A stretch of DNA of 64,000 nt, taken from the NCBI RefSeq assembly GCF_030814115.1, contig NZ_JAUSUP010000005.1, forward strand, positions 62,001-126,000, given 5' to 3'. The notes below the pieces were generated by a model that was not told the DNA's origin, made no database searches, and saw nothing but the letters and a program-made list of their open reading frames with translations. This document shows positions 1-64,000 of this stretch, piece after piece; position 1 is the first letter of the stretch; every line of letters begins with the position of its first letter. The stretch comes from Alkalibacillus filiformis. GTDB lineage: Bacteria > Bacillota > Bacilli > Bacillales > Alkalibacillaceae. The translations under genes were made by a program, and so were the position numbers.

Positions 1-463
1 GATCAAATACGAAGCAATGGACATTTTGTAATAAATGATCATACACAATTATCTTCTCGTAAAACATGAAATGAATGTCTGGCATGTTAAGGTCATCATG
101 TTGTCCGAATCCAATTGGTTCGAATTGTTTAGCGATGTCATAGGCTATATACCCAATGCCACCAGCCATGAAAGGAATGTCAAAAGGTAAAGACAGTTCG
201 CCTTTGACTAGCTCAGATAGAGACTGAATTGGGTCGCCATTCTTTGTAGTCACTTCATCTGTTTGTAGGTTTGTTTCAGTAACTGTACGTCCATGAGCTT
301 GAAACTCATAGTATGGATTTTCGCCAATCAATGAGTAACGCCCAATGTCTTCATGTTTTAGAGAACTCTCTAATAAGAATTTCTTAGTTCCTTCAAGTGA
401 TTGAAAAATGGAAATAGGTGTATGTTGGTCGCCTTCAATGATTTTGTGTTGGTATTGAACCAT
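1..463 (-). CDS. trpE: Anthranilate synthase component I, N-terminal part (cut by window start)
   Basis: First committed enzyme of tryptophan synthesis (chorismate to anthranilate). Only the first 154 codons are in the window. The start ATG at 463 follows a strong AAGGAGGT site. The visible N-terminal domain has LLESS near residues 30-34, which corresponds to the family's tryptophan feedback-binding LLES motif, then RYSLIGENPYYEF and GGIGYIAYD, all typical of TrpE. Two tryptophan T-boxes immediately upstream support TrpE over the related PabB or salicylate/isochorismate synthases. The catalytic C-terminal domain and the rest of a probable trp operon lie outside the window. Confidence 0.9.
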   Translation of the reverse strand, partial: MVQYQHKIIEGDQHTPISIFQSLEGTKKFLLESSLKHEDIGRYSLIGENPYYEFQAHGRTVTETNLQTDEVTTKNGDPIQSLSELVKGELSLPFDIPFMAGGIGYIAYDIAKQFEPIGFGQHDDLNMPDIHFMFYEKIIVYDHLLQNVHCFVFD

Positions 464-486
464 GTTTCGTACCTCCTTATTTAGGT

Positions 487-815
487 ATAAAAAAAGTCCC
501 CTGCACACACAATTTGTGTGTACAGAGGACGATTAGATCGCGGTACCACCTCTATTGAAAAGTATAAAGTATATACTTTTCCTCTCATAGTTTCAGGTAC
601 GGGAAGAGCTTGGATTTCAAAAGGGGAAGACGTTTCAAATATAGAGCTCTTCCGATACCCTATCCTGTTAACGGTGGAAGTCCGAGTTGCCATACTGCAG
701 TTCAGGCAACCTCTCGTAAGTCCATTCAACGATGTTGTTCACGCTAACTTCTCAGCACCGTTAGCTCTCTGTAATGACTTAACATTCGTCTACTTCTCTT
801 ACTCAACGATTTAAT
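487..815 (-). promoter_or_regulatory. Tryptophan T-box riboswitch, promoter-distal copy
   Basis: Read on the minus strand, it carries an AGAGAG stem I motif, a specifier loop GAA-TGG-AC with the Trp codon TGG at 722-724, the T-box core AGAGGTGGTACCGCG at 539-553, and a terminator hairpin with a U-run at 489-530. Uncharged tRNA-Trp should stabilise the antiterminator and allow trpE transcription. Reading frames here are structural RNA, not genes. Confidence 0.92.
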
Positions 816-838
816 ATGTTTATGTTATTTTGCCAAAT

Positions 839-1110
839 AAAAAAGGGCCTTCTGTCCTTATATTGTAAGGACGGAAGACCCGTGGTGCCACCTTAATTGA
901 CTGAAAGATTCAGTCCACTTAGCGCGTATCGAAGCTTAATGCTTGAATACGTGTCTCTTGTAACGATGAGACGTTCGCCAACCTTATTAGTCAAAAGACG
1001 TTCGGTTGGAGGCTCAGAAGTCCATTCATTTAGTTCGTCACACTAGTTTACAGCAACCACTAGCTCTCTGAAGTAACTTACTAAACTACTTCTCTTCATC
1101 TATGCCAATC
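839..1110 (-). promoter_or_regulatory. Tryptophan T-box riboswitch, promoter-proximal copy
   Basis: Second complete T-box in the same leader. On the minus strand the core (rc of CCCGTGGTGCCACCTT) is at 879-894, the specifier GAA-TGG-AC has TGG at 1022-1024, and the terminator with U-run is at 839-880. Both copies read Trp, so the two decisions act in series on trpE. Confidence 0.92.
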
Positions 1111-1131
1111 CGTTTTTAAGATTTGTTATTT

Positions 1132-1161
1132 ATCATATGGTATCACTTTATGTTTTGTCAA
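1132..1161 (-). promoter_or_regulatory. Sigma-A promoter of the trp leader
   Basis: Minus-strand TTGACA (1156-1161), an 18-nt spacer, and TATGAT (1132-1137), placed just upstream of the first T-box. It drives the tandem T-box leader and trpE. Confidence 0.8.
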
Positions 1162-1286
1162 CCTTTATTATTAAATAATGATACAAATACCTAGAAAATT
1201 AGTCTGGTTGTGTTTCCTTACTTCTTCGTTTAGCATAAATTACAAAAGGGAATCAGTTTATTATAAAAGTTTAAGTGGAGGATCAT

Positions 1287-3053
1287 ATGTTTCAAGTATT
1301 TAACAAAAGCCTAAATGATTTTAGAAAAACTTATCCTAAACATATAACGTTCGCTTTAATATACATGGTTTTAACGAGTGTTTTGTTTATGCCAATCATT
1401 TCTGTTATTTTCAATAGAATTTTAATGTTGATCGGTGCGCCAACAGCCATTAATCATGATGTATACAGTATAGCATTAAGTTATTCTGGGGCTATTGCTT
1501 TAACTGTCGTTGGACTAATGGTTTTCGCATTAATATTTATAGAGTTTGGCGTTTTTATTGTTCTAGCACAACAACAGTTTTTTAACCAGTCGATTACTTT
1601 AGCTAACGCATTTTTAACAGCTGTATCTAAAACGCCTAAGTTGATCAGTGTTAGTATTTTGCCTTTAATTATGGTGCTGTTTTTACTTGTGCCGTTTGTG
1701 GAGACGCCGATCGACCGGGTCGTTTATGACTTGAATATGGATATATTGTATTCAGGGCACTTAGCGTTGTCTAATCTTTACATTGCTATTTACTTTGGAC
1801 TATTACTCTTAGTTCTTTACATTATTCTAAGATGGATTTTTGCTATTCACTATATCGTGATTGAAGGTTTAAATGTAAGAAAAGCAATCAAACAAAGTAT
1901 GCGTTTAACAAAACGAAATAAAAAGTCTGTGTTAGTTAATATAATTGCGATTAACTTGTTGATTTTCGCATTAAGTACACTGTTAATTTACCTTATTTCA
2001 TTAATTCCGTCCGGCATGATTGGTACGGTTATTGGAGATTTAATCGAACATTATTTAGTGACAATCTCAACCGTTATTGCTGCGCTATCCACTTTAGTGT
2101 TAGTGCCGATTAATATGATTATTTTAACGAATTTGTTTTACCAATTTAAACAGGATTATGACGAAGTGGAAGATGAGTTAAAAGTAGTTAAAAGTAAAAA
2201 GCTTGCCAAGACAGAACGTAAAGCGTTTAAGTTTTTTAAAAGTAAACGTTATTTAGTCGTACTGTTGTTAGTTGTTTACGTTACAGGGGTTTTTGCTTAT
2301 AACCAAACCGTGAGTGGGAATTTAGTTTACTTAGATTGGAGTGTAGAGGTTGCATCGCATCGTGGCGATTCAGTCAATGCACCAGAAAACTCGATGAGTG
2401 GTGTCCAGTCAGCAATTGAGAAGGGGATTAATGTCATTGAGATTGATATACAATTAACAGAAGATGGTGTGGCTGTGTTGCACCATGATATGAGCTTAAT
2501 GCGGATGGCAGGTGAGCCAGAGCGAATAAGTGAATTAACGTATGATGAATTGTCTGAGCTTGAGATTGGGTCGTCATTTTCTGAAGAGTTTTCTGGTGAA
2601 CCGATCCCCAAACTAGAAGATGTGATTGAAGTGGCTCAAGAAGCGGGTGTTCGACTTTTATTAGATTTGAAACCAGATGATAATGAATCAGAGTTGGCTG
2701 AGGAAATTGTTCGTTTAATTGAAGAATATGAAGCGGAAAATGACTTTTACGTAATGGCGTTTAATAACCAAGTGTTAAGAGAAATTCGTGCCTTGAATGA
2801 AGATGTTTATATTGGGCAAATTCTCTTTACCGCTGTTGGAGATCTATCTCGTTTAGATGTGGACTTTTATACTGTACACCAAACAATGTTATCAGAAAGT
2901 TTAGTTGAAGAAGCTCGTCAAGACGGGCGAGGGGTATGGGTATGGTCAACGAACATCGACAGGACAGCAAACCAAATATTACAGTATGATGTTGATGGAA
3001 TTATTACGAAAACACCAGATGTCGTGTTAAGAATGTTTGAACTTAGAGAGTAG
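1287..3053 (+). CDS. Membrane-anchored glycerophosphodiester phosphodiesterase
   Basis: Hydrolyses glycerophosphodiesters to an alcohol and glycerol-3-phosphate. The start chosen is ATG 1287, with TGGAGG just upstream; a longer GTG start at 1275 lies inside that ribosome site. Residues 1 to about 345 form a multi-helix membrane domain of the glycerophosphoryl diester phosphodiesterase membrane type. The catalytic domain follows, with HRGDSVNAPENS near residue 358, EIDIQLTEDG, the second histidine in LHHD near 400, and LLLDLKPD. All expected GDPD motifs are present. It stands alone between the trp leader promoter and a terminator, so a role in lipid or teichoic acid turnover at the membrane is inferred. 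Confidence 0.9.
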   Translation: MFQVFNKSLNDFRKTYPKHITFALIYMVLTSVLFMPIISVIFNRILMLIGAPTAINHDVYSIALSYSGAIALTVVGLMVFALIFIEFGVFIVLAQQQFFNQSITLANAFLTAVSKTPKLISVSILPLIMVLFLLVPFVETPIDRVVYDLNMDILYSGHLALSNLYIAIYFGLLLLVLYIILRWIFAIHYIVIEGLNVRKAIKQSMRLTKRNKKSVLVNIIAINLLIFALSTLLIYLISLIPSGMIGTVIGDLIEHYLVTISTVIAALSTLVLVPINMIILTNLFYQFKQDYDEVEDELKVVKSKKLAKTERKAFKFFKSKRYLVVLLLVVYVTGVFAYNQTVSGNLVYLDWSVEVASHRGDSVNAPENSMSGVQSAIEKGINVIEIDIQLTEDGVAVLHHDMSLMRMAGEPERISELTYDELSELEIGSSFSEEFSGEPIPKLEDVIEVAQEAGVRLLLDLKPDDNESELAEEIVRLIEEYEAENDFYVMAFNNQVLREIRALNEDVYIGQILFTAVGDLSRLDVDFYTVHQTMLSESLVEEARQDGRGVWVWSTNIDRTANQILQYDVDGIITKTPDVVLRMFELRE

Positions 3054-3054
3054 A

Positions 3055-3084
3055 AAGGGGTTGGATTACCAGCCTCTTTTTTTT
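3055..3084 (+). terminator. Rho-independent terminator after the phosphodiesterase gene
   Basis: GGGGTTGG pairs with CCAGCCTC around a 4-nt loop and is followed by eight T. Confidence 0.7.
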
Positions 3085-3086
3085 GC

Positions 3087-3142
3087 TTTACAAAAGGACA
3101 GTTAAGCGTTATTATAGGTATAAATCGTAACCGTTACGATTT
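3087..3142 (+). promoter_or_regulatory. Promoter with a Zur (zinc uptake regulator) box
   Basis: TTTACA (3087-3092), a 17-nt spacer and TATTAT (3110-3115) form the promoter. A perfect palindrome, AAATCGTAAC and GTTACGATTT around one C, lies at 3122-3142 over the expected transcription start. It resembles the Bacillus Zur box (TCGTAAT-N-ATTACGA core, 12 of 14 core bases). Repression in zinc-replete cells is inferred. Confidence 0.85.
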
Positions 3143-3159
3143 GAAAGAGGGGTGGGATT

Positions 3160-4308
3160 TTGTACAAGTGGATCATAATTGGAGGGGGAGTTCAAGGTTG
3201 TACTATTGCAACTCACCTAATTAGACAAAAGAAAGTAGATGCAAATCAATTACTGATTATTGATTCATACGAAAAGCCCATGCATCGATGGCAAGAACTA
3301 ACTTCAAAAATTGGTATGCCTTTTTTACGGTCGCCTTCAGTCCATCAAATTGATACAAATCCCTTCAGCTTACAGCATTATGCTAAGAAGTATAATGATA
3401 AAAGTTTTTTTGGTAAATATAAAAGGCCCGCACTAGAATTATTTAACCAACATTCTCAATATGTGTTGAATTCTTGTTCTATACTAGATTGTTGGCATAG
3501 AGGAAACGTTTGTGACGTTAAAAAAGAAGGTTCAAGTTGGTGTGTAAAAACTAATAATGGAGAGGTATTTAAGTCTACCAATTTAGTTATTGCAGTTGGC
3601 TCAACCCATGATTTACATATTCCTGACTGGGCTAAAGGGTTTGAAAATGTTCATCATGTTTTTAGCTCAAGTGTTACTAATTTTAGTGAATTAAGTTCAC
3701 CAGTCGTTGTTGTGGGTGGTGGGATTAGTGCAGCACATTCAGTAATTAAGCTTGCCAACCTATTTCCAGGCAAGGTCACACTTCTTAAACGGAAGCCTTT
3801 TAAGATTCACTTGTTTGATAGTGATCCCGGTTGGCTTGGACCTAAATACCTGAATAGTTTTAATAAAGAAAAAGAGTTAACAAAGCGGAGAGAAATTATT
3901 ACTAACGCGAGGCACAAAGGGTCGATCCCACGAGATTTATATTTCACACTTTTATCATTGGAAAGAAAAGGGCAAATATCTATAGTGACTGATCAAGTTA
4001 AAAGCCTAAGTTGTAAAGATGATCAAAAGGTAAACTTATTATTAGAAAGTAATCCAACGGTGGAAGCATCCTCAGTATTGCTTGCAACTGGTTTCAAACA
4101 AGGACTCCCTAATCAAAGTTGGCTATCTCGATTAATTATTGAAGAAAATTTACCTTGTGCTCAATGTGGATTTCCAATTACTAACCAATTGGAATGGTGT
4201 TCACATTTATATGTTGCAGGCTCATTAGCTGAACTGGAAGTTGGGCCTATTGCTAAAAATATAGCTGGGGCACGAAAGGCTGCTAAACTCATTACGCAAT
4301 CGAAATAA
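3160..4308 (+). CDS. FAD/NAD(P)-binding oxidoreductase under Zur control
   Basis: A 382-residue flavoprotein-like enzyme of unknown substrate. It starts at TTG 3160 behind GAGGGGTGGG. The N-terminus has the FAD dinucleotide-binding motif IIIGGGVQG; a second Rossmann site, VVVGGGISAAHS, near residue 185 fits NAD(P)H; and LLATGF near residue 310 is the family's C-terminal signature. This layout resembles N-hydroxylating monooxygenases and flavin reductases. A CxxC (PCAQC) near residue 335 could bind metal. It is 19 nt upstream of a COG0523 GTPase and shares its Zur-boxed promoter, so a role in zinc starvation is inferred, for example a metallophore step or redox handling of zinc sites. No metallophore synthase is nearby. 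Confidence 0.7.
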   Translation: MYKWIIIGGGVQGCTIATHLIRQKKVDANQLLIIDSYEKPMHRWQELTSKIGMPFLRSPSVHQIDTNPFSLQHYAKKYNDKSFFGKYKRPALELFNQHSQYVLNSCSILDCWHRGNVCDVKKEGSSWCVKTNNGEVFKSTNLVIAVGSTHDLHIPDWAKGFENVHHVFSSSVTNFSELSSPVVVVGGGISAAHSVIKLANLFPGKVTLLKRKPFKIHLFDSDPGWLGPKYLNSFNKEKELTKRREIITNARHKGSIPRDLYFTLLSLERKGQISIVTDQVKSLSCKDDQKVNLLLESNPTVEASSVLLATGFKQGLPNQSWLSRLIIEENLPCAQCGFPITNQLEWCSHLYVAGSLAELEVGPIAKNIAGARKAAKLITQSK

Positions 4309-4327
4309 ATAAAGAAGGATGATTACG

Positions 4328-5506
4328 ATGAATAAACTAATTCCTGTTACTGTGCTAAGTGGTTATTTAGGTTCTGGTAAAACCACATTGTTGAATCGAA
4401 TATTAAAAAACACGGAAAATCTAAAGGTTGCAGTTATTGTTAATGACATGAGTGAAATAAACATTGATGCAAACCTTATTAAGAATGGACCTTATTCAGA
4501 AACGGAAGAGAAATTAGTAGAGCTTCAAAATGGTTGTATTTGTTGTACATTACGTGAAGATTTAATGATTGAAGTTGAGAAAATTGCTAAAAAAGGTGAT
4601 ATTGACTATATTGTGATTGAATCATCGGGAATTTCAGAACCAATACCTGTGGCGCAAACTTTCACATACGTTGATGAAGAACTGTCGGTTAACTTAATGA
4701 ATTATTGCCGTTTAGATACTATGGTAACTGTAGTGGATGGTAATAGATTTTGGGAAGATTTCGCATCAGGTGAATCCCTTTTAGCACGTCAAGAGGCTGT
4801 TTCAGAAGATGATACGAGAGAAGTGGTCGATTTATTAATAGACCAAGTGGAGTTTGCAGATGTACTAATACTCAATAAGACTGATCTGTTAGAAGACATT
4901 GATGTTGAAGAATTGAAACGAGTACTCATGAAGTTAAATCCTGAAGCTAAAATATTAACAACATCTTTTGCAGAGGTTGAACTGAAAGAGGTATTGAATA
5001 CGTATTCTTTTGACTTTGAAAAGGCCAGTCAAGGAGCTGGCTGGATTAAAGAGCTGAATGAAGAACATGTTCCCGAGACTGAAGAATATGGCATTTCTTC
5101 TTTTGTTTATAAAAGTAAAAGGCCTTTTCATCCTAAACGATTTATGGACTTCTTGGAAAATTGGCCACAAGATGTGATTAGAGCAAAAGGTTTCTTTTGG
5201 TTATCTTCTCGAAACGATGTTGCCGGTTTATTATCACAGGCGGGCACCTCCCTTATGATTGAATCAGCAGGTGAATGGGTTGCTTCATATTCTGAGGAAG
5301 AGCAAAAAGTCATTCTTGAAGAAGAACCAGAAATAAGAGAAAAATGGGATGAACAGCATGGTGATCGGGTGACAGAACTTGTTCTAATAGGTTTAGAAAT
5401 GGATGAAGCTATGATTAGGAAGATGCTGGATCAAACATTATTAACTGATGACGAAATGCAAGAGAATTGGAGCATGTTTGAAGATCCATTACCAGAGTAT
5501 GTGTAA
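4328..5506 (+). CDS. COG0523 (CobW-type) GTP-dependent zinc chaperone, ZagA/YciC-like
   Basis: A G3E-family GTPase thought to deliver zinc to client enzymes in zinc-poor cells. ATG 4328 is chosen because AAAGAAGGA ends 8 nt before it; the ATG at 4319 overlaps that site. Motifs in order: Walker A SGYLGSGKTTLLN, the metal-binding NGCICCTLREDL (CxCC), ESSGISEP (Walker B/switch), and NKTDLL for guanine recognition. The C-terminal CobW_C domain follows, including an acidic EEEQKVILEEEPE stretch. The 392-residue length fits Bacillus YciC/ZagA. Co-transcription from the Zur-boxed promoter supports zinc rather than cobalamin or nitrile hydratase metallation. Confidence 0.88.
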   Translation: MNKLIPVTVLSGYLGSGKTTLLNRILKNTENLKVAVIVNDMSEINIDANLIKNGPYSETEEKLVELQNGCICCTLREDLMIEVEKIAKKGDIDYIVIESSGISEPIPVAQTFTYVDEELSVNLMNYCRLDTMVTVVDGNRFWEDFASGESLLARQEAVSEDDTREVVDLLIDQVEFADVLILNKTDLLEDIDVEELKRVLMKLNPEAKILTTSFAEVELKEVLNTYSFDFEKASQGAGWIKELNEEHVPETEEYGISSFVYKSKRPFHPKRFMDFLENWPQDVIRAKGFFWLSSRNDVAGLLSQAGTSLMIESAGEWVASYSEEEQKVILEEEPEIREKWDEQHGDRVTELVLIGLEMDEAMIRKMLDQTLLTDDEMQENWSMFEDPLPEYV

Positions 5507-5604
5507 AATGGTTGTAGGACAAAAGCGTTCAAATGATATGAAAGCACGAATGATTAGCTTTTTTAAATAGTTATAAACCGTATTATTAGAAAAGATAATA
5601 AATC

Positions 5605-5644
5605 AAAACCCGGACGATTTAAATTGAATAATCGTTCGGGTTTT
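5605..5644. terminator. Bidirectional terminator between convergent genes
   Basis: AAAACCCGGACGATT pairs with AATCGTTCGGGTTTT (one mismatch) around a 10-nt loop; A-tract on the left, T-tract on the right. It serves the zinc operon (plus) and the ECF operon (minus). The rest of the 5507-5675 gap holds nothing recognised. Confidence 0.8.
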
Positions 5645-5675
5645 GTTCTGTAGCTGACACTTTAACTTCAGCTTT

Positions 5676-6458
5676 TTAATTAATTTCTCTTCCAAAAATG
5701 TTGAGGTAGCCAAAATAGTAAGACATAAATACTGTAAGGAAAAGCGCTCCAACCATACTTCCGAAGAATACCCAATCACGTCTGCGGACTTTCATTTCGT
5801 GGTAGTGGGTCCGGTTACGGTCGCCTGTAAATCCTTTAGATTCCATTGCGTTAGCCACTCGTTCTGCTTTGCGTATGGCATTAGCTAATAACGGAATCGA
5901 ATACCTCTTAAACTGTTGAACTCTTCCTTTAATTCCTTTAGCACGCCCAACTCCGCGAATACGGTGAGCTTGGCGTAAAATTTCAAGCTCATGCCTAAAA
6001 GTAGGGAGGAAGCGATACCCAGCTAATACGCCGTAAGTTATTTTTGGTGGAAGCTTCAATTGTTGCATTAAGCTAAGCATTAATTTTGTTGAATCTGTCG
6101 TTAAAATGAACAGTAATGATAATGCGATAAAACATAACGACCTTAGTGCTAAGCTAATCGATACCATCAAGGCTTCCGTTGTCATTTGAAAATACCAAAA
6201 CTCAAATAATATAGATCCACCTTGAAACGACTCACTCGTATATAGCATTCGAGTCCAACTGAAAGAAAGTATGAACAAAACAAACGGCGAGAAAATGAGT
6301 AACCATCGTTTCAGTGATATATCAGTAAAAGCGAAAGTAACCACAATTATAAAGATCAAATACACTAGTGGCGTGAAAATATCGAACATTAAACCGAGCA
6401 AGACGCCAGGAACTAAAATGGCTCCAGCTTTTATTGTAGGATTAATAGACGAGATCAT
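5676..6458 (-). CDS. ykoC: ECF transporter transmembrane subunit EcfT, YkoC-like
   Basis: Integral membrane scaffold that couples ATPase movement to the substrate-binding subunit of an energy-coupling-factor vitamin importer. ATG 6458 is chosen, with AGGTGAG a few bases upstream; the frame extends to GTG 6467. It has several hydrophobic helices in the first two thirds. In the cytoplasmic region, the arginine-containing helices AHRIRGVGRAKG and NAMESKGFTGDRNRT resemble the coupling motifs of EcfT (A-R-G type). It is the last gene of ykoFEDC and overlaps the end of the ATPase frame, which suggests translational coupling. Confidence 0.88.
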   Translation of the reverse strand: MISSINPTIKAGAILVPGVLLGLMFDIFTPLVYLIFIIVVTFAFTDISLKRWLLIFSPFVLFILSFSWTRMLYTSESFQGGSILFEFWYFQMTTEALMVSISLALRSLCFIALSLLFILTTDSTKLMLSLMQQLKLPPKITYGVLAGYRFLPTFRHELEILRQAHRIRGVGRAKGIKGRVQQFKRYSIPLLANAIRKAERVANAMESKGFTGDRNRTHYHEMKVRRRDWVFFGSMVGALFLTVFMSYYFGYLNIFGREIN

Positions 6459-8021
6459 ATGTCTCACCTACTTCTTGCCCGTGACGTAAACGGTCTGGTA
6501 GTCGTAACCTCGCTCGTTCAAGAAGTGCATTTTGTTGCCACAGTTGGTGTGGATGCCCTTCATAAGCCACTTGTTGTTCGTTAATGACATAAACTTGGTC
6601 ACAATATAAATCGACTAAGTCCATATCATGGGTTACAAAAAAATGGTTGTTCCTTTAGTTTGTAAATCTTTTACAATAGACATTAATTCATTTGTCGTTT
6701 GTGCATCTTGACCAAAGGTTGGTTCGTCAAAAAGTAATAAGTCTGGGGTTTCATCTAACATCGTCGCAACACTTAGTCGGCGTTTTTGCCCACCACTTAA
6801 TGCAAAAGGGTTGCTCCATTTATGAGCACTTAACTGAAAGTTGTGAAGCAATTGTTCAGTGCGTTCTTTTATGACATCTTCGCTATATCCGTTTAACGTC
6901 ATGCCAAAAGACACTTCGTCATAAGCCGTATCCGTAATAAATTGGTGTTCTGGGTTTTGGAAGACAAAGCCCATATGTTGTCTAAGCTTTTGTTCTTTCC
7001 ACTTTTGCATAGGCTCTCCTAAAAAGGTGATGTTTCCTTTCTTTGGTTTTAAAATACCAGCCATAAGTTGGAGAAGAGTCGATTTACCAGCACCATTTTC
7101 ACCAACAATCGCCACCATTTCACCTTTATTCAATGTCATATTAATGTTATTCAGGATCATAGTCTTTTTACGGTTGAAACTAAGATTATTTATAACCATA
7201 TTTGCTTCAACAGGTTTACTTGTTCCTTCGTTTTGAGGTTTTAACGTTTGTTTTTGATAAGTTTTAGGAATGAATAACCCTTCGTTTTCAACTAAGGGTT
7301 TATTTGTTGTGAAAAGTGATCTAGGAGTATCATTTGCGATTAATTGACCTTGTTTATTTAAAACGAGTACACGATCTGTGAAATCTAACCAGTCATCAGC
7401 CTTATGCTCAATAATGAAAATGGATTTCTGAGTTTCTTGCTTTAACCCTTTAATTAAATTAATAAACTCTATACTTGAAACGGGGTCTAAATTCGCTGTT
7501 GGTTCATCTAAAATGATCAGTTCAGGGTCTAATAATAGGACAGAAGCAAGTGCAACTTTCTGCTTTTGTCCACCTGAAAGTTCATGGATATTATGATACT
7601 TGTAATCTACCATGCCGATTGTTTTTAAGACTTGATCTATTTTAGGTTCGATTTCTTCTCTTGGTGTTTCAATATTTTCTAAAGTGAAAGCCAACTCATT
7701 CTCAACAGTGATCATACAAAATTGACTCTCAGGATCTTGAAAAACAATCCCGACATTTTGGTTTAACTCACCTTTCTCAAAGTCTTTAATGTTAATACCT
7801 TTGAAAAAGATGTCCCCTGACGCGACACCTTCTACCGCATCAGGGTATAAACCATTTAAACATAACGAAATGGTCGATTTTCCAGAGCCACTAGAGCCCA
7901 TTAGTAAAACTGTTTCATCTTTGTTAATAGTGAAACTCACTTCAGAGATTAGTGGTTCATTTAATTGTTCATAATCAAATGAGAATTGATTGACTTCGAT
8001 CAGTGGTTTAAGCTGCGTCAT
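6442..8021 (-). pseudogene. ykoD: Duplicated ECF ATPase YkoD, frameshifted near its C-terminus
   Basis: Two fused ABC ATPase domains powering thiamine-precursor uptake. Domain 1 has GSSGSGKST, LSGGQKQK and LIILDEPTANLD; domain 2 has GENGAGKST, LSGGQKRR and LLLFDEPTFGQD. The frame then stops at 6633 after TTIFL. Reading on in the next frame (6442-6624) gives FVTHDMDLVD and the rest of a normal C-terminus. The break is at a run of seven A (6637-6643; seven T in the mRNA sense); eight would restore TIFFVTHDMD. The truncated product would lack the switch histidine of domain 2. A sequencing indel, a real mutation, or frameshifting or slippage at the run are all possible. Start is ATG 8021 or GTG 8030, overlapping ykoE. 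Confidence 0.85.
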
Positions 8022-8616
8022 TTCTTTCACGTTTCTTTTGCAGCTCCTTTCCTAATGCATAACCACGAAGTACACCGGTTTTAGCTAATTGGTCACTAAT
8101 CCATTTACCTAATAAACCAGCTAGTAAAGCACCGCTGATCATACGAACAATGAACATGACTGCTACTAACCACATTGCATAAGCGAAGAAACCACTACTG
8201 TAGAAGTGCCATGCGAAACTGAATACAGCGGCAAACACACCAGCAGCTACTAATACACGTAAACGATAGTCGCGCCATTTCGTTACCGCAAAGGCAAATT
8301 CAGCACCTAGGCCTTGAATTGCAGCAGTAATAATTAACATTGGACCAGCAGGACTGCCGATTAAAACTTGAACAGTACCTGCAATTAGTTCTGAAGTAAA
8401 TGCAGCACCTGGTTTACGTATAATGTAGGCCGCGATGATTGAAACAATAAACCAAATGCCGAAAATAAATTCATAACCTAGAGGCCCTAACCCAAATGGT
8501 GTCAGAAAACCGACTAAACCTTGCCCAATACCAAATGCTAAAAGGTAGATTACAGCAAATACGACCCCTAGAATGGAAAGTAAAACTATTTCTTTAAGAT
8601 GCCATTTATTAGTCAT
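8008..8616 (-). CDS. ykoE: ECF transporter substrate-binding (S) subunit YkoE, thiamine/HMP
   Basis: Membrane S-component that binds the thiamine pyrimidine precursor hydroxymethylpyrimidine, or thiamine, for the Yko ECF system. Start ATG 8616 follows CGGAGGT. The 202 residues contain about five to six hydrophobic helices and end in a basic tail (GKELQKKRERN). FGIGQGLVGFLTPFGLGPLGYEF and SELIAGTVQVLIGSPAGP are typical of the YkoE family. It lies between ykoF and ykoD under the TPP riboswitch, which fixes the vitamin class; exact substrate preference cannot be read from sequence. Confidence 0.9.
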   Translation of the reverse strand: MTNKWHLKEIVLLSILGVVFAVIYLLAFGIGQGLVGFLTPFGLGPLGYEFIFGIWFIVSIIAAYIIRKPGAAFTSELIAGTVQVLIGSPAGPMLIITAAIQGLGAEFAFAVTKWRDYRLRVLVAAGVFAAVFSFAWHFYSSGFFAYAMWLVAVMFIVRMISGALLAGLLGKWISDQLAKTGVLRGYALGKELQKKRERNDAA

Positions 8617-8630
8617 AATTAACCTCCGAA

Positions 8631-9221
8631 TTATTTATTTGATGGACTGTTCGCTGAAATCGTGAACGTCATCGTCGTGTGTGATACTTTTTCTTGCACA
8701 GCTTCAAAAGAGTCTTCCATAGCGTTGAAGATATCTTTCACATCGCCATCTAGCCGTGTCATATAGTGAGAAGCGCTCACTTCAACACCACGAGCTTTTG
8801 AAAGGTCGATTTGTTCATAGATTTTATCCATATAATCTTCACGACCTAAAGGGTAAAGTGAAAATTTACAACCAGCTTGTTGATCCACTGTTTGTGATTT
8901 TTCTAGATTCATAGGTTCATCCGTTTCAGCCATATAAGCATCAGCTTCATTATCTCCAGGGCATCCGATTGAGAATGTGCCACTCATCGCAACGTGTTCA
9001 CCTGTTTTTGCTGCGTGAAGGAAGATGGCCTTCGTTACGTCAAAAACATGAACCATTTTTCCGCGTACACAAGTTGTCACATCATCAGTGTCTTTCCATA
9101 CTTTTGTGCTATCGACCTCATCTAGCGCTGATAAAATAATGTCGACGAAGTTGTCACTCATTGGGTATAGAGTGAATTGGCACCCCGCGATTCTGCTTGT
9201 TCCACATTGTTGATTTGTCAT
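8631..9221 (-). CDS. ykoF: Thiamine/HMP-binding protein YkoF
   Basis: Soluble cytoplasmic protein of the YkoF family, which binds thiamine pyrimidine moieties and is thought to assist the YkoEDC importer. It is an internal duplication: GCQFTLYPMSDNFVDIIL near residue 13 recurs as GCKFSLYPLGREDYMDKIY near 117, each starting a ferredoxin-like half. At 196 residues it has the usual length. Start ATG 9221 follows AAGGAGGAG. First gene after the TPP riboswitch. Confidence 0.92.
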   Translation of the reverse strand: MTNQQCGTSRIAGCQFTLYPMSDNFVDIILSALDEVDSTKVWKDTDDVTTCVRGKMVHVFDVTKAIFLHAAKTGEHVAMSGTFSIGCPGDNEADAYMAETDEPMNLEKSQTVDQQAGCKFSLYPLGREDYMDKIYEQIDLSKARGVEVSASHYMTRLDGDVKDIFNAMEDSFEAVQEKVSHTTMTFTISANSPSNK

Positions 9222-9295
9222 GAAAATCTCCTCCTTAAATGTTTTAAAACCGTATAGTAGTTAGCTTAGTTGATAATCAATTCCCTTAGCTAACC

Positions 9296-9327
9296 ATAAA
9301 AAAACTGCATCCCGTGGGAATGCAGTT
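9296..9327 (-). terminator. Expression-platform terminator of the TPP riboswitch
   Basis: On the minus strand AACTGCAT pairs with ATGCAGTT around a short C/G-rich loop and is followed by seven U. It should form when TPP is bound. Confidence 0.85.
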
Positions 9328-9359
9328 CAGCTTGTGTTAATCATGAAAAAGACATAAAG

Positions 9360-9458
9360 CTTCACCGCACTTCCCCACGCTAGTATTATCTAGTTCGGGT
9401 CATGAGGGTCAGGTTTCCACCTTCTCAGCCACATTTGTAGCTCCCCTAGTGCTTGTAA
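9360..9458 (-). promoter_or_regulatory. TPP (thiamine pyrophosphate) riboswitch aptamer
   Basis: On the minus strand the aptamer shows CTAGGGGAGC, the conserved GGCTGAGAAGGTGG, then AAACCTGACCC, the CGAACTAGATAATACTAG region and GCGTGGGGAAGTG. It controls ykoFEDC by transcription termination. Confidence 0.97.
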
Positions 9459-9486
9459 ATCACGTATGCAGTTTTGTTATACTTAT

Positions 9487-9515
9487 AGCATAATAAATCT
9501 ATTAACGTTTGTAAA
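9487..9515 (-). promoter_or_regulatory. Promoter of the ykoFEDC leader
   Basis: Minus-strand TTTACA (9510-9515), a 17-nt spacer, TATGCT (9487-9492). The first transcribed bases then include AAAACTGCAT, complementary to the terminator 3' arm. Confidence 0.7.
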
Positions 9516-9538
9516 CTAAAAAAGAAAGGTAACTTCTC

Positions 9539-10183
9539 ATGAATCAGAAATTTGTTATTCAAAATACGGAAGAGTTTGTGCGGCAAAAGCTAGAACAAGA
9601 AGGAACTGGACACGATTGGTGGCATATTGTAAGAGTCGTAGAAATAACGAAGAGAATAGCGCAAGATGAAGAGGCTGATCCGTTTATTTCTGTTATGGCT
9701 GCATTATTACATGATTTGATTGACGATAAAGTTGTAGTGGATAAAGAAGTAGCTTTACATGAGGTTAAAACTTGGATGAGTAGTCAACAAGTTGATGAGC
9801 ATAATCAAGTACATATTTTAAACATCATCCAAACGATTTCTTTTAAGGATGGTAACGATACGTTAACTAGTATTGAAGCACAAGTCGTTCAAGATGCTGA
9901 TCGGTTAGATGCGATCGGAGCTATTGGCATTGCGAGGTGCTTTGCTTTTGCAGGATCACAAGGTAACTTAATTTACGCCCCTCATGAAGAACCTGAGTCA
10001 AACATGTCTCAAGGACGTTACCGCCAAAGGAATGGAACAGCTATTAACCATTTTTATGAAAAACTATTGAAGTTAAAAGATTTAATGAACACTTCAACTG
10101 GGTATAAGTTAGCAGAAGAACGTCATCAGTTTATGAATCAATATTTAGATCAGTTTTATGCAGAATGGAAGGGTATGCGGTAA
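9539..10183 (+). CDS. HD-domain metal-dependent phosphohydrolase
   Basis: A 214-residue HD-superfamily hydrolase of the YedJ/YpgQ type, whose known members act on nucleotides or small phosphate esters. Metal-site motifs in order: the first histidine in GHDWWHIVRV near residue 25, the HD pair in ALLHDLIDD near 59, and the last aspartate in QDADRLDAIGAIGIAR near 121. The length is normal and no extra domain is seen. Start ATG 9539 follows GAAAGG. It is transcribed divergently from the TPP leader and probably alone; substrate is unknown. Confidence 0.85.
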   Translation: MNQKFVIQNTEEFVRQKLEQEGTGHDWWHIVRVVEITKRIAQDEEADPFISVMAALLHDLIDDKVVVDKEVALHEVKTWMSSQQVDEHNQVHILNIIQTISFKDGNDTLTSIEAQVVQDADRLDAIGAIGIARCFAFAGSQGNLIYAPHEEPESNMSQGRYRQRNGTAINHFYEKLLKLKDLMNTSTGYKLAEERHQFMNQYLDQFYAEWKGMR

Positions 10184-10255
10184 TTTAAGGTTAAGTTTAA
10201 GACAATTCGTGGAATACTAACAGTTAGAATATATAAACGGAGGAAGGTGATCGTT

Positions 10256-11689
10256 ATGTTAACTTATTTGGATTATATAAATCAGTTAAATCAAAACTCA
10301 CACGAGTCATACGCATTAGTCAATCCACATACGAAAGAAGAAATTATAAGGATCCCAGAATGTACAGAAGACCAGATGGAAGAGGCGATTCAAAAGGCTG
10401 AAAAGGCATTTGAAAAGATGAAAAGTATGCCAGCGTATGAACGTTCAGAGGTATTAGATCGAGCAGCTAGAGTTGTGTCAGATTATAAAAACTTATTTGC
10501 CGAAACAATTGCTAAAGAAGCGGGCAAACCGATGAAATATGCTTTAGGTGAAGTGGATCGTACGGTTCAAACGTTAAAGTTTTCAGCGATTGAAGCGCGT
10601 AAACTTGAAGGTGAATCCATTCCATTAGACGCAGCACCGAATGGGGCAGGAAGAGATGCTTACACCATTTTTGAACCAATTGGTGTCATTGGGGCGATCA
10701 CCCCTTTCAACTTCCCATTAAACTTAGTTATTCATAAAGTAGGACCAGCCATTGCCGCTGGTAATTCAATTATCGTCAAACCAGCAGAAAAAACACCTCT
10801 ATCAGCCATTTTACTGCGTGAAGCATTAGTTGAAGCAGGTCTTCCAGAAGATGCTTATCACGTTATAACAGGTGATGGTCCGAGACTTGGGCAAGTGTTA
10901 CTAAGAAGTAACGTAATAAAAAAGGTGACGTTTACTGGAAGCCCTGAAGTCGGCCGTGAAATTAAATCCCAAGCAGGGTTGAAAAAAGTAACACTTGAGT
11001 TAGGCAACAATTCAGCTTTATATATTGATAAAAGTCAACAAGACCGTGTGAAAGACATCGCCAAACAAGCTGTAACAGGCGCTTTTTCTTACAATGGTCA
11101 AGTTTGTATTAGTACACAGCGTATTTATGTTCATGAAGATCTAATCGAAGCCTTTTTAGAGAAGTTTAAAATTGAAACAGAAAAGCTTGTCTATGGGGAC
11201 CCTTTAGATCAAACGACAGATATCTCTAACTTAATCGATGAACCATCCCAAGAAAGGTTATTAAAATGGATTGATGAGGCAGAAAAAAATGGAGCGAAGG
11301 TTGTTGCAGGTGGAAAGCAACTTAATGGCGGTTTACAACCGACGATCTTAACAGATGTTAAACCTGAGTCTAAAATCTATAAAGAAGAAGCATTTGGACC
11401 AGTCGTCATTGTTAATACAGTTGAAAGTGGAGAAGAAGCACTAAAGTCGATTAACAATAGTCAGTACGGCTTGAATGCAGGCGTGTTTACGAATGATATG
11501 AAACAAGCACTTCAGTTCGGTCACGAATTAAATGTTGGTCAAGTACTTATTAATGACTTACCAACGTTAAGGTTTGACCATATGCCATATGGGGGTAGGA
11601 AAAACTCTGGATATGGTTATGAAGGTGTGAAATATGCCATTCAAGAAATGGTGAATCGTAAAATGATTAGTTTGAATTATAAGTTTTGA
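10256..11689 (+). CDS. NAD(P)-dependent aldehyde dehydrogenase
   Basis: Oxidises an aldehyde to the acid. ATG 10256 is chosen behind GGAGGAAGGTG; the frame extends to GTG 10247. Motifs: the substrate/cofactor region ITPFNFPLNLVIHKVGPA, GSPEVGREI, the general base in LELGNNSALYID, and the nucleophile Cys284 in NGQVCISTQR. FGPVVIV and NDLPTLRFDHMPYGGRKNSGYG are at the C-terminus. At 477 residues it is a full enzyme. The RFDHMPYGG ending resembles lactaldehyde, glyceraldehyde-3-phosphate or phosphonoacetaldehyde dehydrogenase relatives, but the substrate cannot be decided. It appears monocistronic. Confidence 0.88.
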   Translation: MLTYLDYINQLNQNSHESYALVNPHTKEEIIRIPECTEDQMEEAIQKAEKAFEKMKSMPAYERSEVLDRAARVVSDYKNLFAETIAKEAGKPMKYALGEVDRTVQTLKFSAIEARKLEGESIPLDAAPNGAGRDAYTIFEPIGVIGAITPFNFPLNLVIHKVGPAIAAGNSIIVKPAEKTPLSAILLREALVEAGLPEDAYHVITGDGPRLGQVLLRSNVIKKVTFTGSPEVGREIKSQAGLKKVTLELGNNSALYIDKSQQDRVKDIAKQAVTGAFSYNGQVCISTQRIYVHEDLIEAFLEKFKIETEKLVYGDPLDQTTDISNLIDEPSQERLLKWIDEAEKNGAKVVAGGKQLNGGLQPTILTDVKPESKIYKEEAFGPVVIVNTVESGEEALKSINNSQYGLNAGVFTNDMKQALQFGHELNVGQVLINDLPTLRFDHMPYGGRKNSGYGYEGVKYAIQEMVNRKMISLNYKF

Positions 11690-11700
11690 ATTTTCGTTTT

Positions 11701-11732
11701 AGGTCCTCCTTAAATGGAGGGCTTATTTTTTT
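11701..11732 (+). terminator. Terminator after the aldehyde dehydrogenase gene
   Basis: TCCTCC pairs with GGAGGG across TTAAAT, followed closely by seven T. Short stem. Confidence 0.55.
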
Positions 11733-11824
11733 AAAATTTTTTTATTCTCCCCTCTAAAATTCGACAAAAGAATCGTATAGTAGGACAAAGGAAATTTGGA
11801 TGGATCTTTATAGGGGGATAGAAA

Positions 11825-12349
11825 TTGCAGCAAAACATACGAGTAATTGCAATAATGTTAATGACAGTTGTAATAATGATTGGCTGTTCAGATGATGAGG
11901 TTAGAGAAGGGCAAGAGGAGAAAGACGTAGATATAAGTCTTTCTGAAAAAGAACAGGTTAATTCTGAAACAGCAATGTATGAAAATGAAACTTTTGGAGT
12001 TGCAGTTTATGAGCAAGAAGGTTGGTCGTTAAGTAAAGAAGAAAATGATCCGACAAATGTCGTTTTTGAACATGAGGATGTAACGTCTATATTAACTTTG
12101 CTTACGACTAAAAAAAGTGTTCAAGATTTAAAGGATGAGTTGTTATCTGGAGCAAATAATGTCACCGTTGTGGAAGATGAGGAGCAATTCCTAGCTTATG
12201 AGACGGATCGTCAGGAAAGTGTAAGGTCTGATGTCTATTTTTCAATATCTAATGGAAACACAATTGTATTAACTTTTGTTACTGCAGCGGATGAGTACGG
12301 TGAAGTAGAAGACGTTATTTTAGGTTTTCATGAACAAGTGAAATATTAA
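11825..12349 (+). CDS. Small surface lipoprotein of unknown function
   Basis: A 174-residue protein. It starts at TTG 11825, placed by AGGGGGATAG. The signal peptide has a lipobox ending at Cys21 (VIMIGCSDD), so export and lipid anchoring are expected. An acidic linker (residues 22-50) leads to a small alpha/beta-looking domain with YENETFGVAVYEQEGW and ending in VEDVILGFHEQVKY. No enzyme motif is seen. It lies 25 nt upstream of the DUF5667 gene and near sigI-rsgI, suggesting a cell-envelope role. Confidence 0.75.
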   Translation: MQQNIRVIAIMLMTVVIMIGCSDDEVREGQEEKDVDISLSEKEQVNSETAMYENETFGVAVYEQEGWSLSKEENDPTNVVFEHEDVTSILTLLTTKKSVQDLKDELLSGANNVTVVEDEEQFLAYETDRQESVRSDVYFSISNGNTIVLTFVTAADEYGEVEDVILGFHEQVKY

Positions 12350-12374
12350 TTATATATAGAAAGGGTGTTAGATT

Positions 12375-13229
12375 ATGAAAAAATTTGTAGTTGGTTTAAG
12401 TACGTTTGTCTTAATGGTGGGTGGAACGACGATTCATGCTGATGAAGAAAGTGAACAAGAACAGTCATTTGTTAATCCTGAATCAGAGGTTTATGAATTA
12501 AGTCGAATGATCGAGGATGCTGAATATGATTTAACTGAGGTTTACGGTGAGAAAGCATTATTACAAGATGAATTTTCTGATAAAAGGTTGTTAGAAGCAC
12601 AAGCGTTAATAGAGGAAGGAAAGCATGAAGAAGCAGAAGAGATTTTAGAAGACTACGAGAATCATTTAGAAGAAGTAGATTATAACATTGAACAAGCTAA
12701 GGAAAATAATGAAGATGTATCTGATGTAGAAGAGCTTGTAGCAGAAAAATCTGAGAAGCGTTCAAGTAATCTTGAGTCAATGTTAGAACGTGAAGATTTA
12801 CCTGAAGAAGCAAAAGAAGGGGTTTCTAATGCTTTAGCTAATCAAGAAGAAGCAATGGAGAACTTTAAAGTAGCACAAGAAAAAGCAGAAGAAGCACGTG
12901 AAAATGCAGAACAAGGTCAAGAGAATAGAGAAGAAGCACGTGAAAATGCAGAACAAGGTCAAGAGAATAGAGAAGAAGCGCGTGAAAATGCAGAACAAGG
13001 TCAAGAGAATAGAGAAGAAGCGCGTGAAAATGCAGAACAAGGTCAAGAGAATAGAGAAGAAGCACGTGAAAATGGAGAACAAGATCAAGAGAGCGTAGAA
13101 CAACGAGAAGAAGTAAGTGAAGAAGGCGCTAATCGAAACGAAGATAGTAATGAAACCCAAGCGGAAAATGGTCAATCTGGTTCACAAGGTGAAGAGAATA
13201 GAGAACAAGGAAACGATAATAGACCATAA
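12375..13229 (+). CDS. Secreted DUF5667 coiled-coil protein with E/N/R-rich tandem repeats
   Basis: A 284-residue exported protein. Signal peptide of about 22 residues (cleavage after IHA). Residues 30-110 resemble DUF5667: PESEVYELSRMIEDAEYDL then LLEAQALIEEGKHEEAEEILEDY, a helical region often encoded near SigI-type systems. From residue 173 a 14-residue unit (EARENAEQGQENRE) is repeated four times and then decays, giving a long, highly charged helical or disordered tail. The C-terminus is low-complexity and hydrophilic with no anchor motif. Its acidic tail resembles the RsgI tail encoded downstream. Function unknown; possibly a cell-wall-exposed partner or sensor. Confidence 0.8.
   Translation: MKKFVVGLSTFVLMVGGTTIHADEESEQEQSFVNPESEVYELSRMIEDAEYDLTEVYGEKALLQDEFSDKRLLEAQALIEEGKHEEAEEILEDYENHLEEVDYNIEQAKENNEDVSDVEELVAEKSEKRSSNLESMLEREDLPEEAKEGVSNALANQEEAMENFKVAQEKAEEARENAEQGQENREEARENAEQGQENREEARENAEQGQENREEARENAEQGQENREEARENGEQDQESVEQREEVSEEGANRNEDSNETQAENGQSGSQGEENREQGNDNRP
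12891..13094 (+). repeat. In-frame 42-bp tandem repeat
   Basis: Four consecutive 42-nt units (12891, 12933, 12975, 13017) nearly identical in DNA, then a diverged partial unit. The period is a multiple of three, so copy-number change keeps the reading frame. Open frames on the minus strand here are by-products. Confidence 0.95.
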
Positions 13230-13244
13230 CTTATCAGGGTAAAC

Positions 13245-13272
13245 GAGGCAACAACAGAGAAGTTGTTGCCTC
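13245..13272 (+). terminator. Hairpin after the DUF5667 gene
   Basis: GAGGCAACAAC pairs perfectly with GTTGTTGCCTC around AGAGAA. There is no T-run behind it, so it may be a weak terminator or an mRNA 3' stabiliser before sigI. Confidence 0.5.
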
Positions 13273-13359
13273 AAAAATTGTAGGACATTTAGTTGTTTAC
13301 CTAATGCCAAAAATGATTTATTGTGTATAGAAACTATAAATGATTAGGTAGGCGGTAAT

Positions 13360-14073
13360 ATGGATACAACACAAGAGGTTGAAGAGATCTTACATTCTAT
13401 TAAAGATGGGGACGAGTTAGCCCGTGAAAGGCTGATAAAATACTATAAACCATATATTCTTAATGTTGCAGGGAATGTTTGCAAACGATATATTTCATGG
13501 AGCGATGAAGAAGCAAGTATTAGTTTGCTTGCTTTTAATAAAGCCATAGATACATATAAAGATGACCAAGACCGTACATTTACAAGCTATGCCTATCTAA
13601 TAATTAAACGAGATTTAGTTGATTTTTTTAAGAAAGAGAATCAAAGGCATCACCTCTCGTTAGATGTTGAGGGTGGAGATGTTATTAGTCGAGAAGAATA
13701 TTCAATCGGTTTTTATGAAGGTTCAGAAAGAAAACGAGATTTAGTTGATGAGATAATGGATTTGAATGAGCAATTAACTAAGTATGGTGTCGTTTTTGAA
13801 GAATTGGAAGATTATTCACCAAAACATAAAAAAACGCGGCAATCTTTATTAGAAGCAGCTACATTTTTTGTGCAAAAAGAGGAACTTGTCAAAGAACTGT
13901 TTGTTAAAAAGAAATTGCCCATCTCAAAACTCGTAAAAGAAACTTCTTATAAATACAAAACACTAGAAAAACATCGTAAATATCTAGTAACAATAATACT
14001 TATTAAACTGCATCCTGAATGGGTGCAATTACAGGGATTTTTAAAACCATCTAATGAGAAGGGGGGATCTTGA
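13360..14073 (+). CDS. sigI: RNA polymerase sigma factor SigI
   Basis: Alternative sigma factor of the SigI family, used in heat and cell-wall stress in Bacillus and in polysaccharide sensing in clostridia. It has 237 residues. The N-terminal sigma-70 region 2-like part contains LIKYYKPYILNVAGNVCKRYISWSDEEASISLLAFNKAIDTY and FTSYAYLIIKRDLVDFF. The C-terminal SigI-specific DNA-binding region contains LPISKLVKETSYKYKTLEKHRKYL. Start ATG 13360 follows AGGTAGGCGG. Its stop overlaps the rsgI start (TGATG), the standard sigI-rsgI arrangement. Confidence 0.93.
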   Translation: MDTTQEVEEILHSIKDGDELARERLIKYYKPYILNVAGNVCKRYISWSDEEASISLLAFNKAIDTYKDDQDRTFTSYAYLIIKRDLVDFFKKENQRHHLSLDVEGGDVISREEYSIGFYEGSERKRDLVDEIMDLNEQLTKYGVVFEELEDYSPKHKKTRQSLLEAATFFVQKEELVKELFVKKKLPISKLVKETSYKYKTLEKHRKYLVTIILIKLHPEWVQLQGFLKPSNEKGGS

Positions 14074-15263
14074 TGAAGAAAGAGATAGTCGGTACTGTAG
14101 TGAAAGTTACTGATGATGAAATAGTTCTAATGACAAAAGAAGGAACTTTCAAGAATGTTGTGAGACCAGATAATGAGTTTCCATTAATTGGTCAGTCATA
14201 TGTGGCATATTCCACGAAAAGTTCTGTCTCTTGGATGAAGTATGTATCAGTTGCTGTTATTCTCATGTTCTCAATAATGCTTTATAGCATTTTTTCCTCA
14301 GAGCATCAAGATCCCGCTTATTTAGTTGCTATTGATGTAAATCCAAGTATTGAATTAGAACTTAATGAGGATTTTGAAGTAATTAGAATGATTGGAAACA
14401 ATGATGAGGGCGAAACAATTATTGAAAATTTATCTCTCAATCGAAGTTTTTCAGAAGCAGTTATGACCATTCACGAGGAATTAGAACAAAAAGGGTATAT
14501 AGAGGAAGGCACGCCATTCACAATGGTCACCTCAGCTGTTTCGTTATCTACAGAACATGAAGCTAACTTAGAACAGATTGAAAGAGATTTAGAGGAAGCA
14601 TCCGAAAATAAACAAGTTAATATTGATTATATGCATGGTAGTGAAGAAGATCTTTCTGAATCAAGTGAAAAAAATATCTCTTTAAATAAATATCTTTTAG
14701 GGAAAAGGTTAGCTGAAGAAAGTAAGGTTAATGATGCATCAGAAGTCATCGGAGAGTCAGTAAGTCAACTATTAGATAAGCTAAAGCAAGATGAATCAAA
14801 TCCTAACCCAAACGAAGTTCAAAGTAATAATAAAAAGTCCTCACAAGTTGAGGAACTCCCTAACCAAGAAAATAAACAAGAAAATGTTGAAAAACCTGAT
14901 CCGGAACAACAGCAAGACAACAAACCGGAACACGAAAACAGAGATAATAGATCTAGTACTAATCAAGCTACTGAAAATAAAGAGGAAGACAAACCCTCCA
15001 ATGATCAAAATGAAGAAAAAAGTGAAAGCGGAAACGCAGAAAAATCAAAAGCAGAAGACAGAGGTTCAAATGTGAGTGAAAATGAAACGCAAGATGATTC
15101 ACATAATCGAAAAAATGAAAACGAAAACGATAAAGAAACAGATGATAAAGAACGACAAGAATCAAGTGATCATGGTGAAGAAGGAAGTAATAAAAACCAT
15201 GAAGAAAAATCAAATGAAGATGCTGGTAATAACAAAGATCAATCGTCAGATAAAAGACCTTGA
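14073..15263 (+). CDS. rsgI: Anti-sigma factor RsgI with long charged extracellular tail
   Basis: Single-pass membrane anti-sigma factor that holds SigI. The start is taken as ATG 14073, overlapping the sigI stop, with GGGGGGATC upstream. In the 396-residue protein, residues 1-50 form the RsgI N-terminal cytoplasmic domain (VGTVVKVTDDEIVLMTKEG) and residues 55-75 the membrane helix. The conserved extracellular segment AIDVNPSIELELN contains the Asn-Pro bond (about N90-P91) at which RsgI proteins are known to self-cleave. From residue about 240 on, the sequence is almost only E, N, K, D, Q and S. This tail contains no recognisable carbohydrate-binding domain, so the external signal is unclear. 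Confidence 0.93.
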   Translation: MKKEIVGTVVKVTDDEIVLMTKEGTFKNVVRPDNEFPLIGQSYVAYSTKSSVSWMKYVSVAVILMFSIMLYSIFSSEHQDPAYLVAIDVNPSIELELNEDFEVIRMIGNNDEGETIIENLSLNRSFSEAVMTIHEELEQKGYIEEGTPFTMVTSAVSLSTEHEANLEQIERDLEEASENKQVNIDYMHGSEEDLSESSEKNISLNKYLLGKRLAEESKVNDASEVIGESVSQLLDKLKQDESNPNPNEVQSNNKKSSQVEELPNQENKQENVEKPDPEQQQDNKPEHENRDNRSSTNQATENKEEDKPSNDQNEEKSESGNAEKSKAEDRGSNVSENETQDDSHNRKNENENDKETDDKERQESSDHGEEGSNKNHEEKSNEDAGNNKDQSSDKRP

Positions 15264-15293
15264 CCGAAGTAACAATCTCTTCTATATATCCAA

Positions 15294-15860
15294 TTATACT
15301 GACGCAGATGTGTGGTTATGAATCTTGTCTTCTTCCTCATATATAGGCTTCTCATGTGGAAAAGTAAAGAAGATTATAACAATCGATAAACACGTAACCC
15401 CTAACAAGATCAACTCCTGCTTAGACTTGAAGCGTGAGTTGTTCTTTTTTATGAGAGCCGTCATCATAAATAATGATGTCCCTGTAAGTAGAAGAAGTCC
15501 AATTAATAAAATAAATAACCCTTCTGATAGAGGAAGCATGACAACTAACATCGCTCCCATCATTGCAGCCATAATGCCTGTGAATGTACCTTCGAGCTGA
15601 GCTAGTCCATCTGTAAATACCCCCATGATTAAACCGGTTAAAGCAGCAATCCCACAGCTTATGAGTGTACTGATTAAAAGGTTATGGTCAAATACAATTC
15701 CAAATAAAAACCCATACACAAAACCGAAAGTCATAGTAACGACCATGATCAAGACCATCATTCCCATGCTAAATGAGCGTTCTTTATTATAGTGTAAGGC
15801 AAAAAAGACGATTGAAATATTTAGAAAAATAATAAGCATTGAAAAGATTTCAGCAGTCAT
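15294..15860 (-). CDS. Multi-pass membrane protein of unknown function
   Basis: A 188-residue protein with five or six hydrophobic helices and glycine-containing repeats (GFVYGFLFGIVFD, GIAALTGLIMGVFTDG, GIMAAMMGAMLVVMLPLSEG). It ends in a short hydrophilic tail with HNHTSASV. Start ATG 15860 has GGGAGGAC upstream. It is convergent with rsgI and divergent from the siroheme-type gene. No family was recognised; the tail histidines might touch metal, but that is only a guess. Confidence 0.7.
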   Translation of the reverse strand: MTAEIFSMLIIFLNISIVFFALHYNKERSFSMGMMVLIMVVTMTFGFVYGFLFGIVFDHNLLISTLISCGIAALTGLIMGVFTDGLAQLEGTFTGIMAAMMGAMLVVMLPLSEGLFILLIGLLLLTGTSLFMMTALIKKNNSRFKSKQELILLGVTCLSIVIIFFTFPHEKPIYEEEDKIHNHTSASV

Positions 15861-15983
15861 AACACTTGTCCTCCCTTGTTAGTAATAATCTATGATAATA
15901 GATTCAAAGTATGATAAAAGTTGTATACGCTACCGGGGTATGATATAATTTTTGAAAATTTAAAATAAAAAGGAGAGGTATGA

Positions 15984-16622
15984 ATGACTGAACGTTATAT
16001 ACCTTTAGCTATAAATGGTGGTATTGGTTATGGCTCATGGTTGAAGCCTAAACAGCTAATCGTTTTGGGTGAGTACCTTGGTGAAGATCAAGAAATTGAA
16101 CTGACTACCTTACAACAATTAATTGTAAAAATTCCAGAATCACAATTCGAAGATGCTAAGAAAAAGTTCGATGAGGTTGGTCTTTACTATTATAAGGTAG
16201 GGAACTATGTCAAAAGTTTAAGGACGTGCAATTTTTGTAAAGGTGAGGAAGAAGAGGGGATGCCTGTTGCGAAAGAGTTAAATAATAGGATTGCTGGTCA
16301 AGAAGTTCCTTTTACTTTAAGACCAGCGTACACAGGTTGCCCTGTAGGTTGTGGTGAACCATTAGTAAATGATATAGGTGTAATGAAGAAAAAAGAACAT
16401 TATCAATTGTACATAGGTGGCCAAGCAAAAGGTTACAATGCTAAGGTTGGACAATTGTTTGCTGATGATTTAACTTCTGAAGAATTATTTGATCTAGTAG
16501 ACCGAGTATTGGAGGTTTACAGACAGAATGGTAGAAAGCGAGAGAAGTTTTCGAAGTTTATTTCACGTTATGGGTTTGAAAATATTAAAGAAGAATTAAA
16601 ATTGGGCAAACTAAATCATTGA
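15984..16622 (+). CDS. Nitrite/sulfite reductase-like half protein (siroheme/4Fe-4S domain)
   Basis: A 212-residue protein resembling one ferredoxin-like repeat plus the siroheme/[4Fe-4S] domain of nitrite and sulfite reductases. Cysteines are at 82 and 85 (TCNFC) and 119 and 123 (GCPVGC). The CxxxC of the second pair is standard; the first pair is CxxC instead of the usual Cx5C, so cofactor binding may differ. A complete reductase has two such halves, so this is not a normal nitrite reductase. Start ATG 15984 follows AAGGAGAGG. It lies just upstream of csoR-copA and its stop codon overlaps the csoR -35 box. Role unknown. Confidence 0.75.
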   Translation: MTERYIPLAINGGIGYGSWLKPKQLIVLGEYLGEDQEIELTTLQQLIVKIPESQFEDAKKKFDEVGLYYYKVGNYVKSLRTCNFCKGEEEEGMPVAKELNNRIAGQEVPFTLRPAYTGCPVGCGEPLVNDIGVMKKKEHYQLYIGGQAKGYNAKVGQLFADDLTSEELFDLVDRVLEVYRQNGRKREKFSKFISRYGFENIKEELKLGKLNH

Positions 16623-16648
16623 CAATAATACTATAGGGGGGTATAGTA
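16619..16648 (+). promoter_or_regulatory. csoR-copA promoter with embedded CsoR operator
   Basis: TTGACA (16619-16624), 17-nt spacer, TATAGT (16642-16647). A palindrome, TACTATA and TATAGTA around six G, spans 16629-16648 and covers the spacer and -10. The G-run with flanking TATA arms is the CsoR operator type. Cu(I) should release CsoR. Confidence 0.88.
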
Positions 16649-16677
16649 AATGTAGAAGCACTTAGGAGGTGTTGGTA

Positions 16678-17004
16678 TTGTCTCAAAATGAAAATATAGA
16701 CCCAAAAATGGTTTCTGATGAGGAGCCAGTAGTACCCCGTACGAACTCTGAAAAAGAACAGATGCTCAATCGATTAAAACGAATTGAAGGCCAAGTACGA
16801 GGCTTACAAAAAATGATTGAAGAAGACCGTTATTGTGTCGATGTATTAGTTCAAATATCTGCAGTGAATGCGGCATTAAACAAAGTTGGTTACTCCATGA
16901 TGGAACGTCATGCGAGAATGTGTGTCCACCAAGCAGCCAAGCAAGGTGAAGGGGACGAATATATGGAAGAATTAATGAAAGTCGTGCAACAATATACAAA
17001 ATAA
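16678..17004 (+). CDS. csoR: Copper-sensing repressor CsoR
   Basis: All-helical Cu(I)-responsive repressor of the copper efflux operon. TTG 16678 is chosen with AGGAGGTG 7 nt upstream. In the 108-residue protein the ligands Cys53, His78 and Cys82 have the same spacing as the known CsoR triad (25 and 4 residues apart). The DNA-facing helix NRLKRIEGQVRGLQKMI is conserved. It lies 14 nt before copA and directly behind a CsoR operator. A copZ chaperone gene, usual in Bacillus, is absent between or beside the two. Confidence 0.93.
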   Translation: MSQNENIDPKMVSDEEPVVPRTNSEKEQMLNRLKRIEGQVRGLQKMIEEDRYCVDVLVQISAVNAALNKVGYSMMERHARMCVHQAAKQGEGDEYMEELMKVVQQYTK

Positions 17005-17018
17005 AGGGAGGTGCAACG

Positions 17019-19418
17019 ATGAAAGAAACAAGATTAAACGTGGAAGGAATGACGTGTGCAGCCTGTTCAACACGAATAGAAAAAGTACTTAACAAAATGG
17101 ATGGGGTTGAGGCAAACGTTAACCTTTCAATGGAACGAGCGGATGTTAAGTATGATGAGGATCAAGTCTCTGTTGATGATGTCGTTGAGAAGATTGATAA
17201 ATTAGGTTACGGCGTTAAAGAAGAAAAGGTTGAGCTTGATATTAAAGGCATGACATGTGCAGCCTGTTCAACGCGAATAGAAAAAGGTTTAGCTCGAATG
17301 GATGGTATTAGTGAAGCGAATATCAACTTAACGACAGAGTCAGGAACCATTTCTTATACCCCTGGAATGGTATCGGTAGATGATATTCAAGAGAAAGTTA
17401 AGAAGTTAGGTTTTGAAGCTTTATTGAAACAAGACCAAGAAGAAAAAGAGTCTTCTAAAGAAAAAGAAATCCGAAAGCAAAAGGTCAAATTTATAATTGC
17501 GGCGATTTTCTCTGCACCGTTACTTTTAACGATGCTTGGTCACATGCCATTTGAGACGAATTTGTCTGCCCCTGCTTGGATTGAATATCCTTGGACCCAG
17601 TTTGTTTTAGCATCTGTCGTTCAGTTTTATATTGGTGCGCAGTTTTATAAAGGGGCATACCGCTCACTTACAAATAAAAGTGCCAACATGGACGTATTAG
17701 TCGCATTAGGTACGACTGCAGCATTCATGTACAGTTTCGTTCAATCAGTGTTATGGCAAATGGGAGTTGTACATCATGCTGAACTTTATTACGAAGCGAG
17801 TGCGATTATTATTACACTTGTTGTACTTGGTAAGTATTTAGAAGCAGTTGCCAAAGGACGTACAACAGTTGCGATTACGCAATTGCTTAATTTACAAGCA
17901 AAAGAAGCAACCGTGTTAAGAAACGGTGAAGAAGTTCAAGTTCCTGTAGAAGAAGTTCAAGTCGGTGATCATATCGTCGTAAGACCAGGTGAAAAGATTC
18001 CGGTGGACGGAGAAGTAGTTGAAGGAACGACTTCGATTGATGAATCGATGATTACTGGTGAGGCCATTCCAGTCGATAAGCAACAAGAATCTACAGTAAT
18101 TGGTTCAACGATTAACAAAAACGGTACCATTACAATGGTTGCAGAAAAAGTCGGAAAAGATACAGCTTTAGCAGGTATCATTAAAATCGTTGAAGATGCT
18201 CAAGGGTCTAAAGCTCCTATACAAAGAATGGTTGATAAAATATCAAGTATCTTCGTTCCAATCGTTGTCGTCATTGCGATTATAACATTTGCCGTTTGGT
18301 TCTTTATCGTTAATCCAGGCGTTTGGGCACCTGCTCTTACAGCGTCGGTAGCAGTACTTGTGATTGCTTGTCCGTGTGCTTTAGGACTTGCGACACCAAC
18401 TTCAATCATGGTTGGTACAGGACGTGGTGCTGAAAATGGTATTCTGTTTAAAGGTGGCGAGTACTTAGAAGGTACTCAAGGTATTCAAGCTGTATTATTA
18501 GATAAAACAGGTACGATTACAGAAGGTCGTCCACGTGTTACAGATGTTCAAACAATCTCAGGTGATGAACGTGACTTTGCATTAATCGCGTCAGCTGAGA
18601 AGCGCTCTGAACATCCATTAGCTGAAGCGGTTGTTGCTTATGCAACAGAACAGGATGTTGAAGTAAACAACCCTAATCAGTTTGAAGCCATTACAGGGCA
18701 CGGTGTTCAAGCTTCGATTGACGAATCAAACGTATTAGTCGGAACTCGTAAATTGTTAACTGAACAAGGTATTGAGGTTACTGAAGCAGAAGAAGTGTTA
18801 CAACAGTTTGAAGACGACGGAAAGACTGCTGTTTTAGCGGCGATCGACGGTCAATTACGATTTGTTATTGCGATTGCAGATACTGTTAAATCAACATCTA
18901 AGCAAGCGATCGAAACGCTACAAAATGACGAGATTGACGTTTATATTATGACAGGTGATAACAAAAGAACAGCTAGTGCCGTTGCACGTGAAGTTGGGAT
19001 TCCTGAAGAAAATGTGATTGCAGAAGTATTACCGCAGCATAAAGCTGATCAAGTTGAAAAACTACAACAAGAAGGTAAAAAAGTTGCGATGGTTGGTGAC
19101 GGGATTAACGATGCCCCTGCATTAGCAATGGCGGATATTGGTATGGCAATTGGAACTGGTACCGATGTCGCAATTGAAGCGGCAGACGTCACACTAGTTG
19201 GTGGCGACTTAAACAACATTCCGAAAGCGATCAAGTTAAGTAAAAAGACAATGCGAAACATTCGTCAAAACTTATTCTGGGCATTCTTCTATAACTCAGC
19301 AAGCATCCCAGTTGCGGCATTGGGCTTCTTAGCACCTTGGGTAGCTGGTGCAGCTATGGCGTTTAGTTCAGTTTCAGTTTTAACGAATTCATTAAGACTT
19401 AAAAGACAGAATATCTAA
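17019..19418 (+). CDS. copA: Copper-exporting P1B-type ATPase CopA
   Basis: Membrane pump that exports Cu(I). Two N-terminal heavy-metal domains carry MTCAACSTRIEK (Cys13/Cys16 and Cys80/Cys83). Eight membrane helices are expected. The transmembrane copper site Cys451-Pro-Cys453 (IACPCALGLATP) is present, as are the phosphorylated Asp495 in DKTGT, the SEHPLAEA nucleotide-binding histidine, TGDNKRTA and VGDGINDAPALA. The 799-residue length is normal for a two-HMA CopA. Start ATG 17019 follows AAGGGAGGTG. Co-transcribed with csoR and ended by a strong terminator. Confidence 0.96.
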   Translation: MKETRLNVEGMTCAACSTRIEKVLNKMDGVEANVNLSMERADVKYDEDQVSVDDVVEKIDKLGYGVKEEKVELDIKGMTCAACSTRIEKGLARMDGISEANINLTTESGTISYTPGMVSVDDIQEKVKKLGFEALLKQDQEEKESSKEKEIRKQKVKFIIAAIFSAPLLLTMLGHMPFETNLSAPAWIEYPWTQFVLASVVQFYIGAQFYKGAYRSLTNKSANMDVLVALGTTAAFMYSFVQSVLWQMGVVHHAELYYEASAIIITLVVLGKYLEAVAKGRTTVAITQLLNLQAKEATVLRNGEEVQVPVEEVQVGDHIVVRPGEKIPVDGEVVEGTTSIDESMITGEAIPVDKQQESTVIGSTINKNGTITMVAEKVGKDTALAGIIKIVEDAQGSKAPIQRMVDKISSIFVPIVVVIAIITFAVWFFIVNPGVWAPALTASVAVLVIACPCALGLATPTSIMVGTGRGAENGILFKGGEYLEGTQGIQAVLLDKTGTITEGRPRVTDVQTISGDERDFALIASAEKRSEHPLAEAVVAYATEQDVEVNNPNQFEAITGHGVQASIDESNVLVGTRKLLTEQGIEVTEAEEVLQQFEDDGKTAVLAAIDGQLRFVIAIADTVKSTSKQAIETLQNDEIDVYIMTGDNKRTASAVAREVGIPEENVIAEVLPQHKADQVEKLQQEGKKVAMVGDGINDAPALAMADIGMAIGTGTDVAIEAADVTLVGGDLNNIPKAIKLSKKTMRNIRQNLFWAFFYNSASIPVAALGFLAPWVAGAAMAFSSVSVLTNSLRLKRQNI

Positions 19419-19422
19419 AAGC

Positions 19423-19460
19423 AAGAAGCCACTTCCAATTAGGAGTGGCTTCTTACTTTT
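19423..19460 (+). terminator. Terminator after copA
   Basis: AAGAAGCCACT pairs with AGTGGCTTCTT around a 10-nt loop, followed by a T-rich run. Confidence 0.85.
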
Positions 19461-19660
19461 CTAAAACGGCGGAATCCTTGTCACAAGAGGTGTGTAATAG
19501 GGTGTTCGCCTTGTTAAGATTAACTTCTCTTGGTCTAACCACCAATCAGAAAGCATTGTTTTAAACTGATTTGTTAAAACTTCTTCATCACTCTCGGAAG
19601 CAATGACAGTTTGATCATTAAGGTAGTTTTGATCAAGGTTATAGATGGCACTTCTTCATG
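19461..19660 (-). pseudogene. Remnant of a phospholipase D-like C-terminus (tentative)
   Basis: On the minus strand an open stretch with no start reads IYNLDQNYLNDQTVIASE followed by SDEEVLTNQFKTMLSDWW and stops at 19461. The pattern (S-x-Y-N-L-D then a charged C-terminal helix) resembles the end of phospholipase D/cardiolipin synthase-type proteins. An in-frame stop lies immediately upstream and no catalytic HKD motif remains. It may be a decayed gene; identification is weak. Confidence 0.35.
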
Positions 19661-19689
19661 GTGCCCGCCATTAGCGATTACTTTTGAAG

Positions 19690-21114
19690 TTATTGTGTAG
19701 GGTTGTTACCATTGCCATTCCCATTACCACCACGATTATTTTTCGTTAAAACTTTTAACCCTTGTCCCATATCAGATGCTAAAACAAAGTTTCGGTCTAC
19801 AAACACGCCCCAAACGTTAGCTTGGTCTGACTTGTATTGCCCGATTTGAGTTGGGTTAGCCGGGTCAGTAATATCAACTGCATATACCCCACCAGCATAG
19901 TGAGAAAGGTAAAGAGTATTACCTCTTACTTTAGGGTCGTGAACGGTATTAGCAAATGTCGCACCGTCTTCAACTTGGAAAGTTAAGTCTGTCGTGAATT
20001 CACTTAGTAGCTCTGGGTTAGTAGGGTCTTTAATATCGAAAATGCGCGTGTACCCATAAGCTTCTTCATATCCATCACGGACTGGGACATAAACTTCCCT
20101 AGTCTCAATTAGAACATTTCCGCCTTTAGCTACAGTAGCTGAGTGAGCAGCACCTTGTTGATCAGAGGCAAAGTCTGTACGGCCTAAGTACTCAGGGTTT
20201 TCAGGATCTTCAATGTCAAAAATGATCGTCCCTAAATCCCACATTGATACATAAGCGTGTTTACCGTTGTTGTCCGTTATAACACTGTGAGCGAATACAG
20301 GTCTTGTTTTGCCGTCCGGAGACTCCCAGTGGTAACCGTTAAAATTGTCTGAAACCTCGGGTAACATTCTCGGGTCAAATTGCCACAATGTTTCAGGGTT
20401 TTTAGGGTCTGATACATCAACAATTTGAAAGTCATGTTCTTCTCCACCACTGTAGATGTCTGCATATGGATTTGCTGTTAGTACGAGTGCTCGATTTCCT
20501 TGGGTTGTCATATAAAGTTCGTGAGTACCGCGCGTTTCACTAAATACTTCCCAATACCCCATTTTTTCAGGATTATAAGGGTCTGTTACATCATAAAGTA
20601 GAAAACCTCCAGAAGTATCTGCATGACGATTTAATTGTTGAACACTTACAACGGCTAAGTCACCGTTGAAATCAGGTGTGTTCACTGATTTAACTATTAC
20701 TTTCTCATGCCATGTACCCGGAACATCATCGTGAGCGAAGACAGCTACTTCTTCAGGGTTTTCAGGGTCTTGTAAATCAAAGACACGAACCCCGCCATCA
20801 CCGCCACCTGCTGTGTGAGTTCCTACATAGGCAAAACCTTTATGTGAATATACATCTGCTGCATTGTTTTGAATACCATCTCGAATTTGTTCGAGTTGTA
20901 AAGAGGCGGCTTCATTTAAGAATTGAACGTTTTTATCACCTTCAATAAGTGGTGATCCTAGTGATTCAAGCTCCTCTTCTGTGAATACTGTTCTTTCTCC
21001 TTTCTCTGCACCTGACTCATCGAACTCATCATGTGCAAAAACAGTTGGTGAAAAGCTTGAAAAGACAAGGGCGCCTGACAATGCTGAAGTCATTAGGATA
21101 CTTCGTTTTTTCAT
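19690..21114 (-). CDS. Secreted LVIVD-repeat beta-propeller protein
   Basis: An exported protein of 474 residues. ATG 21114 is chosen because GGAGGT sits 6 nt upstream; the ATG at 21120 abuts it. A signal peptide of about 28 residues ends at TVFA. The mature part has at least six repeats of the LVIVD type, each an aromatic/hydrophobic-D-x-x-DP-x-NPE core (VRVFDLQDPENPEE, FLLYDVTDPYNPEK, FQIVDVSDPKNPET, IIFDIEDPENPEY, TRIFDIKDPTNPEL, VYAVDITDPANPT). This suggests a propeller on the cell surface or in the medium. It ends in a G/N-rich tail. No anchor motif or enzyme residues are seen; an adhesive or binding role is inferred. Confidence 0.85.
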   Translation of the reverse strand: MKKRSILMTSALSGALVFSSFSPTVFAHDEFDESGAEKGERTVFTEEELESLGSPLIEGDKNVQFLNEAASLQLEQIRDGIQNNAADVYSHKGFAYVGTHTAGGGDGGVRVFDLQDPENPEEVAVFAHDDVPGTWHEKVIVKSVNTPDFNGDLAVVSVQQLNRHADTSGGFLLYDVTDPYNPEKMGYWEVFSETRGTHELYMTTQGNRALVLTANPYADIYSGGEEHDFQIVDVSDPKNPETLWQFDPRMLPEVSDNFNGYHWESPDGKTRPVFAHSVITDNNGKHAYVSMWDLGTIIFDIEDPENPEYLGRTDFASDQQGAAHSATVAKGGNVLIETREVYVPVRDGYEEAYGYTRIFDIKDPTNPELLSEFTTDLTFQVEDGATFANTVHDPKVRGNTLYLSHYAGGVYAVDITDPANPTQIGQYKSDQANVWGVFVDRNFVLASDMGQGLKVLTKNNRGGNGNGNGNNPTQ

Positions 21115-21249
21115 ACACATACCTCCAAAATTAAATTTAGTGAATATTCACTCTATTCAATAGTTTAATAGATTTGGAAGAAAAAGTTAACATGAAGATA
21201 GACTTATTATTTCGACAGTCTAATTAACTAGATATTGTAAAAGTTTAAC

Positions 21250-21280
21250 AAAAAAGTGACCGTCATTGGACGGCCACTTC
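21250..21280 (-). terminator. Terminator after yfhD
   Basis: On the minus strand GTGGCCGTC pairs with GACGGTCAC around CAAT, followed by six T. Confidence 0.8.
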
Positions 21281-21286
21281 ATCATT

Positions 21287-21478
21287 TTAAGATTTACGAC
21301 GGTTATGTTGGTGTTGACTCGAACGTTGATCTGCAGCTTCTGCTCGACGTTGAGCTTCAATGTCAGCACTATCAGCTAATTCTTCTGCAAACTCTACATC
21401 ACGCGCTTCTAGCTGTTCACTTTTCGGTGTTTGACCTAAAGGTTTGCGGCTTTTACCTTTGTGTTCATCTCTACCCAT
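21287..21478 (-). CDS. yfhD: Small YfhD-family protein
   Basis: A 63-residue, strongly hydrophilic protein without cysteines or membrane segments. The opening MGRDEHKGKSR, then LGQTPKSEQ and the conserved DVEFAEELADSADIEAQRRA match the Bacillus YfhD family, whose function is unknown. Start ATG 21478 follows GAGGTGATC. It is monocistronic. Confidence 0.8.
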   Translation of the reverse strand: MGRDEHKGKSRKPLGQTPKSEQLEARDVEFAEELADSADIEAQRRAEAADQRSSQHQHNRRKS

Positions 21479-21586
21479 CTTAAGATCACCTCACTTATTA
21501 TTTAGTACAAATGTAGTATGCGATGATATGGTGTGAGTTATGTTGTTCATCCTATTTTTTCGTACCATTACTTTAGTCTGAATAAT

Positions 21587-21615
21587 TTGAATTGTTCTTT
21601 TTGCTTCGTCATAAT
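21587..21615 (+). promoter_or_regulatory. Promoter of the cysteine hydrolase gene
   Basis: TTGAAT (21587-21592), 17-nt spacer, CATAAT (21610-21615), about 30 nt before the ribosome site. Confidence 0.6.
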
Positions 21616-21646
21616 AAATATAAATGGTTTTAGAAAGGGTGGATTG

Positions 21647-22549
21647 ATGAATACTAAATTTGAACAAATCATTAACCGTCATGCTATAGGTCATTATGAA
21701 AAGATTGATTTCAATGAAGTGCATTCTTTAGCAAGTCAAGAAGAATTAAATGATGCTAAGCAAGATGAGGAGAAGGTGTTGTTTTTAGGGATCGATTTGC
21801 AAAACGATTTTCTGGAAGAAGGCGCATTGGGAGTGCCGGGGTCGCACGAAGATGTTCATGCGATCACGCGTTTTATTTACCGTAACTTATACAGTATTAC
21901 AAATATAGCCGTTTCATTAGATACTCATGCGATGAAGCAAATATTCCATCCATCTTGGTGGATTGATCAAAAGGGGAATCACCCGAAGCCTTTAACTATT
22001 ATTACAGTCGCAGATGTTGAAGCAGGTAAGTGGACACCACTGTATGAACACGATAAGAGCATTCAATATGTGAAAGGGTTAGAACGGCAAGGTCTGAAAC
22101 AACTGTGCATTTGGCCATTTCATTGTATAGAAGGGACGCCAGGTGCTGCATTAGAAAGTCAGTTTTCGAAACTGATTCATTTTCATTCGATCGTTCGAAA
22201 TACAGAAGTGAAAAAGGTCGTTAAAGGCCTAGACCCTCTAAGTGAGAAATACGGAATTATTGAGCCAGAATATAGTCAGGACGACCAAACGGATTATGGT
22301 TTACTTCATTATATTGGTCAGTTTGATAAGGTTATTATAGCTGGGGAAGCGGAATCACATTGTGTTTTTGAGTCAGTAAGGCAAATTGCTGAACACTTTG
22401 CGACAAATGATTTAACACACAACATTTATGTATTGAAAGACGGAATGAGTTGTATTCCAAGCTTTGAAGAGGAGACTGAGAAGGGTTGGAAACAATTATC
22501 TGACAAATACGGTGTTAAACTTGTAGAATCAAGTGAGCTTAATTTGTAG
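21647..22549 (+). CDS. Isochorismatase-like cysteine hydrolase (nicotinamidase-related)
   Basis: Hydrolase of the isochorismatase/nicotinamidase fold. ATG 21647 is chosen with AAAGGGTGG upstream; the frame runs further 5' without a ribosome site. The catalytic aspartate is in LFLGIDLQNDFLEEGALGVPG, a lysine candidate lies in the central region, and the nucleophilic cysteine is in IIAGEAESHCVFESVRQ. SLDTHAMKQIFHPSWW supplies histidines in the place of the metal site. At 300 residues it is longer than typical PncA (about 180-210), mainly from an N-terminal extension and inserted loops. Nicotinamide as substrate is possible but unproven. Confidence 0.8.
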   Translation: MNTKFEQIINRHAIGHYEKIDFNEVHSLASQEELNDAKQDEEKVLFLGIDLQNDFLEEGALGVPGSHEDVHAITRFIYRNLYSITNIAVSLDTHAMKQIFHPSWWIDQKGNHPKPLTIITVADVEAGKWTPLYEHDKSIQYVKGLERQGLKQLCIWPFHCIEGTPGAALESQFSKLIHFHSIVRNTEVKKVVKGLDPLSEKYGIIEPEYSQDDQTDYGLLHYIGQFDKVIIAGEAESHCVFESVRQIAEHFATNDLTHNIYVLKDGMSCIPSFEEETEKGWKQLSDKYGVKLVESSELNL

Positions 22550-22600
22550 GAATTGTGTCAATTCCCCAGGAAATAGCTAGAATTTGTCGTTGGAAGGAGA

Positions 22601-23299
22601 ATGACGTTGCGGACAATTGGAATTATTGGCGGAATGAGTTGGGAATCGACAGTTTCATACTATCAACAGATCAATCGTGAAGTGAAACATCGATTAGGTG
22701 GTTTGCATTCAGCGGAATGTATCATCTATAGTGTCGATTTTGCAGAGATCGAGAAATGCCAGTCTGAAGGTAGGTGGAGTGATTCGGGAGATAGGTTAGC
22801 AGAAGTGACGAAAAAACTTGAAAGCGCTGGAGCAGAATTAATCATTTTAGCAACAAACACGATGCATAAAATGATTGACTATGTTGAAGGGATGACGGAT
22901 CTTCCAGTTATTCATATTGCAGATGCGACTGCAGAAAAGATAAAAGAAGATGATGTTAGTTCGATTGCTTTATTAGGAACACAATATACGATGGAGCAAG
23001 ATTTTTATAAAGGTCGGGTGCGTGAATATGGTATTGATGTTACTGTTCCGACACATGAAGAGCAAAAGAAAGTGAATGAGATTATCTTCAATGAACTTGT
23101 CTTGGGTGAACTGAAACAGGAGTCGAAACAATACTACTTAGAAGTGATCGAACGTTTACAACAAAAAGGAGCAAAAGCTGTCATATTAGGTTGTACTGAG
23201 ATAGGACTACTCATAAGTCAAACGGATCTAGACATGCCAGTCTATGATACATCAAAGATCCATGTCCAAAAGGCAGTTGAATACGCATTGGGAGAATAA
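22601..23299 (+). CDS. Aspartate/glutamate racemase family protein
   Basis: Cofactor-independent amino acid racemase family, 232 residues. IGIIGGMSWESTVSYYQQIN opens the protein and the second catalytic site GCTEIGLLI has its cysteine. The first catalytic position reads ATNTMHK, with threonine where classical aspartate racemases have cysteine, as in the E. coli YgeA subgroup. Start ATG 22601 follows GGAAGGAGA. It is 51 nt behind the cysteine hydrolase and may be co-transcribed. Broad-specificity racemase activity is possible. Confidence 0.85.
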   Translation: MTLRTIGIIGGMSWESTVSYYQQINREVKHRLGGLHSAECIIYSVDFAEIEKCQSEGRWSDSGDRLAEVTKKLESAGAELIILATNTMHKMIDYVEGMTDLPVIHIADATAEKIKEDDVSSIALLGTQYTMEQDFYKGRVREYGIDVTVPTHEEQKKVNEIIFNELVLGELKQESKQYYLEVIERLQQKGAKAVILGCTEIGLLISQTDLDMPVYDTSKIHVQKAVEYALGE

Positions 23300-23313
23300 A
23301 TTTCCCATCATAG

Positions 23314-23727
23314 CTATTTACCGCGTTTCTTTCGCACCCATTCGTCACAAAACCATAAAACTATAGCAGCAAACAAAGCACCAAAGAAAAATGGGTACAT
23401 ATTTGTCCAATACTCTATGAAGTCGTTAAATAACGTACTTGGGTCTGCTAAAATTCCGAGTATAAATATAAAGCTTATTCCGGACAGGACGTGAAACCAA
23501 AAGGAATATTGGCGTCGTTTAACTTCAGTCATTTTTCGGGTTAACCAATCAGATAGGACAGATGCTGGAATGCCGAAAGAGAATAGACCACCAATGACAT
23601 AAAGTGCGATTATTGGTAATAAAACGGATAGAAACATTCCGCCATTCGTTAAATATAAAACAGCGGTTAGTGTCGGTGTTAGTATAACCGAAGCGAGTAA
23701 AAAGGCGAGAAATTTTCTAAGAAGCAT
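23314..23727 (-). CDS. Four-helix membrane protein of unknown function
   Basis: A 137-residue protein with four hydrophobic segments and a basic C-terminus (DEWVRKKRGK). LYVIGGLFSFGIPASVLSDWLTRK resembles the UPF0715-type small membrane proteins of Bacillus (for example YwlA), but the match is by eye only. Start ATG 23727 follows GTAGGTG. It is convergent with the racemase and divergent from the next surface-protein gene. Confidence 0.6.
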   Translation of the reverse strand: MLLRKFLAFLLASVILTPTLTAVLYLTNGGMFLSVLLPIIALYVIGGLFSFGIPASVLSDWLTRKMTEVKRRQYSFWFHVLSGISFIFILGILADPSTLFNDFIEYWTNMYPFFFGALFAAIVLWFCDEWVRKKRGK

Positions 23728-23803
23728 AAAATCACCTACTTGATTAAATATAGCATTATCATATCATGGATATTAGTGATTCGATAGATTGTGAGGTTTT
23801 ATT

Positions 23804-24631
23804 TTGAGGAAGATCATATTATTGACGGTCGTTGCATTACTTCTAGTAGGAATCAATCAAAAAATTAGTGCCGAAGAGGAAGAAGGAGAAGTGTCGCTTG
23901 GCATTATGGTCCAGGGTGCTGGAGATTACAGTGGTAATATGACGTTTACAATGTCACGTGAATACGAAAACACGAGTACGACGACACAAAGTATTTCAGA
24001 AAGTTTCCAGCCGACTACCGGACATCTTCTAGGTTTAACAGTGAAGGTAGCTAACAAACCTGAAACTTTCGATGTTAATGTAGATGAAGGAACCCGACAA
24101 ACAATCGATATATCAGGTGATCTCGAGCCAGGTGAGGAGGTGCGTGTAGAGTTATTAATTGATATTCCAACATATGTTGAAGGAGGACAAAGTGGCGGCA
24201 GTAGTGGAGCAGGTTTTTCTGGACGGCTTGGCCTATTTGCTCAAAGAGATAATATATATGTTCAAGTGGTGAACGTGATGTATCAGTTTCCTCAATTCCA
24301 TAACGGAACTGAACAGAGTCATTTGCAGTTAAACCATTTCGATGAAGAACGTGGTGCCGAAAACATCGAACCAACCTTACCTGGTTCTAATGTTTTGACT
24401 AGTGGGCAGTGGCTCGTCATAGACGAGGGAACTAATCATGAGCATCTAAGAGACAGAAATAATAAAACCGATTTAAATGAGGCTGTAAGAGGTGATTTAA
24501 ATATCGCTTATAATGTACAGTTAAATACTTCACCTAACATTTGGACATACGTTGCGATCGGGATCGCTTTTATATCGCTTATTGTAAGCGTGTCATTAGT
24601 TATGTATGTAAGGAAGTTAAAAATACAATAA
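23804..24631 (+). CDS. Orphan exported protein with C-terminal membrane anchor
   Basis: A 275-residue protein of unrecognised family. TTG 23804 is the only sensible start. It has a signal peptide of about 23 residues (ending ISA), then an acidic start (EEEEGEVSLGIMVQGAGDYSG) and a beta-rich extracellular region with several N-x-T/S sites. There is a glycine/serine turn, GGQSGGSSGAGFSG, near residue 128. A C-terminal membrane helix (residues about 247-268) is followed by RKLKIQ. The protein should sit on the outer face of the membrane with a short cytoplasmic tail. There is no sortase motif and no enzyme motif. Confidence 0.7.
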   Translation: MRKIILLTVVALLLVGINQKISAEEEEGEVSLGIMVQGAGDYSGNMTFTMSREYENTSTTTQSISESFQPTTGHLLGLTVKVANKPETFDVNVDEGTRQTIDISGDLEPGEEVRVELLIDIPTYVEGGQSGGSSGAGFSGRLGLFAQRDNIYVQVVNVMYQFPQFHNGTEQSHLQLNHFDEERGAENIEPTLPGSNVLTSGQWLVIDEGTNHEHLRDRNNKTDLNEAVRGDLNIAYNVQLNTSPNIWTYVAIGIAFISLIVSVSLVMYVRKLKIQ

Positions 24632-24635
24632 AGTA

Positions 24636-24668
24636 AAAAGAGGAAAACGGGCGTTCGCTTTCCTCTTT
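24636..24668. terminator. Bidirectional terminator
   Basis: AAAGAGGAAA pairs with TTTCCTCTTT around a 12-nt loop; serves the plus-strand surface protein and the minus-strand hydroxylase. Confidence 0.75.
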
Positions 24669-24678
24669 AAAAGGTTGA

Positions 24679-26400
24679 TTAGACGATTGATAATCCACGT
24701 TCGATTAACGTGTTAAACTCTTCATTCTCTCTCTTTAATTTATTTAATTCATCTAGTAATGTTTGTTTTAAATCTGTATCAGCAAGTTCGCTTAATAGCT
24801 CCACCATTTCTAGACGAAGAAGCCAATCTTTAGGATGGTCTTCTTTTAGTTGTTCATGAATCGGCTGTAAGTCAGCAACTAAATTGTTAGAACCATTGTC
24901 TCGAATGGATCTTAAACGTGCATAAAGTTCGTTTAGTTTTACTTGTGTCTTTTCTGGAATTGGCGTTTTTTGAGCTTCATCGACATTGTAGTAATTTTCA
25001 CCGTCAGCCGCACCAGCGTAGACAGAGGTGATTTCAGTTCCGACAGCTAAATCAAACGTACCCCATTCAGGTTTGAAAAGGGCTTGATCCCCTTTAGTGA
25101 CAGTGCAATCTTCTAATGAAATTAATACTAACTTTTCATGATGGCGAACAAGGTCAGTAACTTTACCGTTAACTTGAATACCGTTTTCAAAGTTTAGTTC
25201 AGTGTCATTTCCAATCTGAACTCCGATATTTTTAAGCTCATCATCGCTTAAGTCTTCAAGTGGTTTTTCAAGTCCAGTAATTTGACCAATTGGTGCACCG
25301 AAACCGTCAGCGTGGACGTCTGTCCCGTGGTTTTCTAACTGTTGGTCACTTGCAGCTAAGGCTGTCTCACCATTTGTTTTTAAGTAGATTGCTTCTCCTT
25401 GATCATCCTTTAATAACTCAGTGAAAACACCTGTCACTTGAAGACCTGAGCTAAATACAGCTGTAGCGGTATTGGCAGAACGAACGGCTTTCTCTAAACT
25501 TTCTGTCCCTCCTTTCATAAACGACATCGTTTTCGCAAATTCTTCAGCTGCATTGAGTAGTTGCTTGAAGTCTTTACATACGAATAAATGAGGCTGAGGC
25601 TTAGTAATATCAAAACCTGTGTTAATGACGGCATCCATATCAAATGGCATTTTCTCAACTTCATCACTTAAGGCATTGGAACCTTCGCCAACAGAAGATA
25701 GTAAGCCAGCCCCGTAAATTTTAGGGTCGTCAAGGTCACCGACTAGGCCAAACTCCACTGTCCACCAGTAAAAACGACCGACGATTTGTGCTTCTGAAAG
25801 CTCAGTGATCTTTGCTTCGCATTCATCGACTTCTTGCTTCGCTTGGTTGATTTCTTCCTCAGTAGCATTACCTTTTTCTAATAGGTTCGAGTAGTTTCTA
25901 ACAGCTTCAAAATGGTCATGTTCTTCTTTTGTCGCAATTGCCTTCATACCAATTTCACCAAATCGCTTAACGAAAGCTGAGTACTCAGGATCAGCTAAAA
26001 TTGGTGCGTGACCAGCAGCTTCGTGAATAATGTCTGGAGCTGGCGTGTATAGTATGTTTTCTAACTTACGAATTTCATTTACGACTGGTAGTATGCCTTG
26101 TGCTTGGAATTCAAAAAAGGCAACCCCAGGGATGAATCCATCGATTGTTGCAGCTCCCCAACCAGATGGTGCAAGGCTTTCATTCATTTCATCAACGTTT
26201 GGAATTTTGTCTATTGAAATGGAAGATGCTTTTAAGCCATCGGTATAGGCTTCGTGGGCTGTATCTTTTAATAGATTATGGTTTTGGCGCATGACATAAC
26301 GCCATACGGCATGATTAATAGCAGTGTAATGTTCATAATGTTGTTCGGCTGTGTATTTCCTTAAATGTTTAGGTACGGATTTCGTTTCAACTGTTTGCAT
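24679..26400 (-). CDS. Phenylalanine 4-monooxygenase (aromatic amino acid hydroxylase), long form
   Basis: Pterin-dependent, non-haem iron enzyme that hydroxylates phenylalanine to tyrosine. ATG 26400 is chosen with AAAAGGAG upstream; the frame extends to GTG 26436. The catalytic domain is in the N-terminal half: iron-binding histidines in IHEAAGHAP, the third ligand in FYWWTVEFGLVG, and YGAGLLSSVGE. The protein has about 573 residues, roughly twice the proteobacterial enzyme, because of a C-terminal region of unknown role (residues about 330-573) seen also in Bacillus cereus-type homologues. No pterin recycling gene (phhB) is adjacent. Confidence 0.92.
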   Translation of the reverse strand: MQTVETKSVPKHLRKYTAEQHYEHYTAINHAVWRYVMRQNHNLLKDTAHEAYTDGLKASSISIDKIPNVDEMNESLAPSGWGAATIDGFIPGVAFFEFQAQGILPVVNEIRKLENILYTPAPDIIHEAAGHAPILADPEYSAFVKRFGEIGMKAIATKEEHDHFEAVRNYSNLLEKGNATEEEINQAKQEVDECEAKITELSEAQIVGRFYWWTVEFGLVGDLDDPKIYGAGLLSSVGEGSNALSDEVEKMPFDMDAVINTGFDITKPQPHLFVCKDFKQLLNAAEEFAKTMSFMKGGTESLEKAVRSANTATAVFSSGLQVTGVFTELLKDDQGEAIYLKTNGETALAASDQQLENHGTDVHADGFGAPIGQITGLEKPLEDLSDDELKNIGVQIGNDTELNFENGIQVNGKVTDLVRHHEKLVLISLEDCTVTKGDQALFKPEWGTFDLAVGTEITSVYAGAADGENYYNVDEAQKTPIPEKTQVKLNELYARLRSIRDNGSNNLVADLQPIHEQLKEDHPKDWLLRLEMVELLSELADTDLKQTLLDELNKLKRENEEFNTLIERGLSIV

Positions 26401-26586
26401 ATTAGCACTCCTTTTATCACTTTTGTGCTTGTCCACTTAAACGCTTTTACTTGATAAAGTGACGAGTATTTAAAAACTAATATATCATTTTTTATAGTAA
26501 ATTAGCAACCATTAATTATAATTTAGTTGACTGAAAGTTTTATTTCATATATAAGTAGTTTAATAGAGTCATTAGGAGAGTGTTAT

Positions 26587-27129
26587 ATGGTTGATCAGAA
26601 AGTTTATATAGTTAGGCATTGTAAGGCAGAAGGACAAGAAGCAAGTAGTCAGCTAACAGAACAAGGTGAGAAACAGGCTGATCGTTTACGCGATTTTTTT
26701 AGTAACCAGCGAGTTGATCAGATTATAACGAGCCCATATGAACGGGCGATTCAATCCATTATGCCAACAGCACAAGAACATCAACTTGATTTATTTGTAG
26801 CTGAAGACTTAAAGGAAAGAAAGTTAAGTAGTGAGAATCTGTCTGACTGGATGGACCGCTTAGAACAAACGTATCAAGATTTTGATTTGAAACTTACAGG
26901 TGGTGAATCAAGTAGAGAAGCGGCTGAGCGAGCGCTTAAAGTTTTGACTGATATTAAATTAAGCCAAAATAAAGCGACAATTGTTGTTTCGCATGGTGGA
27001 TTAATTTCATTGATTTTAAATCATTTTGATCCAACATTTGGGTTTAAAGGGTGGAAGGAACTCACAAATCCTGATATTTATGAAATTAACTTAACTCGAC
27101 GTGAAGTTAAACGTATTTGGAACCAATAA
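26587..27129 (+). CDS. Histidine phosphatase family protein
   Basis: A 180-residue phosphoglycerate-mutase-like phosphatase. ATG 26587 is chosen because of AGGAGAGTG just upstream. The catalytic phospho-histidine is in YIVRHCKAEGQE (RHC instead of the usual RHG), SPYERAIQS follows, and the second histidine is in IVVSHGGLISLIL. An acidic GESSREAAERA segment matches the family. The natural substrate is unknown. Confidence 0.85.
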   Translation: MVDQKVYIVRHCKAEGQEASSQLTEQGEKQADRLRDFFSNQRVDQIITSPYERAIQSIMPTAQEHQLDLFVAEDLKERKLSSENLSDWMDRLEQTYQDFDLKLTGGESSREAAERALKVLTDIKLSQNKATIVVSHGGLISLILNHFDPTFGFKGWKELTNPDIYEINLTRREVKRIWNQ

Positions 27130-27131
27130 AA

Positions 27132-27156
27132 AAAGAGCTATGTGTTATAGCTCTTT
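27132..27156 (-). terminator. Terminator of the LOG-family gene
   Basis: AAAGAGCTAT pairs with ATAGCTCTTT around GTGTT; the T-run on the minus strand is at 27127-27131. It overlaps the last codons of the minus-strand gene and can also serve the convergent phosphatase gene. Confidence 0.75.
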
Positions 27157-27683
27157 GATATGGTTAATTAATTCATGTGGATCAGATTCCATAATAATTA
27201 ACTCTTTATGTAACTGGTCAACAAACCCTTGTTCAATCATATGATCGAATAGTTCGAGTAAGGGTGTATAGTAATCATTAATATTGAGAAGTGCACAAGG
27301 TTTTTCGTGATATCCAATCTGGGCCCATGTTACGACTTCAAACCATTCTTCCAATGTGCCAGCACCACCAGGCAATGCGATAAAAGCATCAGCAAGACGT
27401 GCCATCATGGCTTTTCTGTCGTGCATCGTTTCAACGACATGTAATTCAGTGAGTGCATCGTGAGCGATTTCGATCGTTTTTAGTTTTCAGGGATTACACC
27501 AATCGCCTTCCCATCGTTTTCTAACACACCTTCAGCAACAGCACCCATGCAACCGACTACCGCACCGCCGTAAACGAGCTCAATGTTGTGTTGTGCTAAG
27601 ACTTCGCCTAACTGTTTAGCTTTTTCCATGTAAATTGGATCGCGACCTTCGCGCGAACCACAGAATATTGCTACACGTTTCAT
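27145..27683 (-). pseudogene. LOG-family (TIGR00730, YvdD-like) phosphoribohydrolase with a frameshift
   Basis: Family enzymes release free cytokinin-type bases or hydrolyse nucleoside monophosphates. The first part (start ATG 27683) reads MKRVAIFCGSREGRDPIY then VYGGAVVGCMGAVAEGVL and ends after GVIPEN at 27480. The second part, in another frame, continues as KTIEIAHDALTELHVVETMH with the signature LPGGAGTLEEWFEVVTW. Adding one base near 27480-27486 gives GVIPENLKTIEI, so a single-base loss beside an A-run splits the gene. The whole protein would have about 180 residues, normal for the family. Real mutation and sequencing error cannot be separated here. Confidence 0.85.
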
Positions 27684-27794
27684 CGAATAACTCCCATTCT
27701 TTAAAGATGTCTATTATTTTTATTCAATTATAATATGCTTTATGTAAAATTATATCATTTGTTTTAAACCAGCATTATACCTCTTATTAAAACG

Positions 27795-27835
27795 AGTAGC
27801 TCCTTTGAGTGTCACTAAGGAGCTACTTCTTTTTA
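27795..27835 (+). terminator. Strong plus-strand terminator overlapping the toxin stop codon
   Basis: AGTAGCTCCTT pairs perfectly with AAGGAGCTACT around a 12-nt loop, followed by TCTTTTT on the plus strand. No plus-strand gene ends here, so it suggests a short plus-strand RNA antisense to the toxin mRNA 3' end. On the minus strand it is only followed by CGTTTT and may weakly end the toxin mRNA. Confidence 0.75.
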
Positions 27836-27930
27836 ATGATGGCGTTAATGATTTGGATGATTAGAGAAAGAAGCGCCACGATAAATGAACCGAACCCTAG
27901 CATGACTAACAAAAATCCGTACGTTTCCAC
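27823..27930 (-). CDS. Holin-like type I toxin peptide (TxpA/BsrG family)
   Basis: A 35-residue hydrophobic peptide starting at GTG 27930 with GGAGGTG about 11 nt upstream. It opens with METYGFLLVMLGFGSF, continues with the hydrophobic segment IVALLSLIIQIINAII, and ends KKK. The M-x-x-Y-x-x-L-x-x-M-x-x-F-G pattern, one membrane helix and a lysine tail match the putative holin-like toxins of Firmicutes type I toxin-antitoxin systems (TxpA, BsrG). These act on the membrane and are silenced by an antisense RNA overlapping the mRNA 3' end. The plus-strand terminator at its stop codon fits such an antitoxin RNA. Its promoter carries a LexA-type box, so DNA-damage induction is inferred. Confidence 0.8.
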   Translation of the reverse strand: METYGFLLVMLGFGSFIVALLSLIIQIINAIIKKK

Positions 27931-27976
27931 TAAAAGCAACACCTCCAAAATTTTCCTTCGGTATAAGGCTGTCTAC

Positions 27977-28005
27977 ATTATAAAATAAGAACATATGTTC
28001 GTAAA
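27977..28005 (-). promoter_or_regulatory. Promoter of the toxin gene
   Basis: Minus-strand TTTACG (28000-28005), 17-nt spacer, TATAAT (27977-27982). Expected start near 27970, giving a leader of about 40 nt before GTG 27930. Confidence 0.75.
27988..28001. promoter_or_regulatory. LexA (SOS) box in the toxin promoter
   Basis: On the minus strand it reads CGAACATATGTTCT, against the Bacillus LexA consensus CGAAC-N4-GTTCG; one mismatch at the last base. It fills most of the -35/-10 spacer, so bound LexA should block the promoter. Confidence 0.72.
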
Positions 28006-28061
28006 GTGAATCGAACAAAAAACGACTTATGTCCTATTTAGCTGTGTAAAATGCTGAAGAA

Positions 28062-28090
28062 TTGAGCATTATATTAATGGCGTGTATATC
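28062..28090 (+). promoter_or_regulatory. Probable promoter of the aconitase gene
   Basis: TTGAGC (28062-28067), 17-nt spacer, TATATC (28085-28090). It leaves a leader of nearly 90 nt before GTG 28185. Confidence 0.5.
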
Positions 28091-28184
28091 GAACAGTCGC
28101 GTTTAATAAAGTAGTGGTGTGGGTAATTTTAACAGTAAAGATACTTATTTAATGAGCGGAAATAGTAGAAAGGGGTATGTTCAC

Positions 28185-30149
28185 GTGAAAATGAATGTGA
28201 CACAGAAGTTGATTCAAGAGCATCTTGTCTCAGGACAAATGAAGCCTGGTGAAGAGATTGGGTTAAAAATTGATCAAACGTTAACACAAGATGCAACAGG
28301 TACGATGGTCATGTTAGAGCTTGAAGCTATGGGTGTTGATCAGGCGAAAACAGAAGCATCAGCTCAGTATGTTGACCACAACTTAATCCAAGATGACTAC
28401 CGAAATGCTGATGACCATATGTTTTTACGTAGTGCGGCTAACCGATTCGGCCTTTATTATAGCCGTCCTGGTAATGGGGTTAGTCATCCAGTTCATATGC
28501 AGAAGTTAGCTGTACCAGGTAAGACGCTACTCGGTTCAGATAGCCATACGTGTGCTAACGGTTGTATGGGGATGCTTGCTATGGGGGCTGGTGGTATTGA
28601 TGTTGCCTTAGCTATTGCAGGAGAGCCTTATTACATTAAAATGCCACAAGTTTGGGGCGTTAAGCTAACAGGAAAGCTTCCTGATTGGGTTAGTGCCAAA
28701 GATGTGATCTTAGAAATGTTACGCCGTCATGATGTTAAAGGTGGAGTTGGGAAGGTCATTGAGTATTACGGCCCTGGTGTTAAAGAATTATCAGCTATGG
28801 ACCGCCATGTCATTGCCAACATGGGAGCAGAGCTTGGTGCAACGGCAACCGTGTTCCCGTCGGATAAAGAAATTAAGAATTTCTTAAAAGTACAAGGAAG
28901 AGAAGAAGATTGGGTAGAAGTGACAGCAGACCGTGGCGCGAGCTATGACCTTCATGAAGAAATCGACTTATCGAGTCTTGAGCCATTAATCGCGAAGCCA
29001 TCAAGCCCAGGTAATGTCGTTCCAGTTAGTGAAGTGGCAGGCGAACCGATTTATCAATCATACATTGGTTCATCAGCTAATCCGGGTTATCGTGACTTTG
29101 CGATTGTTGCAGAGGTTGTTAAAGGCAAACATGTAGCACAAGGCCTTTCTCTAGATATTAACCCATCATCTCGTCAAATCTTAACGCAGTTAGTTGATGA
29201 TGGACATATTGCAAGTCTTTTATCAGCTGGTGGAAGACTCCACCAAGCTGGTTGTAACGGTTGTATCGGAATGGGGCAGGCACCTGCATCTGGTCGCAAT
29301 AGTTTAAGAACAACGCCTCGTAACTTCCCTGGCCGTTCAGGCACAAATGAGGATAGTGTATTTTTATGTAGTCCTGAAACCGCTGCAGCTTCAGCGTTAA
29401 CAGGTGAGATTACCGATCCAAGAACGTTAGATATGGATTACCCTAAAGTAAAAGAGCCGACGAAAGTTGACTTTGAAAAAGAAAAAGGCATGTTAGAAGA
29501 GCCATTAACATCAGCTGATGGTTTAACTGTCGAGTTAGAGAAAGGACCTAATATTAGTTCAATTCCGAACATGGCACCACTTCAAGACAACTTTGAAGTT
29601 CCTGTCTTATTGAAGATGGGAGATAATATTTCGACTGATGAAATTTTAGCCGGTGGTTCGCGCGTCTTACCTTATCGCAGTAACTTACCGAAGATTAGTA
29701 CATTTACTTTTGAAATTGTTGATGATAATTACTACGAGCGTGCGATGGAGATTCGAGACGATGGAGGTCATGCTGTTGTCGGTGGATATAACTACGGTCA
29801 AGGATCGAGTCGTGAACACGCAGCATTAGCCCCACGCTATCTTGGCTTAAAAGCTGTCATTGTGAAAGACTTTGCTCGCATTCATTTACAAAACTTAATT
29901 AACTTCGGCATACTACCTTTAACGTTCGTAGATGAATCAGAATACGACAAAATTGAGCAAGGTGCGGTGTTAGAATTTGAAAACGTTCGTGACAAGATCC
30001 AAGAGTCGAATGAATTTGAAGTAGGTATACGAGGTAAGGCTGAAAAAGTTAAAGTGAAGCATAGTTTAACAGACCGTCATTTGGACATAATACTAGCAGG
30101 TGGCATTATTAATTGGGTTAAAAACAAACAACAAGAAAGTGGTGTCTAA
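28185..30149 (+). CDS. Aconitate hydratase, short 'putative aconitase' type
   Basis: Interconverts citrate and isocitrate in the TCA cycle. GTG 28185 is chosen: AAAGGGG lies 9 nt upstream and the next residues (VKMNVTQKLIQEHLVSG) match the family start; an upstream in-frame extension to 28119 lacks a site. Cluster-ligand cysteines are in LGSDSHTCANGCMGM and QAGCNGCIGMG. The swivel domain has LKMGDNISTDEI and GGYNYGQGSSREHAAL. At about 654 residues it is the compact aconitase subfamily (TIGR01342-like), shorter than the about 900-residue CitB, and without CitB's length may not double as an RNA-binding regulator. Confidence 0.88.
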   Translation: MKMNVTQKLIQEHLVSGQMKPGEEIGLKIDQTLTQDATGTMVMLELEAMGVDQAKTEASAQYVDHNLIQDDYRNADDHMFLRSAANRFGLYYSRPGNGVSHPVHMQKLAVPGKTLLGSDSHTCANGCMGMLAMGAGGIDVALAIAGEPYYIKMPQVWGVKLTGKLPDWVSAKDVILEMLRRHDVKGGVGKVIEYYGPGVKELSAMDRHVIANMGAELGATATVFPSDKEIKNFLKVQGREEDWVEVTADRGASYDLHEEIDLSSLEPLIAKPSSPGNVVPVSEVAGEPIYQSYIGSSANPGYRDFAIVAEVVKGKHVAQGLSLDINPSSRQILTQLVDDGHIASLLSAGGRLHQAGCNGCIGMGQAPASGRNSLRTTPRNFPGRSGTNEDSVFLCSPETAAASALTGEITDPRTLDMDYPKVKEPTKVDFEKEKGMLEEPLTSADGLTVELEKGPNISSIPNMAPLQDNFEVPVLLKMGDNISTDEILAGGSRVLPYRSNLPKISTFTFEIVDDNYYERAMEIRDDGGHAVVGGYNYGQGSSREHAALAPRYLGLKAVIVKDFARIHLQNLINFGILPLTFVDESEYDKIEQGAVLEFENVRDKIQESNEFEVGIRGKAEKVKVKHSLTDRHLDIILAGGIINWVKNKQQESGV

Positions 30150-30326
30150 ATGGGTTCACAACAATTTCGTTGCAAAGCATGCGAAGGCGCCAGGTTATTA
30201 ATGGACGATGAAGAATGGCGCTACACATGCACCGTCTGTAGCGGAGACGGTTATGTTTCTGAGTATGAAAACAAAGATGAAAGTCGTATTACTAATGTTG
30301 ATGAGAACAATCGAATATTAGACTAA
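30150..30326 (+). CDS. 58-residue zinc-ribbon microprotein coupled to aconitase
   Basis: The start overlaps the aconitase stop region (TAAATG) and only a weak ribosome site is present, so translation is probably coupled. The protein begins MGSQQFRCKACEGARLLMDD; a second pair of cysteines lies in YTCTVCSGDG, giving a C-x2-C / C-x2-C zinc knuckle like a DnaJ-type half finger. It ends in an acidic, hydrophilic tail. It was too short for usual gene calling. Function unknown; the arrangement suggests an accessory of aconitase or an iron/zinc-related regulator. Confidence 0.72.
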   Translation: MGSQQFRCKACEGARLLMDDEEWRYTCTVCSGDGYVSEYENKDESRITNVDENNRILD

Positions 30327-30335
30327 TTAAAGGGT

Positions 30336-30366
30336 GAGCACCTCGTAGGGTACGAGGTGTTCGTTT
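30336..30366 (+). terminator. Terminator of the aconitase/microprotein operon
   Basis: GAGCACCTCGTA pairs with TACGAGGTGTTC around GGG, followed by a T-rich stretch. Confidence 0.85.
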
Positions 30367-30515
30367 TGTTTAAAAAGCTATACTTAAGTTTGTTGTCCTT
30401 TGCACAGAGGAAACCAGAATCGAAGCACCTTTCGAAGGCGAAATACAGTTATGTAGTAACTAATTTCCTTGAAATTGATTTGTTTGTTATGATGTCTTTA
30501 AAAGGGGGATGATTT

Positions 30516-30971
30516 ATGAACGAAAAGGCTGTATTTGAAAATGCAAATTTTTGGCGAAAAGGGATCATTCAATTGACAGAAAGTATGACCGAGAAAGAGT
30601 TGGATACAATTCCAGAAGGTTTTAATAACAACCCGCGATGGAATATAGGTCATGTAATGGCGGTATGGGATCGTGTTATTACAAGTTCACTAGGTGAGAG
30701 CAGTCAATTGCCAGAACATTATAAGGAGTTATTTATGAAAGGTACATCACCTCAAAATTGGTCTGATGAAATTCCTAGAAAGGAAGAATTAATCAGTCAG
30801 CTTGAAATACATAATCAAAAAATGCAACAAATAGCTTCAGGAAAACTTGATGAACCTTTAGGCTTTGAGTTGTATCATATTCAATCACTAAAAGAGGCTT
30901 TTCTGTTTTTATGTGCACATGAGTCGATGCATTTGGCTACTGCTAAGGCACAACAACAAGCAATGCCTTAA
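30516..30971 (+). CDS. DinB-family protein
   Basis: A 151-residue four-helix-bundle protein of the DinB/YfiT superfamily of metal-dependent, thiol-using enzymes. Metal histidines are in NIGHVMAVWDRV near residue 47 and HESMHLATAKA near residues 134-138. The spacing fits the family's three-histidine site. Many members transfer or remove bacillithiol. Start ATG 30516 has AAAGGGGGATG upstream. It is monocistronic; substrate unknown. Despite the name, no LexA box is visible here. Confidence 0.8.
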   Translation: MNEKAVFENANFWRKGIIQLTESMTEKELDTIPEGFNNNPRWNIGHVMAVWDRVITSSLGESSQLPEHYKELFMKGTSPQNWSDEIPRKEELISQLEIHNQKMQQIASGKLDEPLGFELYHIQSLKEAFLFLCAHESMHLATAKAQQQAMP

Positions 30972-30988
30972 GACATCTGTCACTACTG

Positions 30989-31020
30989 TAAGAATCACAT
31001 TAAATTGTGATTCTTTTTTT
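30989..31020 (+). terminator. Terminator after the DinB-family gene
   Basis: AAGAATCACA pairs with TGTGATTCTT, followed by a run of T. Confidence 0.85.
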
Positions 31021-31086
31021 GGAGGAGAAAATCGTTTAGATGTGGTATTGTTAAAATAATGAAGTGTGTAGAGATGAGGTGACAAC

Positions 31087-31719
31087 ATGACGTGGGAAAT
31101 TTTAAACGTAATTGGAACGATGGCCTTTGGAATTAGTGGGGCGATTGTTGCTTTGGAAGAAAAATATGATTTGTTTGGTGTTTATTTATTAGGTTTCACA
31201 ACAGCTTTTGGTGGCGGTTTAATACGTCATGTTGTTTTAGGTTTGCCCGTTTCTGAAGTATGGGAACAAAGCATGTTGTTTTTTATAGCTTTTATAACAT
31301 TAACATTAATCTTTTTTATACCATTTCACTGGTTCTTTACTGGTTGGGAGAAGTGGGGTGCTTTCTTTGATTCGATCGGGTTGTCGGCTTTCGCAATTCA
31401 AGGTGCACTGTTCGCAGTAGCGGCGGGTTATCCACTCCCAGCAGTCATTGTCGGAAGTGTCTTAACTGGTGCTGGTGGTGGTATGGTACGTGACTTGTTA
31501 GCTGGAAGAAAGCCACTTGTGTTACATAAGGAAATTTATGCGATGTGGGCCGTGTTAGGTGCTCTTGTGATTGGACTTGGCATTGCTGAAGTGATGTGGG
31601 AGTTAATGGTTTTATTAGTATTGATTATTACGCTACGAATGCTGTCGGTCATTTATGATTGGCGTTTGCCTAGTAGGGGAGATTGGTTAAGGTTCTTAAA
31701 ACGTTTAAAGAAAAGTTGA
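31087..31719 (+). CDS. TRIC-type trimeric cation channel protein
   Basis: A membrane protein of the YadS/TRIC family (formerly UPF0126), 210 residues with about seven helices. It contains the family's internal duplication, with glycine-rich motifs FGGGLIRHVVLGLP and GAGGGMVRDLLAGRKP followed by LHKEIYAMWAVLGAL. Prokaryotic TRIC proteins form K+/Na+-permeable trimers. Start ATG 31087 follows GAGGTGAC. Transport of cations would fit osmotic adaptation but is not shown by context. Confidence 0.88.
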   Translation: MTWEILNVIGTMAFGISGAIVALEEKYDLFGVYLLGFTTAFGGGLIRHVVLGLPVSEVWEQSMLFFIAFITLTLIFFIPFHWFFTGWEKWGAFFDSIGLSAFAIQGALFAVAAGYPLPAVIVGSVLTGAGGGMVRDLLAGRKPLVLHKEIYAMWAVLGALVIGLGIAEVMWELMVLLVLIITLRMLSVIYDWRLPSRGDWLRFLKRLKKS

Positions 31720-31805
31720 TAAAATGTTAACATTACTGTCACCTAGAACAACTAATCATCCTTTATAATAGTGGTAGGCATAAAGACTTAAAGGGGCGTT
31801 CTGCA

Positions 31806-32495
31806 ATGGCTTGTTCAGTCAATTTCTTTAAACAGTTTCCGATTTTTCAAGATTTATCGCCTGAAGAATTAGAAGAAGTAGGAAAAATTGCACACCACCG
31901 CAAATTTAAAAAAGGTGATATCATTTTTCGAGAAGGTGCAAGAAGGGAATCTGTATACTTTGTCATCCATGGGTTGATAAAAGTTTATAAAGTGAGTGTT
32001 GATGGTAAAGAACAAGTTATTAACTTAATTCATTCAGATGAAATGTTCCCTCATGTCGGCTTTTTTGACCAAACACCATATCCTGCAACGGCTATTACGT
32101 TAACAGATGTTAATGTGATCGCCGTTCCAATTGAAGCTTTTGAAAACCTATTACTTCAAAAGCCTCAAATATCAATCAAAGTTATGCGAGTAATGGGTAA
32201 GAAAATATTAGAACTTCAAGACCGTATCCAGCAAATGAGTACCCAAACAGTTTTTGAACGTACAGTAACAACGCTTATTCGAATTACTGAGGAAATGGGA
32301 AAACACCGTCAGGATGATTCCATTTATGTTCATATTCCGATTACAAACAGTGACTTAGCGAATATGATCGGCGTTACCCGAGAATCAGTTAATCGGACAT
32401 TTAATAAACTACGAAAAGAAGAGTTGATTTCTTATAATCGTAATGAAATCATCGTTTACAACATGGATGATTTGAAAAGTTATCAAACGACATAG
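31806..32495 (+). CDS. Crp/Fnr-family transcriptional regulator
   Basis: A 229-residue regulator. Residues 10-125 are a cyclic-nucleotide-binding-type beta-barrel (GDIIFREGARRESVYFVIHGLIKVYK), followed by a long dimer helix and a winged helix. The recognition helix contains R192-E193-S-V-N-R197, the same R-E-x-V-x-R pattern that lets E. coli CRP read TGTGA. Only one cysteine (Cys3) is present, so it is not an iron-sulfur FNR; the signal is unknown. Two perfect TGTGA-N6-TCACA sites lie 0.35 kb downstream at the oxidase promoter, making that operon its likely target. Start ATG 31806 follows AAAGGGGCG. Confidence 0.88.
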   Translation: MACSVNFFKQFPIFQDLSPEELEEVGKIAHHRKFKKGDIIFREGARRESVYFVIHGLIKVYKVSVDGKEQVINLIHSDEMFPHVGFFDQTPYPATAITLTDVNVIAVPIEAFENLLLQKPQISIKVMRVMGKKILELQDRIQQMSTQTVFERTVTTLIRITEEMGKHRQDDSIYVHIPITNSDLANMIGVTRESVNRTFNKLRKEELISYNRNEIIVYNMDDLKSYQTT

Positions 32496-32506
32496 TTTTA
32501 AGAGCT

Positions 32507-32548
32507 AACACCTCCGATAGCAGAGTATCTGTTGTCGGAGGTGTTTAT
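32507..32548 (+). terminator. Terminator after the Crp/Fnr gene
   Basis: AACACCTCCGA pairs with TCGGAGGTGTT around a 17-nt loop that can pair further; T-rich end. Confidence 0.8.
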
Positions 32549-32668
32549 TTATTAAGTGGTATATTATGGTTTTTACAAGAAAAGCGTTTCTGATACAATG
32601 TATAAAATACATAATTTGTAATAAATGTTCGTTTGTGCGCCGGTATTGTTATGAAAGGGGAGAAACCA

Positions 32669-32806
32669 GTGAGAGAAAGAACAAATGACCAAAGTGAAGA
32701 AAGCAATGATTTGTTCCATCGAGGCTTGATCGGGAACCCTGGTTGTATGCTTGTTTTGATTGTATTAATTATTGTTATAAGTATAATCGTTAATTATTTC
32801 AACTAA
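32669..32806 (+). CDS. 45-residue single-helix membrane microprotein
   Basis: It starts at GTG 32669 behind AAAGGGGAG and ends just before a terminator. The N-terminal half is charged (MRERTNDQSEESNDLFHRG); after IGNPGC comes one hydrophobic helix, MLVLIVLIIVISIIV. It has its own ribosome site and terminator, so it is likely real. Family not recognised. It lies between the Crp/Fnr regulator and the oxidase operon. Confidence 0.65.
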   Translation: MRERTNDQSEESNDLFHRGLIGNPGCMLVLIVLIIVISIIVNYFN

Positions 32807-32807
32807 T

Positions 32808-32838
32808 GGCCACGCAGTAAAACGCGTGGCTTTTATTT
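32808..32838 (+). terminator. Terminator after the membrane microprotein
   Basis: GCCACGC pairs with GCGTGGC around an 8-nt loop, followed by TTTTATTT. Confidence 0.75.
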
Positions 32839-32847
32839 CGTTCAGTT

Positions 32848-32863
32848 TGTGAAAACATTCACA
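32848..32863. promoter_or_regulatory. Crp/Fnr site, distal (oxidase promoter)
   Basis: TGTGA-AAACAT-TCACA, a perfect match to TGTGA-N6-TCACA. Its centre is 42 bp (four helical turns) upstream of the proximal site, about -83.5 from the inferred start. Confidence 0.8.
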
Positions 32864-32889
32864 ATATCGTCAATCATTAACACGGATTT

Positions 32890-32905
32890 TGTGATTTAAA
32901 TCACA
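32890..32905. promoter_or_regulatory. Crp/Fnr site, proximal (oxidase promoter)
   Basis: TGTGATTTAAATCACA is a fully palindromic perfect site. Its centre falls at about -41.5 from the start inferred from the -10 box TAAGAT (32927-32932), the classical class II activator position. Confidence 0.85.
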
Positions 32906-32910
32906 AAGTT

Positions 32911-32924
32911 TGAAAACGATTACA
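32911..32924. promoter_or_regulatory. CcpA cre site in the oxidase promoter
   Basis: TGAAAACGATTACA fits the consensus TGWAANCGNTNWCA at every position. It lies between the proximal Crp/Fnr site and the -10 box, so CcpA binding should repress the operon on good carbon sources. Confidence 0.75.
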
Positions 32925-32962
32925 CGTAAGATGAAAGTAGAAAAGGTCAATAAGGAGGCTTC

Positions 32963-33076
32963 ATGATGAGCAATCACAGTAAGGAACCTAAGTTGTTTGG
33001 TACATTTGTTTCTGTATTATTAGTTGGCTTATTTATTGTCATGGCTTGGGTATCAATCTTTTTTGGGTTTATGTAG
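32963..33076 (+). CDS. cbaD: Cytochrome ba3-type oxidase subunit IIa (small helix subunit)
   Basis: A 36-37 residue single-helix protein (ATG 32963 or 32966, AAGGAGG upstream): MMSNHSKEPKLFGTFVSVLL, then a helix ending IVMAWVSIFFGFM. Size, composition and position directly before subunits II and I match the IIa subunit of ba3 oxidases. Confidence 0.85.
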   Translation: MMSNHSKEPKLFGTFVSVLLVGLFIVMAWVSIFFGFM

Positions 33077-33106
33077 TACTAAAACATATTGAAAGGAAGA
33101 TGCAAC

Positions 33107-33580
33107 ATGCATATTCATAAGCTAGAGAAAGTTTGGTTAGCAATAGGGTTTGTAACATTGGTGGCATTTTTAACGACTGTCGGAATTCAAGCTTTTGCTT
33201 CTGATGGTCACCATGGAGCACCAAGTGATTTAACGAAATTGAACCCAGAGAAAGTACATGAAACAGAGCCGTTTGATGATCCTGGATTACACAAAGTAGG
33301 CGAGAATGAATATGAACTTGTCATGATCTTAGAGTCTTACGGTTTTACACCTCATGAAGTAAGAATTCCAGAAGGTTCGACCGTACATTTTCAAATTACA
33401 ACAATCGATGTCGTGCACGGATTTGAAATTGCTGGTACGACAGTTAATATGATGGCCACACCTGGGCATGTGAATTCGATGACTTATACATTTGAAGAAA
33501 AGGGCAATTATTTAATTTTATGTAACGAGTATTGTGGCACTGGTCATCATTTTATGAGCGCTGAATTGGAGGTGTACTGA
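33107..33580 (+). CDS. cbaB: Cytochrome c oxidase subunit II, ba3/b(o/a)3 type
   Basis: It accepts electrons from cytochrome c through its CuA centre. ATG 33107 is chosen behind AAAGGAAG. The protein has 157 residues: one N-terminal membrane helix, then the cupredoxin domain on the outer face. CuA ligands are visible: the histidine in DVVHGFEIAG, and C-x3-C-x3-H in LCNEYCGTGHHFM with the final methionine. The single N-terminal helix (not two) is typical of ba3-class subunit II. The stop is 2 nt before the subunit I start. Confidence 0.92.
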   Translation: MHIHKLEKVWLAIGFVTLVAFLTTVGIQAFASDGHHGAPSDLTKLNPEKVHETEPFDDPGLHKVGENEYELVMILESYGFTPHEVRIPEGSTVHFQITTIDVVHGFEIAGTTVNMMATPGHVNSMTYTFEEKGNYLILCNEYCGTGHHFMSAELEVY

Positions 33581-33581
33581 A

Positions 33582-35213
33582 ATGGTTAACGCATTAGATG
33601 CACGTTTAAGTATGTATCACTTTTATACAGCTTTTGCGGCTTTATTAATAGGTGGATTTTTCGGTTTACTTCAAACGTTAGTTAGAAGTGAACAGCTGAC
33701 ATTACCTGTTGAATTGAACTACTACCAAGTATTAACCGCTCACGGCGTTTTGTTGGCGCTTGTTTTTACGACATTTTTCATTTTTGGTTTTATGTATGCA
33801 GGGGTTGTTAAAACAACTGGTGAATTTGCAAGCCACCGTCGAAAGGCTGCATGGGTAGGGTTCGTATTGATGTTGACCGGCACGATTATGGCGATTACGC
33901 TAATTTTAATGAATAAAGCAACAGTGTTGTATACGTTTTATGCGCCTTTACAAGCCTCACCGTTTTTCTATATAGGTTTAGCGTTTATTATTGTCGGAAC
34001 CTATTTTGCAGCTTATGCTATTATTTCTCAATACCGAAGCTGGCGAAAAGAACATAAGGGTGAAAAGAGTCCGTTATTTACTTTTATGGCAGTTGCGACA
34101 TTGGCACTTTGGTTGATCGCGACAATTGGAGTTGTGACAGCGGTGACATTGCAGTTTATACCGTGGTCATTCGGTTGGACAGAGACGATTAATGTAGCTT
34201 TAAGTCGTACGCTATTCTGGTTTTTTGGACACCCGTTAGTATACTTTTGGTTACTACCTGCTTATATGGCATGGTATGTGACTGTCCCGAAAATTATAGG
34301 TGGAAAAATATTTAGTGATTCATTAGCAAGGTTAGCATTTCTACTATTTATTCTATTTTCTATTCCGGTTGGGTTCCACCACCAATTACTCGAGCCAGGG
34401 ATTAGTGAAGTGTGGAAGTATGTTCAAGTCGTTTTAACTTTTGCTGTGATCATTCCTTCACTTATGACAGCATTTGCGATGTTCGCTTCATTTGAAATTG
34501 CCGGTAGGGAAAAAGGAGCGACAGGGTTATTAGGTTGGTTTAAGAAGTTACCTTGGAGTGATGTAAGATTTATAGCACCGTTTATCGGAATGGCCTTTTT
34601 CATTCCTGCTGGAGCAGGCGGCATTATTAATGCTAGTCACCAAATGAACCAGGTTGTTCATAATACGATTTGGGTAACAGGGCATTTTCATATTACGATC
34701 GGTGCAACGGTTATTCTAACGTTTTTCGGTATTAGTTACTGGTTAATTCCGCATTTAAAAGGTCGGGTATTGACAAAGCATATTAACAATCTCGGAAAAT
34801 ATCAGATCGTTCTATGGACTGTTGGTATGTTTATTATGTCAGCTGCCATGCATTTTTCAGGTCTATCAGGCAATCCGAGAAGAACACAAATTACAAGTTA
34901 CAACGGACATGAAGCAGCAGCGTCATGGGGAAGTTATGAAGTAGCCATGTCTGTCGGTGGAACTTTACTATTATTCTCGATTTTCCTATTCATTGGATTA
35001 ATGATTAATCTAGCATTTTTTGCACCTAAGGGAAGCGAAGAATTTCCAATAGGGGAAGAGTTTGAAGAAACGCACAAGTTACCAAAGTTATTGGAGAATT
35101 GGAAAGTATGGATTGCGATTGCTATATTGCTAATCCTAATCGCTTATACAATTCCTGTTATTGACTTAATTCAAGATGCACCACCAGGATCACCAGGGTA
35201 TCAGTTCTGGTAA
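33582..35213 (+). CDS. cbaA: Cytochrome c oxidase subunit I, ba3/b(o/a)3 type
   Basis: Catalytic haem-copper subunit that reduces oxygen to water and pumps protons. It has 543 residues and 13 or so membrane helices. Haem and CuB ligands lie in LTAHGVLLALVF (low-spin haem His), FFGHPLVYFWLLPAY (CuB His and crosslink Tyr region), GFHHQLLEP (two CuB His) and TGHFHITIGATVILTF (high-spin and low-spin haem His). The FGHPLVYFW form is type B (ba3). High-affinity ba3 enzymes work at low oxygen, in keeping with a Crp/Fnr-controlled promoter. Confidence 0.94.
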   Translation: MVNALDARLSMYHFYTAFAALLIGGFFGLLQTLVRSEQLTLPVELNYYQVLTAHGVLLALVFTTFFIFGFMYAGVVKTTGEFASHRRKAAWVGFVLMLTGTIMAITLILMNKATVLYTFYAPLQASPFFYIGLAFIIVGTYFAAYAIISQYRSWRKEHKGEKSPLFTFMAVATLALWLIATIGVVTAVTLQFIPWSFGWTETINVALSRTLFWFFGHPLVYFWLLPAYMAWYVTVPKIIGGKIFSDSLARLAFLLFILFSIPVGFHHQLLEPGISEVWKYVQVVLTFAVIIPSLMTAFAMFASFEIAGREKGATGLLGWFKKLPWSDVRFIAPFIGMAFFIPAGAGGIINASHQMNQVVHNTIWVTGHFHITIGATVILTFFGISYWLIPHLKGRVLTKHINNLGKYQIVLWTVGMFIMSAAMHFSGLSGNPRRTQITSYNGHEAAASWGSYEVAMSVGGTLLLFSIFLFIGLMINLAFFAPKGSEEFPIGEEFEETHKLPKLLENWKVWIAIAILLILIAYTIPVIDLIQDAPPGSPGYQFW

Positions 35214-35269
35214 GTTGTTAATCTCATCATCTATAAGGTTATAAAAATACCAGCCTTGTATATACGGGG

Positions 35270-35306
35270 AGAAAAAAAGCGTAACCAACATTGGTTACGC
35301 TTTTTC
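35270..35306. terminator. Bidirectional terminator between cbaA and ridA
   Basis: AAAAAGCGTAACCAA pairs perfectly with TTGGTTACGCTTTTT around CA, with A and T tracts on both sides. Confidence 0.9.
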
Positions 35307-35686
35307 TATGCGCGCTTTGCGATTCCTTCAATTTCAACTTTAACATCTTTCGGTAAACGGCTGACTTCGAATGCTGCGCGAGTTGGGTAAGGTTCTTCTA
35401 AGTAACTTGCATAGATATCATTCACTGTTGCAAAATCGTCCATTGAATCTAAAAGAATCGTTGTTTTCACTAGGTTGGAATAATTGAGGCCTGCTTCTTT
35501 TAGAATCGCACCAACATTTTTCATCACTTGATGAGTCTGTTCTTCAATACTGTCACCGACAACTTCCATCGTTGCTGGGTTAAGTGGAATTTGGCCAGAG
35601 ACATACAGCGTGTTGTCCACTTCTACAGCTTGTGAATAGGGTCCAATTGCAGCAGGTGCTTGATCTGTTGAATAAACTTTTTTCAT
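35306..35686 (-). CDS. ridA: RidA-family enamine/imine deaminase
   Basis: Removes reactive 2-aminoacrylate-type enamines. The 126 residues open with STDQAPAAIGPYSQAVEVDN; VSGQIPLNP and the conserved arginine in YPTRAAFEVSRLPKDVKVEIEGIA complete the active-site signature. Start ATG 35686 follows AAAGGAGAG. Monocistronic; its stop codon lies at the edge of the shared terminator. Confidence 0.93.
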   Translation of the reverse strand: MKKVYSTDQAPAAIGPYSQAVEVDNTLYVSGQIPLNPATMEVVGDSIEEQTHQVMKNVGAILKEAGLNYSNLVKTTILLDSMDDFATVNDIYASYLEEPYPTRAAFEVSRLPKDVKVEIEGIAKRA

Positions 35687-35836
35687 GGTAAAATCTCTCC
35701 TTTCTATTAACTCTATATTAGCAAAAGTTTAGTGTGGAGATAAGGATTTCAAGTTAAATAGTAAAAAAGCAGGTTTGAAAAAATTTGAATTTTTAATATA
35801 ATCACATATAAGCGTAACAATTAGGAGGGGTAAATT

Positions 35837-37414
35837 TTGAAAAGAGAAGAACTCATTGCACCAGAAAACTATAATATTGTAAGCGAGTTTGAACAGTTTT
35901 TAACAGACCCTGATCGAAAAGCAATTGTATGGGAAGATGAAGATGGTAACACAGACCAAGTGACCTATGAGCAATTGTTTAGTCGAGCTAATCAGTTAGC
36001 TAATGTTTTCGTTAGCCAAGGACTTGAAAAGGGCGACAAAGTTTTAGTTGTGATTCCAAGATTAATACAAGCATATGAAGTTTATGTAGCATTACTTAAG
36101 GCAGGGCTAGTCGTTATTCCAAGTTCAGAAATGTTACGTGCTAAAGACTTAGAGTATCGTATTCAACACGGTGATGTGAAAGCAGTTGTTACACATCATC
36201 CGTATATTAATGAATTTGAGCAAGTAAATAAAGTTTCAGAGCTTAAAAAGTTCGTGTTAGGCGAAGCGAAAGACGGTTGGGCTCATTTAGATGAGTTAGT
36301 TGAGCATGCACCAACAGAATTCAAAACAGCCAATACGAAACGTGATGATATGGCGTTTTTATCTTATACGTCTGGTACTACTGGTAATCCTAAAGGGGTT
36401 GTACATACACATGGTTGGGGCTTTGCCCATTTAAAAACAGCAGCTTCAAATTGGCTAGGGATCAATGAAAAAGATTTAGTTTGGGCAACAGCTGGTCCGG
36501 GTTGGGCGAAATGGTTATGGAGCCCATTTTTATCAGTGTTAGGTTCAGGAGCTACTGGTTTTGTTTATCAAGGTAAGTTTTCTCCGACGAAATATTTAAA
36601 GTTGATGCAAACTTATGGTGTGAATGTTTTATGTTGTACACCTACTGAGTATCGTCTAATGGCGAAAGTTGAAGGGTTAGACGAGTATGACTTAGATCAA
36701 ATGCACAGTGCCGTTTCAGCTGGTGAGCCATTAAATAGAGAAGTTATTGATACATTTGAGAAGTATTTTAACCTAACTGTAAGAGATGGGTATGGCCAAA
36801 CAGAAAATACATTATTAGTCGGTATTATTAAAGGTATGGAAGTACGCCCTGGATCGATGGGTAAACCAACACCAGGTAATCGGGTGGAGATTATTAACGA
36901 AGATGGTCAACCTGTAGGTGAAGGTGAAGTAGGAGACATTGCCGTACACCAGTCGACACCAGCTCTGTTTAAAGAGTATTACAAAGACCCTGAAAAGACG
37001 AGTGCAACTTACCGCGGTGAATATTACTTAACAGGTGATCAGGCAAGTAAAGATGGTGACGGGTACTTCTGGTTCGAAGGTCGAAGTGATGATATTATCA
37101 TTAGTTCGGGTTACACAATAGGGCCTTTCGAAGTAGAGGATGCTTTAGTCAAACACTCTGATGTTCAAGAATGTGCCGTTGTAGCAAGCCCAGATGAAGT
37201 ACGTGGTGCGGTCGTTAAAGCTTTCATCGTGTTAAAAGAAAATGTTGATGAAAAGCGAGATGGTTTCGTAAAAGAATTGCAAGACCATGTAAAAGAATTA
37301 ACAGCGCCGTATAAATATCCACGGGAAATTGAATTTGTTAAAGAGTTACCGAAGACAACGTCAGGAAAAATTCGACGCGTAGAATTAAGAAAGCAAGAGA
37401 TGAGTAAATCATAA
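35837..37414 (+). CDS. AMP-forming acyl-CoA synthetase (acetyl-CoA synthetase-like)
   Basis: Activates a carboxylic acid to its CoA ester through an acyl-AMP. It starts at TTG 35837 behind AGGAGGGG. The 525 residues carry the P-loop-like SYTSGTTGNPKGVVHTH, DGYGQTENTLLVG, YLTGDQASKDGDGYFWFEGRSDDII and the C-terminal catalytic lysine in PKTTSGKIRRVELRK. The length and the WATAGPGWAKW segment place it with the short acetyl/medium-chain acyl-CoA synthetases such as B. subtilis YtcI. Substrate chain length is not certain. Confidence 0.88.
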   Translation: MKREELIAPENYNIVSEFEQFLTDPDRKAIVWEDEDGNTDQVTYEQLFSRANQLANVFVSQGLEKGDKVLVVIPRLIQAYEVYVALLKAGLVVIPSSEMLRAKDLEYRIQHGDVKAVVTHHPYINEFEQVNKVSELKKFVLGEAKDGWAHLDELVEHAPTEFKTANTKRDDMAFLSYTSGTTGNPKGVVHTHGWGFAHLKTAASNWLGINEKDLVWATAGPGWAKWLWSPFLSVLGSGATGFVYQGKFSPTKYLKLMQTYGVNVLCCTPTEYRLMAKVEGLDEYDLDQMHSAVSAGEPLNREVIDTFEKYFNLTVRDGYGQTENTLLVGIIKGMEVRPGSMGKPTPGNRVEIINEDGQPVGEGEVGDIAVHQSTPALFKEYYKDPEKTSATYRGEYYLTGDQASKDGDGYFWFEGRSDDIIISSGYTIGPFEVEDALVKHSDVQECAVVASPDEVRGAVVKAFIVLKENVDEKRDGFVKELQDHVKELTAPYKYPREIEFVKELPKTTSGKIRRVELRKQEMSKS

Positions 37415-37427
37415 TAATAGGATGAAA

Positions 37428-37466
37428 AAACTGCTCAAAGCTATATAGGCTTTGAGCAGTTTGATT
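37428..37466 (+). terminator. Terminator after the acyl-CoA synthetase gene
   Basis: AAACTGCTCAAAGC pairs perfectly with GCTTTGAGCAGTTT around TATATAG. Confidence 0.85.
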
Positions 37467-37496
37467 ATGTGTTCAATTTATTTGGTACTTGAACAA

Positions 37497-37634
37497 ATTT
37501 ATCAGCGCTCGTGTCAGGTTTATCAGCGCTCAGCAAAATTTATCGGCGCTCGTGAGGGGTTTATCAGCGTTCAGCAAAACTTATCAGCGTTCATGAAAAT
37601 TTATCAGCACTCGAGCAATTTTATCAGCGCTCGT
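37497..37634. repeat. Array of seven 20/21-bp repeats, TTTATCAGCGCTCG type
   Basis: The core ATCRGCGYTC recurs at 37501, 37522, 37542, 37563, 37583, 37603 and 37623, spaced 21, 20, 21, 20, 20 and 20 nt. The array fills the gap between two convergent genes and ends at the stop codon of the cation-efflux gene. The same family of repeats occurs at 46187-46411. There are no unique spacers. Confidence 0.92.
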
Positions 37635-38521
37635 TAATGATAAGGATTAACGTGTACATATACATCTTGCACTTCGTGGTGGTCTTCCATTAACTTTTCT
37701 TTTACGCGTGCAGCTATACTGTGACCTTCATCGACTGTAATGTTTGGGTCAACACTGATTTTAACATCGATAATGACGTATGAACCGTGAGTTCTTGCGT
37801 TTAACAAGTCTAATCGCTCAACCCCATCAACCTTCATCGTTGTCATTTCGAATTTCTTAGTTCGTCCTTCATCTAATACAGTTTCTAACGTAACACTTAC
37901 CGCATCGCGTCCAATTTTAAAGCCCATCCACATGACGAGTAGTGCGATAAATGCACCTGCTACTGGGTCAAAGTACTGCAAAAATGGTAGGTCATAGTGG
38001 CTTCCGAGCATGGCTGCGCCTATACCAACTAAAGCAATTAATGATGATATAGCATCAGAACGGTGATGCCATGCATCTGCTATAATCGCTGGACTATTAA
38101 TTTTATCACCGAGTCGCTTTTTGTATTGAAAAAGTGCTTCTTTAACGATTAACGATAAAATAATCGCATATAAAGCAATCATGCCTGTTTCGGATTGTTC
38201 ATCAGAGAACAAAGTAGATATAGAATCAAGTAAAATCTCAACCCCAACTACTACGAGTAAGATTGAGACAATCAGGGTTGCGATATTTTCAGCTTTACCA
38301 TGGCCATATGGATGTTCTGGGTCTGGTGGTTTTTGAGCTGCTCGAATACCGACAAGTACCGCAATGGAACTGACGACATCAGAGGCTGAGTGAAAGGCAT
38401 CGGCAATTAGCGCTTTACTGTTACCAATTACACCTGCGATCCCTTTAACTACTGCTAATATTAAGTTGGCCACAATCCCTACAATCGAGGCAAACTGTGC
38501 TTTTTTAGTTCGGTTCTCCAT
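37634..38521 (-). CDS. Cation diffusion facilitator transporter
   Basis: Proton-coupled efflux of divalent metals (Zn, Fe, Mn or Co). The 295 residues contain six membrane helices. Metal-site motifs are HSASDVVSS near residue 43 and the second site in DAWHHRSDAISS near 147. The cytoplasmic dimerisation domain from about residue 205 contains VDGVERLDLLNARTHGSYVIIDVKISVDPN and ends VYVHVNPYH. The H-x3-D / H-x3-D sites fit the FieF/YdfM-like subgroup. Start ATG 38521 has GTAGGTTG upstream. No Zur box is seen before it. Confidence 0.9.
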   Translation of the reverse strand: MENRTKKAQFASIVGIVANLILAVVKGIAGVIGNSKALIADAFHSASDVVSSIAVLVGIRAAQKPPDPEHPYGHGKAENIATLIVSILLVVVGVEILLDSISTLFSDEQSETGMIALYAIILSLIVKEALFQYKKRLGDKINSPAIIADAWHHRSDAISSLIALVGIGAAMLGSHYDLPFLQYFDPVAGAFIALLVMWMGFKIGRDAVSVTLETVLDEGRTKKFEMTTMKVDGVERLDLLNARTHGSYVIIDVKISVDPNITVDEGHSIAARVKEKLMEDHHEVQDVYVHVNPYH

Positions 38522-38668
38522 AAAACAACCTACTTTTCGTCAGTTATATTTTTTATCATACCAATAAATAAACGGTTCAGTCTAACTATTTTTGACAACG
38601 TAATGAAACACTTGGGCTTAACCGACATATGATGACTACATAGTAAAAATATGAGGGGACGATTCATC

Positions 38669-40516
38669 ATGTGTGGACTAACAGGTTGGTTAAATTGGAA
38701 TCAAACAAATGAGGGACAACTGCCATTACTGAAGGAGATGACAGAAACATTAGTGCATCGTGGAACAGATGACCAAGGTTTTTTCATAAATAATCATGTA
38801 GCCTTAGGTCATCAAAGGCTAGCGGTTATTGATCCTGAAAAGGGTAAGCAGCCAATGACGGTTAAAAATGGAGGCCATTCTTACACCATTGCTTATAACG
38901 GTGAGTTGTACAACACAGAAGATTTACGGAAAGAATTAGTTAAAGATGGCTTCACGTTCAACACGACATGTGATACAGAAGTGTTAGTCATGTCTTATGT
39001 GAAGTGGGGAAAGGAATGTCTAGATCGGTTAAACGGAATTTTTGCTTTTGCCATTTGGGATGATCAGCAAGAAGAACTTTTAATTGCACGTGATCGACTT
39101 GGTGTAAAACCAATGTTTTATAGTGAAGTGAACGGACAATTGTACTTTGCTTCTGAAATAAAGGCTTTACTCAAACATCCAAACATAGAGCCTGTAGTAG
39201 ATCGTGAAGGTCTTTCAGAGGTGTTGGGGCTTGGACCTTCACGAACACCTGGTCATGGTTTGTTTAAACAGATCAACGAGTTAAGGGCCGGGCATGCTTT
39301 ATCATGCTCGACGACAGGTGTAAAGATTTGGCGGTATTGGAATTTGAAAAGTGAAGAACATACTGACAGTTTTGACGAGACGGTTGAAAAGGTGCGTTTC
39401 TTATTTAAAGATGCAGTTGAAAGGCAATTAGTTTCTGATGTACCTCTATCGACCTTTCTATCAGGTGGCATTGATTCTAGTGCTATTACAGCAATTGCAG
39501 CTAACTATTATAAAGAAAAGGGTAAAGGCGTTTTACCGACATTTTCGGTCGATTATAAAGGAAATGATCAATATTTTGAAAAAAGTAAATTTCAACCGAA
39601 CTCAGATGCAGATTTTAAATCGTTAATTGTTGATCAGTTCAACACAGATCATCGTGACTTGTTTATTAGTGAAGAAGATTTAGCAGGTTTTCTAAAAGAA
39701 GCGGTACTACTAAGGGATCAACCAGGTATGGCTGATGTTGATTCGTCATTGCTATGGTTTTGTAAGCAAGTAAAACAAGAAACAACCGTTAGTTTATCAG
39801 GAGAGTGTGCTGATGAAATTTTTGGTGGTTATCCATGGTTTCAAGATGATTTTAAACAAGATGGAGATGGCTTTCCGTGGATTAGATCCCTTCAGCTACG
39901 AGAAGATTTGTTAAATTCAAAATGGAAAAGTCGACTTAATATACAAGAGTATGCAATGGAACGGTATAAGCAAACAGTTCGTGAAACACCATTGCTTACA
40001 GGGGAAAGTCAAAAAGAGAGAAAGCGGCGTGAAATGTTTTATGTGAATATGCAATGGTTTATGACGCAGTTGCTTGATCGTAAAGACCGTATGAGTATGG
40101 GAGCGACACTGGAAGTGAGAGTTCCTTTTGCTGACCATCATTTAGTCGATTATGTATGGAATACACCTTGGGAGATGAAGCAAGCTGGTGGACATGAGAA
40201 AGGTTTATTACGAAAGGCGTTAGAAGGATTGTTACCAGAAGAAGTGCTATACCGAAAGAAAAGCCCTTATCCTAAGACATTCCAACCGAAATACACTTCC
40301 TTAGTCGTATCCATGATGGAAGAGGTTTTGAGTAAACAAGACGCGCCACTATTTGAATTACTGGATAAAAATAAAGTGGATCAGTTAGTTCGTTCACAAG
40401 GAGAAGAGTTTAGAGAACCTTGGTATGGTCAATTGATGACAGGACCGCAGCTACTAGCACACTTATGGCAAATTAACACATGGCTGGAGCATTACGATGT
40501 GAAAATCGAAGTGTAA
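38669..40516 (+). CDS. asnB: Glutamine-hydrolysing asparagine synthetase
   Basis: Makes asparagine from aspartate, ATP and glutamine. ATG 38669 is chosen because the next residue is the required nucleophile, Cys2 (MCGLTGWLNW), and AGGGGACG lies upstream. The glutaminase domain contains LVHRGTDDQG, HQRLAVIDP and YNGELYN. The synthetase domain contains the PP-loop FLSGGIDSSAITA and later SGECADEIFGGYPWF. The 615-residue length resembles Bacillus AsnB/AsnO forms. It is monocistronic. AsnO-type copies can serve in sporulation and others in cell-wall amidation, so the exact paralogue is uncertain. Confidence 0.93.
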   Translation: MCGLTGWLNWNQTNEGQLPLLKEMTETLVHRGTDDQGFFINNHVALGHQRLAVIDPEKGKQPMTVKNGGHSYTIAYNGELYNTEDLRKELVKDGFTFNTTCDTEVLVMSYVKWGKECLDRLNGIFAFAIWDDQQEELLIARDRLGVKPMFYSEVNGQLYFASEIKALLKHPNIEPVVDREGLSEVLGLGPSRTPGHGLFKQINELRAGHALSCSTTGVKIWRYWNLKSEEHTDSFDETVEKVRFLFKDAVERQLVSDVPLSTFLSGGIDSSAITAIAANYYKEKGKGVLPTFSVDYKGNDQYFEKSKFQPNSDADFKSLIVDQFNTDHRDLFISEEDLAGFLKEAVLLRDQPGMADVDSSLLWFCKQVKQETTVSLSGECADEIFGGYPWFQDDFKQDGDGFPWIRSLQLREDLLNSKWKSRLNIQEYAMERYKQTVRETPLLTGESQKERKRREMFYVNMQWFMTQLLDRKDRMSMGATLEVRVPFADHHLVDYVWNTPWEMKQAGGHEKGLLRKALEGLLPEEVLYRKKSPYPKTFQPKYTSLVVSMMEEVLSKQDAPLFELLDKNKVDQLVRSQGEEFREPWYGQLMTGPQLLAHLWQINTWLEHYDVKIEV

Positions 40517-40804
40517 AAAACGAGCATTTGAACTATTTTGCAATTAAGTGAATACTCCTTTGAAAGTTAATTAACTGTAAAAGTGAATAATTTCTAATTT
40601 TAGTATCATGATAAGTTTAAATATTTACTCGTATAAATCGTCCGTTTTAGGTTCAAATTACTACTAAAGGTAACAATTAGGTTAAAAAAATTGCAACAAT
40701 TTATCAAACCTTACAATGTTGTAATGTTGGTTTATGTCGATTGAATACGAGGTATAACACTAGTACAATTCAAGATACATTAATTAAGAAGGAGTGTTTT
40801 AAAA

Positions 40805-40954
40805 ATGAAAAAATGGTTAATGAGTTTTCTAATGATTTCTACTTTAGTATTAGCAGCTTGTGGTGGTGACATGGAAGAAGATCCAATGCCAGAAGAGGAT
40901 CCAGTAGAAGATCCAGCTGATGATGATGGCGACATGGACAACGGTGACATGTAA
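40805..40954 (+). CDS. 49-residue acidic lipoprotein
   Basis: Starts at ATG 40805 with AAGGAGTG upstream. The signal peptide MKKWLMSFLMISTLVLAAC has a lipobox with Cys19. The mature part is only about 30 residues and almost entirely D, E, P, M and G (repeats like EEDPMP, EEDPVEDPA). Followed by its own terminator. Possibly a lipid-anchored acidic peptide that coats the membrane surface; function unknown. The 40517-40804 gap before it shows no further gene. Confidence 0.75.
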   Translation: MKKWLMSFLMISTLVLAACGGDMEEDPMPEEDPVEDPADDDGDMDNGDM

Positions 40955-40978
40955 GAACTTCCCCCCCCTATAATATAT

Positions 40979-41018
40979 AGAAGAAGCTGATGAGAGACAC
41001 TCTCTTCAGCTTCTTTTT
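40979..41018 (+). terminator. Terminator after the acidic lipoprotein gene
   Basis: AAGAAGCTGA pairs with TTCAGCTTCTT around an inner GAGAGacaCTCTC helix, followed by seven T. Confidence 0.85.
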
Positions 41019-41026
41019 TTATGTAA

Positions 41027-41044
41027 AGTGTAAGCACTTACACT
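41027..41044. promoter_or_regulatory. Perfect 18-bp palindrome upstream of the amino-acid transporter
   Basis: AGTGTAAG and CTTACACT around CA, 110 nt before the substrate-binding protein start. It looks like an operator for a dimeric regulator, but it fits neither the ArgR nor the TnrA/GlnR consensus. Confidence 0.5.
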
Positions 41045-41153
41045 ATTTAGAAAATTACAAATTAATAATTATGCAGAAAAACTATTTAAACAAGACTTAT
41101 CGTGTGTTAATATACATATAATCGCATAAATATACAAAGAGGAGAGAGTTAAA

Positions 41154-41939
41154 ATGCAAAACAAAAATTGGGGAATTATCTTTTTAGTTGGAATCTTTAT
41201 GCTTGTATTGGCAGCATGCGGAACGGGTGCTACAGAAGCTGGTGGAGAAGAATCTAGTTCTGAGGAAAAACAGGTTTTAGAAATGGGAACTTCAGCAGAT
41301 TTTCCGCCTTTTGAATCGATTGATGAAGATGGTGAGTTTGTTGGTTTCGATATTGACTTAGCTCATAAGATTGCTGATGAGCTAGGTTATGAATTAGAGG
41401 TTTCGGATATGAACTTTGACGGCTTAATTGGAGCGTTGCAATCTAATCGTGTTGACATGGTATTAGCGGGAATGTCAGCTACGGAAGAAAGACAAGAGAA
41501 TGTTGACTTTTCACCAGCTTATCATCACTCAGGTGAAATGTTTATTACACAGCAAGATTCAAGCATTACAAGTATAGAAGATATTGAAGGTAAGACAGTG
41601 GGTGTTCAATTAGGAACTATTCAAGAAGAAGGTGCACAAGCCCTACAAGAAGATTATGATTTTGAAATTCATGCAGTCGATGAAGCAACGAATATTATTC
41701 AAGACTTATTAACAAACCGTATAGATGTCGGTTATATGGATACGACAGTTGCTGAAGGATACATTGAAGAACAAGACTTAGCAGGGTTTGAAGATCCATC
41801 TGAAGCTTCTCCTGGAATGGCAATTGCTTTTCCTAAAGATAGTGAGCTTCAAGAAGACATTAGTGCTGTTATCGAACAATTTTTAGAAGATGGTACGATT
41901 GCTGAACTTGAAGAGAAATGGGAGTTAGATGAACAATAA
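41154..41939 (+). CDS. Polar amino-acid ABC transporter substrate-binding lipoprotein
   Basis: Catches amino acids outside the membrane for the permease encoded next. The 261 residues carry a signal peptide with lipobox LVLAACGTG. A bacterial solute-binding family 3 domain follows: LEMGTSADFPPFESIDEDGEFVGFDIDLAHKIADELG, MVLAGMSATEERQENVDFSPAY and GKTVGVQLGTIQEEGA. Start ATG 41154 follows AGGAGAG. With the next two genes it forms an artPQM/yqiXYZ-like cassette; arginine or another polar amino acid is likely but the substrate is not fixed by sequence. Confidence 0.92.
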   Translation: MQNKNWGIIFLVGIFMLVLAACGTGATEAGGEESSSEEKQVLEMGTSADFPPFESIDEDGEFVGFDIDLAHKIADELGYELEVSDMNFDGLIGALQSNRVDMVLAGMSATEERQENVDFSPAYHHSGEMFITQQDSSITSIEDIEGKTVGVQLGTIQEEGAQALQEDYDFEIHAVDEATNIIQDLLTNRIDVGYMDTTVAEGYIEEQDLAGFEDPSEASPGMAIAFPKDSELQEDISAVIEQFLEDGTIAELEEKWELDEQ

Positions 41940-41967
41940 TTTTTAAGGGGATTGGAGTGAATAAGGC

Positions 41968-42627
41968 ATGAATTTGGATTTTAGCCAAATCGTGCCTTAT
42001 ATTCCTTTTATGTTAGAAGGAGTATGGGTCACGTTACAGTTTGTCATATTAGCGATTATTTTTGGTTTTATATTAGGTTCTTTAATTGCTTTAGTGAAAA
42101 TTAGTCGATTTACATTATTGAAATGGTTAGCTGATTTCTATACATCGATTTTTAGAGGGACACCTTTAATTTTGCAGTTATTATTAATTTATTATGCAGT
42201 TCCTCAGCTTACAGGGTATGATATATCGCCGTTTTTATCAGCTATATTAACGTTCGGTTTGAATTCTTCGGCATATGTGTCTGAAATTATTCGTGCTGGT
42301 ATTCAAGCGGTTGATAAAGGGCAACGTGAAGCGGCAGAAGCATTAGGTATACCTTATCGACCGATGATGATCAAAATAATTTTACCACAAGCTATGAAAA
42401 ATATATTACCTGCGTTAATGAATGAGTTTATTACGTTAACGAAGGAGTCGGCACTAGTCTCTGTTATTAGTTATTTAGATTTAATGCGTCGTGCTCAAGT
42501 GGTGTCATCTGACATTTACCGAAGCTTTGAACCACTTATTTTCGTTGGGTTACTATATTACGCTATGGTAATGATCTTAACGTTAATAGGTAAGTATGTT
42601 GAACGGAGGATGAGAGCAAGTGATTAA
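41968..42627 (+). CDS. Polar amino-acid ABC transporter permease
   Basis: Membrane subunit, 219 residues with about five helices. The HisMQ-type features [19 protein letters not shown] and the EAA loop [34 protein letters not shown] contact the ATPase. Start ATG 41968, with GGGGATTGGAG some distance upstream. Its end overlaps the start of the ATPase gene by 8 nt. As in ArtQ/YqiY systems, it probably works as a homodimer. Confidence 0.93.
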
Positions 42628-43342
42628 TGTAGAAAAATTGCACAAAAGTTTTGGCGATACAGAAGTTTTACAAGACATTAATACTAGTATTGAACGTGGT
42701 GAAGTTGTCACAATTATTGGTCCTTCTGGTTCTGGTAAGTCAACATTTCTTCGTTGTCTGAATTTATTAGAACAACCAACTTCAGGTCAAGTGTTTGTTA
42801 ACGGAGAAGATCTAACAAACCCTCACGTTAATATTTTAAACATACGCCAACAAATTGGCATGGTGTTTCAACACTTTCATTTATTTCCGCACATGAATGT
42901 GTTGGACAATTTAACTTATGCACCTATGACTGTAAAAGGGGAAAGTAAAGCCGAAGCTAACCGTAAGGCAGAGCAATTATTAAGTAAAGTTGGTTTAAGC
43001 GAGAAGGTGAAGGCTTACCCAAATAGCTTATCAGGTGGACAAAAACAGCGTGTGGCGATTGCCAGAGCCTTAGCCATGGAACCGGATCTGATGTTATTTG
43101 ACGAACCCACTTCTGCCTTAGACCCAGAAATGGTTAAAGAAGTACTTGATGTAATTAAAGATTTAGCTTACTCAGGGATGACTATGGCTGTAGTAACGCA
43201 TGAGATGGGTTTTGCTAAGGAAGTTGCGGACCGTATTATTTTCATGGACGAAGGCAAAATAGTAGAAGAAAGTGATCCGAAATCTTTCTTTGAAAAGCCT
43301 AAAACAGAAAGAGCGCAATCGTTTTTAGACAAAGTGCTTTAA
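42620..43342 (+). CDS. Polar amino-acid ABC transporter ATPase
   Basis: A 240-residue ATP-binding subunit starting at GTG 42620 inside the end of the permease gene (GGAGGATGAGAG upstream). Motifs: Walker [10 protein letters not shown], the Q-loop in [18 protein letters not shown], signature [15 protein letters not shown], Walker [15 protein letters not shown] and the switch VVTHEMGFA. All catalytic residues are intact. Completes the importer with the two preceding genes. Confidence 0.95.
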
Positions 43343-43387
43343 TATTTTCGGTCACTTCAAATGCTATGAGCTTTGGAGGGCTAGTGA

Positions 43388-44950
43388 ATGAAATCAGAAT
43401 ACTTTAAGAATCCTGTTTTCTATATATCAGCAACGGTTGTGACATTGCTAGTAATTGTCGGGGCTGTTATGCCAGAGCGATTTGGTGATGTAGCGGGGAC
43501 ATTATTTGTATTTACGACGGATCATTTCGGTTGGTTTTATTTAGTTGCCGTATTTGTGATTATCATTTATTTAATTGGATTAGCTATTAGTCGCTATGGG
43601 AAAATTCGACTCGGTGATGATGGGGAACGACCTGAATATCCGTTCTTTACATGGATCGGGATGTTATTTTCCGCTGGGTTTGGTGTAGGTCTAGTTTTCT
43701 GGGGAGTCGCTGAGCCGATGTCACACTATTTTTCTACGCCTTTTGCTGGTGTGGAAGCTCAAACAGAAGAAGCGGCTCGTGTCGCGATGGGTTATGCCTT
43801 CTTTCATTGGGGAGTTAGTCAATGGTCAGTCTTTGCCATAGTTGGTTTAGTTGTAGCATTTATGCAGTTTCGCCGTAATGATAATGGATTAATCTCTAAA
43901 GCGATGGAGCCAGTGACAGGTGAAAGACCGGCCTTAAAGACGACAATTGACGCATTGGCAATCATTGCAACAGTCATGGGTGTTGCGACGACTTTAGGTT
44001 TAGGTGTTATGCAAACGAATAGCGGTTTATCAACTGTAACTCCTTTACCGACAGCTATATGGGTTCAAATGTTAATCATTGTTGTCATGTTTGTAGCATA
44101 CATGATCTCCTCAACGACAGGTCTTGATAAAGGGATTAAATATTTAAGTAACGTGAACTTATCTTTATGTATCATACTGTTTTTATTTATATTTATTGCT
44201 GGTCCGACGACGTTTATTCTAAATGCATTTGTGGCCGGCATAGGTGATTACTTAAGAAATTTTATCGGTTATAGCTTGAGGTTAACACCATACCAAGGAG
44301 GAACGTGGGTCCGGGATTGGACAGTGTTCTATTGGGCGTGGGCGATTGCGTGGTCACCTTTTGTTGGAGCATTTGTTGCTCGTGTGTCAAGAGGCCGTAC
44401 AATTCGTGAATATGTCATTGGTGTGATGATTGTTCCACCAGCGATTGCTTGTGTATGGATTGCAGCGTTTGGTGGTGCAGCAATTTATAGCGATTTAAAT
44501 GAAGGAACGATGATTGCTGAAGCGGTTGATAACGACGTGGCAGTGGCGCTGTTTGAGTTGTATGAAACTTTACCATTAACAACTATTTTATCGGTAGTCT
44601 CGTTGTTATTGATCTTCACCTTTTTAATTACGTCAGCCGATTCTGCTTCATATGTACTGGGTAGTATGGCTGCAAAAGGAAGTTTGTCACCGCCATTGTT
44701 TTTGAAATTAGTTTGGGGTGTGCTCATTTCAGCCATTGCTGGTGTACTATTATTAGCTGGCGGTCTTGATGCATTACAGACAGCATCACTCGTATCAGCT
44801 CTTCCTTTTACTGTAATCTTACTCATTTTGCTTTACTCGATAATAAAAATGTTACGAAACGAACAAGTTCCAATTAGTAAACAAGAAGTCCGCCGTTTTA
44901 GAAAGCTTGAGAAGAAAAATAAAGAGTTAAGGAAAAAGGAAGAAGATTAG
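43388..44950 (+). CDS. BCCT-family osmolyte transporter (glycine betaine type, OpuD-like)
   Basis: Secondary, usually sodium-coupled uptake of glycine betaine or related trimethylammonium solutes. The 520 residues contain 12 membrane helices. Family signatures: WIGMLFSAGFGVGLVFWGVAEPMSHY, and the aromatic box helix WTVFYWAWAIAWSPFVGAFVARVSRGRTIREY. The charged C-terminal tail (KLEKKNKELRKKEED) is of the sort that senses osmotic state in BetP. Start ATG 43388 follows GGAGGGC. It supports a salt-exposed lifestyle. Substrate could also be choline or ectoine. Confidence 0.92.
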   Translation: MKSEYFKNPVFYISATVVTLLVIVGAVMPERFGDVAGTLFVFTTDHFGWFYLVAVFVIIIYLIGLAISRYGKIRLGDDGERPEYPFFTWIGMLFSAGFGVGLVFWGVAEPMSHYFSTPFAGVEAQTEEAARVAMGYAFFHWGVSQWSVFAIVGLVVAFMQFRRNDNGLISKAMEPVTGERPALKTTIDALAIIATVMGVATTLGLGVMQTNSGLSTVTPLPTAIWVQMLIIVVMFVAYMISSTTGLDKGIKYLSNVNLSLCIILFLFIFIAGPTTFILNAFVAGIGDYLRNFIGYSLRLTPYQGGTWVRDWTVFYWAWAIAWSPFVGAFVARVSRGRTIREYVIGVMIVPPAIACVWIAAFGGAAIYSDLNEGTMIAEAVDNDVAVALFELYETLPLTTILSVVSLLLIFTFLITSADSASYVLGSMAAKGSLSPPLFLKLVWGVLISAIAGVLLLAGGLDALQTASLVSALPFTVILLILLYSIIKMLRNEQVPISKQEVRRFRKLEKKNKELRKKEED

Positions 44951-44956
44951 AATGGA

Positions 44957-44989
44957 AAAACATCGGCTTACTGTCGGTGTTTTTTTATG
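44957..44989 (+). terminator. Terminator after the BCCT gene
   Basis: ACATCGGC pairs with GTCGGTGT around TTACT, followed by seven T. Confidence 0.75.
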
Positions 44990-45051
44990 AATAATCTGTT
45001 CTTTTATAGGGCTAAATAATAGTACTAAGCTTAACAAGGGGTTATGTGATC

Positions 45052-45864
45052 ATGAGCTCAAAAAAGACGTTACGGTATTTTTTAGTATCACTTCTGGTGA
45101 GTTATTTAGTCGGTTTAATATTTTTTGCACCTGATTTTGATGAAAGTTCGAAACTACATGCATTAGAGACGGTTAATGATACTGGTGAAATTGAAGAGTC
45201 AGGATACCCAAACATTAATATTCGAACGGTTTCCCGAGAAACAGAAGATTATATTTTGTTTGTTCAAGCACCAGTGTTTGACTCTGAAGAATTAAATGAG
45301 TTTTTCGGCGATTATGTTGAACAAGTGATGAATCAATTTTTTCATGAGGTCGAACAATTAGGTCGTGTAGATGCAGACACGCCAGGTAACTTAAGTTTAA
45401 AAGTTGAAATTGAACCTGCTGGAGAAGAATTGTATTCTGTTATATTTAGTGAAGAAACGTTTACTGGTGGAGCCAGTGTCAATCAGAAAGCGAGCGTTTA
45501 TATGGTTGATTTAAAAGCAGGTGAGTTAATCAACCGATCTGAGTTATTTATCGACCCAGATGAAGCTCAAAGTACTATATTTCCAATTATTGAGCAGAAG
45601 TTGAAGGACTCAGAGCAATATAGTGCTTATATTTTAGACGATGAATTACAACGTTGGTTATCGCAAACGGATTATCATTTTACAAATATGTACATTGAAG
45701 ATGGTAATATCGTGTTTAAGTTTAATAAGTATGAAGTATTAGCAGGCGTTGCTGGAACCCCTGAAGTGAGTATCCCAATTAATGAAGTGAAAGACTTATT
45801 CAAACCAGAGTGGCTTGAAAGAATGAAGGTAGAAGATCAGACTGGACAGGATTTTTACCTATAA
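45052..45864 (+). CDS. Membrane-anchored DUF3298/DUF4163 (RsiV-like) protein
   Basis: A 270-residue protein. ATG 45052 is chosen over the GTG at 45046, with AAGGGG upstream. One N-terminal membrane helix (residues about 7-24) leads to an extracellular domain. INIRTVSRETEDYILFVQAPVFDSEELNEFF resembles DUF4163, and the later part with KASVYMVDLKAGELINRSELFID, the NMYIEDGNIVFKFNKYEVLAGVAG segment and VSIPINEVKDLF resembles DUF3298. These domains form the lysozyme-binding part of the anti-sigma factor RsiV. No anti-sigma cytoplasmic domain or sigma gene is present here, so it may be an orphan receptor or inhibitor-type protein. Confidence 0.78.
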   Translation: MSSKKTLRYFLVSLLVSYLVGLIFFAPDFDESSKLHALETVNDTGEIEESGYPNINIRTVSRETEDYILFVQAPVFDSEELNEFFGDYVEQVMNQFFHEVEQLGRVDADTPGNLSLKVEIEPAGEELYSVIFSEETFTGGASVNQKASVYMVDLKAGELINRSELFIDPDEAQSTIFPIIEQKLKDSEQYSAYILDDELQRWLSQTDYHFTNMYIEDGNIVFKFNKYEVLAGVAGTPEVSIPINEVKDLFKPEWLERMKVEDQTGQDFYL

Positions 45865-45869
45865 AAAAT

Positions 45870-45908
45870 AGAGCCTTTAGAGGGTGCTGCCCCCCTAAAG
45901 GCTCTCTT
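45870..45908. terminator. Bidirectional terminator
   Basis: AGAGCCTTTAG pairs with CTAAAGGCTCT, with an inner G/C pairing in the loop; lies between convergent genes. Confidence 0.75.
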
Positions 45909-45914
45909 CTTGTA

Positions 45915-46139
45915 TTAAAACGTTTCGAGATGATCTAAATTGTTGTTCGGGTCGCCATCTGCAACACCACGAATGGTTGTACGCCCATTTCGTGCTTTTC
46001 CGATTGTGACACCATCTACTTCGCCTTGTTCTACAAGCGCTAAAGCTTCATCGTAATCTAAAATGTTACCATCAGCCGTTTTGAAATGAGTAAGATCACC
46101 ATCTTCGTTGTGGCGAACTGCGACAAATTCTGTTGCCAT
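45915..46139 (-). CDS. Small DUF3892-family protein
   Basis: A 74-75 residue cytoplasmic protein. ATG 46139 is preferred over GTG 46142, with AGGAGGG upstream. The pattern FVAVRHNEDGDLTHFKTADGNILDYDEALALVEQGEVDGV followed by RNGRTTIRGVADGDPNNNLDHLETF matches DUF3892, a family of small proteins in Bacillus with unknown role. Confidence 0.8.
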   Translation of the reverse strand: MATEFVAVRHNEDGDLTHFKTADGNILDYDEALALVEQGEVDGVTIGKARNGRTTIRGVADGDPNNNLDHLETF

Positions 46140-46186
46140 CACAATCCCTCCTTGAGATTATTTTGTCTTGGAATGGAGGGTTTTAT

Positions 46187-46411
46187 GCGAGTGCTGATAA
46201 ATTGTCATGAACGCCGATAAAAAGGTTGTGAGCGCCGATAAAATGTGATGAACGCTGATAAAAATTTTGCGAGCGCCGATAAAAGTTGATGAACGCTGAT
46301 AAAAAGGTTGTGAGCGCCAATAAAAGTTGATGAACGCCAAAAAAATTCATGCGAGCGCCAAATAAAAATCGTGAACGCCAAAAAGTCCACACGAGCGCCA
46401 AAATAACTCCC
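46187..46411. repeat. Array of eleven ~20.5-bp repeats alternating GAGCGC and GAACGC
   Basis: Repeat cores GARYGC start at 46189, 46209, 46230, 46250, 46271, 46291, 46312, 46332, 46353, 46373 and 46393. Spacing alternates 20 and 21 until the last step (20). The third base alternates strictly G, A, G, A through all eleven units, so the true unit is a 41-bp dimer. Most units continue as CGATAAAA or TGATAAAA, decaying to CCAAAAA near the right end. It fills the gap before the ABC transporter stop codon. Confidence 0.93.
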
Positions 46412-46420
46412 AAACACAAT

Positions 46421-48253
46421 CTAAGCCTTTTGCTTCAACTGTGTCTGATATAGGTCAGCATATTTACCGCCATGTTTCACGAGTTCGTGATGCGATCCTT
46501 TCTCAATAATCTTACCATGCTCTAACATGATGATTTGATCTGCATTTTGAATCGTATTAAGTCTATGAGCAATAACGAAACTCGTTCGTCCTTCCATTAG
46601 ACGTTGTAAAGCTTCTTGGATTTTAATTTCAGTAACTGTATCAATGCTACTTGTCGCTTCATCGAGTATTAAAATTTTCGGATCAGATAAGATGACGCGT
46701 GCAATAGTCAATAATTGCTTTTGCCCTTGGCTAATCCCACTTCCGTCAGGGTCTAATACTGTGTCGTATTGGTTAGGGAATTTCGTAATAAAGGAATGTG
46801 CATTAGCCATTTTTGCAGCTTCAACAACTTCATCGTCTGTGGCATCTAATTTGCCGTAACGAATGTTTTCACGAATGGTGCCTTCAAAGAGAAAGGCGTC
46901 TTGAAGCACGAATCCCATATGTTTTCTTAAGCTAGAACGTCTAATATCTTTAATATCAGTGTCATCTAATAAGATCTTACCGTCATCGTAGTTATAAAAG
47001 CGTGACATTAGATTAATAATCGTTGTTTTACCAGCACCTGTATGACCAACAAAAGCAACGGTACTGCCTGCATCCGCCTTAAATGAAACATCATTTAAAA
47101 CCACTTCGTCTTCATCATATGAGAAAACGACATTTTGAAACTCTACATCTCCTTCAGGTTCATCGATTTCAATGGCATCTAATTCATCTAACTCTTCGCT
47201 ATCTTCATCGATAATATCAAATACACGCTCAGCACCAGCGACAGCTGTAAGTAGCTGATTGAATTGATTCGATAGCTCGTTTAATGGTCGGGTAAACTGA
47301 CGAGCCAATTCGGTAAAGATGACAATAGTACCGACTGTAACCATACCGTTAATCGCAAAAATACTTCCGACAAATGCAATAATCGCAAATCCGAATGAGT
47401 TTAACATGTTCATTAACTTCGGAATAAAGCCAGAGAAAACAGCAGCCCAATAACTAGAGCGCATGACATCATCATTGCGTTGTTCAAACTCACGTGACAC
47501 TCTGTTTTCTTGAGAAAAGGTTTTGACAATACGTTGCCCAGAGATCGTCTCTTCAACATAACCGTTCATTTCACCAATTCTGCGCTGTTGAATCTTGAAT
47601 AACGGTCCTGTTCGTTTCGTGATCCATTTCATCCCGAAGACCATCATAGGGACGATCGTTAATGTCACAACTGTTAATAATGGACTTAAGTAAAACATGA
47701 CAGCAACTGTACCGACTAGTGTCAGAATACTTTGGAAAATTTGAATGACCGATTGGTTTAATGTGTTACTAATATTATCAACGTCGTTCGTTACACGGCT
47801 CATAATTTCACCGAACTGCCGTTTGTCAAAAAACTTAATCGGCAGTTCATGAAGTTTATTGAACAGTTGTGAACGTAAACGATAAACTGTATTTTGCGCG
47901 ATCCCAATCATGAAAAAGTTTTGTAAAAAGATCGCTAACGAGTAACCAAAGTAAATAAGTAATAACGTCACAATTAAAGTGCCAATTCCTTCAGTTTGCC
48001 TTTCCACAATGTAATCATCGACACCCATACCGATCATATACGGCCCTAATAGGGAGAAGGCTGAACTAAAGACGACCATGACGATGACAAAAAGAAGCAA
48101 CCAATTCTCACTTAATAAGTACTTCCATATTCGCTTAACGGTGCCTTTCCAGTCGCGGACTTTAGGCTTCGAATGTTCATCGACTTGTTCAGCTTCGTTT
48201 AAGTCGATTTTTTCATATTGAAAAGGCTCTTTTAGTTTGTCTTTAAAGCTCAT
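46421..48253 (-). CDS. ABC exporter half-transporter, catalytically complete (YheH-like)
   Basis: One half of a heterodimeric multidrug-type exporter. ATG 48253 is chosen with GGAAAGGAAG upstream; the frame extends to TTG 48271. Six membrane helices fill residues about 50-340. The ATPase domain contains VGHTGAGKTT, QDAFLFEGTIRENI, ISQGQKQLLTIARVIL (signature ISQGQ), LILDEATSSIDT with the catalytic glutamate, and IAHRLNTIQNAD with the switch histidine. It overlaps the end of the partner gene by 11 nt. Pairing with the degenerate partner matches B. subtilis YheI/YheH (BmrC/BmrD). Confidence 0.92.
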   Translation of the reverse strand: MSFKDKLKEPFQYEKIDLNEAEQVDEHSKPKVRDWKGTVKRIWKYLLSENWLLLFVIVMVVFSSAFSLLGPYMIGMGVDDYIVERQTEGIGTLIVTLLLIYFGYSLAIFLQNFFMIGIAQNTVYRLRSQLFNKLHELPIKFFDKRQFGEIMSRVTNDVDNISNTLNQSVIQIFQSILTLVGTVAVMFYLSPLLTVVTLTIVPMMVFGMKWITKRTGPLFKIQQRRIGEMNGYVEETISGQRIVKTFSQENRVSREFEQRNDDVMRSSYWAAVFSGFIPKLMNMLNSFGFAIIAFVGSIFAINGMVTVGTIVIFTELARQFTRPLNELSNQFNQLLTAVAGAERVFDIIDEDSEELDELDAIEIDEPEGDVEFQNVVFSYDEDEVVLNDVSFKADAGSTVAFVGHTGAGKTTIINLMSRFYNYDDGKILLDDTDIKDIRRSSLRKHMGFVLQDAFLFEGTIRENIRYGKLDATDDEVVEAAKMANAHSFITKFPNQYDTVLDPDGSGISQGQKQLLTIARVILSDPKILILDEATSSIDTVTEIKIQEALQRLMEGRTSFVIAHRLNTIQNADQIIMLEHGKIIEKGSHHELVKHGGKYADLYQTQLKQKA

Positions 48254-49973
48254 GGATTTCTTCCTTTCCAAACTGCGACTCTACAATTTTACGATACATG
48301 TCAGAGCGTTTCATTAACTCACGATGTGTTCCTTCAGCTAGCAATTCACCATCGTCTAACAACATGATGCGATCAGCGTTCATAGCTGTTGTGATTTTTT
48401 GCGTTACGATTAAAGTCGTACATTCATATTGTTCAATAGCATCTAACAATTTAGCTTCAGTTTTTAAATCTAACGCACTCGTACTACCATCAAGCATTAA
48501 AACTTTCGGCTTTCTAACAAGTGCGCGTGCAATGGAAACACGTTGTTTTTGACCACCAGATAAGTTAACGCCTTTTTGACCGATTTTTGTTTTATATCCA
48601 TTTGGCAAATCAGCGATCGCATGATGGATTTGAGCATCTTTAGCTGCTTGAATAACTTCTTCTTCAGTGGCATCGTTTTTACCCCAAGCAATATTGTCAT
48701 AAACTGACCCTGTAAATAGAAGAGGAGCTTGTGGGACATAGCCGATTGCTTTTCTTAAATGATCTAGCTTTAATGTGCGCACATCATTTCCATCAATGTA
48801 AATCGCACCTTCTGTTACATCATATAATCTAGGAATCAACTGAAATAACGATGACTTACCAGAACCTGTCGCGCCAATAATAGCTACTTGTTCTTGTGCG
48901 CGAGCGGTAAAACTAATGTCTGAAAGTACGTTTTCTTTTAAATTAGGGTAACTAAACTTAACGTGATCGAATTCAATTTTGCCATCGGTAACTCGCTTCG
49001 ACGGGTTAGCATCATCAGCTTCTACTAAATCGATGTGGGCTGTAAAGACGTTCTTTAGCCTTTCTCCAGAAGCTTTAGCTCTCGCGAAAGCCATCGTTAA
49101 AAAGCCAAACATCGAAATAGCCATTGATACACGAAGTGCATAGTTAATAATGGCAACAATCTCACCTTCAGTCGCATTGTTGTTATTGATCTCACCATAA
49201 CCAAACCAAAGAATGAATAGTAAGCTTAAGTTCATAACGAGCAACAAAACTGGCATTGACGTTTCAATTAAGCGAAGGGACTTCTTCATTTCAGTCATTA
49301 AGCCAGTGTTCGCACCAACGAAGCGGTTTTGTTCATGATCACGTCGAAGAAAAGCCTTAATGAGTCGAATGCCTGCTAAATTCTCTTGCATAACGCTGTT
49401 AACGTTGTCGAGTCTAGCTTGCACTCGTTCAAATAGCTGACTTCCTTTTTTCAACACCCATGTTAAGAAAATAAGTAAAATAGGAACAGAGATCAAAAAG
49501 ATTAAGGCAATTCGCCAGTTAACGACAAACGCCATCGTGACACCACCAAGTACTAGAAGGGGTGCACGTAACATGATTCTTAATGCCATAAACACACCGT
49601 TTTGTATTTGTCTAACATCATTTGTAAAACGAGTGATTAATGATGATGTTGGGTATTCGTTTAAGTTTTTAAATGAGAAGGATTGAACTTTGTCAAAAAG
49701 CTTTCCACGAACGTCATATCCAAACTTAAACGTGACGTGTGCTGCAAAAAATGAATTTCCAATTCCAGCCGCAAACGACAAAAGGGCAAGGCCGATCATA
49801 ATAGAGCCCCAAAAGACAACATTGTTTAAGTCTTGGACTAAAATGCCTTCATCAATCATTCTCATTAAAATGAATGGAAGCATTAACTCGACACCTAGTT
49901 CAATTAACATTAATGTCCAAGCAATAATCATATGAAAACGGTAAGGTAATAAGTTCTTTAAAACATGAATCAT
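48243..49973 (-). CDS. ABC exporter half-transporter with a degenerate ATPase site (YheI-like)
   Basis: First gene of the exporter pair, 576 residues with six membrane helices and an ATPase domain. Walker A GATGSGKSS and the signature [15 protein letters not shown] are intact. Walker B reads VLMLDGSTSALD, with glycine in place of the catalytic glutamate, and the switch reads VTQKITTAMNAD, with glutamine in place of histidine. One of the two nucleotide sites of the heterodimer should therefore not hydrolyse ATP well, the usual asymmetric design. Start ATG 49973 follows TGGGGGC. The upstream gap to 50189 holds no gene. Confidence 0.92.
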   Translation of the reverse strand: MIHVLKNLLPYRFHMIIAWTLMLIELGVELMLPFILMRMIDEGILVQDLNNVVFWGSIMIGLALLSFAAGIGNSFFAAHVTFKFGYDVRGKLFDKVQSFSFKNLNEYPTSSLITRFTNDVRQIQNGVFMALRIMLRAPLLVLGGVTMAFVVNWRIALIFLISVPILLIFLTWVLKKGSQLFERVQARLDNVNSVMQENLAGIRLIKAFLRRDHEQNRFVGANTGLMTEMKKSLRLIETSMPVLLLVMNLSLLFILWFGYGEINNNNATEGEIVAIINYALRVSMAISMFGFLTMAFARAKASGERLKNVFTAHIDLVEADDANPSKRVTDGKIEFDHVKFSYPNLKENVLSDISFTARAQEQVAIIGATGSGKSSLFQLIPRLYDVTEGAIYIDGNDVRTLKLDHLRKAIGYVPQAPLLFTGSVYDNIAWGKNDATEEEVIQAAKDAQIHHAIADLPNGYKTKIGQKGVNLSGGQKQRVSIARALVRKPKVLMLDGSTSALDLKTEAKLLDAIEQYECTTLIVTQKITTAMNADRIMLLDDGELLAEGTHRELMKRSDMYRKIVESQFGKEEIHEL

Positions 49974-50188
49974 CGTTGGTAGCCCCCAGCAGTTACGGTA
50001 TATATTAGTGTTTCTTTTAATGCGTATTTCATATCAGACGCTTTATATTTTATCGCGAAATTTTAAATAACCATAGAAGAAAACCGAATTTTCTTATTTT
50101 TTATGATGTAGTCGTTCAACTATTATTAAGGGATGCGAAATATATTTAATATATTACCATATGTAAGAGTTCAAAGAATAGAAAAAAA

Positions 50189-50212
50189 GCTGCCACTTTT
50201 AAAGTGACAGCT
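50189..50212 (-). terminator. Terminator of the sigma/anti-sigma operon
   Basis: Minus strand: AGCTGTCACTTT pairs with AAAGTGGCAGCT (one mismatch), followed by a T-run. Confidence 0.8.
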
Positions 50213-50220
50213 ATTACAGT

Positions 50221-51342
50221 TTATTCATCAATGGGGTCGTGAAGTACATCTTGAACAATCCAGTTTTCATCTTGGTATTCGATTATATAAGTTAGCTCAA
50301 TATGGTCAGTGAATTCATAATCAACTTCTTGGATCACATGGTATTCAGTTTCTGAAACTTCATTGACTTCATAATCTCGATCAAGTTCAATGAACACTTC
50401 CATACCAGTCGGGATGATATAAAGCCCATCATCCTCTTCTTGAACGTACGTTTCAAGATAGTAATCGATGATCTCGTCACTCATAATGCTAGAGAAGTCA
50501 TTACGAATATCTTCAACTGTATTGAAATTGACTAATCGTTGTTCATCATCTGTTTCAACTAATCGATCATAGGCATTTTCAAATTCAGTTATAATGTCTT
50601 CGATGTTAGGTTCTGAGATTTGTTCATCTTCTTCCTCAACCATTGTGGAGCTACCAACTCCTCCACCAGAATCATCTACAGTAACTCTAACTAACTGACG
50701 GTCGTGAACATCTCTTAAATTGATATTCCACATCCCTTCGCCACTATCAAAGTGAACCCTAGAAACAATTGGTACATTTAGGGTGTCTGAATTAGAATTT
50801 ATGGCCCTTGCGATAGCTTCATATTCTGTCATGTCAGCACCTTCATAGGATTCCTCTTCGACAATGAGCAGTTCATCAGGTACAGCTTGCGCTGGGTAAG
50901 AGTCATTTTGTTCTGTGTGCCATGCTTTTATTTTTTGACCTAACTCGACATCTTCATCAACACTTGAATACCAAACTGCAGGGTTTTGATCATTCTCGTT
51001 TTTCTCTGAATCAGTCACAAGGATTCGATCGTTGTCAATTTCTACGACATACCCTTCAATACTAGGTTCTTCATCAGTTATTGGTTCTTGTTCATCTTGT
51101 TCTTCCCCTGGACTCCCTGTCGTAGGCTGGAATAAAGGTCCGCCATCATTACTGGCGAAAATAATAAACGCAATGAGTAGTGTTGTTGCAAGTGGAATAG
51201 CTATTTTAAGTGGAAACAACGGGCCACCCGATTTATTGGAAGCTTCGTGTTTAACTTTACTCATAATCGCATAACGCTCCTTTTCGGTAAAATTTGTTTC
51301 GTTTTTATAAGTTTCATGTAATTGATTTAGTTTTTCATCCAT
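50221..51342 (-). CDS. Membrane protein with DUF3221 domain, probable anti-sigma factor
   Basis: ATG 51342 is chosen: GGAGGTGG lies upstream and the start overlaps the sigma gene stop by 8 nt. In the 373-residue protein, residues 1-45 are a charged cytoplasmic segment (MDEKLNQLHETYKNETNFTEKERYAIMSKV) and about 50-62 a membrane helix. Next come an acidic linker and a DUF3221-like domain (IEGYVVEIDNDRILVTDSEKN, then AVWYSSVDEDVELGQKIKAW). The C-terminal region contains an NTF2-like stretch (YEFTDHIELTYIIEYQDENWIVQD). Coupling to the ECF sigma gene makes it the likely cognate anti-sigma factor; the family itself is not a well-known one. Confidence 0.75.
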   Translation of the reverse strand: MDEKLNQLHETYKNETNFTEKERYAIMSKVKHEASNKSGGPLFPLKIAIPLATTLLIAFIIFASNDGGPLFQPTTGSPGEEQDEQEPITDEEPSIEGYVVEIDNDRILVTDSEKNENDQNPAVWYSSVDEDVELGQKIKAWHTEQNDSYPAQAVPDELLIVEEESYEGADMTEYEAIARAINSNSDTLNVPIVSRVHFDSGEGMWNINLRDVHDRQLVRVTVDDSGGGVGSSTMVEEEDEQISEPNIEDIITEFENAYDRLVETDDEQRLVNFNTVEDIRNDFSSIMSDEIIDYYLETYVQEEDDGLYIIPTGMEVFIELDRDYEVNEVSETEYHVIQEVDYEFTDHIELTYIIEYQDENWIVQDVLHDPIDE

Positions 51343-51910
51343 GGTCGCCACCTCCTGACTCAATAATGGTTTTCAGACGATCCCTTCCGCGTTTCAGCCT
51401 AGCTTTCATAGTATTTTCATTCGTATTTAAAATGTCAGCCATCTCTTTTACCGTGAGTTGTTCAAAATAATATAAAATAATCACTTCTTTATATTTAGTG
51501 GGAAGCTGATAAATTTGTTGAATTAATTGTTTGTTCTCATCGGTTTGAATAGACAGATCCTCTGGTGTAGTTGTTTCGGCTGATTCTTTATTAAATGATT
51601 GAAGCAGTTTATCTTTCAACCGTTGTTGACGGTGTTTAAACGACCTTAAATGGTCCTTACTTTTATTAATGGCAATCCGTATAAGCCAACTTTTAAGCTG
51701 TGAATCTTGATTAAATTGATCAATCTTTTGATAAACCGTAATAAAAACTTCTTGCGTAACATCTTCAGCATCGACTTCGTTTTGAACATAGGAGTAGACA
51801 ATTCGTTTAACGTCACTGCCATAATGTGACATACAGTAATCAAGAAGTTCTACTCGATCTTGTTCTGTAATGGTTTCTTTTTGCAATGCTTGGAGTTCTG
51901 AGACCGACAT
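51335..51910 (-). CDS. ECF-type RNA polymerase sigma factor
   Basis: Extracytoplasmic-function sigma factor, about 191 residues. ATG 51910 is chosen with AAGGAGGTTGG upstream. Region 2 includes DAEDVTQEVFITVYQKIDQF and LKSWLIRIAINKSKDHLRS; region 4 includes QLPTKYKEVIILYYFEQLTVKEMADILNTNENTMKARLKRGRDRLK. It resembles the SigV/SigM/SigX class. An ECF-type promoter precedes the gene, so autoregulation is likely. Confidence 0.92.
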   Translation of the reverse strand: MSVSELQALQKETITEQDRVELLDYCMSHYGSDVKRIVYSYVQNEVDAEDVTQEVFITVYQKIDQFNQDSQLKSWLIRIAINKSKDHLRSFKHRQQRLKDKLLQSFNKESAETTTPEDLSIQTDENKQLIQQIYQLPTKYKEVIILYYFEQLTVKEMADILNTNENTMKARLKRGRDRLKTIIESGGGDHG

Positions 51911-51937
51911 AACCAACCTCCTTTCTTTTAACTATTA

Positions 51938-51964
51938 GACGTAATGGTTTTTAACAAGGTTGCA
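51938..51964 (-). promoter_or_regulatory. ECF-type autoregulatory promoter
   Basis: Minus-strand TGCAAC (51959-51964), 17-nt spacer, CGTC (51938-51941). The AAC and CGTC elements at this spacing are typical of Bacillus ECF sigma promoters. Confidence 0.65.
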
Positions 51965-52076
51965 AGTTTCTAAGGAAAAATCTCCCCTAACGAATTTCTT
52001 TCAAAAAGTGTATAATAGACTTGGAAAATATAAAAGTTGATACACAATGTATAAAACAACGGGGGAACAAGATAGA

Positions 52077-53219
52077 ATGGATGACATAGTCCGATATTTG
52101 CAAGACAAAGAAGGCGAGATGGTGTCGTTATTGCGAGACTTAGTTTTAATTGAATCACCATCAAGTGAACCACATTTAACTGAGAAAATGGGTAATTATT
52201 TAAGCGAAAAATTCATCGAAATGACAGGTGGTACGTTTACGAAACTTCCTAGTGATGATTACTCATCACACATACGAGCTGAGTGGGGTGAAGGTGAGCG
52301 TCAGCTATTAATCGTCACACACTTTGATACTGTATGGCCAGAGGGAACGTTAGAAGACATGCCATTTGAAATTAAAGATGGTAAAGCTTATGGCCCAGGT
52401 ACGTTTGATATGAAAGGCGGTATTGTCCAAGCTCTTTATGCTATTCAAAGTTTAAAAGATTTGAATAAACATTTAAATAAAAAAATCGTGCTAATGATGA
52501 CGAGTGATGAAGAGTTAGGAAGTCCAACTTCAAAAGATTATATTATGGCAGAAGCTGAAAAGAGCGATGCTGTATTTGTCCTTGAGCCGTCTCAAGGTAG
52601 TCAAGGGGCGCTTAAGACAGCGCGTAAAGGTGTTGGAACTTATGACATTACGATTCACGGTGTGTCTTCACATGCTGGTATTGAACCAGAGAAAGGCGCA
52701 AGTGCTATAGAAGAGCTAGCTGAACAAATTACGTATCTATCAAATTTAACAGACCTTGATAAAGGGACATCAGTAAATGTTGGTATTATTGATGGAGGTT
52801 CGTCTAAAAACGTAATCGCCGAAGAGGCACACGCAGTTGTTGACGTGCGTGTTCAAACGCAAGAGGAGATGGACCGTGTTGCCCTATTAATAGAACAAAT
52901 TAAATCTCATGATGAAGATATCGAAATTGATATAGAGGGCGAAATTTATCGCCCGCCGTTAGAGCGAACGGATGAAATTGAAGCTTTATTTGACCGTGCA
53001 AGTGATTTAGCACGTGACTATTTAGGGTTTGAGCTTGAGGAAGAATCAACAGGCGGAGGAAGTGATGCGAACTTCACAGCATCCCTTTCACCTACTTTGG
53101 ATGGTTTAGGTGCTGTTGGTGATGGAGCTCATGCGCAACATGAGCATTTAGTAGTTAAAGAAATGCCGAAGCGTAGTGCTTTGTTGGCGATGTTGTTGTG
53201 TGATTATGGTTCAAACTAA
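52077..53219 (+). CDS. M20-family metallopeptidase (carboxypeptidase G2-like)
   Basis: Zinc peptidase or amidohydrolase of the M20 clan, about 380 residues. ATG 52077 is preferred (ACGGGGGAAC upstream); the frame extends to 52047 without a site. Di-zinc ligands: histidine in LIVTHFDTVWPEG, bridging aspartate in GPGTFDMKGG, glutamate pair in TSDEELGSPT, the later ligand in FVLEPSQGSQG, and the last histidine in GDGAHAQHEHLV. The dimerisation lid contains GVSSHAGIEPEKGASA. Substrate could be a glutamyl or acyl amino acid. Its last codons form one arm of a large inverted repeat. Confidence 0.88.
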   Translation: MDDIVRYLQDKEGEMVSLLRDLVLIESPSSEPHLTEKMGNYLSEKFIEMTGGTFTKLPSDDYSSHIRAEWGEGERQLLIVTHFDTVWPEGTLEDMPFEIKDGKAYGPGTFDMKGGIVQALYAIQSLKDLNKHLNKKIVLMMTSDEELGSPTSKDYIMAEAEKSDAVFVLEPSQGSQGALKTARKGVGTYDITIHGVSSHAGIEPEKGASAIEELAEQITYLSNLTDLDKGTSVNVGIIDGGSSKNVIAEEAHAVVDVRVQTQEEMDRVALLIEQIKSHDEDIEIDIEGEIYRPPLERTDEIEALFDRASDLARDYLGFELEEESTGGGSDANFTASLSPTLDGLGAVGDGAHAQHEHLVVKEMPKRSALLAMLLCDYGSN

Positions 53220-53339
53220 ATGACAAGCGCTCGCATTCGTCGTTGCATCGGTTTCTGAGGTGCTCATGACCTATGATGGTCACTCCGCTCCTTAGCTGCC
53301 TTCGTGCCTTGACTGCCAAGCGCTTTCATTTAGTTTGAA
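53210..53339. repeat. Large inverted repeat spanning the peptidase stop codon
   Basis: The arm 53210-53231 (TTCAAACTAAATGACAAG then CGCT) is complementary to 53319-53339 (AGCGCTTTCATTTAGTTTG then AA), with one mismatch or gap, enclosing about 87 nt. It may fold as a long mRNA 3' hairpin or be a small inverted-repeat element. Confidence 0.7.
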
Positions 53340-53366
53340 GATTGAAAAGCACTCGCATTCGTCGTT
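53225..53366 (+). repeat. Direct 20-bp repeat AAGCRCTCGCATTCGTCGTT
   Basis: Two copies at 53225-53244 and 53347-53366, 122 bp apart, differing at one base. The interval includes the right arm of the inverted repeat. Confidence 0.75.
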
Positions 53367-53480
53367 ACTATGTGGGTTATTTAAGAGCTTTGATTGTAAG
53401 GGGTTGAGCCAAAAGGGTTGGAGTGTGGTGAGAAAACGAACAGTTGACATTTTAGCTTAGTTGAGCAGACACATAGCGGA

Positions 53481-53585
53481 ATCAAAATGCGTAGACTCCT
53501 ACGGGAGCAAAGGCCGGGGTGAGACCCCACAGTGCGTAGCACGAGGAGGCTTACCAGCCGCCCGTGGAAAGCGAAGCATTTTGAT
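53481..53585. repeat. Bacillaceae-type dispersed intergenic element
   Basis: A 105-bp GC-rich block with terminal inverted repeats ATCAAAATGC (53481-53490) and GCATTTTGAT (53576-53585). The inside (GCGTAGACTCCTACGGGAGC, GGGGTGAGACCCC, CGAGGAGGC, CCGCCCGTGGAAAGCGAAGC) strongly resembles a dispersed structured repeat common between genes in Bacillus-like genomes. Not coding. Confidence 0.75.
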
Positions 53586-53603
53586 GGAGCGGAGCTTAAA
53601 GAT

Positions 53604-53643
53604 AAACCCGAACGAAGTCTAAATGTGATTTCGTTCGGGTTTT
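53604..53643. terminator. Strong hairpin terminator after the dispersed element
   Basis: AAACCCGAACGAA pairs perfectly with TTCGTTCGGGTTT around about 13 nt. Similar in sequence to the hairpin at 5605-5644. Confidence 0.75.
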
Positions 53644-53746
53644 GTGTATTACAATTAGTTCTGCTCAACCTTTTTTGTATGAAAAGACATCTCACAGGTG
53701 GCAATGCTATAATGAAAATTAGCTTGTTACAAGGAGAGTCAACCAA

Positions 53747-54031
53747 ATGTTATACAAACATCCCTATGTCATACTTAGGCGAGAGATTGACCATATTAAC
53801 TTTCAAAAAAAGTATATCGAAGAAGAACACTTCATTGAGTTGTATGAAGACAAAATCATAACAGCTGAGAATAAATTCGACCTTAAAATTGTCTTCGATA
53901 TGTCATATAAAATGCTGTCAGACAAATACGGCTTTTTATACTTTCACACAACGAAAGGCGTCTTTACGTACCAGATAAAAAAAGACCCTGAAGAACTGAT
54001 TGCTCAATTTAGAAAAGTCGAAATTAAGTAA
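53747..54031 (+). CDS. 94-residue protein of unknown function
   Basis: A basic, cytoplasmic-looking protein with no membrane segment: MLYKHPYVILRREIDHINF at the start, then a beta-strand-rich body (DLKIVFDMSYKMLSDKYGFLYFHTTKGVFTYQIKKDPEELIAQFRKVEIK). The shape recalls small PH-like or immune-like beta folds, but no family was recognised. Start ATG 53747 follows AAGGAGAG. It ends 12 nt before ypcP, so it is probably the first gene of the repair operon. Confidence 0.75.
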   Translation: MLYKHPYVILRREIDHINFQKKYIEEEHFIELYEDKIITAENKFDLKIVFDMSYKMLSDKYGFLYFHTTKGVFTYQIKKDPEELIAQFRKVEIK

Positions 54032-54043
54032 TGGAGGAGACCG

Positions 54044-54904
54044 ATGAAGAAACACGTCTTATTAGTTGATGGTATGGCACTATTATTCCGTGCTTTTTAC
54101 GCAACAGCGATGAACAATAATTTTATGATTAACAGTAAAGGAACTCCAACCAATGCGATCCATGGTTTTATTCGCCATCTGTTAACAGCAACGAATACAT
54201 TTCAACCATCACACGTTATTTGTTGTTGGGATATGGGGAGTCATACATTTAGAAATGATCTTTATTCACAATACAAAGCTAATCGTGGTGCGCCACCTGA
54301 AGAGTTAATTCCACAATTTGATCTGGTTAAAGAAGTAACAGAAGCGATGGATATTCCGAATGTTGGGGTAAAGGGTTTTGAAGCTGACGACTGTATTGGT
54401 ACATTGGCTCTAACCTATCAAGGTGAAGCGGATGTGACGATTTTAACTGGTGACCAAGACATTTTACAGCTATTAGATGACGGAGTTCGAGTAGCCTTAT
54501 TGAAAAAAGGATACGGCAATTACGATGTGTATGAAGCAGATCGTTTCTTAGAAGAAAAAGGGATTACACCGAAACAAATGATTGATCTTAAAGCGATGAT
54601 GGGTGATTCGAGTGACAATTATCCAGGTGTTCGAGGTGTGGGTGAAAAGACGGCTTTAAAATTACTCATTAACCATGGATCTCTAGATGAGATCTTAGAT
54701 AATTTAGACACATTGACGAAAGCACAAAAGACGAAGTTTGAAAACGATCTTGAAATGATTCATCTTTCACGTAAGTTGGCTGAAATCCATTGCCAAGCTG
54801 GTGTAACGTGTGACCTAAGTGATGCTGAGTTTAACATGAACCGCGAACGCGTTATTGAAAAGTTTAACGAATTAGAATTTAAACGATTAGGAGAATACGT
54901 CTAG
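54044..54904 (+). CDS. ypcP: 5'-3' exonuclease YpcP (FEN-like)
   Basis: A stand-alone 5'-3' exonuclease/flap nuclease domain, homologous to the N-terminal domain of DNA polymerase I; 286 residues. Metal-binding acidic residues are in LLVDGMALLFRAFYA, the KANRGAPPEELIPQF arch region, GFEADDCIGTLA, LTGDQDILQLL and LKAMMGDSSDNYPGVRGVGEKTALKLL (helix-hairpin-helix). It removes RNA primers and repair flaps. Start ATG 54044 follows TGGAGGAG. It is 10 nt upstream of a pyrimidine-dimer glycosylase. Confidence 0.93.
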   Translation: MKKHVLLVDGMALLFRAFYATAMNNNFMINSKGTPTNAIHGFIRHLLTATNTFQPSHVICCWDMGSHTFRNDLYSQYKANRGAPPEELIPQFDLVKEVTEAMDIPNVGVKGFEADDCIGTLALTYQGEADVTILTGDQDILQLLDDGVRVALLKKGYGNYDVYEADRFLEEKGITPKQMIDLKAMMGDSSDNYPGVRGVGEKTALKLLINHGSLDEILDNLDTLTKAQKTKFENDLEMIHLSRKLAEIHCQAGVTCDLSDAEFNMNRERVIEKFNELEFKRLGEYV

Positions 54905-54914
54905 GAGAGATCGC

Positions 54915-55355
54915 ATGCGTTTATGGTCAGTTCATCCGAAATATTTAGATGCAAAGGGACTTGTCGCTTTATGGCGTGAGACGCTACTAGCGCAAAAAGT
55001 CTTACTAGGTGAGACAAAGGGTTATCGTAACCACCCTCAGCTTATCCGTTTTCGCGATCAAGCAAAACCGATTAATGCGGTAGGACATTATTTAAGTGGC
55101 GTTCATGAAGAGGCGACATTCCGTGGTTATCGCTTTGATCGAACTAAAATTATTTCACGACAAGAAGTTTCAGAAATCCCTTTAACGACTGGACAGTTAG
55201 CTTATGAGTGGGAACACTTATTAACAAAGCTAGAAACTAGAGACTCTAGTCGATTTGACCAACTAAAAGATTATGATTTAAATCACTTAGATCCTCATCC
55301 AATGTTTAAGTTAGTTGAAGGTTCAATCGAGCATTGGGAAAGGTTCGCGAAATAA
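54915..55355 (+). CDS. Pyrimidine-dimer DNA glycosylase (T4 endonuclease V-like)
   Basis: A 146-residue protein matching the pyrimidine-dimer excision family: MRLWSVHPKYLDAKGLVALWRE, LLGETKGYRNHPQLIRFRD, INAVGHYLSGVHEEATFRGYRFDRTKI. T4 endonuclease V uses its N-terminal amine after Met removal and an active-site glutamate; here Arg2 would follow Met1, and acidic residues are present in WRET and HEEA, so exact chemistry is not certain. Start ATG 54915 follows AGGAGAG. Placed directly after ypcP, it suggests a base-excision route for UV lesions. Confidence 0.85.
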   Translation: MRLWSVHPKYLDAKGLVALWRETLLAQKVLLGETKGYRNHPQLIRFRDQAKPINAVGHYLSGVHEEATFRGYRFDRTKIISRQEVSEIPLTTGQLAYEWEHLLTKLETRDSSRFDQLKDYDLNHLDPHPMFKLVEGSIEHWERFAK

Positions 55356-55374
55356 TGAACAGAAAGGAAATTGT

Positions 55375-55899
55375 ATGAGTCTAAAATTAATTAAACCAAC
55401 CACATCATTACAAGATGCCTATATTGACTTTTACCAAGAGTGGGTTAATAGTGGAGAGGATATAATCCCTTCAGCCTTAAGAAAAGACCCATCGAACTTC
55501 GAAGCATTTGTTCAAAACTTAATCAGTACTGAAGAAGGGGTCGGTTTGCCAGAAGGGTATGTTCCTGCAACAACGAGATGGTTAGTCGATGAAAAGTATA
55601 AAATTTTAGGAGCATGTAATATACGTCACGATTTAACAGGCCCTTTACTTGAAACAGGTGGACACGTCGGATATGGTGTCAGACCGTCTGAACGAGGGAA
55701 AGGGCATGCAACATTTATGTTAAATGAGTCGTTAACATTTTTAAAAGCATTAGAAGTGCCAAGAGCGTTAGTGACGTGTAATGATGGAAATGAAGCATCA
55801 TTACGTGTTATTGAAAAATGCGGTGGTATGCAAGGGTTACCATTTACAGAGGAAGATGGTAATGTCGTTAGACGTTTTTGGATCGATTTAAGAGATTAA
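55375..55899 (+). CDS. GNAT-family N-acetyltransferase
   Basis: A 174-residue acetyltransferase. ATG 55375 is chosen with GAAAGGAA upstream; the frame extends into the previous gene. The acetyl-CoA-binding motif A is visible as GHVGYGVRPSERGKGHATFML (R-x-x-G-x-G/H-A form), and NEASLRVIEKCGG is the typical motif B/C helix. Acceptor unknown. It may be the last gene of the ypcP run (20 nt behind the glycosylase). Confidence 0.88.
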   Translation: MSLKLIKPTTSLQDAYIDFYQEWVNSGEDIIPSALRKDPSNFEAFVQNLISTEEGVGLPEGYVPATTRWLVDEKYKILGACNIRHDLTGPLLETGGHVGYGVRPSERGKGHATFMLNESLTFLKALEVPRALVTCNDGNEASLRVIEKCGGMQGLPFTEEDGNVVRRFWIDLRD

Positions 55900-55988
55900 T
55901 AAATATACAAATGATAAGTGGAATGATTGGGGAAACGAACAGTTTTCTGTTATTCTTCTACTAACTAATTTTTAGGGGGTTTTTACAC

Positions 55989-56951
55989 ATGGAGCTTTTA
56001 GGGATTCATCATTTATCTGCTATGACTAAAAATGCTCAAGATAATGTTGACTTTTATACAAAAGTTCTAGGAATGCGATTAGTGAAGAAGACAGTTAATC
56101 AAGATGACCCATCCATGTACCACTTATTTTATGGAGATGAAGTCGGTAATCCCGGTACTGAGTTAACGTTTTTTGAAATGGATCAAATTGGACAAAACCA
56201 TGATGGGAATAACAGCATTTCAACAACATCATTACGTGTTCCAAATGACGAAGCGCTTAAATATTGGGAAGAGCGTTTGACTCATCTTGATGTGGAGCAT
56301 GAAGGGATTGTTGAGCAGTTTGGACGTCGCGTCATCCCATTTCGAGATCATGAAAAGCAACGCCTCATGTTAGTGTCTGATGAGAAAAATGAAGGTGTTA
56401 GCGGTGGAATTCCGTGGCAGCAGTCTAAAGCTGATCCTCAACACGGCGTTATAGGCTTAGGTCCTATTCATTTAACAATACCAGACCTCGAACGAACGGA
56501 AGCAGTTTTAACTGAAGTGATGGGCTTTAGGAGATCTGGGACATATGAATTTACGCAGACTGAAAATGAAGTGGTCGTTTTTGAAACAGGAGAAGGTGGT
56601 GCAGGTGCTGAATTGCATGTCCATGTAAGCCCTAACTTACATCCAGAGCGGCTAGGACGAGGAGGCGTACACCACGTTGCTTTTCGTGTACAAAGTGAAG
56701 AAGAACTCTACCAATGGATTGATCGTCTAAACCAATCTAAGCTCGGCAATTCTGGGTTCGTTGATCGTTATTATTTCAAATCAGTTTATTTTAGAGAACC
56801 AAATGGTATTCTGTTTGAGCTTGCGACAGATGGACCTGGATTTACTACCGATGAAGACGAACTGAACTTAGGGGAAACGCTAGCTTTGCCTCCATTTTTA
56901 GAAGAGAAACGTGAAGAAATTACTAAAAACTTAAAGCCGATTAATTATTAA
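55989..56951 (+). CDS. Ring-cleaving dioxygenase (MhqO-type, double glyoxalase fold)
   Basis: A 320-residue vicinal-oxygen-chelate protein with two glyoxalase modules. Module 1 starts LLGIHHLSAMTKNAQDNVDFYTKVLGMRLVKKTVNQDDP; module 2 starts GLGPIHLTIPDLERTEAVLTEVMGF. Metal ligands are probably the histidine in HHLSAMT, the later His in RGGVHHVAFRV and the glutamate in PNGILFELATDGPGF. These features match MhqO/MhqA hydroquinone dioxygenases of Bacillus. Start ATG 55989 follows TAGGGGG. No MhqR-type regulator is adjacent. Confidence 0.87.
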   Translation: MELLGIHHLSAMTKNAQDNVDFYTKVLGMRLVKKTVNQDDPSMYHLFYGDEVGNPGTELTFFEMDQIGQNHDGNNSISTTSLRVPNDEALKYWEERLTHLDVEHEGIVEQFGRRVIPFRDHEKQRLMLVSDEKNEGVSGGIPWQQSKADPQHGVIGLGPIHLTIPDLERTEAVLTEVMGFRRSGTYEFTQTENEVVVFETGEGGAGAELHVHVSPNLHPERLGRGGVHHVAFRVQSEEELYQWIDRLNQSKLGNSGFVDRYYFKSVYFREPNGILFELATDGPGFTTDEDELNLGETLALPPFLEEKREEITKNLKPINY

Positions 56952-56958
56952 AAGATGG

Positions 56959-56992
56959 AAAGTCAGCATACGTTCAAGTAGCTGGCTTTTTT
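56959..56992 (+). terminator. Terminator after the dioxygenase gene
   Basis: AAGTCAGC pairs with GCTGGCTT around a long loop, followed by T-run. Confidence 0.65.
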
Positions 56993-57081
56993 CATAAGCC
57001 GTAGTAGTAAGTAGCTTCATTTTTATGTAAAAACTGATACAATAAATAGAAGATTAATAGTTTATAGAAGGTGAACATATT

Positions 57082-57408
57082 ATGAGACAAGTCCATTGTC
57101 AGAACTGTGATCAATTAATTGAATCGAAGAAAGATTTGTTTACAACACAGATTTTCTTTATGGTCCAAGCTTATTGTAAGAAGTGTTACTTTGATAAAAT
57201 TAAAAAAGTATCCTCTTTAGCTGTTAGTAATACACCGCTTAATGGTCGTTATTCTAACTTTCTAGCCGGGCTTACTTTAGTTGGATTAATATTAGTCTAC
57301 TTTGCTGAAATTCAATACATCAAATATCCATTAATTTTAGTTTTAGCTTTAGTGTTATTCATGCGTGTTTATTCATTTGTAAGGTTTGAGCGTCATTTGC
57401 CATTTTAA
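57082..57408 (+). CDS. Small membrane protein with zinc-ribbon N-terminus
   Basis: A 108-residue protein of unknown function. The N-terminal ribbon has C-x2-C pairs (VHCQNCDQ near residue 6 and AYCKKCYFDK near 32). It is followed by two close membrane helices (FLAGLTLVGLILVYFAE and YPLILVLALVLFMRVYSFV). Start ATG 57082 follows GAAGGTG. It lies a few bases before the EamA transporter gene and may be co-transcribed. Confidence 0.7.
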   Translation: MRQVHCQNCDQLIESKKDLFTTQIFFMVQAYCKKCYFDKIKKVSSLAVSNTPLNGRYSNFLAGLTLVGLILVYFAEIQYIKYPLILVLALVLFMRVYSFVRFERHLPF

Positions 57409-57423
57409 AAGGTGTGTTTTGTT

Positions 57424-58308
57424 ATGAGAAGTAGTGTATGGCTTGTTTTGATCGGAGCTATTTTATGGGGGACGACAGGAACTGCACAAGCATTAGCACC
57501 TGAAGAGTCAACGCCATTAGTCGTAGGTGCATTACGGTTACTAATTGGTGGTGGCTCTTTATTTTTATTGGTCTATTTTCAAAAGCGGTTATCGATCAAA
57601 GGGATCCCAAAAAAGCCTTTGCTCGTTAGTGCGATTGCGATGGCGTTGTATCAACCATTCTTCTTCTCAGGAGTTGATTTAACAGGAGTAGCGATCGGTA
57701 CTGTCATTGCCATATGTAGTGCGCCCATTTTTGCAGGTTTAATGGAAGGTGTTATACATAAAAGGTTACCTGATCTCGTTTGGGCTATTTCGACAGTTCT
57801 AGCAGTGGTCGGTTGTTTATTGCTGTTTCAGTCAGGAGAGAGCGTGACTTTTAATTTTCTAGGAATGGTCTTTGCATTAATGGCAGGGTTAGCCTTTGCG
57901 ATATACACGTTTGTTAGTAAAGATCTTGTGACTAATTACCCTTCTGATGTTGTAGTTGCCGTCGTCTTTAGTACAGCGGCCATTTTCTTACTACCGATTC
58001 TTTTTGTCTATGATACGAGCTGGTTGGTTCAAAGTAGTGGCGCAATCAGCATGTTGCACTTAGGGTTAATTGCAACAGCATTGGCTTATTTGTTGTTCGC
58101 TAGAGGGTTAAAAGGAATTCCTGCATCTATGGCTGTTACGTTAGCTTTGGCTGAACCAGTGACAGCTGCTCTCCTTGGGATTCTTTTAATCGGCGAACCG
58201 TTAACGATTGTTTCTGGACTTGGGTTACTATTATTAATCGTCGGTCTAGTATTACTTGCTAATAAGCCTAAGGTTTTAAATTTTATAACTGCTCATAAAA
58301 AAAGCTAA
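57424..58308 (+). CDS. EamA-family (DMT) transporter
   Basis: A 294-residue exporter-type membrane protein with ten helices in two EamA repeats: WLVLIGAILWGTTGTAQAL at the start and FLGMVFALMAGLAFAIYTFVSKDL at the start of the second repeat. TLALAEPVTAALLGILLIGEPL is the typical last-helix signature. ATG 57424 is chosen with AAGGTGTG upstream. Related proteins export amino acids or metabolites; the substrate here is unknown. Confidence 0.88.
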   Translation: MRSSVWLVLIGAILWGTTGTAQALAPEESTPLVVGALRLLIGGGSLFLLVYFQKRLSIKGIPKKPLLVSAIAMALYQPFFFSGVDLTGVAIGTVIAICSAPIFAGLMEGVIHKRLPDLVWAISTVLAVVGCLLLFQSGESVTFNFLGMVFALMAGLAFAIYTFVSKDLVTNYPSDVVVAVVFSTAAIFLLPILFVYDTSWLVQSSGAISMLHLGLIATALAYLLFARGLKGIPASMAVTLALAEPVTAALLGILLIGEPLTIVSGLGLLLLIVGLVLLANKPKVLNFITAHKKS

Positions 58309-58327
58309 GCTCTGTCGCTTAGCTTTA
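58301..58327. terminator. Bidirectional terminator
   Basis: AAAGCTAAGC pairs with GCTTAGCTTT around TCTGTC; A-run to the left and T-rich to the right, between convergent genes. Confidence 0.8.
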
Positions 58328-58630
58328 TTCTTTATTCCAACGACGGTCGAAACCTGTTACTAAACTCGTTAAGAAGTATCCAATCAGTGTATATATTAAG
58401 AACGCAAAAATCGCAGAAAACTCAACAACAAATGTCCCATCTAATACTGTTGTTGGAAAAATCCCTTCAAAAGGATGTAAGAGAGGTTCACTCGTGTTGT
58501 ACACCCACTCTACAAAAGGTGCTGTTTCTGAAGCGCCGAACAATTTTAAAATAATGCGAAAACCTAAAATCAATTGAACAATACCAATTACAATATTAAT
58601 TAAATGATTAATAAAGCCAATTCCTTTCAT
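58325..58630 (-). CDS. YggT-family membrane protein
   Basis: A 101-residue protein with two membrane segments (IGIVQLILGFRIILKLFG and FSAIFAFLIYTLIGYFLTSLV) and, between them, a conserved W-x-YNTSEPLLHPFEGIFP. This corresponds to the YggT signature (S-x-P-L-L-x-P-x-R-x-x-x-P), although the usual arginine is replaced by glutamate. It ends in FDRRWNKE. Start ATG 58630 follows AAAGGAGG. Many YggT genes sit in the division cluster; this one is alone. Confidence 0.8.
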   Translation of the reverse strand: MKGIGFINHLINIVIGIVQLILGFRIILKLFGASETAPFVEWVYNTSEPLLHPFEGIFPTTVLDGTFVVEFSAIFAFLIYTLIGYFLTSLVTGFDRRWNKE

Positions 58631-58798
58631 TTCAAAAACCTCCTTTATATTTTATGTTCCTCAACACATTTGTTTTTAAACTATTATTTACTAAATCAAA
58701 ATTAAAAAAATGTGCTTATATTATATGCTAAACCCCAATTGATGCATAAAATAACTTATACTTAGAGATTGGTTTGTTATAAGAAAGGAGTTCTTGTC

Positions 58799-59950
58799 GT
58801 GGGATTAAATGATGATGTTTTTCTAAAAAATGAACGACAAGTTGAATTATATAAACGTGCGTCTAAAATAAGTGAACAAGTTAGTGAGAATGCCAAAGTA
58901 GCTGATCATGAAGCTCGTTTTTTAGATCAAACTTTAAAAGTGTTGAAACGGTATAATTATTTATCCATCGTCTTACCTGAAGCATATGGTGGGGAAGATT
59001 TGAACTTATATGAATGGTTGCTCATGCAAGAAAAAGTAGCAGAAGGTGATGGAGCCACTGCTCTTTCGGTCGGTTGGCATCTAGGGCTATTAATGGAAAT
59101 TAAAGCAGAAGGAATTTGGACTAATGCTGTTTATGAGTTCATCGCAACAGAAGCAGCTAAACAGAAACTCTTTAACCGTGCTTCAACAGAACGAAACACA
59201 GGGAGTCCAACACGTGGGGGCAGACCCGAAACGATTGCAGTATTAGAACAAGATCAGTATGTCATTAATGGTCGTAAAACGTTTACGACTATGGCTGAGA
59301 AGTTGGATTTTGCCTTAGTTTCTGCTTATATGCCCGATGAAGAGAAGGTCAGTTGGTTTTTAATTGATATGTTAAAAGAAGGTGTATCTATTGACCGAAC
59401 ATGGGATACGTTAGGTATGAGAGGGACTGGTAGTGATGATCTTGTATTAAAAGATGTTTCGATTGATTTAGAATTTCATCTTGAACAAAACAACAAGCAA
59501 TCATTACCTAAAGCATGGCTGTTACATATACCAGCGTGTTATTTAGGGATTGCACAAGCAGCTTTTAAAGAAGCTATTGTATTTGCTAAAAGTTTTCAGC
59601 CAAACAGTTTAGATCATCCAATAGCGAAAACACACCAAGTAAGACAAAAGTTAGGTGAGATGAGTTTATTGCTTATGCGTTCACGCCACCTTTTATTTGA
59701 TTTAGCTAGAAGATGGGATGAAGAAGAACAAAGAGATCTTCTAGCAAATGAAATTGCAATGGTTAAAGTAAATGTGACAAACGATGCTCAGCGTGTTGTT
59801 GATCTGGCGATGCGAATTGCAGGAGGAAGAGGGCTTTCAAAATTTTTTAACTTTGAACGGTATTATCGTGATGTTCGTGCAGGACTTCATAACCCTCCAT
59901 TAGACGACGTTGTTTATGAACAATTGGCGGCATTAGCTTTAGATGAATAG
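58799..59950 (+). CDS. Acyl-CoA dehydrogenase family flavoprotein
   Basis: GTG 58799 is chosen with AAAGGAG upstream; the frame extends to 58769. In the 383-residue protein, the N-terminal helical domain has YLSIVLPEAYGGEDLNLYEWLLMQEKVAEGDG. The middle domain has STERNTGSPTRGGRPETIA, YVINGRKTFTTMAEKLDFALVSA and LGMRGTGSDDLVL; the C-terminal domain has the flavin-binding RIAGGRGLSKFFNFERYYRDVRAGLHNPPLDD. It could be an acyl-CoA dehydrogenase, or a flavin-dependent monooxygenase of the same fold. No electron-transfer flavoprotein gene is nearby. Confidence 0.85.
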   Translation: MGLNDDVFLKNERQVELYKRASKISEQVSENAKVADHEARFLDQTLKVLKRYNYLSIVLPEAYGGEDLNLYEWLLMQEKVAEGDGATALSVGWHLGLLMEIKAEGIWTNAVYEFIATEAAKQKLFNRASTERNTGSPTRGGRPETIAVLEQDQYVINGRKTFTTMAEKLDFALVSAYMPDEEKVSWFLIDMLKEGVSIDRTWDTLGMRGTGSDDLVLKDVSIDLEFHLEQNNKQSLPKAWLLHIPACYLGIAQAAFKEAIVFAKSFQPNSLDHPIAKTHQVRQKLGEMSLLLMRSRHLLFDLARRWDEEEQRDLLANEIAMVKVNVTNDAQRVVDLAMRIAGGRGLSKFFNFERYYRDVRAGLHNPPLDDVVYEQLAALALDE

Positions 59951-60021
59951 TTAGCGCCCTTGCGAGGAAAAATAAACAAAATTATAATGAAAGTAATGAT
60001 GGACGTAAGGAGAAGCGGGAT

Positions 60022-60183
60022 ATGACAACAGTATTAATTATATCAATTGCTATTGTAATTATTGTGACCATCTTAACGATTGTTGCAATTTCGAAAGGTT
60101 ATGCTTATAACCATCAAGTTGACTCTTTGCCGGGAAGTGAAGATGAAGAGGGTCAAGAGACAGAAAAAAGCGAGGACAAATAA
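60022..60183 (+). CDS. ytzI: YtzI-like small membrane protein
   Basis: A 53-residue protein starting at ATG 60022 (AAGGAGAAG upstream). One N-terminal helix (TVLIISIAIVIIVTILTIVAI) is followed by SKGYAYNHQVD and an acidic tail ending EKSEDK. The helix plus SKGYxYxHxVD pattern resembles Bacillus YtzI, of unknown role. It has its own terminator. Confidence 0.78.
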   Translation: MTTVLIISIAIVIIVTILTIVAISKGYAYNHQVDSLPGSEDEEGQETEKSEDK

Positions 60184-60199
60184 ATGTCCTCGCTTTTGT
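60166..60199. terminator. Bidirectional terminator
   Basis: AAAAGCGAGGACA pairs perfectly with TGTCCTCGCTTTT around AATAAA; contains the ytzI stop codon. Confidence 0.9.
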
Positions 60200-60200
60200 A

Positions 60201-60617
60201 TTAATCTAAAGCATAATGGTTTAAAAAGGCTTCAAATTCTTCTTCAGGAGCGGCCCCAACGATACGATTAACTTCTTCACCGTTTTCGTAATGAACAACA
60301 GTAGGAGTACTCTCGATTCCGTAGTTGTGCCAACCTTGTTCATATTCGAGTAAGTTGTAAAGAATTAAATCAACATCCATGTCCTCTGCAAGTGGTACTA
60401 ATACAGGTGTCGTTTCTAAACAGTATTGGCATTCAGGACTGTGGAAATACACTGTCACCTGTTCTTCCTCTTCTAATTCCGATTCTAACTCACTAGGTGT
60501 GAATTCGTTATCATAAAGTGGATCATCTGTAACGTCTTCAGAAGAAGCATCCACTAATAAAATTAATGCGATAAATAATACAACGATGACACCACCGAAT
60601 ATTAATAATTTCTTCAT
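60201..60617 (-). CDS. Membrane-anchored thioredoxin-like protein
   Basis: A 138-residue protein with one N-terminal membrane helix (residues about 4-22), an acidic linker, and a thioredoxin-fold domain outside the membrane. The active site is Cys63-x2-Cys66 (SPECQYCLETTP) and the cis-proline loop is IESTPTVVHYENGEEVNRIVG. Start ATG 60617 follows AAAGGAGG. It lies 1 nt behind the BdbC-like gene, so it is likely its oxidised or reduced thiol partner, in the role of BdbD or BdbA. Confidence 0.88.
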   Translation of the reverse strand: MKKLLIFGGVIVVLFIALILLVDASSEDVTDDPLYDNEFTPSELESELEEEEQVTVYFHSPECQYCLETTPVLVPLAEDMDVDLILYNLLEYEQGWHNYGIESTPTVVHYENGEEVNRIVGAAPEEEFEAFLNHYALD

Positions 60618-60618
60618 A

Positions 60619-61041
60619 TTAGTCCTCCTTTGAATATTTATAACCCATCACGCTTATAATGAGAATTAACGTAAAGGCTGTCCCTGCAAGGAAAGGGATT
60701 GTAATAAACCCTCCCCAATTAATGTATTGAGCAAGACAAGATACTTGTCCACATGAGGGCGATGAGTCTTGTAGCAACGTCACTTTTTGAATTGCATAAT
60801 GATACCAAGCCGTTAAGAAGCCGATTATTGAAAAGACAACGCCATATATGAACACTTTACGGTCTTTAATAATAATCCCAATTAAATAGATTAATACAAG
60901 TGGGTACATGATGATTCGTTGGTACCAACACAACAAACACGGTTCAAAGTTCTTGATCTCTGAAAAGTATAATGAACCTAGTGTGGCCACTAAAGCAATA
61001 ACCCAACTAATAACCGCTAAATTTTCTGCTTTTTTATTCAT
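60619..61041 (-). CDS. bdbC: Disulfide-bond formation protein, DsbB/BdbC-like
   Basis: A 140-residue membrane protein with four helices that passes electrons from exported thiol oxidases to quinone. The two cysteine pairs are Cys35/Cys38 (FEPCLLCWYQR) and Cys97/Cys102 (SCGQVSC), as in BdbC/DsbB. Start ATG 61041 has a weak AGGAG site in GATAGGAGATTCGTATA. Operon with the thioredoxin-like gene. Confidence 0.92.
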   Translation of the reverse strand: MNKKAENLAVISWVIALVATLGSLYFSEIKNFEPCLLCWYQRIIMYPLVLIYLIGIIIKDRKVFIYGVVFSIIGFLTAWYHYAIQKVTLLQDSSPSCGQVSCLAQYINWGGFITIPFLAGTAFTLILIISVMGYKYSKED

Positions 61042-61180
61042 TATACGAATCTCCTATCACTTTAACATTGAGACTATATAAGAATTATATTATGAATGCT
61101 TGAATTAAGTAAGTAATTTGTTTGAACATTTTCTAACTAAATAAAATAGTGTATGATAATAAAAGATTGGAGGCACATGA

Positions 61181-61969
61181 ATGGGCAAATTTCATAATTT
61201 TAGTAGTCGAATTGGTACAGCGTTTGTAACGCTATTAATGGCATATGTTGTGTATTTATTATATTCTGGTTTTCATTTAGCAGAAGCTTATGATTTGTTG
61301 TCAAACCCGTTGATTTGGGCTGTTTTCATTTTATATTTAATGATTAGCTCCTATGTTAATGAATGGTTAGCTAAAAAGTTAGAAGATGATTCGAGGAGAA
61401 TGTACGTATCACTTTATATGGTTTCAGGTATGTTTATTTGGTTTCTAGCATATTCGCCGTTTATTTTTTCGTCATTCTTAATGTACATATATTTAGTTTT
61501 GTATAGTAGTATATTTACGGTTGTGGCGTTTATTTTATTTTACTTCATAGAAAGATATACGAGACTATCGAGAAAACGACCATTTATCGTTGGGTTTCCG
61601 GCAATCGTTGTGTTATTGGTTATATTAATAGCTAATCCGTCGATTACTGAAGGATTAACCATTGAACAAAGTGATGGTGAGTATTACGCTTCATTTGATC
61701 GGATTAATGGAGAAGAAGTCGTGGAAATTCCAGTAGAAGAAGGCCATCATTATCAGTTTCAAGTTGAATGGGACTTAGAAGATGACACACTTCCACATGG
61801 TTTAAAAATTCATCCTTCCGCAAGTGATTTAGGTTCGATTGAGTATATAGGTGATGGTGAAGAGTGGCTTTATGAATTGGAAGTTGCTCGAGATGGCGAA
61901 CTGCCAATCATCTTTCACGGAAAGAACATAGAAGGGTCGATCTCCTTTACTTGGGAAGAACTGAACTAA
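61181..61969 (+). CDS. Membrane protein with C-terminal extracellular domain, unknown function
   Basis: A 262-residue protein. About five membrane helices fill residues 10-150. The C-terminal 110 residues form a soluble, acidic, beta-rich domain (LTIEQSDGEYYASFDRINGEEVVEIPVEEGHHYQFQVEWDLEDD, ending SISFTWEELN). Start ATG 61181 follows TGGAGGCAC. The family was not recognised. Monocistronic. Confidence 0.7.
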   Translation: MGKFHNFSSRIGTAFVTLLMAYVVYLLYSGFHLAEAYDLLSNPLIWAVFILYLMISSYVNEWLAKKLEDDSRRMYVSLYMVSGMFIWFLAYSPFIFSSFLMYIYLVLYSSIFTVVAFILFYFIERYTRLSRKRPFIVGFPAIVVLLVILIANPSITEGLTIEQSDGEYYASFDRINGEEVVEIPVEEGHHYQFQVEWDLEDDTLPHGLKIHPSASDLGSIEYIGDGEEWLYELEVARDGELPIIFHGKNIEGSISFTWEELN

Positions 61970-61977
61970 ATAAAGAT

Positions 61978-62010
61978 GAGCTGCTGGTATTTAATCAGCA
62001 GCTTTTTTTG
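61978..62010 (+). terminator. Terminator before the ars operon
   Basis: AGCTGCTG pairs with CAGCAGCT around GTATTTAAT, followed by T-run. Confidence 0.85.
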
Positions 62011-62030
62011 TTAAGAGTTTGTAAAAGAGG

Positions 62031-62081
62031 TTGAAAAGAGTAGGTTAAAGATTATATTATAATATAAGCATTTACTTATAT
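62031..62081 (+). promoter_or_regulatory. ars operon promoter and ArsR operator
   Basis: TTGAAA (62031-62036), 16-nt spacer, TATATT (62053-62058); a second possible -10, TATAAT, lies at 62058-62063. An inverted repeat, ATATAAG and CTTATAT around CATTTA (62062-62081), covers the start region and is the likely ArsR site. Confidence 0.65.
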
Positions 62082-62095
62082 AGAGGTGATCGAAC

Positions 62096-62437
62096 GTGAC
62101 AATTCAAATGAAGGTAACGACTGACGAGCTTTCCAATGTATTAAAATTACTCGGTGAAAAGACGCGGTTGACCATTATGCAGTCTGTATATGTACGAGAA
62201 CTTTGCGTTTGTGAATTAGTTGAGTTGCTTGATATGTCACAACCAGCGATCAGTCAGCATTTAAGAAAGTTAAGAGATGCGAAGTTAGTTCAAGAAAAGC
62301 GAAAAGGAAATTGGATCTATTATAAGGTGAATCACGATCACCTTAGTTACCATGTTGTAGAGATGATTATTAATGAACTACCTAGCATGGAAAATAAACT
62401 AAAAGAATTAGAGAAACAAAACTTATTATGTGAGTAG
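62096..62437 (+). CDS. arsR: ArsR-family arsenite-responsive repressor
   Basis: A 113-residue winged-helix repressor of the ArsR/SmtB family. GTG 62096 is chosen behind GAGGTGATC. The As(III)-binding motif is in [13 protein letters not shown] (Cys37 and Cys39), and the recognition helix is [19 protein letters not shown] further cysteine lies at the C-terminus (NLLCE). The last base of its stop codon (62437) is just ahead of the arsB ribosome site. It should repress its own operon until arsenite or antimonite binds. Confidence 0.92.
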
Positions 62438-62454
62438 TGAGAGGGGAGTACATC

Positions 62455-63756
62455 ATGGATATAACAATTGCTGTCATAATATTTTTAGCAACATTAACGT
62501 TAGTTATATGGCAGCCGAAAGGATTAGGCATAGGTTGGTCAGCCTGTGCAGGTGCTTTAGTTGCTTTGATTGTTGGCGTTGTGACGCTACAAGATGTAGT
62601 TGATGTAACTGAACTTGTATGGAACGCGACATTTGCCTTTGTAGCCATTATTATTATTTCTCTTATTTTAGATGAAATTGGTTTCTTTGAATGGTCAGCC
62701 TTGCATATGGCACGACTAGCTGGTGGTAGTGGTGTGAAAATGTTCGTGTTAGTTACAGTTTTAGGAGCTGCTGTAGCGGCTCTATTCGCTAACGATGGAG
62801 CAGCACTTATTTTAACGCCGATCGTTTTATCAATGGTTAGAGCACTTAATTTCAAAGAAGCGATGATTTTGCCTTTTATAATGGCGAGTGGTTTTATAGC
62901 GGATACGACATCTTTACCGCTAGTCATTAGTAACTTAGTCAATATCGTTTCTGCTGACTTTTTCGAAATAGGGTTCATTGAGTATATGTTACGAATGATG
63001 ATTCCAAACTTATTTTCGATGGTAGCGAGTATTATTGTTTTATATCTTTTCTTTAGAAAATCAATACCTAAAGACTATGATTTGAATAATTTGAAAGAAC
63101 CTAAAGAAGCGATTACAGATCATAAGCTATTTCGCATCTCTTGGGTTATGTTAGGTGTCTTATTAATTGGGTACTTTATGACAGAAGGTTTAGAGACAGT
63201 TCCTGTTTCATTTGTAGCAGGTTTCATTGCTGTTATCTTTTTAATCTTAGCTAAAAGAAGCCCAGCGGTTCCAACAATGGAAGTCGTTAAAGGGGCTCCA
63301 TGGGCGATCGTCTTTTTCTCAATTGGTATGTATGTTGTCGTTTATGGATTACGTAATGTCGGTTTAACTGATGTGTTAGCACAATTAATTGAAACCTCAG
63401 CTGAACAAGGTGTATTAGCTGCAACTATGTCGATGGGCTTTATTGCAGCGATTCTATCGTCAGTTATGAATAATATGCCGACTGTTATGATCAATGCTTT
63501 AGCGATTGATGCAACTAATACAACAGGTGTAGTCAAAGAAGCTTTAATTTACGCGAATATCATTGGAAGTGACTTAGGTCCAAAGATTACACCAATCGGT
63601 TCATTAGCAACCCTACTATGGCTACATGTGTTATACAAGAAAGGTATTCATATTTCGTGGGGTTATTACTTTAAAGTAGGGCTAATCCTTACAGTACCAG
63701 TGCTTGTCATTACGTTGTTAGGCTTATATATTTCATTAATCTTGATTAGTTTATAG
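62455..63756 (+). CDS. arsB: Arsenite efflux permease ArsB
   Basis: A 433-residue, 11-12 helix membrane transporter of the ArsB family (ion transporter superfamily, related to NhaD). ATG 62455 is chosen with GAGGGGAG upstream. [41 protein letters not shown] and [18 protein letters not shown] are ArsB signatures. The gene lies between arsR and arsC, which fixes the function: arsenite/H+ exchange. No arsA or arsD is seen. Confidence 0.92.
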
Positions 63757-63768
63757 GAGTGATTTTAA

Positions 63769-64000
63769 ATGGGTAAACCAATTATTTATTTCTTATGTAC
63801 AGGAAACTCATGTCGTAGTCAAATGGCTGAAGGGTTAGGTAAAGAGATTTTAGGTGATGAATGGGATGTTTACAGTGCAGGTATTGAAGCACATGGTGTT
63901 AATCCTAAAGCCGTTGAAATGATGGATGAAATCGGAATTGATATTCGTAATCAAAAGTCGTCGGTGATCGATTCAAATATTTTAAATCAATCCAGCTTAG
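63769..64000 (+). CDS. arsC: Arsenate reductase ArsC, thioredoxin-coupled (cut by window end)
   Basis: Reduces arsenate to arsenite for export by ArsB. ATG 63769 follows TAGGAGTG. The first 77 codons are in the window. The low-molecular-weight phosphatase-type loop Cys10-TGNS-Cys15-Arg16 is intact, followed by [12 protein letters not shown] and [18 protein letters not shown]. This is the pI258/Bacillus-type ArsC. The later catalytic cysteines lie outside the window. Confidence 0.93.

What the first reader, a model, noticed from the sequence alone, without database searches (positions are those of the whole stretch)
3087..5506. Zur-boxed operon pairing an unknown FAD oxidoreductase with a COG0523 zinc chaperone
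A perfect 21-bp Zur-type palindrome lies over the start of a promoter that serves a flavin/NAD(P)-binding enzyme and a ZagA-like GTPase 19 nt downstream. COG0523 genes under Zur are known; a flavoenzyme as their first partner is not something I recognise. It may prepare a zinc-binding metabolite, or reduce cysteine ligands so that zinc can be loaded.
Basis: partly seen in the sequence, partly recalled or inferred. Interest (0 to 1): 0.55.

Follow-up and report, generated by a model that had tools for sequence, protein, structure and literature searches.

The report
Zinc-famine operon with unexplained flavin enzyme
A two-gene operon under a zinc-starvation switch pairs a zinc-delivery protein with a flavin enzyme whose relatives sit among zinc-starvation genes in bacteria and salt-loving archaea, yet whose chemistry is unknown.

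Summary
A perfect 10-1-10 Zur palindrome (3122-3142) follows a TTTACA-N17-TATTAT promoter-like pair, then a 382-aa FAD/NAD(P) protein, then, 19 nt on, a ZagA/ZigA-like COG0523 GTPase. It is the only zero-mismatch Zur box in the 2.7-Mb genome. The pair is conserved: COG0523 lies within 3 kb in 59 of 80 named loci.

The surprise is the flavoenzyme. It is a Zur target in its own right. Of 398 Bacilli genomes sampled evenly, 66 carry it; of 64 loci examined, 57 have a Zur box (2 or fewer mismatches) just upstream, against 0 of 64 in each of three controls. Of the 53 with no COG0523 within 3 kb, 50 have the box. Relatives lie among zinc-starvation genes in the cyanobacterial and haloarchaeal plasmids viewed. 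The Synechococcus 7002 relative is, in print, derepressed without Zur and by TPEN.

The fold is that of N-hydroxylating monooxygenases (Z 32.6 to SsDesB, 361 of 382 residues), but signature residues of that family are replaced. No cysteine is conserved across all lineages, though one is kept in Bacilli. I favour a small-molecule flavin monooxygenase of the zinc-sparing response, co-regulated with the chaperone rather than its obligate partner. The substrate is unknown.

The parts
3087..3115 (+). promoter-like pair TTTACA - 17 nt - TATTAT
   Evidence: consensus scan, 10 of 12; not proof of function
3122..3142 (.). Zur box, perfect 10-1-10 palindrome over the expected transcription start
   Evidence: boxes lie at a similar place before the gene in relatives
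3160..4308 (+). FAD/NAD(P)-binding flavoenzyme, 382 aa, N-hydroxylating-monooxygenase fold, function unknown
4328..5506 (+). COG0523 GTPase, ZagA/ZigA type, 392 aa, GCICC metal motif
   Evidence: ZigA model NF038288 534 bits, cut-off 600
5607..5644 (+). probable terminator: AACCCGGACGATT ... AATCGTTCGGGTT followed by T
   Evidence: read by eye; not reported by the scan, whose loop limit is 8

Best explanation
This is a zinc-famine operon. Zinc-loaded Zur sits on the box at the transcription start and blocks it; when zinc runs short both genes are made. The COG0523 GTPase allocates scarce zinc. The flavoenzyme is a Zur-regulon member in its own right: an FAD- and NAD(P)H-binding protein with the two-dinucleotide fold of N-hydroxylating (class B) monooxygenases but a re-made pocket. 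It most likely oxidises a small metabolite, so that a zinc-requiring step is bypassed or zinc need is reduced, in parallel with the other zinc-sparing genes it travels with. Shown here: box, operon layout, conservation of box and neighbours, predicted fold. Shown by others for one relative (Synechococcus 7002): derepression without Zur and induction by a zinc chelator. Inferred: FAD/NAD(P)H use, oxygenase chemistry, zinc-sparing role. Unknown: substrate.
For: Box and operon. The own genome has a Fur-family regulator in a znuA gene cluster with two tandem 1-mismatch boxes. Class-wide: 66 of 398 Bacilli genomes have the flavoenzyme; Zur box with 2 or fewer mismatches in 57 of 64 loci examined, controls 0 of 64 each. 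Named loci: 55 of 80 with 2 or fewer mismatches, 65 of 80 with 3 or fewer; COG0523 (over 150 bits) directly downstream in 37 of 80 and within 3 kb in 59 of 80. 65 of 80 loci hold another zinc-starvation-type gene (S14, L31, FolE2, ZnuA, YcgR, YcgQ or the 123-aa family), 76 of 80 if COG0523 is counted. The three cyanobacterial stretches viewed hold hemB, two of them folE, one znuABC and COG0523. The five haloarchaeal ones viewed hold COG0523 or GTP-binding genes with an S14 paralog or a metal ABC importer. Synechococcus 7002 G0132 is derepressed in the zur mutant and sharply induced by TPEN (PMC4628125, passages). Fold: the 25 best rows are all N-hydroxylases, Z 27.8-32.6. Arg57 is invariant in 27 of 27, 82 of 82 and 64 of 64 proteins.
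Against: No substrate, product or phenotype is known. A shared fold shows no function. Signature N-hydroxylase residues are replaced, so oxygenase chemistry may be lost and a reductase is possible. Bdr (YpdA) follows at Z 27.2 over 302-303 residues, within 1 of the lowest N-hydroxylase row. Cys336 is kept throughout Bacilli (82 of 82 in A2; 52 of 64 class loci, 10 of the rest gaps), and all 66 carriers in the Bacilli sample also have BshC, against 333 of 398 overall; both would suit thiol chemistry, though lineage confounds the second. Among the 80 named loci only 10 of the 21 without COG0523 within 3 kb have a box with 2 or fewer mismatches. The gene is patchy: 2 of 6 genomes of its own genus.
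Confidence: 0.47

Rival explanations
1. Zinc-ligand maker: the flavoenzyme hydroxylates an amine or imidazole to give a small zinc-binding compound (metallophore or intracellular shuttle), which a Nik/Opp-type importer or the COG0523 protein then handles.
For: N-hydroxylase fold; Opp-type importer genes share the locus in some of the 80 named loci, some with Zur boxes before them, and nik-type genes lie in two of five haloarchaeal stretches viewed.
Against: No synthetase-like gene is among the recurrent neighbour clusters printed (30 largest); in the S. aureus record the gene stands beside a Na+/H+ antiporter operon; the residues that mark N-hydroxylases are replaced.
Confidence: 0.2
2. Thiol or disulfide reductase that keeps cysteine zinc ligands (or bacillithiol) reduced so that zinc can be loaded.
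For: Bdr (YpdA) is structurally near (Z 27.2); Cys336 is kept in 18 of 18 Bacilli rows of A4 and 82 of 82 of A2; BshC is present in 66 of 66 carriers against 333 of 398 overall; the S. aureus gene thought to be the relative responds to sulfide (PMC5480029, passages).
Against: No cysteine conserved in all 27 members; Cys336 absent from 9 of 9 cyanobacterial and haloarchaeal rows and the full CxxC from 17 of 27; NCBIfam YpdA model 23.1 bits against a cut-off of 339.9; BshC did not ring in the control genomes Haloferax volcanii and Synechococcus elongatus.
Confidence: 0.14
3. Physical partner or client: the flavoenzyme binds the COG0523 GTPase, either receiving zinc from it or handing it reducing power.
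For: Adjacent, same strand, gap under 200 nt in 37 of 80 named loci; divergent neighbours in two of five haloarchaeal stretches viewed.
Against: 53 of 64 class-wide copies have no COG0523 within 3 kb; in 2 of 6 tested genomes of genus g73 that carry the flavoenzyme no relative of the window's COG0523 protein was found at E 1e-30, and in the other 4 it lies elsewhere under its own box.
Confidence: 0.12
4. Passenger: the box and pairing are chance or local hitch-hiking.
For: Patchy presence, 2 of 6 genomes of the genus.
Against: Box conserved in 57 of 64 loci against 0 of 64 in each of three controls.
Confidence: 0.02

Closest known systems
B. subtilis Zur regulon, yciC/zagA (COG0523) with folE2
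   Same: Same Zur box and same type of GTPase. In B. inaquosorum (L115) the order is folE2 - Zur box - flavoenzyme - COG0523 (folE2 named from its sequence by eye).
   Different: The B. subtilis Zur entry seen here (table passage of PMC6103462) names no flavoenzyme.
Synechococcus sp. PCC 7002 Zur cluster on pAQ7 (SYNPCC7002_G0132)
   Same: Relative of this flavoenzyme (L172), experimentally Zur-controlled and TPEN-induced (PMC4628125, passages). That L172 is G0132 is my matching by gene order.
   Different: 28% identical; its divergent neighbour is a 165-aa P-loop protein without a Pfam match rather than a full COG0523; no function given there.
S. aureus NWMN_0815 / SA0806
   Same: The S. aureus relative (35.7%, L171) has a 1-mismatch Zur box 20 nt upstream. 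NWMN_0815 is marked 'Yes (229)' for the calprotectin response in the table of PMC5480029, as I read it (passages).
   Different: That L171 is SA0806 rests on recalled gene order beside the Na+/H+ antiporter operon. Stands without COG0523 nearby.
N-hydroxylating monooxygenases (SsDesB, DfoA, putrescine N-hydroxylase 7us3, PvdA, KtzI, SidA)
   Same: Whole-length fold, Z 29.3-32.6, 360-365 residues; hhalign probability 99.1 over 380 columns.
   Different: 14-18% identity; GxGPFNL, LQVPF, GSGQSAAE and ATGY correspond to GGGxQG, LRSPxVH, GGGISAAH and ATGF/H/S or others.
C. glutamicum cg0794/cg0795
   Same: COG0523 gene and a putative oxidoreductase under shared Zur control (PMC2823685, passages).
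   Different: Divergent genes; the family of cg0795 could not be tested here.

Membership tests
Zur regulon of Bacillota | Box AAATCGTAATnATTACGATTT at the promoter | tested here: met
   0 mismatches outside the 3-base centre, over the expected start; consensus letters recalled
Zur regulon of Bacillota | A Zur-type regulator in the genome | tested here: met
   Fur-family gene (PF01475) in a cluster with znuA (PF01297) and transporter-like genes; zinc selectivity not tested
Zur regulon of Bacillota | Zinc-dependent transcription in this strain | not testable with these tools
   needs RNA; in print for the Synechococcus relative
COG0523 zinc GTPase, ZagA/ZigA subgroup | cobW + CobW_C domains and CxCC metal motif | tested here: met
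   GCICC
COG0523 zinc GTPase, ZagA/ZigA subgroup | NCBIfam ZigA equivalog cut-off (600 bits) | tested here: not met
   534 bits over nearly the full length; so ZigA-like, not filed as ZigA
N-hydroxylating monooxygenase (NMO) | NMO fold with FAD and NADPH domains | tested here: met
   predicted model, Z 32.6, 361 residues
N-hydroxylating monooxygenase (NMO) | Gln of LQVPF, invariant in 14 NMOs taken from relatives' genomes | tested here: not met
   aligned to Arg57, invariant in 27 of 27 and 82 of 82 members
N-hydroxylating monooxygenase (NMO) | GxGPxNL and ATGY motifs | tested here: not met
   GGGxQG/HG or similar, and ATG followed by F, H, S and others
N-hydroxylating monooxygenase (NMO) | NADPH-dependent N-hydroxylation | not testable with these tools
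   needs purified enzyme
Bacillithiol disulfide reductase Bdr (YpdA) | TIGR04018 cut-off | tested here: not met
   23.1 bits against 339.9
Bacillithiol disulfide reductase Bdr (YpdA) | Conserved active cysteine across the family | tested here: inconclusive
   none in all 27 members, but Cys336 is kept in 18 of 18 Bacilli rows; whether it could serve is unknown

The most novel reading that the evidence does not exclude
A cross-domain zinc-famine enzyme family, overlooked because its members carry generic names. The N-hydroxylase fold has been re-tooled (Arg57, VHH, a [DE][AS]DxxW loop in most) to make or convert one common metabolite that lowers the cell's zinc need or carries zinc to the COG0523 chaperone. 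It would be a further arm of the zinc-sparing response in Bacilli, cyanobacteria and haloarchaea.
Probability: 0.2. Interest if true: 0.82.

Novelty: new variant of a known kind. Interest (0 to 1): 0.56.

Why it matters
Zur regulons are well studied, yet a widespread member has no known function; the S. aureus gene thought to be its relative is listed with the value 229 for the calprotectin response. Linking the Bacilli, cyanobacterial and haloarchaeal genes into one family turns scattered transcript lists into one testable enzyme question: which reaction do cells switch on when zinc runs out? The answer would show either a new zinc-free bypass or a new zinc-binding metabolite.

Tried and rejected
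Redox-active CxxC as the heart of the mechanism: C333 and C336 are invariant in the first 12 relatives. In A2 C333 is kept in 80 of 82 and C336 in 82 of 82; in A4 C333 in 10 of 27 and C336 in 18 of 27, the 18 being all the Bacilli rows; in 64 class loci C333 in 18 and C336 in 52, 10 of the others being gaps. So the pair is not family-wide, while one cysteine is a Bacilli trait. On this recount I raised the thiol rival from 0.10 to 0.14 and lowered the best explanation from 0.50 to 0.47.

Bacillithiol-specific reductase: BshC is in 25 of 25 tested carriers and in 333 of 398 Bacilli. All 66 carriers appear in the list (checked by eye), so 66 of 66 against 267 of 332 non-carriers. Lineage explains much of this; I call it inconclusive within Bacilli and unfavourable across domains.

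Metallophore cluster: no synthetase-like gene among the 30 largest neighbour clusters. Siderophore genes lie in the same plasmid stretch in Synechococcus sp. NIES-970, and a siderophore receptor gene in that of Picosynechococcus 7002.

Sequence-profile search of the PDB gave only partial, weak hits; the fold search was decisive.

Prior art: a statement of this flavoenzyme family's pairing with COG0523 was not found in searches of the open-access library; subscription papers are not held, so this is weak. Papers seen only as passages: PMC5480029, PMC2823685, PMC6103462, PMC2770081, PMC8000910, PMC6336718, PMC4628125, PMC8637627, PMC10533825, PMC12288471; all others only as listings. PMC10533825 reports an E. 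faecalis 'pyridine nucleotide-disulphide oxidoreductase' detected only under gliotoxin together with zinc-starvation-type proteins; its family was not tested.

Dropped or partial rows: of the 66 carriers, two with broken copies (G092, G410) were left out. L080, L099 and L119 (broken or mis-called frames) were left out of alignment A2 but kept in the box count. The N-hydroxylase alignment A3 uses 14 of 27 loci tried; for 13 the script called no start in the expected place. The 27 members of A4 were picked by hand for spread. The 80 named loci are the best 80 of 282 relatives. I viewed 10 of the 19 plasmid records (5 of 10 haloarchaeal, 3 of 6 cyanobacterial). Several class loci are short or cut by contig ends. 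The class sample is dominated by families f53 and f59, the sets share some genomes, and the shuffle control is a single shuffle per locus, so counts are not independent. Most neighbour clusters (S14, L31, FolE2, ZnuA, LuxS, carbonic anhydrase) were named from sequence by eye; Pfam was run on the permease, DUF1980, DCD, substrate-binding and 123-aa representatives.
Full report
What is there. The window lies in a 2.7-Mb genome whose nearest named relative by this gene is Alkalibacillus haloalkaliphilus (86% identical). After a gene with a glycerophosphodiesterase domain and a terminator-like hairpin (3052-3081) comes a promoter-like pair at 3087-3115. A perfect Zur palindrome follows at 3122-3142, then a flavoenzyme gene at 3160-4308 and a COG0523 GTPase gene at 4328-5506. 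A hairpin with a T tail at about 5607-5644 probably ends the operon (read by eye). The box is the only zero-mismatch site in the genome. The next best are two tandem 1-mismatch boxes upstream of a znuA gene (L033), whose cluster includes a Fur-family regulator, presumably Zur.

Is it more than chance? Yes. In this window 0.15 matches with up to 3 mismatches are expected. Among 60 genomes searched as relatives, the own one included, 12 carry the flavoenzyme. Of the 11 others, 10 have a box with up to 3 mismatches within about 310 nt upstream and 8 have COG0523 in the stretch taken. The 80 best named relatives bear the names of more than 25 Bacilli genera. Of these, 55 have a box with 2 or fewer mismatches between -250 and +30 of the gene start and 65 have one with 3 or fewer. 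The controls (reversed pattern, shuffled upstream, inside the gene) gave 0, 0 and 0 at 2 or fewer, and 0, 2 and 0 at 3 or fewer. In an even sample of 398 Bacilli genomes, 66 carry the gene (18 of 146 genera). I examined 64 of these 66: 57 have a box with 2 or fewer mismatches, 61 with 3 or fewer, and 0 of 64 in every control. The median distance from box to start is 23 nt.

The pair and the flavoenzyme apart. COG0523 (over 150 bits) lies directly downstream on the same strand in 37 of 80 named loci and within 3 kb in 59 of 80. In the class-wide sample only 11 of 64 have it within 3 kb. Of the 53 without it, 50 have their own box; in the 80 named loci the figure is lower, 10 of the 21 without COG0523 within 3 kb. 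In six genomes of the large genus g73 that carry the flavoenzyme, a relative of the window's COG0523 protein was found in 4, elsewhere and under its own box. So the flavoenzyme is a regulon member in its own right, and the operon of the window is one arrangement.

Company it keeps. Within the 80 named loci, 32 have an S14 paralog, 29 an ArsP_1-type permease (YcgR) and 28 its DUF1980 partner (YcgQ), 20 ZnuA, 12 L31 and 5 FolE2 (the permease and DUF1980 by Pfam, the rest named by eye). 65 of 80 have at least one of these or the 123-aa family, 76 of 80 if COG0523 is counted. Beyond Bacilli, tblastn of plasmid records found 19 records, 3 of them Bacilli; I viewed ten stretches. Picosynechococcus 7002 and Synechococcus sp. 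NIES-970 have hemB and folE; Leptolyngbya has a zinc ABC transporter, hemB and two COG0523 genes. Natrialba and Halovenus have a COG0523 gene divergent from the flavoenzyme and an S14 paralog. Haloferax has COG0523 and S14 nearby. Halorubrum has a metal ABC importer directly upstream and a COG0523 gene 2.6 kb downstream. Haloarcula has the importer and, 5.7 kb upstream and beyond, GTP-binding genes. The Bacillus-type box is not expected in cyanobacteria or haloarchaea and was not found there. Only plasmid records were open to this search, so the spread beyond Bacilli is under-sampled.

Experimental support from others. [quoted passage not shown] The record L172 shows the same order, so I take G0132 as the relative found here. 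In S. aureus the relative lies between a Na+/H+ antiporter operon and a thioesterase gene and has a 1-mismatch box 20 nt upstream. I recall this place as SA0806. PMC5480029 lists SA0806 = NWMN_0815 with 17.5 and 8.4 in its two induction columns, sulfide and HNO in that order by my reading, and 'Yes (229)' in the column that I read as the calprotectin response (passages).

What the protein is. An AlphaFold model from 82 sequences has mean pLDDT 93.9. The 25 best structural matches are all N-hydroxylating monooxygenases (many rows are one protein, SidA), led by SsDesB with Z 32.6, rmsd 3.1, 361 residues; Bdr (YpdA) follows at Z 27.2, 302-303 residues. Profile comparison with 14 N-hydroxylases from related genomes gives probability 99.1 over 380 columns. 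But the Gln that is invariant in those 14 falls on Arg57, which is invariant in 27 of 27, 82 of 82 and 64 of 64 members. GxGPFNL becomes GGGxQG or similar, and ATGY becomes ATGF, H, S or others. The family's own marks are LRSxxVHH (56-63; the window protein has HQ at 62-63), [DE][AS]DxxW in most (220-225), H166 and R251. No NCBIfam model reaches its cut-off for the window protein. A Pfam hit to Lys_Orn_oxgnase passes its cut-off, but its best stretch covers residues 117-313 only. So it is built on the N-hydroxylase chassis but is not filed as an N-hydroxylase.

Mechanism. I commit to an NAD(P)H- and FAD-dependent oxidation of a small metabolite that spares zinc, either by bypassing a zinc enzyme or by lowering demand. 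The company of genes known as zinc-free replacements (S14, L31, FolE2, HemB paralogs, a dCTP deaminase paralog; roles recalled) supports this by association only. A zinc-ligand maker is the bolder rival. A thiol or disulfide reductase is less likely, because no cysteine is conserved across lineages; but Cys336 is kept throughout Bacilli and must be tested. The GTPase very probably does what ZagA-type proteins do; it is ZigA-like but below the NCBIfam cut-off.

Novelty. The Zur box and the GTPase are ordinary. The flavoenzyme's membership in zinc regulons is partly in print under generic names. What appears new, within the searches listed, is that these are one family with a distinct pocket, spread over Bacilli, cyanobacteria and haloarchaea and lying among zinc-starvation genes in each.

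Noticed in passing
L173:11282-12433 (+), L116:1155-2276 (+), L110:867-1982 (+): A second flavoprotein family (E 1.4e-67 for L173 and 1.7e-72 for L116 to the S. aureus structure 3d1c, called a putative monooxygenase) has Zur boxes just upstream in L116 and L110 and lies beside COG0523 in Haloferax. It may be the S. aureus NWMN_2483 type (recalled, not tested).
   Followed up: partly
L056:5501-5872 and one or more genes in 29 other loci of L041-L120: A 123-aa protein family, whose representative has no Pfam match, recurs in 30 of 80 loci, often next to the S14 paralog and Zur boxes.
   Followed up: no
L054:5184-5723, also L060, L104, L107, L116: A dCTP deaminase paralog sits in Zur islands; it could be a zinc-free bypass of zinc-dependent dCMP deaminase (recalled role).
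   Followed up: no
L033:4846-5259 (own genome, contig 14): A DUF302 protein is divergent from znuA across two tandem Zur boxes.
   Followed up: no
L035:5800-7792 (own genome, contig 1): A permease and a DUF1980-like gene (YcgR/YcgQ type, by likeness to the pair) lie downstream of a 3-mismatch Zur box, as in many relatives of this locus.
   Followed up: partly
L206:5911-6108, L210:6212-6373, L173:12436-12621: Haloarchaeal S14 paralogs beside the flavoenzyme hold only two cysteines, which would fit a zinc-free version; the chromosomal S14 was not compared.
   Followed up: partly
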